Below, one piece after another: positions 1 through 32,502 of a stretch of 32,502 nt of DNA. The stretch is taken from positions 1 through 32,502 of the forward strand of contig OMIH01000043.1 in NCBI GenBank assembly GCA_900299045.1. The letters are read 5' to 3'. Origin of the DNA: Methylococcaceae bacterium. GTDB lineage: Bacteria; Pseudomonadota; Gammaproteobacteria; Methylococcales; Methylomonadaceae. The notes beneath the pieces are model-generated. The model had not been told where the DNA came from, did not search any database, and was given only the letters and a program-made list of their open reading frames with translations. The number at the start of each line of letters is the position of its first letter. The first letter of the stretch is position 1. The translations under genes were made by a program, and so were the position numbers.

Positions 1-1731
1 AAAATCCGTTTAGAATTTGACGAAGCAAAACGCACCGTCACCATTATCGACAACGGTATTGGTATGACACGTGCAGAAGTGCAAGAACACATCGGCACTA
101 TCGCAAAGTCGGGGACGAAACAATTTTTTGAAGCGCTAACTGGCGAGCAAGCCAAAGACAGCGAATTAATTGGTCAATTTGGCGTGGGTTTTTATTCTGC
201 ATTTATTGTTGCTGATAAAGTGACGTTGACGACGCGCAAAGCAGGTTCAACGGAAGGTACGCGCTGGGAATCAGCCGGTGAAGGCGAATACACCATTGAA
301 AGTGTCGATAAAGCGACACGCGGTACAGAAATTGTATTGCATTTAAAAGAAGGCGAAGATGAATTTTTAGATGGCTGGAAATTACGTTCTATTATTCGTG
401 AATTCTCAGATCACATTTCATTGCCTATTGTCATGGATAAAGAAGTTCATGCGCAAGACGACAGTGAAGATGAAAATGCAGAAAAAGCGGCGCCACAAAT
501 TGTGGAAGAAACCGTTAACAGCGCAGCGGCACTTTGGACAAAGTCACGTCAAGAAATCTCAGACGAAGATTACAACCAATTCTACAAACACGTCGCCCAT
601 GATTTCCAAGACCCCCTCACCCACGTTCACAGCAAAGTAGAAGGCTCAAACGAATACACCTTACTGCTTTATGTGCCAAGTCGTGCCCCGTTTGATTTAT
701 GGGATAAAGATGCGAAACATGGCGTGAAGTTATATGTGCGCAAAGTGTTCATTATGGACGATGCGGATCAATTAATGCCACGTTATTTGCGTTTTGTTCG
801 CGGGATTATTGATTCAACATCACTACCGCTCAACGTATCGCGCGAAATTTTACAACAAGGCAACCAAATCAACACGATTAAATCTGGTGCAGTGAAAAAA
901 GTGCTTGGTATGCTTGAAAATTTAGCGAAAAACGAACCGGAAAAATACGCGACATTCTGGTCACAATTTGGCACAGTAATGAAAGAAGCGCCTATTGAAG
1001 ACAATGCCAATAAAGAGCGCGTTGCAAAATTGATGCGTTTTGCATCAACGCATAACGACAGCGATAAGCAGGACGTCAGTCTTGAAGATTACGTGAGTCG
1101 CATGAAAGAAGGTCAAGACAAAATTTATTATGTGACGGCTGAAAGTTATTCTGCAGCTAAAAACAGCCCACACTTGGAAATTTTCCGCAAAAAAGGCATT
1201 GAAGTTTTATTACTTTCCGATCGCATTGATGAATGGTTGGTATCACACTTAGATGAATTTGAAGAAAAGCATCTTCAATCGGTGGCAAAAGGTGATTTAG
1301 ATTTAGGCGCAACGGAAACCGAAGAAGAAAAAGCCGCACAAGAAGAAGTCAGCAAAGATTTTGAATCAGTCATCAATCAAATCAAAGACGTGCTGGGTGA
1401 CAAAGTGAGTGAAGTGCGTTTAAGTCACCGCTTAACACTTTCACCTGCGTGCGTGGTCGCAGATGTTTACGGCATGAGCTTGCACATGGAACGCATTATG
1501 AAAGATGCGGGGCAAATGTTTGGTGGCATGGGCGGTAAAAAACCGATTTTTGAAATTAACCCTGATCACGGTTTAGTACAACGTTTGAAAACTGAGCAAG
1601 ACGATACCCGTTTTGCTGATTTAACAAACATCCTCTTCGACCAAGCGATTTTGAGTGAAGGTGGACATTTAGAAAATCCAGCTGAATTCGTGCATAAACT
1701 CAATGATTTACTGCAAAGCTTGTTGAAATAA
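1..1731 (+). CDS. htpG: Chaperone protein HtpG (Hsp90), 5' truncated by window
   Basis: Cytosolic Hsp90-type ATP-dependent chaperone. The frame is open from base 1, so the gene starts outside the window; 576 residues are visible against about 625 for the family, so roughly 50 N-terminal residues are missing. The GHKL ATP-binding motifs are clear: DNGIGMTR at visible residues 18-25 and GQFGVGFY near 59-66. The middle domain carries the conserved LPLNVSREILQ segment, and a C-terminal dimerisation region follows, ending in LLQSLLK. The ATG at 64 is internal, lying inside the first ATP motif, and should not be used as the start. The gene stands alone and is followed by a terminator. Confidence 0.97.
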   Translation, partial: KIRLEFDEAKRTVTIIDNGIGMTRAEVQEHIGTIAKSGTKQFFEALTGEQAKDSELIGQFGVGFYSAFIVADKVTLTTRKAGSTEGTRWESAGEGEYTIESVDKATRGTEIVLHLKEGEDEFLDGWKLRSIIREFSDHISLPIVMDKEVHAQDDSEDENAEKAAPQIVEETVNSAAALWTKSRQEISDEDYNQFYKHVAHDFQDPLTHVHSKVEGSNEYTLLLYVPSRAPFDLWDKDAKHGVKLYVRKVFIMDDADQLMPRYLRFVRGIIDSTSLPLNVSREILQQGNQINTIKSGAVKKVLGMLENLAKNEPEKYATFWSQFGTVMKEAPIEDNANKERVAKLMRFASTHNDSDKQDVSLEDYVSRMKEGQDKIYYVTAESYSAAKNSPHLEIFRKKGIEVLLLSDRIDEWLVSHLDEFEEKHLQSVAKGDLDLGATETEEEKAAQEEVSKDFESVINQIKDVLGDKVSEVRLSHRLTLSPACVVADVYGMSLHMERIMKDAGQMFGGMGGKKPIFEINPDHGLVQRLKTEQDDTRFADLTNILFDQAILSEGGHLENPAEFVHKLNDLLQSLLK

Positions 1732-1749
1732 TTTCAACTTGATTCAAAA

Positions 1750-1782
1750 CAAAAAAGGCTGGAGAAATCTAGCCTTTTTTGT
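1750..1782. terminator. Bidirectional intrinsic terminator after htpG
   Basis: A 10-bp stem (AAAAAAGGCT / AGCCTTTTTT), extendable by a G-T and two more pairs, with T runs on both strands. It lies between convergent htpG and the ABC ATPase gene and could serve both. Confidence 0.85.
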
Positions 1783-1854
1783 GCTAAAAATCATGTAGCC
1801 ATTTTAGGCATCAATACATCGGCAAAAAATTATAAAATACACACCCTGTTAACG

Positions 1855-2592
1855 CTATGATTTGGTTAAGAAAGCAAACGCATCGGCAACACTGCTTGAT
1901 TGCGTTGCATTTAATACCTCATGCACTGCCCCCTTTCCTTTTATCTGCCCTTGATGCAAGACAATCAAATGATCTTCAGGGTAGACTTCATCCATTAAAT
2001 GACTTGCCCAAAGCACGGCAATATTTTCCTCTTTTACCAATTGATGAACATAATCGACAATTCCTTTTCGACTAGGAATATCCAGTCCCACTGTTGGTTC
2101 ATCAAGTAAAAGCAATGCCGGTTTGTGCAATAGGGCACGAGCAATTTCCACACGTCGTTTATGCCCCCCATTGAGCTGACGTACTTTTTCATTGCGACGC
2201 TCATACATCTGCAAACGTTCTAATTCCTCCTGAATACGCACATTAGCCAATTTATTAGGCATACCATGTAGCGCAGTGTGATAGCGCAAATTTTGCATAA
2301 CGGTTAAATCCATATCAAGGGTCGTTTGTTGAAACACAACGCCAAGTTTTGCAAGGGCTTGGCGAGCTTGCGTTTGAACATCAAAACCACATAATTCAAT
2401 ATGCCCTTCATGTGTGTTATACAAGTTAGTAATCAATGAAAAGAGCGTGCTTTTCCCTGCACCATTCTCACCCAACAATAAAGTGCATTCACCCGCTTGA
2501 ATTTGAAAACTAACATGATTAAGCGCTTTTTTTGCGCCATAAGAAAACGTTAAATTTTCAACAACTAACGCTATTTTATCTAAATTATTCAC
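1855..2592 (-). CDS. ABC transporter ATP-binding protein, PQQ-dependent alcohol oxidation-associated type
   Basis: Cytoplasmic ATPase subunit of an ABC transporter, 245 residues from the GTG at 2592. Walker A GENGAGKST is at residues 41-49, a variant signature LNGGHKRRVE starts near 140, Walker B LLLLDEP has D164-E165, and a switch histidine lies in WASH. The LNGGH form and the neighbouring beta-propeller match the ABC ATPase family found in PQQ-dependent alcohol dehydrogenase clusters (TIGR03864-like, from memory). The frame extends to a TTG at 2613, but the GTG overlaps the upstream stop as GTGA, which is the better start. No permease gene is adjacent: the next gene is convergent htpG. Its substrate is unknown. 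Confidence 0.85.
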   Translation of the reverse strand: MNNLDKIALVVENLTFSYGAKKALNHVSFQIQAGECTLLLGENGAGKSTLFSLITNLYNTHEGHIELCGFDVQTQARQALAKLGVVFQQTTLDMDLTVMQNLRYHTALHGMPNKLANVRIQEELERLQMYERRNEKVRQLNGGHKRRVEIARALLHKPALLLLDEPTVGLDIPSRKGIVDYVHQLVKEENIAVLWASHLMDEVYPEDHLIVLHQGQIKGKGAVHEVLNATQSSSVADAFAFLTKS

Positions 2593-3548
2593 GGTATGAC
2601 CGCCACGCCCCAAGGATAGGTACCAACGCCCACGGATTTTGTCACCATTTGCGATTCTACATCAATAATCGACATATCATTACTCACGCCATTTGTCGTG
2701 TATAGGCGTTTTTGATCAGGCGAAAAAGCTAAGTTCCAAACACGCGAGCCAACAAGTAAATATTTCTCCACTTCCAGCGTTTGAGCATTTACGACAGCAA
2801 CGCGATTGGCAGGACCTAACGCCACATAAGCGCGTGTGCGATTTTTATCAATTACAATGCCAACGGGCTGAATTTTTTCATTAGTCACGCCTTGAATGGA
2901 AAAATTAATGGTTTTTATCGCTTGCTTCGTATTAACATCCAACACCATCAAATTCCCCGCCATTTCTGACGTCACCCACAGTTGTTGACTATCTGGCGTG
3001 AATGTCACAAAACGGGGACGTGGATCCACCAGCGTATTATCGACAATTTCTTGCGTCTTGACATCAATCCAGTGCACCATATTCGTAGTTTCAGATGCGC
3101 TAATTAACCATTTATTATCGGGACTTACCGTAATACCTTCTGGCTCAACACCTACTTTGATTTGCTTAATAATTTTCTTTTTAGCTAAATCAATCACCGT
3201 CACCAAACTATCATCTTCATTTGAAACATACATCTTGTCGCCTGTTGGACTGAGGGCGAAGGTTTCGGGATCTTTTCCCGATGGCAAATGACCTGTTTCT
3301 TTGAGTGTTTGAGCATCAAACACTTTAATCGTATTGTCATCGCTTGTCGCAACATACAATTGTTTATGATCCGGACTAAACGCGATGCCGCGCGGACGCT
3401 TACCTATCGGTACTGTCTTGAGTAATGTTCCAGTTATTGGATTGACAATAGCCAGTGCATTATCTTTTTCAAGCGTAATAAAGACGTTTTCCGCATGGGC
3501 GACACCCAAAAAAGCACCTAACGCTAAATAAATTATTTTTTTATTCAT
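2589..3548 (-). CDS. Secreted YncE-like beta-propeller protein, PQQ-catabolism-associated
   Basis: A 319-residue protein with a Sec signal peptide (residues 1-19, cleavage after GVAHA) and repeated propeller blades such as VIDLAKKKI and IKVFDAQTLKETG, with recurring 'SPD.k.lyv' strands. It resembles the beta-propeller family linked to PQQ-dependent catabolism (TIGR03866-like, from memory). It probably acts in the periplasm, but its role is not established: a binding or scaffold role is more likely than catalysis. It forms a two-gene operon with the downstream ABC ATPase through a 4-base GTGA overlap. Upstream, GTTTTTGACT-like sequence occurs twice about 43 bp apart on the minus strand and may hold promoter elements, but no well-spaced -10 was found. 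Confidence 0.85.
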   Translation of the reverse strand: MNKKIIYLALGAFLGVAHAENVFITLEKDNALAIVNPITGTLLKTVPIGKRPRGIAFSPDHKQLYVATSDDNTIKVFDAQTLKETGHLPSGKDPETFALSPTGDKMYVSNEDDSLVTVIDLAKKKIIKQIKVGVEPEGITVSPDNKWLISASETTNMVHWIDVKTQEIVDNTLVDPRPRFVTFTPDSQQLWVTSEMAGNLMVLDVNTKQAIKTINFSIQGVTNEKIQPVGIVIDKNRTRAYVALGPANRVAVVNAQTLEVEKYLLVGSRVWNLAFSPDQKRLYTTNGVSNDMSIIDVESQMVTKSVGVGTYPWGVAVIP

Positions 3549-3660
3549 AAGCTATAAAATAAGTCAAAAACAAATACACTTTTGTCATAGTAAAATTAAG
3601 AAATAGTCAAAAACATATAAACCGACGTTGTCTATTGTGCTATTTAGCGCAGACTGAGAT

Positions 3661-3692
3661 AAAAAAGGTCAATGCAAGCATTGACCTTTTTA
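3661..3692 (-). terminator. Intrinsic terminator after sspB
   Basis: A near-perfect hairpin: AAAAAAGGTCAATGC, a 2-base loop, then GCATTGACCTTTTT, with a T run on the minus strand just after the sspB stop. It separates sspAB from the beta-propeller operon. Confidence 0.88.
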
Positions 3693-3707
3693 CATTGAAA
3701 CTAACGA

Positions 3708-4100
3708 TTATTTAAGCACACGCAAATTAGGTTTTGCCTTTTTAGGTGTGGCTTCCACGACAGGAGGCGGTGGCGGCTCATCATTTTGGGACTCTTCTGC
3801 TTCAAACACCATTCCTTTGCCATTTTCCTTAGCGTATATCGCCATAACCGCACCGACAGGTACATAAATGTAGGTTGATTTTCCATTAAAACGCGTATTA
3901 AATTCGATTGCTTCATTGCCAAGTGACAACGCATCAATAGCAGCAGGACGAACATTTAAGACGATTTGCCCATCTTGAACAAATTGCTCGGGTACCATAG
4001 CGTCTTGATGATTGGCATCTACTAACAAATGCGGTGTGAATTCATTATCCAAAATCCACTCATAAATCGCACGGATTAAATAAGGTTTTAAGTGTGTCAT
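3708..4100 (-). CDS. sspB: ClpXP protease adaptor SspB
   Basis: Adaptor that tethers ssrA-tagged and some other substrates to ClpXP in the cytoplasm. At 130 residues it is slightly shorter than E. coli SspB (165). The N-terminal LKPYLIRAIYEWILDN and the substrate-binding fold (HLLVDAN, IVLNVRPAAI, IEFNTRFNG) match the family. An acidic and proline-rich linker (residues about 100-118) leads to the C-terminal ClpX-binding peptide KPNLRVLK, which corresponds to the E. coli RPTLRVVK tail. Its start overlaps the sspA stop by 4 bases, so the two are translationally coupled. Confidence 0.96.
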   Translation of the reverse strand: MTHLKPYLIRAIYEWILDNEFTPHLLVDANHQDAMVPEQFVQDGQIVLNVRPAAIDALSLGNEAIEFNTRFNGKSTYIYVPVGAVMAIYAKENGKGMVFEAEESQNDEPPPPPVVEATPKKAKPNLRVLK

Positions 4101-4735
4101 CGAGGCAATTCCGCCATGTCTTTTTCAACTTCACTTAGACTTCGTCTAAACGCAGGGCGATTAAACATACGCTGTGCATATTTATTAATGACATTATCAG
4201 GCGCTGAACTTAAATCAATCCCCACACTCGGCATACGCCAAAGTAGAGGCGTGACGACGCAATCAATTAAGGAAAATTCATCCGTCATAAAATAAGCACG
4301 TGCAGCGAAAATAGGTGCTGAACTCAGCAAACTCTCACGCAACATTTTTTTCGCTTTGGCTGATTTTTTTTCACCGGTATAAAGCACATCATGAAGTAAT
4401 TGATACCACTCTTGGTCAATTTTTTTAATTAACATGCGTGCATTGGCGCGTGAAACGGGATCCATTTGGTGTAGTGGAGGATGCGGAAACCGCTCATCCA
4501 AATATTCCATAATAATCCGCGACTCGTAAAGCACTAAATCACGCTCAATTAACGTTGGAGAAACCCCACTTGGATTTTCCTTTAATAATTCTTTAGGCGG
4601 ATTTTCAAAGTCATAATATTCGATATCGGCAGTAATGCCTTTTTCTTGTAAAACTAAACGCGCACAATGACTCATGGCGCAATTGGGAGAGGAATAAAGA
4701 ATCATCACAGATTTACGGGCAGCTATATTGGTCAC
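4097..4735 (-). CDS. sspA: Stringent starvation protein A, RNA polymerase-associated
   Basis: A glutathione-transferase-fold protein of 212 residues (E. coli 212) that binds RNA polymerase and acts in stationary-phase and acid-stress gene control. The N-terminal thioredoxin-like half contains YSSPNCAMSHCARLVLQEKGI; the conserved surface pocket PHPPLHQMDP is present near residues 84-93, followed by an all-helical C-terminal domain. It is the first gene of sspAB, which commonly lies next to petABC in gammaproteobacteria, as here. A good -10 hexamer lies upstream at 4782-4787. Confidence 0.96.
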   Translation of the reverse strand: MTNIAARKSVMILYSSPNCAMSHCARLVLQEKGITADIEYYDFENPPKELLKENPSGVSPTLIERDLVLYESRIIMEYLDERFPHPPLHQMDPVSRANARMLIKKIDQEWYQLLHDVLYTGEKKSAKAKKMLRESLLSSAPIFAARAYFMTDEFSLIDCVVTPLLWRMPSVGIDLSSAPDNVINKYAQRMFNRPAFRRSLSEVEKDMAELPR

Positions 4736-4781
4736 AAAAAATAACCTAAATATTTAAGTAAACCACTTAAAAATAGGTTGG

Positions 4782-4787
4782 ATTATA
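4782..4787 (-). promoter_or_regulatory. Candidate -10 element for sspAB
   Basis: The minus strand reads a perfect TATAAT here, 47 bases upstream of the sspA ATG. TTGTCA lies only 14 bases further up, which is too close for a standard -35, so the -35 is uncertain. Confidence 0.45.
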
Positions 4788-4808
4788 CACGATTGCGTCA
4801 TTGACAAA

Positions 4809-4833
4809 GCAGTGAGTATACCCTACTCACTGC
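4809..4833 (-). terminator. Hairpin between petC and sspA, possible terminator
   Basis: A perfect 10-bp inverted repeat GCAGTGAGTA / TACTCACTGC with a 5-base loop just after the petC stop. Only three T residues follow on the minus strand, so termination may be partial. Confidence 0.5.
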
Positions 4834-4846
4834 GCTATTTTAATGC

Positions 4847-5572
4847 CTAATGAACATCTTTCCAGTATTCTTTTTTCAGTAAATATGCAATTACTAAGAA
4901 AATAAGTAGGAAAAATATAACATATTTACCTAATTGTTGCCGCTCTAATTGAACCGGTTCGCCAACATAGACTAAGAAATTAACTAAATCATTGACCGTT
5001 CGATCAAATTCCTCTGGTGTTTGCGTACCATGTCCTGAACTCACCAATTTTTCAATGCTCTTTTGTTCGCCGTGAGTCACATAGACCGGTGTTTGCTCGC
5101 CTTGCAGTTGCCAAAGTGGATTGGGCATACTGACATCTTCATAGACCACATTGTTCACGCCAAAAGGTTTATTTTTGTCAATGTAAAACCCTTTAAGGTA
5201 ACTGTAAAGCCAGTCAGCACCGCGTGAGCGAGCAATAAGCGATAAATCGGGCGGCTGTATGCCAAACCATTTTTCAGCATCATGTTGATTCATTGCACTG
5301 TGCAGCTGCTCGTAAATGCCTGCACCTTCGGGTGCAATATCATTGAGCACATGCTTTTCATCTAATCCTAAATCTACGGCAATCCGCAAATAACGGATAT
5401 GCTTTGCAGAATGGCAACCTAGACAGTACGTTACGAAATGCTTTGCCCCACGCTGAAGTGAAATTTTATCTGATAAATCAATATCTGCTTCTTGCAATTC
5501 AACGCTTGAGGATGCGTAAATAGATGAAGATAGGAGCAGTAAACATAGTGAAAGTATTTTTTTCATAATCAA
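4847..5572 (-). CDS. petC: Ubiquinol-cytochrome c reductase cytochrome c1 subunit
   Basis: The membrane-anchored cytochrome c1 of the bc1 complex, which passes electrons from the Rieske centre to periplasmic cytochrome c. It has 241 residues: a signal peptide (about 1-20), the haem-binding CLGCH at 50-54, the axial-ligand candidate Met149 in SMPNPLWQLQG, and one C-terminal membrane anchor (about 215-235) followed by KKEYWKDV. It is the last gene of petABC, and its ATG overlaps the petB stop as ATGA. Length and motifs are normal for the proteobacterial subunit. Confidence 0.97.
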   Translation of the reverse strand: MIMKKILSLCLLLLSSSIYASSSVELQEADIDLSDKISLQRGAKHFVTYCLGCHSAKHIRYLRIAVDLGLDEKHVLNDIAPEGAGIYEQLHSAMNQHDAEKWFGIQPPDLSLIARSRGADWLYSYLKGFYIDKNKPFGVNNVVYEDVSMPNPLWQLQGEQTPVYVTHGEQKSIEKLVSSGHGTQTPEEFDRTVNDLVNFLVYVGEPVQLERQQLGKYVIFFLLIFLVIAYLLKKEYWKDVH

Positions 5573-6972
5573 TCCAGACTCTCTTTCAAATATTTTGCAA
5601 AACGAATAAAAACATGTTTAGTGCCTGTTGCATTAAAACGTCTTTTCATCACAACGCCTTTGTCTGTGTCAATTGATCTTATTTCAGTGACTTCATTCCA
5701 CAACGCAATCAACGCAGGAATGCGTTCTTCTAATGTAGGGTCTAGCGTTATATGATTGGGCACAGGTTTGAATTTTTCCCATCGTGTATAGATTGGCATC
5801 AGCAAGAAAAAGCCAAAGTAAATAGCGGTAAAAATCCTTGCCATTGTTGTTGCTAAAGGCGTAACAGGTTGAGTGCCTAGGTAGCCAAGGGCAAGAAAGC
5901 TAATCACAAATAACAGTAATGCTTTTTTATAAATCCCCCCGCGATAGCGAATTGATTTCACTTTACCACGATCAAGCCAAGGCAGCAGAAATAAAACCAC
6001 AATTGCCCCGCCCATACCAATAACGCCAGCAAATTTATCGGGAATAGCACGCAAAATGGAATAAAAGGGCGTGAAATACCACACAGGCGCGATGTGCTCT
6101 GGTGTCTTCATGGGATCGGCTGGAATAAAGTTAGCGGCTTCCAAAAAGTAGCCACCCATTTCTGGCATGTAAAAAATAACAGTTGCAAAAAATAACAAAA
6201 ACACAGCAACACCCACGACATCTTTGACTGTATAGTAAGGATGGAATGGAATACCATCAACAGGGTGCCCCCACGGATCTTTGGATTTTTTAATATCAAC
6301 CCCATCAGGATTATTTGAACCCACCTCATGTAAAGCAACAATGTGCATAAATACAAGCAAGACAAGCACTAAAGGCACAGCGATAACATGAAACGCAAAG
6401 AAACGATTCAATGTTGCATCTGACACCACATAATCACCGCGAACCCATAGAGAAAGTTCATCACCAATAACAGGAATTGCACTAAACAGTGAAATAATAA
6501 CTTGTGCTCCCCAATACGACATCTGCCCCCAAGGCAATAAATACCCCATAAAGGCTTCCGCCATGAGCGCAACAAAGAGTAACATGCCAAAAATCCAAAT
6601 TAACTCACGCGGCTGTTTAAACGAACCGTAGAGCAAACCTCGAAACATGTGCAAGTAAATCACAATAAAAAACGCAGAGGCGCCCGTGGAGTGCATATAA
6701 CGCACAAGCCATCCCCAATTCACATCGCGCATAATATATTCAACCGAATCAAATGCTAACTTTGCATCTGGCTTGTAATTCATGGTCAGTAAAATACCTG
6801 TCACGAATTGATTGACGAGTACCAGCAAGGCAAGTGAACCAAAAAAATACCAAAAATTGAAGTTTTTAGGCGCGTAATAATGCGCCATGTGTTCATTCCA
6901 GACTTTTGCTAAGGGAAAACGCTCAAGTACCCAATTACCACAAAGTCTTAAACGGGAAGGTTTAATATTCAT
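5569..6972 (-). CDS. petB: Ubiquinol-cytochrome c reductase cytochrome b
   Basis: The multi-spanning quinol-oxidising core of the bc1 complex. Bis-His haem ligands are visible as H94 and H108 in helix B and H195 and H210 in helix D. The Qo-site motif reads PVWY (296-299), the version common in beta- and gammaproteobacteria, rather than PEWY. At 467 residues it is longer than the usual 400-430: about 65 residues after the last membrane helix (402-467) form a charged cytoplasmic tail ending in FAKYLKESLD. Start and stop overlap petA and petC by 4 bases each. Confidence 0.97.
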   Translation of the reverse strand: MNIKPSRLRLCGNWVLERFPLAKVWNEHMAHYYAPKNFNFWYFFGSLALLVLVNQFVTGILLTMNYKPDAKLAFDSVEYIMRDVNWGWLVRYMHSTGASAFFIVIYLHMFRGLLYGSFKQPRELIWIFGMLLFVALMAEAFMGYLLPWGQMSYWGAQVIISLFSAIPVIGDELSLWVRGDYVVSDATLNRFFAFHVIAVPLVLVLLVFMHIVALHEVGSNNPDGVDIKKSKDPWGHPVDGIPFHPYYTVKDVVGVAVFLLFFATVIFYMPEMGGYFLEAANFIPADPMKTPEHIAPVWYFTPFYSILRAIPDKFAGVIGMGGAIVVLFLLPWLDRGKVKSIRYRGGIYKKALLLFVISFLALGYLGTQPVTPLATTMARIFTAIYFGFFLLMPIYTRWEKFKPVPNHITLDPTLEERIPALIALWNEVTEIRSIDTDKGVVMKRRFNATGTKHVFIRFAKYLKESLD

Positions 6973-7565
6973 GCGCTTTTTCCTTCTGTTTCGCCAATGA
7001 TAATTTGCGTATCGTTTACATAACGATAAGGCGGTACTTCCAAATTGGTAGGAGCAGGAACGCCTTTATAAACACGCCCAGCCAAATCAAACCATGAACC
7101 ATGACAAGGACAGAAAAAGCCTCCTTTCCAGTTTTCACCTAAATCGTGCGGTGCAACTTCTGGGCGAAAAGTGGGTGAACAACCTAAATGCGTACATAAG
7201 CCAACTGCTACAAAAATTTCTGGTTTTAACGAACGCGAGGCATTTTTACTCAAATCAGGTTGGCTAGATTCCATAGATTGCGGATCACGCAGTTCACCAT
7301 CTAACGTGCTCAATGTTTTTAAAACTTCCGGTGAACGCTGTAAAATCCACACAGGCTTACCTCGCCAAGCCACGCGAATTAATTGCCCTTCTTCTATCTT
7401 GCTAATGTCCACTTCAACGGGTGCACCTGCTGCCATCGCTTTTACACTCGGTTGCATTTGCGATAAAAAAGGAACTGCCAAATAGCCACTACCTACCGCC
7501 CCTACAACAGTTAATGCCGTTGTGAGGAACTGTCGCTTGGACTTATCAACACGTTCATCAATCAT
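6969..7565 (-). CDS. petA: Ubiquinol-cytochrome c reductase Rieske iron-sulfur subunit
   Basis: The Rieske [2Fe-2S] protein of the bc1 complex, 198 residues from the ATG at 7565. That start has a good AGGAG ribosome site 8 bases upstream; the frame extends further upstream but would add a non-conserved leader. Cluster ligands lie in CTHLGC (124-129) and CPCHGSWFD (152-160). The N-terminal anchor begins SKRQFL, a Lys-Arg version of the twin-arginine signal, followed by one hydrophobic helix. It is the first gene of petABC; the promoter should be in the 7566-7824 region, which also serves the divergent mla operon. Confidence 0.96.
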   Translation of the reverse strand: MIDERVDKSKRQFLTTALTVVGAVGSGYLAVPFLSQMQPSVKAMAAGAPVEVDISKIEEGQLIRVAWRGKPVWILQRSPEVLKTLSTLDGELRDPQSMESSQPDLSKNASRSLKPEIFVAVGLCTHLGCSPTFRPEVAPHDLGENWKGGFFCPCHGSWFDLAGRVYKGVPAPTNLEVPPYRYVNDTQIIIGETEGKSA

Positions 7566-7824
7566 AAGAACTCTCCTAGTTAATACTACACTTTTTTTGT
7601 TTTTATCCCTCAATATACCATTAGAATGCACTGAATTTGAAGTGCTTATCACGAATTATGTGATGAAATACGAAATTTATTGTGCTGACTTGACGGTTTC
7701 ATGGCGAAATTACACAATAGTTTGACTTAATTGCATCGAGTAATAGAGAATAAGGTTATGATAGATTAAGCGACGCATTACTTAACTTTTTTTCATTCAC
7801 TTAACATAATTGATAAAACACCGG
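7566..7824. promoter_or_regulatory. Divergent promoter region between petABC and mla
   Basis: About 260 bases separating divergent petA and mlaF. On the plus strand, TTGACT at 7722-7727 and TATGAT at 7757-7762 resemble promoter hexamers, but their spacing of 29 bases does not make a standard pair. No terminator or palindrome stands out. Confidence 0.4.
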
Positions 7825-8706
7825 ATGGATAATCACGTTCCGACTCAAGATAGCTTAGTTACCGTTCACAACTTAACGTTTTCGCGTGGCGACAAAAAAA
7901 TTTTTGATGATATCTCATTGGAATTTGAGCGCGGCAAAATCACGGCTATTATGGGACCTAGTGGAACGGGTAAGACAACACTCTTAAAACTGATTGCAGC
8001 GCAGCTTTTCCCAAATCACGGTAACATTATGGTCAATGGACGTAACATACACCATCTAAAACATGATGATTTGTACACGTTACGCAAGCGTATGGGGATG
8101 CTGTTTCAAAGTGGTGCTCTACTTACCGACATGAGTGTATTTGACAACGTCGCTTATCCTTTGCGCGAGCATACGCATTTACCTGAATCCATGATTCGTA
8201 CACTCGTTTTAATGAAATTGGAAGCGGTGGGCTTGCGGGGAGCACGCGATTTAATGCCAAATGAATTATCCGGTGGCATGTCGCGTCGCGTTGCACTAGC
8301 GAGAGCCGTTGCGCTTGATCCTATGATGATACTCTATGATGAACCCTTTACAGGTCAAGATCCTATTTCAATGGGGGCACTTGTACACTTAATCAAATCC
8401 CTCAATATAACGTTAGGCTTAACAAGCATTATCGTGTCACATGATGTACACGAAACGGCTGCGATTGCTGATTATATTTACGTTCTGTCGGAAGGCAGAG
8501 TAATCGGGCAAGGCACGCCAAAAGAAATACTGGATTCACAGTCTTCGTGGGTACAACAATTTATGAACGGTGCGGCAGATGGTCCGGTGCATTTTCATTA
8601 TCCTGCCAAAAATTATATGGACGATTTATTGCATTTTGAAAAACCGCCTTCCTCTCGTCAACGCCTCTCAAACAACAGAGCCATAAAACGTAAACGGTAT
8701 TCGTAA
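7825..8706 (+). CDS. mlaF: Phospholipid ABC transporter ATPase MlaF
   Basis: ATPase of the MlaFEDB inner-membrane complex that moves phospholipids between inner and outer membranes. Counting from the ATG at 7825 (293 residues): Walker A GPSGTGKTT at 44-52, signature LSGGM at 148-152, Walker B MILYDEP with D172-E173, and switch histidine in VSHD. The frame extends five codons to a TTG at 7810, a weaker start choice. It has a basic C-terminal tail of about 30 residues beyond the usual MlaF end. Its stop overlaps the mlaE start by one base (TAATG). Confidence 0.96.
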   Translation: MDNHVPTQDSLVTVHNLTFSRGDKKIFDDISLEFERGKITAIMGPSGTGKTTLLKLIAAQLFPNHGNIMVNGRNIHHLKHDDLYTLRKRMGMLFQSGALLTDMSVFDNVAYPLREHTHLPESMIRTLVLMKLEAVGLRGARDLMPNELSGGMSRRVALARAVALDPMMILYDEPFTGQDPISMGALVHLIKSLNITLGLTSIIVSHDVHETAAIADYIYVLSEGRVIGQGTPKEILDSQSSWVQQFMNGAADGPVHFHYPAKNYMDDLLHFEKPPSSRQRLSNNRAIKRKRYS

Positions 8707-9485
8707 TGGAATTTTTTCAATATTTAGGGGCGAATACACGCTCAAGTTTCACTAAACTTGGACGTGGGAGCTATTTTTTAGTTCACTTGATTGCAGGAAT
8801 TTCTAGCGTTCTCGTTCGTCCACGCCTACTACTCAAACAACTGCATTCTGTAGGTGTATTATCGTTTCTCATTATTAGTATTTCAGGCTTATTTGTCGGT
8901 ATGGTGCTCGGTTTGCAAGGATTTTATATTCTTTCCCGCTTTGGCGCGGAGGAAACACTAGGGGTTATGGTCGCGGCTTCACTGGTACGCGAACTAGGAC
9001 CCGTTGTCACCGCATTATTATTTGCGGGACGCGCTGGTTCTGCATTGACTGCCGAAATTGGTTTAATGAAAGCAACTGAGCAATTATCTGGCATGGAAAT
9101 GATGGCTATTGATCCAATCAAACGGATTATTTCACCACGTTTTCTTGCCGGTGTCCTGTCAATGCCTCTTTTAGCGGCGTTGTTTAGTTGCATTGGCATT
9201 ATCGGTGGTCAGCTGGTTGGCACAGGATTATTGGGCGTTGATGACGGTGCTTATTGGTCGCAGATGCAAGCGAATTTAGATTTTCAAGGTGACATTATCA
9301 ACGGTGTAATTAAAAGCATTGTCTTTGGTTTTGTGACCTCGTGGATTGCTTTGTTTGAAGGCTATGATTCCATTCCAACCGCTGAAGGCGTCAGTCGCGC
9401 CACCACACGAACAGTTGTTAATTCAGCATTTAGTATTTTAGGATTAGATTTTATTTTGACTGCGCTTATGTTTGGAGATAATTAA
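8706..9485 (+). CDS. mlaE: Phospholipid ABC transporter permease MlaE
   Basis: Permease of the Mla complex, 259 residues, close to the E. coli length of 260. Five or six hydrophobic helices, with the family hallmarks GLFVGMVLGLQG, VRELGPVVTALLFAGRAGSA and AEIGLMKATEQLSGMEMM, which includes the ATPase-contacting coupling helix. It sits between mlaF and mlaD in one operon, 3 bases before mlaD. Confidence 0.97.
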   Translation: MEFFQYLGANTRSSFTKLGRGSYFLVHLIAGISSVLVRPRLLLKQLHSVGVLSFLIISISGLFVGMVLGLQGFYILSRFGAEETLGVMVAASLVRELGPVVTALLFAGRAGSALTAEIGLMKATEQLSGMEMMAIDPIKRIISPRFLAGVLSMPLLAALFSCIGIIGGQLVGTGLLGVDDGAYWSQMQANLDFQGDIINGVIKSIVFGFVTSWIALFEGYDSIPTAEGVSRATTRTVVNSAFSILGLDFILTALMFGDN

Positions 9486-9488
9486 GGT

Positions 9489-9985
9489 ATGCCTCACAAC
9501 AAAACTCAAGACACCTTGGTAGGACTCTTTGTTGCCAGCGGGATTGCTAGTTTGTTTTTTCTCGGTTTACACGTGAGTAATTTGAGCTCATTTTCACACG
9601 GCAAAACGTATGAGATTACAGCGCGTTTTTCAAATTCTGGTGGCTTAAAGGTTAAGTCTGCTGTTTCTGCGGCTGGTGTTAAAATTGGCAGTGTAAAATC
9701 CATTACCTTTGATCCGAAAACTTACGAGTCCGTGGTTAAAATGGACATTGACGCGCAATATAAAACACTGCCCGATGACAGTTCAGCGAGTATTTTTACT
9801 GCTGGTTTACTCGGCGAGCAATATGTGAGTTTAGATGGCGGTGGCTCGGATGACTATTTAAAAAATGGAAGCAAAATAGAAATTACCAATTCTGCATTAA
9901 TTTTAGAAAAAGCATTGGGGCAATTTTTATTTAAATCTGCCGAAGAAAAAAAAGGTAGTGATGATAAAAAAGGCAATGGCAAAAA

Positions 9986-9989
<4 letters not shown>
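9489..9989 (+). CDS. mlaD: Phospholipid transport MCE-domain protein MlaD
   Basis: Substrate-binding subunit of the Mla complex; forms a hexameric ring above the inner membrane. 166 residues: one N-terminal signal-anchor helix (about 11-29), one MCE domain (about 39-115, beginning YEITARFSNSGGLKVKSAVSAAG) and a helical C-terminus (SALILEKALGQFLFKS) that would line the central lipid channel. It ends in a Lys/Gly/Asp-rich tail. A 4-base ATGA overlap couples it directly to mlaB, where mlaC is usually found. Confidence 0.96.
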
Positions 9990-11583
<1,594 letters not shown>

Positions 11584-11593
11584 GGATAACTCA

Positions 11594-12226
11594 ATGATTA
11601 CCATTGCTGTCTCTAAAGGTCGTATTTACGAAGAAGCGTTGCCACTGCTTGCAAAAATGGGTATCGAACCTATCGATAATCCAGAAACAAGTCGGAAATT
11701 AATTTTACCCACAACGCGCGAAGATGTGCAGTTAATTATTATTCGCGCCACCGATGTTCCAACGTTTGTCGAATATGGCGCGGCAGATTTTGGTATTGCA
11801 GGTAAAGACGTACTGCTTGAACATGGATCTGAGAATTTATATGAGCCCATTGATTTAAATATCGCGTGCTGCAAACTCATGACCGCGGCACATAAAGACG
11901 CTCCCCCCATTTTAGGGCGTGTTCGCGTTGCAACAAAATATGTCACCATTGCGGAGCAATATTTCGCTAGCCTAGGTATTCAAGCTGAAATTATCAAATT
12001 GTATGGCTCAATGGAACTTGCGCCTTTGGTCGGTCTAGCGGATTGCATTGTTGACCTCGTCGACACGGGTAACACGCTTCGAGCAAATCATTTAGAACCG
12101 CGTGAATTAATCATGAATATCAGCTCACGCCTTGTAGTGAATAAAGCCGCGATGAAAATGAAAAATGTAGCTGTTGTAGCGCTACTTGCTCAATTTGAAC
12201 AAATACTGACTGAAAACCACTCTTAA
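11594..12226 (+). CDS. hisG: ATP phosphoribosyltransferase, short form HisG
   Basis: First step of histidine biosynthesis: ATP plus PRPP to phosphoribosyl-ATP. The ATG at 11594 is chosen because GAGG lies 8 bases upstream and the protein then begins [19 protein letters not shown]; the frame reaches back into murA. At 210 residues it is the short form, lacking the C-terminal regulatory domain, so it should need the regulatory subunit HisZ, which is not in this window. Conserved [12 protein letters not shown] and the PRPP-loop [12 protein letters not shown] are present. Confidence 0.97.
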
Positions 12227-12249
12227 ACCTTTTTGGCATCTAAAATACT

Positions 12250-13554
12250 ATGAGCAACATTCGCATTCAAAAACTCAGCGCAAGCGACACCAATTTCCAT
12301 GCACAATTAACACAATTACTGGCATGGAATGAAACGGACGATTTCACCATTCACCAACAAGTTATCGATATTATTAACAACGTTCGTAAAAATGGCGATG
12401 AAGCCGTTATTGAATACACTAACCGTTTTGATCATTGTGCTATTGCGCATGCAAATGAATTAGAACTCGCGTCATCGGTACTAAAAGCAGCATGGGATAA
12501 TTTACCTGTCGACCAAGCGCACGCCTTAGAACTTGCAGCAGCGCGTATTCGTGATTATGCCGAGCATCAAAGAATGACCTCTTGGCAGCATACCGAAGCT
12601 GATGGCACGCTCTTAGGTCAAAAAGTAACGCCACTTGATCGCGTCGGTTTATATGTGCCTGGTGGTAAAGCCGCTTACCCTTCATCGGTACTCATGAATG
12701 CGATTCCCGCAAAAGTAGCTGGTGTTCCCGAACTTATTATGGTAGTACCTACTCCCCATGGTGAAACCAACGAACTTGTGTTAGCAGCCGCTTATTTAGC
12801 CGGTGTTGATCGCGTATTTACTATTGGTGGGGCTCAGGCTGTCGCCGCATTAGCGTATGGGACACAAACCATTCCAGCCGTTGCTAAAATTGTCGGTCCG
12901 GGCAATATTTATGTAGCGACCGCTAAAAAGTTGGTATTTGGTCAAGTGGGTATCGACATGATTGCCGGACCGTCAGAAATTCTTATCATCTGTGATGGCA
13001 AAACCCATCCCGATTGGATTGCAATGGATTTATTTTCGCAAGCCGAACATGATGAAAATGCACAATCCATTTTAATTAGTAATGACGCAGCTTATCTCGA
13101 TGCAGTTGAACAAAGCATTAACCGTTTGCTGCCCACAATGGAACGCGCAGAGATCATTCGCACATCATTGACGACGCGTGGCGCGTTAATTTTGGTTGAA
13201 AACTTAGAGCAAGCGGCTCAAGTGTCCAATATTATTGCACCAGAGCATTTAGAGCTATCCGTTGAAAACCCAGAAAGTCTATGTGAGCACATTCGCCATG
13301 CAGGCGCTATTTTTATGGGACGCTACACTGCTGAAGCGTTAGGTGATTACTGTGCAGGTCCCAATCACGTTTTGCCAACTTCAAGTACGGCACGGTTTTC
13401 ATCACCGCTAGGTGTTTACGATTTTCAAAAGCGCTCAAGTTTGATTAATTGCTCTGCAGCCGGTGCAAATACCTTAGGTAAAATTGCCTCAACACTGGCA
13501 CGCGGTGAAAGTTTGACAGCGCATGCACGTTCTGCTGAATACCGTCTATTGTAA
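12250..13554 (+). CDS. hisD: Histidinol dehydrogenase
   Basis: Last two steps of histidine synthesis: NAD-dependent oxidation of histidinol to histidine in the cytoplasm. 434 residues (E. coli 434). Zinc ligand candidates Gln264 and His267 lie in [10 protein letters not shown], with Asp366 in [13 protein letters not shown]; the catalytic pair Glu332-His333 is in APEHLEL. The NAD-binding region includes [15 protein letters not shown]. It is 23 bases after hisG; hisC, which often follows, is absent. Confidence 0.98.
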
Positions 13555-13662
13555 ATTTTTTTAAAATTAGGCAAAAAACGCTAAATTCCCCATTTATCTA
13601 TTGAAAAAAACGGTGTACTATCAGTACTCACCTAGAAACAATAATTATTATAGGGGGGATTA

Positions 13663-13875
13663 ATGGGAACTATCATTGAAATTTCATTTTTCATGTTATT
13701 GATTGCAGGTATTGCTTTTGCGCCGCTAGGTTACTTCATTTACCAATATACAAAAGACGGTGCTAAACCGCCATTTGGTGATTTTGAACACCATGAAAAT
13801 CATGGCGAGTCCGCTATTGATGGATATATGAACAAAATAATTGGTGCCGTAAAAGGAAAGATGAATCATCACTAA
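13663..13875 (+). CDS. Small single-span membrane protein with His-rich tail, function unknown
   Basis: Not recognised. It encodes 70 residues: an N-terminal membrane helix (about 5-28, FFMLLIAGIAFAPLGYFIY), a short charged linker (QYTKDGAKPPFGDFEHHENHG) and a C-terminal amphipathic stretch ending in NHH. The coding case is good: a very strong ribosome site (AGGGGGGAT) lies 5 bases before the ATG and an intrinsic terminator follows within 13 bases. A GTAC-TATCA-GTAC inverted repeat sits in the presumed leader at 13614-13626. It is probably a separate, well-translated unit between hisD and the convergent moxR gene. Confidence 0.8.
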   Translation: MGTIIEISFFMLLIAGIAFAPLGYFIYQYTKDGAKPPFGDFEHHENHGESAIDGYMNKIIGAVKGKMNHH

Positions 13876-13887
13876 TGATTGAAAATC

Positions 13888-13926
13888 AAAAAGCCCTATA
13901 ATGAAAAACATTATGGGGCTTTTTTA
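13888..13926. terminator. Bidirectional intrinsic terminator
   Basis: A long hairpin: AAAAAGCCCTATAATG, a 5-base A loop, then CATTATGGGGCTTTTTT, with one T-G wobble. T runs on both strands let it end the small membrane protein transcript and the opposing moxR transcript. Confidence 0.9.
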
Positions 13927-13951
13927 TATCTATCTATTTCACACTCAGCAA

Positions 13952-14923
13952 TTAAGGCACCGCAATACGCTCAAGTAAAACTTTAATAACATCATCAGTT
14001 GTCATGCCTTCTGCTTCTGCTTCGTACGACAAAATCAACCGATGACGTAGCACATCAAACGCCATGTCTTGAATATCTTCTGGTGCCACATAATCACGCC
14101 CTGCTAGCCACGCTTTAGCGCGTGAGCAACGATCAAGTGCAATACTTGCGCGTGGGCTTGCACCATATTGCAACCAACCGGCTAAATCTTCCCCATATAC
14201 CGTTGGATTACGCGTCGCTAAAATAATTTGCAATAAATAGTCTTCTAGCGCGTCTGAGAGATGTAAATTTAACACGGCATTTCGTGCCGCAAATAAAGTG
14301 AGCTGAGTGAGTGGCTTAAATACTTTTTTACTCGTTTCTGTTCCCTTCCTCGCTTCTGTGCGAACCAATCGCAAGATTGTTTTTTCATGCGCCGCATTTG
14401 GATAACTCACTTTCACTTGAAGCAAAAAACGATCTAATTGCGCTTCAGGAAGTGGATACGTTCCTTCTTGTTCAATCGGGTTTTGTGTTGCCATAACCAT
14501 GAAAAGTTCGGGCAATGGATAAGTAGCTTGTCCAACTGTAATTTGTCGCTCTGCCATTGCCTCAAGTAGCGCCGATTGAACTTTAGCCGGTGAGCGATTA
14601 ATTTCATCAGCTAAAATTAAATTATGAAATAAAGGCCCTTTTTGAAACTCAAATGTACCTTGTTGAGGACGGTAAATTTCAGTCCCCGTCAAATCAGCGG
14701 GCAGTAAATCAGGCGTGAATTGTACGCGATGAAAATCCCCTTCAATTCCATGACTTAACACATTAATCGCGCGGGTTTTTGCCAAACCAGGCGCTCCTTC
14801 AACGAGAATGTGCCCATCTGCAAGCAGTCCAATAAGCATTCGCTCAACGAGGACATCCTGCCCAATAATTTCATGGCTTATATACGCTTTTAACTCAATT
14901 AATGCTTTTTGAATATCTGACAT
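13952..14923 (-). CDS. MoxR-family AAA+ ATPase
   Basis: A cytoplasmic AAA+ ATPase of the MoxR group, thought to act as chaperones that mature metal- or vWA-domain-containing partners. 323 residues: Walker A GAPGLAKT at 43-50, Walker B LILADEINR with D106-E107, sensor-1 region MATQNPIEQEGTYPLPEAQLDRF, and a C-terminal lid with GASPRA. The DUF58 and vWA genes that usually follow moxR are missing: a terminator and a convergent gene lie downstream. It is co-transcribed with the upstream DUF475/TerC-like gene (10-base gap). Confidence 0.93.
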   Translation of the reverse strand: MSDIQKALIELKAYISHEIIGQDVLVERMLIGLLADGHILVEGAPGLAKTRAINVLSHGIEGDFHRVQFTPDLLPADLTGTEIYRPQQGTFEFQKGPLFHNLILADEINRSPAKVQSALLEAMAERQITVGQATYPLPELFMVMATQNPIEQEGTYPLPEAQLDRFLLQVKVSYPNAAHEKTILRLVRTEARKGTETSKKVFKPLTQLTLFAARNAVLNLHLSDALEDYLLQIILATRNPTVYGEDLAGWLQYGASPRASIALDRCSRAKAWLAGRDYVAPEDIQDMAFDVLRHRLILSYEAEAEGMTTDDVIKVLLERIAVP

Positions 14924-14933
14924 AACTACCTAT

Positions 14934-15944
14934 TTACACCGTTGCGTGTTTACGTTTATAGAGAATCGACGAAATAACGGATAAACCAATGAATGTTGCA
15001 CCAATTAAACCAGTGACCACTTCTGGAATATCATATTCCATACTCGCCAACATGATACCGGCAAGTGCACCAATTGCATAATGTGCGCCATGCTCTAAGA
15101 AAACATACTCATCTAGCGTTCCTTGACGTACTAAATATACCGTCAAGCTCCGAACAAACATCGCACCAATGGCAAGACCTAACATGATAATGACAACGTC
15201 TTGTGTGATAGCAAATGCACCAATCACGCCATCAAAAGAAAATGACGCATCTAAAATTTCTAAATAAATAAAACTCATCACACTACCACGCTTAATCGCA
15301 GTGGACACTTCCTCTCCTTCTTCTTCGTTTTCAAAAAGAGCGGATAAGCTTCCAACTATTACATATAAAATCACACCAGCAACCCCTGAGGTGATCGCAA
15401 TTAAACGCTCTTCTTGTGCGACAAATTGTTGCATACCCAGTAAAACAGCCAAAGCAAAAATAATTTCAATGGATTCTAATTTACCAAAACTGGCAAACTT
15501 TCTCTCAAGATACCCTAGCCAATGCAATTCGCGGTCGTTATCAAATAAAAACGAAAAGAAAACCATCAGCAAGAACATACCACCAAATGCAGCGATTTGC
15601 ACATGTGACGCGGTTAGGTGCATAGAATACGTCAGTGGATCATGTAATGCCATTTGCGCAACACTGACAAAATCAATCCCTGTGGCAAAAACAACAATCG
15701 CAATGGGAAAGACTAGACGCATACCAAATACCGCCACTAAAATCCCCCATGTTAAAAAATAACGCTGCCAACGCGCATCCATGCGCTTGAGAATCGATGC
15801 ATTCACAACCGCGTTATCAAACGACAAGCTAACTTCTAATACGCCTAAAATCAACGCAATCATCACGCCAGCGATGCCGCTACAGTAAAAAGCGGCGCTT
15901 AAACATAACGCAGCAATAAGAAAAGATAATTGAAAATGCTTCAT
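14934..15944 (-). CDS. DUF475 / TerC-like integral membrane protein
   Basis: A multi-spanning inner-membrane protein, 336 residues from the ATG at 15944, which has an AGGA ribosome site; an ATG 24 codons earlier is less likely. Two repeat-like acidic membrane motifs, GVLEVSLSFDNAVVN (34-48) and YLEILDASFSFDGVIGAF (227-244), match the DUF475/TerC superfamily, in which such acidic residues suggest metal ion handling. Conserved MFVRSLTVYLVRQGTLDEY follows. The exact function is unknown; TerC relatives affect tellurite resistance and manganese homeostasis. It is the first gene of an operon with moxR. Confidence 0.88.
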   Translation of the reverse strand: MKHFQLSFLIAALCLSAAFYCSGIAGVMIALILGVLEVSLSFDNAVVNASILKRMDARWQRYFLTWGILVAVFGMRLVFPIAIVVFATGIDFVSVAQMALHDPLTYSMHLTASHVQIAAFGGMFLLMVFFSFLFDNDRELHWLGYLERKFASFGKLESIEIIFALAVLLGMQQFVAQEERLIAITSGVAGVILYVIVGSLSALFENEEEGEEVSTAIKRGSVMSFIYLEILDASFSFDGVIGAFAITQDVVIIMLGLAIGAMFVRSLTVYLVRQGTLDEYVFLEHGAHYAIGALAGIMLASMEYDIPEVVTGLIGATFIGLSVISSILYKRKHATV

Positions 15945-16236
15945 GAAAATTCCTAAAATTGGGTTTGAGTAGCCGACTATAAGGTGATTTACATTTAAAT
16001 CAATAGTGCTATACATTTAAACTGTTAAAATAGCATTTTACATTGCTTATCATTAAATTTTGAATTTATGTTTTTTCATGATGAATAATGAATGTAAATA
16101 CTTGTGCTTACATGTCACCAAATACAGCGTAAAATCATGCGGTGACAAATGAACGATTGGATGCTTGTTTACTTCATCCAAAAGAATGGCAAAAAGACCA
16201 TTGATTTTTATTTCTCTATTTCGAGTTCACGTTAAA
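15945..16236. promoter_or_regulatory. Divergent intergenic region with direct and inverted repeats
   Basis: A very AT-rich stretch of 292 bases between the divergent DUF475 and mtnB genes. ACATTTAAA occurs at 15991-15999 and again at 16013-16021, 22 bases apart, about two helical turns. TGTCACC (16113-16119) and GGTGACA (16141-16147) form a perfect 7-bp inverted repeat ahead of mtnB. No MetJ-type AGACGTCT box and no SAM riboswitch pattern was recognised. Confidence 0.4.
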
Positions 16237-16848
16237 ATGACTAACTACGCCTATACCGAAGAATTTTATCAACATGCCGATGAGCTCATTGACGCAGGCA
16301 AAGTTATTGACAGCAAAGGTTGGGTACCAGCAACCAGTGGAAATTTTTCTGCTCGCTTATCGAATGGAACTATTGCGATGACTGTATCAGGAAAACACAA
16401 AGGGCGTTTGCAACGTAGCGATATCATGCTCACCGATGCGCAAGGAAACCCCCTTGATGGAAAAGTCCCTTCCGCTGAAAGTTTACTGCATATTCAACTC
16501 TATCAACGCTTTCTTGATATTCAATACGTTCTGCATCCGCATTCGCTCAATAGCACAATCATTTCATTAAAAAACAAAAAAAAAGTATTACTTAAAAATT
16601 ACGAATTACTCAAAGCATTCAGTGGCATTACCACGCATGAAAGTAGTATTATCGTTCCCATTTTTCCCAATAATCAAAATATGTCACAACTCGCTGACGA
16701 GGTTGAAGTGTATATGAACACACATGATGATATTTACGCCTATTTGATTGCGGGTCATGGGTTGTATACATGGGGAGCGAGCATGACTGAATCATTATCT
16801 TATCTTGAAGCCTTAGATTTTTTATTTGCCTGCGAATTGCATGCGTAA
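16237..16848 (+). CDS. mtnB: Methylthioribulose-1-phosphate dehydratase MtnB
   Basis: Methionine salvage: dehydrates 5-methylthioribulose-1-phosphate. Class II aldolase-like fold, 203 residues from the ATG at 16237; a TTG at 16165 and an ATG at 16186 in frame would add a non-conserved leader. Zinc ligand candidates are H100 and H102 in LHPHS and H174 in AGHGLYTWG; WVPATSGNFSARL near the N-terminus is the family signature. An unusual lysine cluster KNKKKVLLK lies at 112-120. It is the first gene of mtnB-mtnD-mtnC, 17 bases before mtnD. Confidence 0.95.
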   Translation: MTNYAYTEEFYQHADELIDAGKVIDSKGWVPATSGNFSARLSNGTIAMTVSGKHKGRLQRSDIMLTDAQGNPLDGKVPSAESLLHIQLYQRFLDIQYVLHPHSLNSTIISLKNKKKVLLKNYELLKAFSGITTHESSIIVPIFPNNQNMSQLADEVEVYMNTHDDIYAYLIAGHGLYTWGASMTESLSYLEALDFLFACELHA

Positions 16849-16865
16849 AAGAGGATAAAAAGCCA

Positions 16866-17429
16866 ATGAGTCTATTAACGATTTATTCTAACCATTCACC
16901 TAGCAACGCTGCTATTTTCAGTGCATTCGATGACATTGAGGCACAATTAAACGCCATTAGCGTTCAATTTGAGCGCTGGGTTGCGCAAAAAATATTACCC
17001 CAAAATGCGAGCAATGATGATGTGCTTGAGGCTTATTCTGATTCCATTGCACGATTAAAACAACAATACGGTTTTCAAACTGCCGATGTCATTAAACTCG
17101 ACGCATCGCATCCAGATAAAGTGGCTATGCGTGAAAAGTTTCTTCGTGAACACACACACAGTGAATTTGAAGTCCGTTTTTTTGTGGAAGGGTGTGGCTT
17201 ATTTTATTTGCACGTTGAAGACAAGGTATATAGCATTTTATGTGAAAAAGGCGATTTAATTAGTGTACCCGCTAACGTAGCACATTGGTTTGATATGGGA
17301 GAGTATCCTCATTTAGCGTGTATTCGTTTATTTACCAACCCTAAAGGGTGGATAGCCAATTTTACAGGTAGCGACATTGCGTCACACTTTCCTATTTTAG
17401 AAACAAACCAAGGAGAATTGCCCGCATGA
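16866..17429 (+). CDS. mtnD: Acireductone dioxygenase MtnD
   Basis: Methionine salvage: oxidises acireductone (dihydroxy-keto-methylthiopentene) to the 2-keto precursor of methionine when iron is bound. Cupin fold, 187 residues (typical about 180). The metal site is complete: H96-x-H98-x3-E102 in EHTHSEFEVRFFVEGCG and H140 in ANVAHWFDMG. A GAGGAT ribosome site precedes the ATG. Its stop overlaps the mtnC start as ATGA. Confidence 0.96.
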   Translation: MSLLTIYSNHSPSNAAIFSAFDDIEAQLNAISVQFERWVAQKILPQNASNDDVLEAYSDSIARLKQQYGFQTADVIKLDASHPDKVAMREKFLREHTHSEFEVRFFVEGCGLFYLHVEDKVYSILCEKGDLISVPANVAHWFDMGEYPHLACIRLFTNPKGWIANFTGSDIASHFPILETNQGELPA

Positions 17430-18115
17430 TTAAGGCAATTATTACTGATATTGAAGGTACCACCTCATCGTTATCATTTGTCAAAGATGAGCTTTTTCCT
17501 TATGCGCGAGCGCACGTGGGAGAATTTCTGCACGCCAATGCCACTAACGAACATGTATTAAAGATTCTTGATGCCATCAATACCCATGTTGGCAAGGTAT
17601 TGTCGTTAGATGAGGCTATTGAGCAATTAATTATTTGGATAGACAATGATGAAAAAATCACGCCACTTAAAGCCTTGCAAGGTCTAATTTGGGAATCAGG
17701 CTATCAACGCGGTGAATTAAAGGGGCATTTATATAGCGACGCGATTCATAATTTACAAACATGGAAAGCACAAGGATTTGATCTGTATGTCTATTCTTCT
17801 GGCTCTGTGTATGCACAAAAATTATTATTTTCACATACGGAAGCAGGCGATTTAACGCCGTTATTTTCAGGCTACTTCGATACCAATATTGGCAGTAAAC
17901 AAGACAGCAATTCCTATGAAAATATTGTGGCGCATATTGGCCTTCCACCAGAACAACTGCTATTTTTGTCTGATATTGAAGGTGAATTAAACGCCGCACA
18001 AGCCGCCGGTTTGCAAACCATCTGGCTCACGCGCGATCAAGTACCCCAAGCCGGTGCAACGCATTGGCAAGTAAATGATTTTGATGCTATTGAAGTGGAG
18101 CCTATAAGCGAATGA
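17426..18115 (+). CDS. mtnC: Enolase-phosphatase E1 MtnC
   Basis: A bifunctional HAD-family enzyme of methionine salvage: enolises 2,3-diketo-5-methylthiopentyl-1-phosphate and then removes the phosphate. 229 residues, typical length. The HAD nucleophile motif is DIEGTTSS with Asp8 and Glu10, the DxE form characteristic of E1; the second motif is YSSGS, and FLSDIEGELNAAQAAG supplies the acidic motif. It overlaps mtnD and the DUF2058 gene by 4 bases on each side. Confidence 0.96.
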   Translation: MIKAIITDIEGTTSSLSFVKDELFPYARAHVGEFLHANATNEHVLKILDAINTHVGKVLSLDEAIEQLIIWIDNDEKITPLKALQGLIWESGYQRGELKGHLYSDAIHNLQTWKAQGFDLYVYSSGSVYAQKLLFSHTEAGDLTPLFSGYFDTNIGSKQDSNSYENIVAHIGLPPEQLLFLSDIEGELNAAQAAGLQTIWLTRDQVPQAGATHWQVNDFDAIEVEPISE

Positions 18116-18666
18116 GTAAAAAGTTGTCTTTACAAGAGCAATTACTCAAATCCGGTTTAGTGAGTAACGCTAAAGCAAAAAGCATTAAAACCGAAAAACA
18201 TAAACAGGTACAAAAGCAACGTCACCACAATATTGATGTCGTGGATGAAGCAAAACAGCTCGCAGAAAAAGCACAGACTGAAAAAGTAGAACGTGATCGC
18301 TTATTAAATCAGCAACGCCAAGAGCAGCTAAAACAAAAAGAATTGCACGCGCAAATAAAACAACTTATTGAGCAGCATCGCATTCCCATTGATGCAAAAG
18401 AAGCGGAAATCGCCTATCATTTCACTGACGATACGAAGGTGAAAACACTCTACGTCACGGAATCGTTGCGCGATAAATTATCTGCAGGTAAACTGGCTAT
18501 TGTAAAATTTGAAACCGCTTACGCATTAGTGACTTGCGACATTGGGCACAAAATCAAAGAGCGCGACGCTACGCAAGTTCTCGTTTGCAACGAAGAAAAA
18601 ATTGAACCCCCTCAAGAAGACGACCCTTACGCTGCCTTTGAAATCCCCGATGATTTGATGTGGTAA
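18112..18666 (+). CDS. DUF2058 (YaiL-like) protein
   Basis: A 184-residue cytoplasmic protein of the DUF2058/YaiL family, annotated in the literature as nucleoprotein- or polynucleotide-associated, with no firm function. The start MSKKLSLQEQLLKSGLV is the family hallmark. A long basic coiled coil (about 45-90) is followed by a small globular domain (AEIAYHFTDDTKVKTLYV to TQVLVCNE) and an acidic tail EEDDPYAAF-like before DDLMW. It is coupled to mtnC by ATGA, which places it in the salvage operon, although a metabolic link is not evident. Confidence 0.88.
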   Translation: MSKKLSLQEQLLKSGLVSNAKAKSIKTEKHKQVQKQRHHNIDVVDEAKQLAEKAQTEKVERDRLLNQQRQEQLKQKELHAQIKQLIEQHRIPIDAKEAEIAYHFTDDTKVKTLYVTESLRDKLSAGKLAIVKFETAYALVTCDIGHKIKERDATQVLVCNEEKIEPPQEDDPYAAFEIPDDLMW

Positions 18667-18713
18667 TAATTCCATTTTTATACTTTTACCTTTCTTTTTA
18701 AACAATTCAAAAA

Positions 18714-20279
18714 ATGACTAAAAAAATCACTCGCGCTTTAATTAGCGTTTCAGACAAAACCGGTATTATTGATTTTTGCCGCGAATTAAACGCATTGAAC
18801 ATTGAAATTTTATCCACTGGCGGCACGTTTAAAACACTCACGGACAATGGCATTTTAGCCATTGAAGTGTCTGATTACACGGGTTTTCCTGAAATGATGG
18901 ATGGACGCGTGAAAACGCTTCATCCTAAAATTCATGGGGGGATTTTAGGGCGACGCGGCATCGATGATGCGGTGATGGCGGATAATGCGATTGTGCCTAT
19001 TGATATGGTTGTCGTGAATTTATATCCATTTGAAGCGACCATTGCAAAAATTGATTGTGATTTTGAAACCGCAATTGAAAATATTGATATCGGTGGTCCT
19101 ACCATGATTCGCGCGGCGGCAAAAAATCATCATGACGTGGCTATTGTCGTTAATCCCTCTGATTACGGTGCAATTTTAGATGAACTTAAATCACAACAAA
19201 CGGCGCTTACTGCGCAAACTCGCTTTCATTTAGCGCTCAAAAGCTTTGAGCATACCGCACGCTATGACACAGCCATTGCAACTTATTTAGGTCGCTTAAA
19301 TAGCGAGCAATTTCCACAAACATTGAATTTGCAATTTTATCAACAACAATCTTTGCGTTATGGTGAAAATCCGCATCAACATGCCGCATTTTACGTTGAA
19401 AAAAATCCAGCCATCGGTACGATTGCAAGTGCGGTGCAACTGCAAGGAAAAGAACTCTCCTACAACAATATCGCAGACGCGGATGCCGCATTAGAATGTG
19501 TCCGTGCCTTTAGCGAAAAACCCACCTGCGTGATTGTTAAACACGCAAATCCCTGTGGCGTGGCGCAAGCCGATACAAACCTAACCGCGTATGATTTAGC
19601 TTATGCCACTGATCCAACGTCAGCGTTTGGTGGAATTATTGCGTTTAATCACGAACTCGATGAGCAAACAGCCGCTGAAATTGTAAAGCGCCAATTCGTC
19701 GAAGTGATTATCGCCCCTAGTGTAAGCAGTGGTGCACAGGCTATTTTGGCAACGAAACAAAATGTACGCGTATTAGCGGTAGGTGACTGGTCAACACACA
19801 CGCAAACTGCCCCATCGTTTGATTTAAAGCGCGTAGCAGGCGGTTTACTGGTGCAAGATAAAGATGTTGGCGTGGTTCTTCGCCCCGACATGAAAATTGT
19901 CACCCAACGCGCACCTAGCGAACAAGAATGGACTGATTTATTATTTGCATGGAAAATTGCCAAATTTGTGAAATCAAATGCTATTGTGTATTGCAAAAAG
20001 GGTCAACTTATCGGTGTTGGTGCGGGGCAAATGAGCCGTATCTATTCGGCTAAAATTGCTGGCATTAAAGCCAATGATGCGGGATTGATTGTTCAAGGTT
20101 CGGTGATGGCATCAGATGCGTTTTTCCCTTTCCGTGATGGCATTGATTCAGCGGCAGAAGTCGGTATTACCGCTGTAATTCATCCCGGTGGCTCTATGCG
20201 CGACCAAGAAGTTATTGATGCTGCCAATGAAGCAAATATCGCTATGCTATTTACGGGCATGCGTCATTTTCGCCATTGA
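18714..20279 (+). CDS. purH: Bifunctional AICAR transformylase / IMP cyclohydrolase PurH
   Basis: Last two steps of purine synthesis: formylates AICAR with 10-formyl-tetrahydrofolate and closes the ring to IMP. 521 residues (E. coli 529). The N-terminal MGS-like cyclohydrolase domain (1 to about 195) has [16 protein letters not shown] and [14 protein letters not shown]; the C-terminal transformylase domain has the catalytic Lys276-His277 in [12 protein letters not shown] and ends MRHFRH. No clear Shine-Dalgarno precedes the ATG. It is 47 bases from the DUF2058 gene and may share its transcript. Confidence 0.98.
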
Positions 20280-20292
20280 TTGAAGTCGTATC

Positions 20293-20688
20293 ATGCACCT
20301 TATTGCGTTAAATAATTGCCATTGTGGTAGTGACGTGGGCTATGCTGAGTGCTGTGAGCCATTCCATCTTGGCGTGGATTTTCCACGCACAGCGAACGCT
20401 TTAATGCGTTCGCGCTATAGTGCGTATGTAGTCAAAAATGCTGATTATTTACTCGCAACATGGCACAAAACCACGCGCCCTAATCAGATTGATTTTTCAC
20501 AAGATAATACAATGTGGCAAAAATTAGTCGTTTTGCACACCAAAAAAGGCGGTGTCAATGATGACAAAGGGCGCGTGGAATTTAATGCGTTTTATATTCA
20601 ACAGGATGAAGAACGGCTGATTCATGAAATCAGCCGTTTCAAAAAGATGGCTGGACGCTGGTTTTATGTAGACGGTGTCGTAGACTAG
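20293..20688 (+). CDS. YchJ-family SEC-C motif protein
   Basis: A small cytoplasmic protein of 131 residues (E. coli YchJ 152). An N-terminal zinc-binding SEC-C motif (C9, C11, C20, C21 or H25 in NCHCGSDVGYAECCEPFH) is followed by an NTF2-like domain with MRSRYSAYVVKNADYLLATWH, the family signature. YchJ has a single SEC-C here; the second C-terminal one of longer homologues is absent. Function unknown. It follows purH by 13 bases, and its stop shares a CTAG with the stop of the opposing glucanase gene. Confidence 0.92.
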   Translation: MHLIALNNCHCGSDVGYAECCEPFHLGVDFPRTANALMRSRYSAYVVKNADYLLATWHKTTRPNQIDFSQDNTMWQKLVVLHTKKGGVNDDKGRVEFNAFYIQQDEERLIHEISRFKKMAGRWFYVDGVVD

Positions 20689-21806
20689 CTAAAATTATCG
20701 GGTAGCCAGCCGTTATTGACACAATCACGAAAACACCACGCAGGTGTGGTTTCTGTTTTATAACTCCAAAAAAACCAACCTAAATACTTTTCAAATGTCG
20801 CTAATTGCGCGGCAGCATAGCCGCGATAAGCCACGTTCATTTGAAAATCGTCCATTTTTTCGAGTGCATGATTAAAAGGTCCTTGCGCCCAAAGCGACAC
20901 GACTTGCAAATCAAGCCCTAAGCTCCATTCTCCCAAGTACGTTTGATGCTTTAATTCGTGGATAATATCATCGGCTTCGGATTTCCATTCACCACTGGCT
21001 TTGCGAATATGCGTATAAATATCAGAATCCACATCCACACGATCAAAACACTGATAACGGTGAATATCAAACACCACATTTTCAAATTCCGGCGCTGCCA
21101 TAAAGCCGATATACTCACGAAACGAGCGAAAGCCATCGTGAAAAACCACCGCCACTGTATCGGGTGAGCAATAGCGTCGAATACGATGGTAAGCCAGCGT
21201 GTAGTAATTTTTCAAATAATCGGTTGGGATGTCCCAACGTGGTTCGTTTAACACTTGAATGCCATGCAGTGCAGGACGATTCGCATAACGCTCTGCTAGA
21301 CGTTCCACCACGCTCAATGAATGCGCTAAATACGCCTCTTGCGTATGCCACTCACAAACATCTTTAATGCCGCCATTATCAAACCCATTTTGACAACCTG
21401 ATGCCGCGTGTAAATCAATGAGAATGTTTAAACCTAATTCCTGCGCCCAATCAAACGCTTGATCTAAAATATCAATTCCCCCCGTGACAAACGGATAGGG
21501 ATTTTCACCATAAACACGGTGATATGGATAATCTGAACCAAAAATCCAATGCCCAACGGGAATGCGCACGGCATTAATGCCATGGTCTGCGAGCCAGACA
21601 AAATCGTCACGCGTGATAAAACGGTTCCAATGCGCTTTTAATACGGTATCAGCCTTGTCCCCCAATTCGACGCAAAACGTCGTTTCATCTACCGCCTCAA
21701 GACCTTCAAATAAACTAGGCGTCATCCATTTTTCAAGAACGAGCCAACCACCAAGGTTAACACCGCGTAATTTTGTGCCATGCGTTTGTTTTATTTTATG
21801 TGCCAT
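20685..21806 (-). CDS. Glycoside hydrolase family 5, exo-beta-1,3-glucanase-like, cytoplasmic
   Basis: A TIM-barrel glycosidase, 373 residues. RGVNLGGWLVLEKWMTPSLF at the N-terminus and DLHAASGCQNGFDNGG (131-146) resemble exo-beta-1,3-glucanases (GH5 subfamily 9-like). The acid/base is Glu188 in LNEP and the nucleophile Glu293 in LGEWS; both are intact. No signal peptide is visible, so it should act in the cytoplasm, unlike most such enzymes. It lies 12 bases after the upstream SbmA/YddA-like ABC gene on the same strand, so the two are probably co-transcribed. The substrate is inferred from motifs only. Confidence 0.87.
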   Translation of the reverse strand: MAHKIKQTHGTKLRGVNLGGWLVLEKWMTPSLFEGLEAVDETTFCVELGDKADTVLKAHWNRFITRDDFVWLADHGINAVRIPVGHWIFGSDYPYHRVYGENPYPFVTGGIDILDQAFDWAQELGLNILIDLHAASGCQNGFDNGGIKDVCEWHTQEAYLAHSLSVVERLAERYANRPALHGIQVLNEPRWDIPTDYLKNYYTLAYHRIRRYCSPDTVAVVFHDGFRSFREYIGFMAAPEFENVVFDIHRYQCFDRVDVDSDIYTHIRKASGEWKSEADDIIHELKHQTYLGEWSLGLDLQVVSLWAQGPFNHALEKMDDFQMNVAYRGYAAAQLATFEKYLGWFFWSYKTETTPAWCFRDCVNNGWLPDNFS

Positions 21807-21818
21807 GTGACCCCCGCG

Positions 21819-23516
21819 TTATACCGTTATTTTGCGTTCGTAAAAACCGGCTGCGCGAGATTCATGTGTAATGGTGAGAATCGCAGCATTAGGTAATTCA
21901 CGGCAAATTAAATGTAGCATGTCAATTTCATCTTTAGAATCAAGCGAGTCAAAGGCTTGTTGCAACAGTATCCATTTAGGATGTTGCAGCAGCAAACGTA
22001 CTGCACCAAGGCGTTGCTGTTGCTCACGAGAAAGCGCCAAATACCAATTGTCGTCGGTATCTAAATTGTTAACTAATTCTTCAAGACCAACAGATACTAA
22101 TTGTTTTTCTAGTTCATGTTGATCCAATTCTTCAATGCTCAATGGATAACAAATGGCTGCGCGTAGCGTTCCCATGGGTAAATAAGGACGAGGAGGCACA
22201 AATATAATGTCTTCAGGCGGTAATTCAATTTCCCCTTCACCCCATGGCCAAAAGCCAATAATGGCTTTGAAAAATTTTGACGCGGTAAATGCACTTCCTG
22301 TGACTAAAATACGCTCACCAGCCTTAATTTTCATATCCATTTTTTCGATGCATACCATGCCATCTAAGCGCATAATGGCTAAATTATGTAGCCACAAAAA
22401 AGGTAAATCCGTTTTTGTGCGACGAACGTGGTGCGGATCGCGTTTTTCAATTTCTTCTTCTAATGTATCAAGCGCATTAACCAAACTTAACACACGCTCA
22501 ACAGAGGCACGCCACTCCGCAATTTTTGCCATATTATCGACTGGCCACGAGAGTGCGGTTGCCATTTGCTGAAATGCTTGCGCTGATTGCATCAAGCCAC
22601 CAAGCGAAATACTCCCTAAAACAAAACGCGGAGAAGACACCAGAATTGGAAATGCCATTAACAATACGGAATGACCTGATGTAAACATTAAAATATGCGA
22701 CCACGCTTGCGTTTGGCGTTGCCAAGCTGTGATGATGTCGCCAAACAAATGTTGACAACGGTTTTGCTCTGTTTTTTCACCGTGCACTAATGAAATCGCC
22801 AATGAATTTTCTCTCGCATTGACCAGACCAAAACGAAAATTCGCTTCCACATTTTGACGATTATTTGTTGCATCCGTTAATGGACGACCAATCCACCAAC
22901 CCAGCACCGAAGCGCCAGCGGCATAACACATTGCCAGCCACACCAAATGCCCATAAATGGGAATTTCAAATAAACCTAAATCAATGGTAATTTTACCTGA
23001 AAGCGTCCATAAAATTTTGGTAAAACTAAACAATAACAATAAACAAAAAATTAACGAATGGGATAAATCAATTGCTGACTCCGTTGCAATGCGCACATCC
23101 TCTGCAATACGCCCATCGGGATTATCATGCGCGGACTCTGGATGTTGAATATGCGTGACTAAATAATGTCGCCCGTCTGTCATCCATTGAGCAATTAAAC
23201 GTGAAGTGAGCCATTTACGCCAATCCAGTTGCAATATCCGTTTAATTTTAAAATGCGTCACAGTAACGCCAATATTTGCAATAAAAATGAGGATAATTAG
23301 CATAATCTGTGTCAACACACCCGACATAGATCGATTTTCTAACGCGTTGAATAAATCCGCGCTCCACTCGGTAATGACTACCGCAATAACAATTTGAAAA
23401 ATGGTGAGAATAAATAACGCAAAAGTGAGTTGCCTAATTTTGGTTTTTTCTTCGGAATGCCAAAACGGAGAGGCGAGTTGAAAAAATTGTGAAAGAAATC
23501 CATTTTGAATGAGCAT
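21819..23516 (-). CDS. SbmA/BacA/YddA-like ABC transporter with degenerate ATPase domain
   Basis: A fused membrane-ATPase protein, 565 residues from the ATG at 23516; a TTG 12 codons earlier is less likely. The membrane half (about 30-330) has the SbmA/BacA-type segment NPDGRIAEDVRIATE and NVEANFRFGLVNARENSLAI. The C-terminal ATPase half has lost its catalytic features. Walker A reads TGSAFTASKFF (406-416), without the GxGKS core; the signature reads LSREQQQR (495-502) instead of LSxGEQQR; Walker B ends LLQQAFDSLD (517-526), with Gln-Gln where Asp-Glu should be. Only the switch His551 remains. The frame is intact, so this is not an obvious pseudogene. The cargo is unknown; SbmA itself is driven by the proton gradient. 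Confidence 0.85.
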   Translation of the reverse strand: MLIQNGFLSQFFQLASPFWHSEEKTKIRQLTFALFILTIFQIVIAVVITEWSADLFNALENRSMSGVLTQIMLIILIFIANIGVTVTHFKIKRILQLDWRKWLTSRLIAQWMTDGRHYLVTHIQHPESAHDNPDGRIAEDVRIATESAIDLSHSLIFCLLLLFSFTKILWTLSGKITIDLGLFEIPIYGHLVWLAMCYAAGASVLGWWIGRPLTDATNNRQNVEANFRFGLVNARENSLAISLVHGEKTEQNRCQHLFGDIITAWQRQTQAWSHILMFTSGHSVLLMAFPILVSSPRFVLGSISLGGLMQSAQAFQQMATALSWPVDNMAKIAEWRASVERVLSLVNALDTLEEEIEKRDPHHVRRTKTDLPFLWLHNLAIMRLDGMVCIEKMDMKIKAGERILVTGSAFTASKFFKAIIGFWPWGEGEIELPPEDIIFVPPRPYLPMGTLRAAICYPLSIEELDQHELEKQLVSVGLEELVNNLDTDDNWYLALSREQQQRLGAVRLLLQHPKWILLQQAFDSLDSKDEIDMLHLICRELPNAAILTITHESRAAGFYERKITV

Positions 23517-23631
23517 AACGATATATTCTCCAGTAAATTTAACGGCTATCAATTGAGTATTTTTTTATTTTTGTCATCACAATACTGCGTTTTTTTATTT
23601 TATTTTTGACTTGATAGTCCACATATCAACA

Positions 23632-24717
23632 TCATGTTTGACGATAACGATAATACGCTGCACACGCACCTTCAGATGAAACCATGGTTGCGCCAAGTGG
23701 ATGTTCAGGCGTGCAAGTAACGCCAAATTGCGCACAATCCACCGGATTTAGTAACCCTTGCAACACGTCACCACTACGACAATCAGTCGATTCTTGCGTT
23801 TTTATCGCATGAACCGCAAAACGGGTTTGTGCATTCCACGGTGCATACTTGGCATTTAATGCAAAACCACTCAGGGAAATGTCACCAAGCCCCCGCCAAG
23901 TTTGATTTACTGTGTCGAAAACGTCACGCATTAAGGCTTGAGCGGCAAGATTACCCTGTGCTGTCACAACACGAGAATACTGATTTTCAACGCTATAGCG
24001 ATTTTCTTCAAGTTGTTTTATACAAAAATACAACCCTTGCAAAATATCCACTGGCTCAAAACCGCTAATGCTAATGGGAATGCGATACTGCGCAGCAAGA
24101 GCGTTGTACTCTTGATATCCCATAATAGCGCACACATGCCCTGCCCCCAAAAAACCGTGAATGCGATGATTATCACTTGATAGCAACGCCCGCATGACGG
24201 GTGGTACACGGACATGACAGATAAGAAGGGAAAAATTGGTGAGATTACGCTGTTTTGCTTGATAAGCACAAAGCGCTGTCGTTGGTGCTGTCGTTTCAAA
24301 GCCAACACCAAAAAAAACAACTTCTTTAGTGAGATTATTTTGCGCAATGGTGAGCGCATCAAGTGGTGAGTACACGATGCGAATATCCGCGCCCTGTGCT
24401 TTTAAACTAAGTAAATCTTGCTGAGAACCCGGCACACGCAGCATATCCCCAAAAGAGCAAAAAATGACATTAGGTTGCGCGGCAATGGCGAGTGCTTTAT
24501 CAATATATTCGAGCGGTGTCACACAAACAGGACATCCTGGACCGTGAATAAGCGTTATTTCATCTGCTAGCAGCTGATCGATGCCGTATTTAATAATACT
24601 GTGCGTTTGACCACCGCATACTTCCATAATATGCCAGTGTTGTGTAGTCAGCGTTTTAATCGCATTGACCCATTTTTGGGCAAGTTGCGGACTGCGAAAC
24701 GCCTTTGTGTAATTCAT
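23632..24717 (-). CDS. hypD: [NiFe]-hydrogenase maturation protein HypD
   Basis: A cytoplasmic [4Fe-4S] protein that with HypC forms the scaffold on which the Fe(CN)2CO group of [NiFe]-hydrogenase is built. 361 residues (E. coli 373). Conserved [11 protein letters not shown] (Cys34), [16 protein letters not shown] (Cys62, Cys65), [11 protein letters not shown] and the C-terminal Cys-containing [30 protein letters not shown] that ligates the cluster are all present. Its ATG overlaps the hypC stop by 4 bases. No other hyp or hydrogenase genes are in the window. Confidence 0.97.
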
Positions 24718-24959
24718 AACATTGCTTCAAAAGCCGCTAAATCATCAAAAGCCTGTAAACTTGCCAATGCTTCTGATTCATCAAGTAACGAAATCGCAAA
24801 ACCCGCATGGACAATCACGTAATCCCCCAATAGCGCTTCGGGAACGTACGCTAAACTGATTTCTTTTTGCACACCCGAAAAATCCACCACACCTGTGCGA
24901 AGTAACTCATCATCGGTTAGGGTTATTTGAACAATTTGTGCAGGAACAGCTAGGCACAT
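24714..24959 (-). CDS. hypC: [NiFe]-hydrogenase maturation chaperone HypC
   Basis: A small chaperone, 81 residues, partner of HypD and of the hydrogenase large subunit. The start is fixed by the family: the protein must begin Met-Cys, with Cys2 essential for binding iron, and the ATG at 24959 gives [12 protein letters not shown]; a TTG four codons earlier is wrong. The OB-fold core continues to [19 protein letters not shown], with the conserved His51. It is coupled to hypD by ATGA. The ribosome site is poor. Confidence 0.95.
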
Positions 24960-25399
24960 ATTATTAACCAATTGTTAAGAATTATTCGTTCTTGCGTCCA
25001 ATTTTTAGCTTGTCTAAAAAGACGCATATTGTCATGTAAAAGCATCAATCTACAATCCTACTGGTTTAACTACAAAATGATGGGTGTTTGAAAAAAAATA
25101 CGGATATTTCCTCTAGCTAATTTGGAAAATCATATCACTTTTTTAAAGATATTATCCGTCTATGCCGTGAAAAACCTAAATTTAATCATGGCTATGCTAG
25201 GTAATCTAAGCGCATTTTCAAGTGTAAAAAATAGCGTGAGATATACCGCTATGATAAAAATGCGTATTTTTCAGTGATAGTGCGTTGGTCACATTGATAT
25301 AGAACTATAAAATATACAGTTCTATCGTGGATGGTATTGGTAGCGTTAATAAGCGATTTTAATAAACGCGCCCCTAAAAAGCGCGTTTTTTTATCTTCA
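24960..25399. other. Non-coding region with several stem-loops, possible small RNA
   Basis: A 440-base gap with no credible gene. Inverted repeats on the plus strand: CGCATTTT (25211-25218) with AAAATGCG (25257-25264), enclosing ATAGCG / CGCTAT (25231-25236 / 25247-25252); and ATAGAACT (25299-25306) with AGTTCTAT (25318-25325). A terminator-like hairpin with a plus-strand T run follows. It could encode a small RNA on the plus strand or hold the leader and promoter of hypCD on the minus strand. Confidence 0.4.
25364..25392. terminator. Intrinsic terminator, strongest on plus strand
   Basis: The hairpin AAACGCGC / GCGCGTTT with a 9-base loop is followed by seven T residues on the plus strand; on the minus strand the tail is weaker (TTTATTAAAAT). 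It may end the metallopeptidase gene transcript from the minus side, or an unannotated plus-strand RNA. Confidence 0.65.
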
Positions 25400-26380
25400 C
25401 TAAACGGAAAGTGAAACTAAAGAGCCCACCGCACTGTGAAACGAGGCATTGCGCTCGATATTATCGGCAAGTTGCGTTAGGAAATCAGGCAAGTTCACCC
25501 CTGTAGAGGTCATAGATTGAGATTGACTGCTAAACGCTTGCGCTAAATGATCAAAATACGTTTGTAATTCATTATTTTGTTTAATTGAGCCAATCAAATT
25601 TTGCAAACCGGCATTGGGTCTATCATAGCCATTTTGAATTTTTGCGACATTTGGAGCATTATTTTCTGTCTCTGCCAAGGGAATGCCAATGTCTTCAAGC
25701 ATTGCAATATCAAGCGGTGAAATGGTTTTCACTTCACCTTTTTTAATAGATTCAGACATTAAATCGGCTGGAATAGCCACATGGTAATAAGCAGAGCCAT
25801 AACCCGATTTTTCAGATGCTAACGGCACGGGGTTTCCTGCATTAGCTTTTTTCGCATTTTCACCGACAAAAAAAGGCGTGCCATCCTGCATATCGACTAA
25901 ACCATCATATTTTGTGCGTAAATCGGTATTAGGATTGCCCAGCGTACCGGTGAATGCTAAACCATGCAAAACTTCATGCGTCAAAATCGACGTTAAATCA
26001 AATTTATCTGGCACGGGTTCACCGCTAAAAGACATTTCGCCTATTCGCGCTAAATTGATGAGTAAATGGGCATCGGTTGCATTAGGATTTAATTCATATT
26101 GATAGAGCGAATCTGATACGAAGGAGGTATCAATGCTCTGTTTTTGGTGAAGCGTGGCTTGCGTCATTGTGGAATCGGTTTCCGCAAGTACATTGGCATC
26201 TTTATATTTGCCGGACACTTTCAAATTGAATACCGCATCAGAGCGAATAAATTGACCGATATTATCCAATGCTTTTTTCAGATTGGCTTTAACATCTGGA
26301 AGATAGTCACCTAAATTCGCATCGCTAAAATCAATGGTGTATTTAAAATTAGTTCCGCCAGTAATTAACGAACTGTCCAC
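25400..26380 (-). CDS. Putative zinc metallopeptidase (HEVLH), likely 3' part of an interrupted gene
   Basis: 326 residues from a GTG. The zinc-peptidase motif HEVLH is at 135-139 (LTSILTHEVLHGLAFTG). His200 in SAYYHVAIPADLMSES, followed by Met208 and ISPLDIAMLEDIGIP, resembles the third ligand and Met-turn of leishmanolysin-like metzincins; this is inference. The C-terminal third is helical (LQNLIGSIKQNNELQTYFDHL). No signal peptide. The GTG has no Shine-Dalgarno, and the frame is continuous with the upstream 104-codon frame across one TAA (26399-26401), so this may be the larger part of a 437-residue protein split by a nonsense codon. Substrate unknown. Confidence 0.65.
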   Translation of the reverse strand: MDSSLITGGTNFKYTIDFSDANLGDYLPDVKANLKKALDNIGQFIRSDAVFNLKVSGKYKDANVLAETDSTMTQATLHQKQSIDTSFVSDSLYQYELNPNATDAHLLINLARIGEMSFSGEPVPDKFDLTSILTHEVLHGLAFTGTLGNPNTDLRTKYDGLVDMQDGTPFFVGENAKKANAGNPVPLASEKSGYGSAYYHVAIPADLMSESIKKGEVKTISPLDIAMLEDIGIPLAETENNAPNVAKIQNGYDRPNAGLQNLIGSIKQNNELQTYFDHLAQAFSSQSQSMTSTGVNLPDFLTQLADNIERNASFHSAVGSLVSLSV

Positions 26381-26398
26381 AACAGTCGCACTGTCGCT

Positions 26399-26713
26399 TT
26401 AGGTAATGAGGCTATTATTTTCTGCAAGTCGAAGTGCTAGCGACTGATACAAACTTTGCACAAAATTTTGCACCGCCCCCGTTTCATTTTCTGACATTTG
26501 CTCAACGTTGAAACCTACCTTTTTAAGCGTTTCAAGTACATTTTGTGTCAGTAATCCAGTATTATTTCCCTCAGCGGCGACATTATCCTCTGTTTTTGCA
26601 TTACTTTCCGCATTGATGGGCGGACTTATTGTTGTACTATCTATTTGATTTATCGTTGAATATGCACCCATCAATGGTGTATTAACCGCATAAATTGTCA
26701 TCGTCATTGCCAT
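26399..26713 (-). CDS. Short acidic protein, possible N-terminal part of the interrupted metallopeptidase
   Basis: 104 residues, not recognised. Hydrophobic-polar N-terminus (MAMTMTIYAVNTPLMGAYS), an Asn/Glu-rich linker, then an amphipathic helical stretch (VQNFVQSLYQSLALRLAENN) similar in style to the C-terminal helices of the downstream protein. It ends at a TAA, after which the same frame stays open without another stop through the whole metallopeptidase frame. It may be a genuine small gene or the N-terminal fragment of a broken or readthrough gene. An AAGGGGAT purine run lies about 20 bases before the ATG, further than usual. Confidence 0.5.
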   Translation of the reverse strand: MAMTMTIYAVNTPLMGAYSTINQIDSTTISPPINAESNAKTEDNVAAEGNNTGLLTQNVLETLKKVGFNVEQMSENETGAVQNFVQSLYQSLALRLAENNSLIT

Positions 26714-26778
26714 GTTTAAAGTCGAGAATATCCCCTTTATCGGCTTTTATGCGAAAAAATATAATTAAAAAAAAAGCA

Positions 26779-27279
26779 TTAGGATTCAACGTCACCCAGC
26801 AATTTTAAAAATGATTTGTTGATAGTCTCTAATTTATCTAAAAAGAGCTTAATTTGTGCAATATCTTCATCTGTTAGCGGATCTTCATGTTTGAGTTCAG
26901 CATTTTCACGTCGATACAATATTTTTAAATACGTTTCTAACGCAAGAATATTACACTGTTCCACACTTTCTCTTATGTTTTCTGGTAAAATAAAGCCATA
27001 TTTTGTCAAATAATTTTCGAATAGTTCTTCGATTTTCGGCAACGTTTCAGCAACATGATGATAAATCAACGACGTATCATTTCTTATTGATTTTGGCTTA
27101 ATAAAAAGGCTTTGATGAATAACTCTAAATTTTTTAAATGCCGTTAATCTTTTATCAAAAAGCACTTTTGATGCTCCCAACTCATGCTTGACATTTTCAA
27201 GTCGTCTGACGATCCAAAAACCAATCAGCAAGGTAAAAAGGCTATTGATAGCAATAATAAGTGTTGTTTCAGTTGACAT
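26779..27279 (-). CDS. Membrane-anchored helical protein, function unknown
   Basis: Not recognised. 166 residues from the ATG at 27279, chosen for the AAGGTGA ribosome site just upstream. One N-terminal membrane helix (about 5-23, TLIIAINSLFTLLIGFWIV), then a charged, mostly helical cytoplasmic-type domain (RRLENVKHELGASKVLFDKR, ESVEQCNILALETYLKILYRR, IAQIKLFLDKLETINKSFLKLL) likely to form coils. This resembles the general class of single-span proteins with a phage- or accessory-region flavour, but no family is claimed. It stands alone, divergent from the RTX protein gene. Confidence 0.7.
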   Translation of the reverse strand: MSTETTLIIAINSLFTLLIGFWIVRRLENVKHELGASKVLFDKRLTAFKKFRVIHQSLFIKPKSIRNDTSLIYHHVAETLPKIEELFENYLTKYGFILPENIRESVEQCNILALETYLKILYRRENAELKHEDPLTDEDIAQIKLFLDKLETINKSFLKLLGDVES

Positions 27280-27503
27280 GTCACCTTCCAAATAGGCGTT
27301 GAACTAGGTAATAGCGAGTTATAGAGATTAAGAGATACGAATAAACCCCTATTTTTATACCCTTAAATTATTGGGATGTCAACGAAGGTCGTTGAACGGA
27401 GATAACTCAACACACACAAACATGACACTCAAGCAACATCAATGACGGTTCCCTGTCGTCACGCTTATCTATTCTCACTGTTTTATGGAGAATACATGAT
27501 AAA
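27280..27503. promoter_or_regulatory. Divergent intergenic region ahead of the RTX gene
   Basis: A 224-base gap between divergent genes. It contains a compact palindrome TCAACGA-AGG-TCGTTGA (27379-27395), suited to an operator or small hairpin, and a GGAG ribosome site at 27487-27490 that lies 5 bases before an ATG in a different frame (27496) and 13 before the RTX frame ATG. Confidence 0.35.
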
Positions 27504-29432
27504 ATGGCTCGCAAAATTTCTTTTTGTCACACTCCCAGCCAATCACTCAATAACATCATGCCCACCACTACCACTACAGTCGGCACAAACGCTACCATTA
27601 ACCTCACCGGCATCGCTCAACAAAACAAAACGCTCACTATTGCTAATCCTGTTGCTGGTAATGTGTATTATTGGTATCGAGATGATACGCTAATTAAGGA
27701 TGAGAAAGGAAATGCTTTTAAAGAACCGTCATATAAACTCACGCAAGCAGATGTTGGTACTAATATCACCGTATCCTATAAAGACGGCACACATAAAACA
27801 GATCCCCTTCGCATCGCAAACGTCAATGATCAGCCAACGGGCACAGTAAAGATTTCAGGTACGCCAAAGCAAGGCAGTGAATTACAGGCAGAGGTTAACA
27901 TTAGCGATGTAGACGGCATCGGCAAAGATGAACAAGGCAACAACCTTTACAATTATCAATGGCTGCGTGATGGTAAAAATATCGTAGGAGGGACAAAATC
28001 AATCTATGCGCTATCTGTTGAAGATATTCAAAAAACGATCAGTGTTAAAGTCACCTACATCGATTTACAAAATACACTCGAAACGGTTTTAAGTAGTGGC
28101 GTTGCTGTTTCCGAACAAAAATCGACAACAAACCATCCACACACCGGAACGGTGGAAATTAAAGGTATTGCACAACAGCACAAACTGTTAACCGTAATTG
28201 ATACCCTTGCCGATGTCGATGGACTTGGGACGGTGACTTATCATTGGTTACTGGATGGCGAAGAAAAGTCTACTGATGCCAGTTATACGTTAACGCAAGA
28301 GGATGTAGGTAAAAATATCAGTTTATTTGCCAGTTATACGGATCGCTCTGGTTATATAGAAACAACCGATAAAACCGCCGTGATTCGCGTGACAAATATC
28401 AATGATCCACCTACCGGTACGTTGAACATTTTTGTCAATAAAGACGATCACGCACCCACTACACCAAAAGCCGCTCAAAAGGACACGCTAACAGTCAACA
28501 ATACGCTGGAAGATTTAGACGGTATTGGCGTAGATAAAAATGGAAAAAAATTATTCCAATATCAGTGGCTCCGTGACGGTGCCGCCATTGCAGGTGAAAC
28601 GGGCGAAAAACATATACTCACCCAAACCGATGTCAATAAAATCATTAGTGTGAAAACAAGCTATATTGATTTGCAAGGACAAAAAGAAAATGTCACCTCA
28701 GCCGGTTTATCAATAGACAATGTCAATGACTCGCCAACAGGATCGGTTTACATTGCGGGCACTCCTAACGTAGGGCGTACGCTAAATGCCGCACCGCAGT
28801 TAATTGATTTAGATGGTTTAGGTGAAATGACGTATCAATGGTACCGAGGTGACGTTAAAATTGAAAATGCCACGCAGGTAAATTATACGCTCACAAAAGA
28901 TGACGTAGGTGCGCAAATCAGCGTTACAGTGGCTTATGTAGATGGATTTGGCACCTCAGAAAGCAAGTCAAGTCAAAAAATGTCACAGACTGTCACCACT
29001 AGCACAAAAACATCTATTGGCAATGATTACATTACCGGCACATCAAAATCAGAAAAAATAACCGGATTAAGTGGTGATGACACGTTAATTGGAGGTCTTG
29101 GCAATGACACGTTAACCGGTGGTCTTGGAAATGATATCTTTCTATTTAATAATGAAAAAGAAATCAATAAAGATACGATTGTCGATTTCACGCACGATAA
29201 AGACAAACTAGATATATCACGCATTGATGCCGATATAAAGATAGCGGGGACGCAAAACTTTATATTTATAGGAAATGACGTGCCATTTACTAAAGGCGAG
29301 GCAATAGGGAAATTACGTTTTGATTCACAAAAACATATTCTCTACGGTAGTAATGATGCTGATGTTCAACCCGAATTTTCGATTGTACTCACCGGTGTTG
29401 ATTCACTAGAAATCAGCGATTTTATATTTTGA
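27504..29432 (+). CDS. RTX-type secreted protein with five Ig-like domains
   Basis: A putative surface or secreted calcium-binding adhesin-like protein, 642 residues. Five Ig-like repeats (about 27-108, 113-203, 214-298, 305-408, 413-490) share 'DLDG.G...YQWLRDG' and 'LT..DVG..I.V...Y.D' strands. RTX nonapeptide repeats follow (about 520-547: GLSGDDTLIGGLGNDTLTGG), then a C-terminal domain ending SLEISDFIF, which fits a type I secretion signal. No secretion genes are in the window. The start is uncertain: the first 18 residues differ in style from the rest and an ATG at 27558 (MPTTTTTVG) is possible. Its 3' end overlaps the convergent csgG by 11 bases. Confidence 0.85.
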   Translation: MARKISFCHTPSQSLNNIMPTTTTTVGTNATINLTGIAQQNKTLTIANPVAGNVYYWYRDDTLIKDEKGNAFKEPSYKLTQADVGTNITVSYKDGTHKTDPLRIANVNDQPTGTVKISGTPKQGSELQAEVNISDVDGIGKDEQGNNLYNYQWLRDGKNIVGGTKSIYALSVEDIQKTISVKVTYIDLQNTLETVLSSGVAVSEQKSTTNHPHTGTVEIKGIAQQHKLLTVIDTLADVDGLGTVTYHWLLDGEEKSTDASYTLTQEDVGKNISLFASYTDRSGYIETTDKTAVIRVTNINDPPTGTLNIFVNKDDHAPTTPKAAQKDTLTVNNTLEDLDGIGVDKNGKKLFQYQWLRDGAAIAGETGEKHILTQTDVNKIISVKTSYIDLQGQKENVTSAGLSIDNVNDSPTGSVYIAGTPNVGRTLNAAPQLIDLDGLGEMTYQWYRGDVKIENATQVNYTLTKDDVGAQISVTVAYVDGFGTSESKSSQKMSQTVTTSTKTSIGNDYITGTSKSEKITGLSGDDTLIGGLGNDTLTGGLGNDIFLFNNEKEINKDTIVDFTHDKDKLDISRIDADIKIAGTQNFIFIGNDVPFTKGEAIGKLRFDSQKHILYGSNDADVQPEFSIVLTGVDSLEISDFIF

Positions 29433-30804
29433 TTTTCTCGCGTTTTCGACATAGCGGAGAGGCTTTTTTTGGCGTGAGTTTATGCGTTTTATGTAAGGGT
29501 TGCTCTTGTCTTAGCGTTAACTTTTTATGCGAAGAGCGTTCGTGTGTTTCTTTGCGTAAATGTAGATGATGCGTTGATTTACTACTTGCCGGTTTGATGC
29601 CTAATACGCGCTGTTTATGTTTAATAGCGCTTTTGGGGTTGGCTTTTTCGTCTGGTTTAGGTGCGGCAGTTGTCTGCGTTGAGGGTTGCGATTTCATTTT
29701 TGGCGCATCCGCGCTAGCAGGCGCTTTCGCGGGTACTGTAGCAGGTGCAACATTAGAGGGCACTTTCGCAGGTGGCGTTGCAGTAGCCGGTGCAACCGCT
29801 TTTTGTACAGGTGTGGGGGAGGCTTGTGCAGGAGCCTGAGCGGATGTGGCTTGAGCAGGTGCAGGGGGTGTGGGTTTAGCATCTGATGGCACGTCTTTTT
29901 TAACCGACTTACCTTCAAGTTCCTCGATTTCTTGTGAATCTTCATTCGCTTGCGCTTTCATTTCAGATTCGTACTTTTTCAACCAAACTTCTTGTTGCTC
30001 TTTATCCTCAAACGACCATAGTTTGTTAATCACGCCATCCATAATCGTTGAATATACACACGTTTCAATGGATTCCATTACCGCCATTTGAGGGGGTTCA
30101 TTACTGGTTACACCCGCTTCTGCTTCGAGTAAACTTTTAAATGCGACATAACGAAATGCGCCTGAATCGAGTTGCACCGATAAAATCGTTTTACGGGCAT
30201 CGACATTAGACAGCACTTGACCATTTTTGACAGACACCGTGCGTAGCATTGTCGTCACGGTATCTTTTCGTATTTCCGTTGATCCGCCCATACCTAAATA
30301 ATGCAACCCCATGCCACCGGTTAGCGAATTATTTTCATAAGCAATAATGCCGCCTTGCAATAAAATGGGCGCATAAAGCAAGGGTGGCAACCCTTGATTT
30401 TGCAAATCTTTTGCGTACATTTCGCGCGTTTGGTTGATAATTTTCCGCTCATTGAGCAAATCCGGCAAACCTTCACGCTCAAGTACCGTAAACCATTTTC
30501 CATTCCCCGCTTCAAGCAATGCACGCACTAACATCGACGTCGCGCCTTGCGTCACTGCGGTGGAATTTTGCATGATGCTATCACTGCCTTTGTATTGTCC
30601 CGTTTGATCGCGGAATTTATACACGGCAACAACAATAGGCTCACGTGGCGGTGGCAATGAACGAAGCACATCCGTCAAATGCGAATGGTAATCCATAATG
30701 GCTTGGCTCGACGAAATCGGTTGCAAAGTAGTACACGACGACAAAAAAAGGGTAGTCGTGACACTCGCCATGAGTCGCCAAGAAAGAAAGGGAATCGTTT
30801 TCAC
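29422..30804 (-). CDS. csgG: Curli secretion channel lipoprotein CsgG with long C-terminal extension
   Basis: Outer-membrane lipoprotein that forms the nonameric curlin export pore. Lipobox LFLSSC with Cys24; the CsgG domain (about 25-272) has AVYKFRDQTGQYK, STAVTQGATSMLVRALLE, FTVLEREGLPDLLNERKII, YENNSLTGGMGLHYLGMGG and TSNEPP..ESIETCV, all close to E. coli CsgG (277 residues). The protein runs to 460: residues 273-460 add a charged coil, an Ala/Pro-rich linker and a Lys/His/Arg-rich tail. Such a tail would probably face the periplasm. It overlaps csgF by 4 bases and is the last gene of the cluster. Confidence 0.94.
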   Translation of the reverse strand: MKTIPFLSWRLMASVTTTLFLSSCTTLQPISSSQAIMDYHSHLTDVLRSLPPPREPIVVAVYKFRDQTGQYKGSDSIMQNSTAVTQGATSMLVRALLEAGNGKWFTVLEREGLPDLLNERKIINQTREMYAKDLQNQGLPPLLYAPILLQGGIIAYENNSLTGGMGLHYLGMGGSTEIRKDTVTTMLRTVSVKNGQVLSNVDARKTILSVQLDSGAFRYVAFKSLLEAEAGVTSNEPPQMAVMESIETCVYSTIMDGVINKLWSFEDKEQQEVWLKKYESEMKAQANEDSQEIEELEGKSVKKDVPSDAKPTPPAPAQATSAQAPAQASPTPVQKAVAPATATPPAKVPSNVAPATVPAKAPASADAPKMKSQPSTQTTAAPKPDEKANPKSAIKHKQRVLGIKPASSKSTHHLHLRKETHERSSHKKLTLRQEQPLHKTHKLTPKKASPLCRKREKIKI

Positions 30805-31280
30805 TGCGTTACTTGGGGTAGCACAATACTTGGAATCGAAAGCACTGTATTGGTAATGCCATCGCTGACGCTCACCGCCACATTACCTGAGGCATCAGGT
30901 GAATTATCGACATTGACGGTAAAATCTGGCAAACCATCATTATCTAAGTCAAAACTCAAATTTGAGCCTAATTTAATCGTGCCGTTAGCATTAAATAATT
31001 GACTCGTTGAGGTACTCGTTAATTTAGTTAAAATCGAATTTTGTAAATTGAGTTTAAATTTGTCAATATTGGCTTGAAATTTTTGCTCGGCTGTTAAATT
31101 CACAGTGGGGACTTTGGGTGCTACGCTAGTATCTTGTGCTTGTGCATTGCTGAGAATAAATCCACCATTTCCGGAATTTCCGCCAAACATCGGATCAACA
31201 AATCGATGTGCTAATTCCGTCGCTTGCGCGGACGCAATACAGCAGGTAAGTAATGTAAAAGCCAAACTTATTTTTCGCAT
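30801..31280 (-). CDS. csgF: Curli assembly factor CsgF
   Basis: A small exported protein that plugs into CsgG and couples curlin secretion to surface nucleation. 159 residues (E. coli 138), signal peptide ending ASAQA at about 20. The N-terminal mature region carries the CsgG-binding signature FVDPMFGGNSGNGGFILSNA followed by QAQ, matching E. coli FRNPNFGGNPNNGAFLLNS. The C-terminal half includes LDNDGLPDFTVNVDNSPD, an acidic loop reminiscent of calcium-binding sequence and not typical of E. coli CsgF. ATG overlaps the csgE stop (TAATG), and the stop overlaps the csgG start. Confidence 0.92.
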   Translation of the reverse strand: MRKISLAFTLLTCCIASAQATELAHRFVDPMFGGNSGNGGFILSNAQAQDTSVAPKVPTVNLTAEQKFQANIDKFKLNLQNSILTKLTSTSTSQLFNANGTIKLGSNLSFDLDNDGLPDFTVNVDNSPDASGNVAVSVSDGITNTVLSIPSIVLPQVTQ

Positions 31281-31654
31281 TATTTACGCTCTAATTGTTT
31301 TTGTATGTCTATTTTTTGCTGAAAAACGCTTTGAATAACGGATTTCGCTGCTTGTACTTTTTCATCAAGTCCTAACATTCGTGAACCAATTCTGTCTTCA
31401 TAAACCACATTTTCATCGACTTCAATAGAAATAATATTGCCCAAAAACGGATCGGGACGCTCATTCACCACGACACTGACAATATTATCGGGTATTTCCA
31501 TATCACTACTTAAATCGTCATAAAACATTCGACCAACGCGCGACACAGTCTGGTCAATGATCATGCCAGCAATTTGAATGTCTGCCGCCAAACACGACGC
31601 ACTCAAACCACACAGTAAAAACACCCCCCCTAAACCAACTCGATTGCGCTTCAT
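31280..31654 (-). CDS. csgE: Curli assembly/secretion factor CsgE
   Basis: A periplasmic accessory protein that caps CsgG and delivers curlins. 124 residues (E. coli 129) with a signal peptide ending near SCLAA (about 24). IAGMIIDQTVSRVGRMFYDD, VVNERPDPFLGNIISIEV and a C-terminal KVQAAKSVIQSVF match the CsgE fold (E. coli LLTDHTVSSIGHDFY, INERPSARWGSWITITV). It is 9 bases after the curlin gene and overlaps csgF by one base. Confidence 0.92.
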   Translation of the reverse strand: MKRNRVGLGGVFLLCGLSASCLAADIQIAGMIIDQTVSRVGRMFYDDLSSDMEIPDNIVSVVVNERPDPFLGNIISIEVDENVVYEDRIGSRMLGLDEKVQAAKSVIQSVFQQKIDIQKQLERK

Positions 31655-31663
31655 GGACGAGTG

Positions 31664-32011
31664 CTAGTTGGATTGATTGATGGTAATACTGTTATTTTTA
31701 CCTGTTTGATTGATATTGGCACTGTTATTGCTACCTTTTTGAACAATCTTTGCGGTATTGCAATCGCCCGTTTGGGACACTTTTGCTTGATTGCTTTTGC
31801 CTTCTTGCTGAAGATGCACATCGTTATCGGTGCCTTCTTGCACAACCTCTTTGGTGTTATTGATACCGTTTTGAATAATCGTTTGATGATTAGTCGAGTC
31901 GGTGGTCGATGTTTCCGTTGCAGCGGATTCATCGCAATCTAACGCAAAACTGTGTACAGGCATCATTAAGAAAGGTAAACACCAAAATAAGATTGTTGCA
32001 GAAGGTCGCAT
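31664..32011 (-). CDS. Curlin subunit, CsgB-like, with seven 11-residue repeats
   Basis: A secreted amyloid subunit of 115 residues. Signal peptide to about residue 23 (PVHSFA). After a Thr/Ser-rich linker the protein is a strict 11-residue repeat: Asn at 41, 52, 63, 74, 85, 96 and 107, each followed by five residues and Gln (N-x5-Q). This matches the strand-turn-strand curlin ladder, at half the usual 22-residue unit. Charged residues in several repeats and its small size favour a minor or nucleator (CsgB-type) role, but the assignment between CsgA and CsgB is inference. It is first of the csgEFG run and follows a terminator. Confidence 0.88.
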   Translation of the reverse strand: MRPSATILFWCLPFLMMPVHSFALDCDESAATETSTTDSTNHQTIIQNGINNTKEVVQEGTDNDVHLQQEGKSNQAKVSQTGDCNTAKIVQKGSNNSANINQTGKNNSITINQSN

Positions 32012-32028
32012 TGTTTTTCCTTTAGCAG

Positions 32029-32058
32029 ATAAAAAGCGCTCTACTTACGCAGAGCGCC
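32029..32058 (-). terminator. Terminator or attenuator between the two curlin genes
   Basis: On the minus strand GCGCTCT, an 8-base loop, AGAGCGC, then TTTTTATC. A second hairpin (CGATTCG / CGAATCG, 32074-32093) lies just upstream. Located between the major-type curlin and the CsgB-like gene. Confidence 0.75.
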
Positions 32059-32111
32059 TCTTTGCAACACAAACGATTCGTTGCAGCGAATCGCTTATAT
32101 CAAGCCGTCAA

Positions 32112-32502
32112 TTACTGAGCGTTGATATTTAAAGTGTTGTTCGCACCACCTTGTTGAGCGATGTTAAGATCGCCTGTACTAGTGATGCTTGCAACGTTGT
32201 TGCTATCTAAACCAGTTGAAGTTTGCGCAACAGTAATGTTGCCATCAGTTGCAACGGTTAAATCGTTGTTGCCACCCGCTTGTTGATCAACATTTACTGC
32301 ACCAGCAGTAGTGATATCAGCAGTGTTATTGCCAGAAGCGTTTTGCGAAACGTTTACAGCACCGTCAGTAGTGATTGTTGCTGTATTGTTGCCAGCAGTT
32401 GCTGCTTGTGTTAAGTCAACGTTTGCTGTGCTGTTAACGTCAGCGTTTGTTGCGATAGTTGCTGTGTTATCACCACCAGTAGCGCTTTGGCTAAGTGCTA
32501 CG
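32112..32502 (-). CDS. Curlin-type amyloid subunit, N-terminus beyond window
   Basis: An open frame runs to the window edge and ends at TAA (32112-32114); 129 residues are visible, all low-complexity repeats of about 20 residues. Each unit has a 'NV.Q.A.G.NN.A.I.T.G' pattern: Gln at visible residues 32, 53, 73, 93 and 116; Asn-Asn at 38, 58, 78, 101 and 121. This is curlin-like strand-turn-strand sequence, but the units are rich in Thr, Ala, Asp and Gly and lack the closing Gln of CsgA. It ends NTLNINAQ. Place upstream of a terminator and of csgEFG suggests the major fibre subunit (CsgA-type). Start, signal peptide and full length are not visible. Confidence 0.82.
   Translation of the reverse strand, partial: VALSQSATGGDNTATIATNADVNSTANVDLTQAATAGNNTATITTDGAVNVSQNASGNNTADITTAGAVNVDQQAGGNNDLTVATDGNITVAQTSTGLDSNNVASITSTGDLNIAQQGGANNTLNINAQ

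Follow-up and report, generated by a model that had tools for sequence, protein, structure and literature searches.

The protein encoded at positions 21819 to 23516 of the window (the whole stretch of 32,502 nucleotides analysed here) is a full-length ABC half-transporter of the SbmA/YddA/BclA type that has lost the catalytic motifs of its ATPase domain, a loss common to its family, and the domain that carried them is retained under strong purifying selection. The best explanation, to which we give an even chance of being right, is a homodimeric inner-membrane transporter of the SbmA/YddA/BclA fold that works independently of ATP, by facilitated or secondary transport, and whose dead ATPase domain plays a structural part. 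The original prediction had proposed a full-length transporter with a structural or regulatory ATPase domain, and the loss of the motifs together with the retention and selection of the domain bears this out. The features on which the analysis rests are the following:

21819..23516, minus strand: ATPase-dead SbmA/YddA/BclA-type ABC half-transporter, 565 residues (open reading frame, PF06472 and PF05992 matches, relation to Rv1819c)
22452..23459, minus strand: transmembrane domain, residues ~20-355 (PF06472 and PF05992 matches, SbmA chain alignment)
21822..22421, minus strand: degenerate ATPase domain, residues ~366-565 (weak ABC_tran score, AlphaFold, ω)
22275..22298, minus strand: degenerate Walker A, G407-SAFTAS-K414, one residue shorter than canonical (sequence and alignment)
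22191..22193, minus strand: Pro-442 at the position of the Q-loop Gln (Pro in 75/75 non-redundant members)
22011..22034, minus strand: degenerate signature LSREQQQR, residues 495-502 (R497 and E498 each in 71/75)
21957..21962, minus strand: degenerate Walker B, Gln519-Gln520 replacing Asp-Glu (family residue counts)
20685..21806, minus strand: GH5 exo-β-1,3-glucanase-like enzyme, signal-less, downstream partner (PF00150, PDB matches, synteny)

Loss of the catalytic motifs and retention of the domain

The reading frame opens on the minus strand with an ATG at 23516, behind a GGAG-like ribosome-binding site, and runs to a stop codon at 21819 without internal stops, so that the predicted SbmA/YddA-type transporter is found where it had been placed and with its frame intact. 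Its N-terminal part matches PF06472 (ABC_membrane_2, E 2.7e-35) and PF05992 (SbmA_BacA, E 1.1e-18), both above the curated cut-offs. The C-terminal part reaches 12.9 bits against the Pfam profile ABC_tran, for which the curated cut-off is 25 bits, in comparison to 68-79 bits for canonical relatives, E. coli YddA included. The family may have gone unnoticed because searches with PF00005 at the curated cut-off miss the degenerate domain; our literature searches found no description of this family.

Walker A, Q-loop, signature and Walker B are all non-canonical in the window copy, and none of the four retains a catalytically competent sequence. Walker A lies in a P-loop that is one residue short, Arg-497 and Glu-498 of the signature stand where x-Gly is expected, and Walker B reads LLQQ, with Gln-519 and Gln-520 in place of Asp-Glu. 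The switch-loop position is still a histidine (His-551) in the window genus. The Walker A, signature and Walker B degradations quoted in the original prediction are all present in the translation, while Pro-442 and the short P-loop had been overlooked.

Full-length homologues occur throughout the Methylomonadaceae (gammaproteobacterial methanotrophs), with identities of 74-89% in 17/17 congeners searched and of 50-66% in the remaining transporter-bearing genera. The relatives come, nearest first, from Methylococcaceae/Methylococcales MAGs (UBA10906 and others), and then from Methylobacter, Methylomonas, Methylovulum, Methylicorpusculum and Crenothrix, and the full-length homologues listed contain no internal stops. 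The motif loss is common to 18 genomes of the same genus and to members from many Methylomonadaceae genera. Among 75 non-redundant family members, the Q-loop Gln is replaced by Pro in every one, Arg-497 and Glu-498 are each found in 71 (~95%), and the Walker B Asp position (519) is occupied by Gln in 68 (91%) and by Glu in 7. At the position of the catalytic Glu (520) there are 61 members with Glu and 12 with Gln, the window genus among the latter. Lys-414 is conserved in 68/75 and replaced by Arg in the rest, the first Gly of the P-loop is retained, and at the switch position 46 members carry Asn, 16 His and 10 Lys. The recurrence of these non-canonical residues from member to member excludes chance as their origin.

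Codon models over 17 congeners gave ω values of 0.097 (ATPase half) and 0.065 (transmembrane half); the corresponding halves of canonical MsbA-like genes from the same genus gave 0.057 and 0.053. All of these values are approximate, as synonymous sites are near saturation. The dead ATPase domain is therefore under strong purifying selection, which is slightly weaker but far from neutral. An AlphaFold model computed with 49 relatives (pLDDT 83.9, pTM 0.72) predicts an intact ABC fold, and the ATPase domain is confidently folded, with block means mostly between 81 and 92 from residue 371. The top structural match of the model, over its full length and thus including an ABC-fold ATPase domain, is Rv1819c, which is also the closest solved relative by sequence. 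SbmA (chain 9g3g_B) aligns with the first AlphaFold model over the transmembrane domain only (Z 23.3, rmsd 3.2, 306 residues), and both segments aligned to the coupling-helix regions, which are missing in SbmA, are retained in the window transporter. With YddA, BclA and Rv1819c the protein shares the domain order and homology over the full length; those proteins, however, have all four of the motifs that are lost here, and BclA proteins are described as ATP-dependent (PMC12003926).

Could the domain still bind ATP or another nucleotide without hydrolysing it, and serve as a sensor that opens and closes the transporter? Lys-414 and the folded P-loop helix could permit weak nucleotide binding: the residue is Lys or Arg in 75/75, the first P-loop Gly is kept, the domain is strongly selected and predicted to be folded, and one-site degenerate ABC exporters retain ATP as a glue, as reviewed in PMC7756269. 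On the other hand, the P-loop is shortened, the Walker B Asp is gone, the Q-loop Gln is missing in the members examined and the signature Gly in nearly all of them, and a sister lineage has dropped the entire domain. We consider such a sensor possible, though unlikely.

Relation to SbmA and history of the clade

According to a recent proposal, SbmA descends from a YddA-type protein that lost its ATPase domain (Ettema 2026, PMC13316013), and the original prediction had seen an intermediate towards SbmA in the window protein. We built the tree on the transmembrane domain alone, so that the ATPase trait was excluded. A position as sister or ancestor of SbmA was rejected (AU p 0.011), with the caveat that SbmA forms a long branch. 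The window transporter and SbmA/BacA (SLiPT) have in common the transmembrane fold and the kinship to YddA/BclA, and presumably also the loss of the ATP drive. SbmA/BacA, however, lacks the ATPase domain and the coupling helices and carries a ladder of six glutamates, whereas the window transporter possesses both the domain and the coupling segments, which places it outside the SLiPT definition, and misses three of the ladder residues. The idea of an intermediate thus holds in a modified form: the protein is not on the line to SbmA, but its clade contains intermediates and an ATPase-less end point of its own. It is a parallel to, or an analogue of, the SbmA intermediate and not an ancestor.

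The glutamate ladder of SbmA comprises E193, E203, E269, E276, E287 and E378. Three of the six are found in the window transporter (E139, E224 and E334), the identical three to those of E. coli YddA, so that a complete SbmA-type proton ladder is not present. This bears on the alternative that the protein is an SbmA-like proton-coupled importer which happens to retain its ATPase domain. The SbmA-type transmembrane domain would fit such an importer, as would the conservation of E139 (equivalent to SbmA E193) and E224 (E276) in 91/91 members and of E334 (E378) in 61. The equivalents of E203, E269 and E287 are nevertheless absent, and the glutamates that remain are shared with the ATP-driven YddA; a proton drive is therefore possible but not specifically supported, and we regard this alternative as quite improbable.

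The dead family and four relatives form one clade (100/100, all 26 rows), which branches from within the canonical YddA/BclA-type transporters. In two of the relatives, G426 and G541 (44% identical), Walker A and the switch His are lost while the Q-loop Gln and the signature Gly are kept; in G426 the Asp-Glu of Walker B is also intact. In G821 (47%) Walker B has lost its Asp and the signature its Gly as well, but the Gln of the Q-loop and the His remain. G444 (51%; L186/L213) has no ATPase domain and consists of the transmembrane domain only, with hisH directly after its stop codon, and a tblastn search for the domain in another frame found none. Since all clade members with an ATPase domain have a P-loop that is one residue shorter, the P-loop was probably lost early.

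Methylococcaceae of the same bacterial order hold YddA-like proteins in which the ATPase is degraded as well. These form a separate clade (100/99) adjoining a canonical relative, and their substitutions differ: Walker A is GxxxxAK[V/L/Q], Walker B is LDR, the Q-loop residue is Glu, and the signature is kept in most of them. The separate position and the different substitutions mark a second, independent erosion. This lineage corresponds to L055-L060 (genomes G039, G046, G051, G057 and G060); G057 encodes six PF06472 proteins.

We lend about half of our confidence to a history in which an ABC family became an ATP-independent transporter independently of SbmA and in steps: the P-loop would have gone first, Walker B, signature, Q-loop and switch His in varying order, and the whole domain in one lineage, while elsewhere the dead domain would have stayed on in a new function, structural or gating. 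The conversion of a primary ABC transporter into a secondary one has so far been known from a single end point, SbmA. A motor domain that has lost its working parts and yet has kept its body over a very long period is a natural in-between stage from ATP-driven to ATP-free transport; such a degraded-domain stage is not described in the searched portion of PMC13316013, nor is a full-length family with all sites dead in the portions of PMC13316013, PMC12003926 and PMC7756269 covered by our search. Every stage is alive today in this clade, cultivated Methylomonas and Methylobacter included, which makes the role of an ATPase domain after hydrolysis has ceased directly testable.

Subunit assembly, the GH5 partner and a possible mechanism

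A search for PF06472 proteins found no second one in the window genome or in any congener, from which we infer a homodimer, and a homodimer without a working ATP site could not use the ABC cycle. Degenerate sites normally occur in heteromeric ABC exporters (PMC7756269, a review of the one-site degenerate systems), and the conserved non-canonical ATP-site residues resemble those of TM287/288, TmrAB, TAP and CFTR (type I, one degenerate site). By analogy with TM287/288 or TAP, the protein might pair with a canonical ABC half-transporter and contribute the degenerate site of the resulting heterodimer. In those systems, however, the heteromer or fused dimer still has one functional site, whereas here every subunit is degenerate and all sites are lost, the trans signature included; no canonical partner was found within the PF06472 family, and no ABC gene is a conserved neighbour. 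A heterodimer thus appears very improbable. That an ordinary ABC transporter has recently decayed into a pseudogene in the window lineage, the simple decay for which the original prediction had also allowed, is practically untenable: the window Walker A deviates slightly further than that of its congeners (G412A, L415F), but the congeners likewise lack canonical motifs, all the full-length copies listed have an open frame, the family as a whole conserves the replacement residues, and an ω of about 0.1 in the ATPase half is not relaxed.

The only conserved neighbour of the transporter is a GH5 gene, which lies next downstream on the same strand in 65/102 loci, usually separated from it by some tens of bases (12 bp in the window), while the other flanks vary from genus to genus. 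In a set of 61 genomes it is present in 27/30 with the transporter and in 0/31 without; at genus level within the family the figures are 9/12 and 0/8 (Fisher p 0.0014, uncorrected for relatedness). The best PDB matches of the GH5 protein (Pfam PF00150) are exo-β-1,3-glucanases, and its catalytic Glu motifs (NEP in 65/65, GEW/GEF in 63/65) mark it as a putative enzyme of this type. A simple hydropathy check found a signal peptide in 0/65 members, so that the enzyme is presumably cytosolic. In the Methylococcaceae genome G093, which is without GH5, the neighbours of the transporter are a GH17, a GH17-GT2 synthase and a GH30. Together with the GH5 pairing these point to β-glucans or β-glucosides, a pathway being the safer statement than a defined substrate, and the transporter probably handles β-glucosidic substrates. 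Three genera and the basal members hold the transporter without a GH5 gene, and the substrate link may therefore be secondary. The GH17-GT2 β-glucan synthase was rejected as a strict partner, because it is common in transporter-free genomes too; the homologue in the window genome (G000:C38:10924-13464) contains one in-frame TAA.

For the ATP-independent homodimer, we infer direction, energy source and substrate as follows. The ATPase domain would stay folded and sit against the transmembrane domain, probably as a dimerising and gating scaffold, which most lineages would still need and one has discarded. Transport could proceed by alternating access, driven either by the gradient of the substrate itself or by that of a coupled ion. 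The substrate, probably a β-linked glucoside or a short β-glucan, would enter the cytosol, where the GH5 enzyme encoded alongside would hydrolyse it and so pull the flux. Facilitated transport drained in this way by a cytosolic hydrolase would need no extra energy and would fit the gene pair.

Other genes in the window

Immediately upstream of the transporter, on the same strand, lie hypC and hypD (23632-24971, minus strand), as they do in several congeners. A functional link to HypC/HypD was considered and set aside as incidental, the flank being confined to some congeners (~11/102 loci). Two open reading frames of 326 and 104 residues without a convincing Pfam match occupy 25400-26713 (minus strand), the longer of which has an HEVLH motif, as in zinc metalloproteases. 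An RTX/PKD-like secreted protein (27504-29432, plus strand) adjoins a curli-type group (29422-32501, minus strand) with CsgG, CsgE and curlin-repeat proteins.
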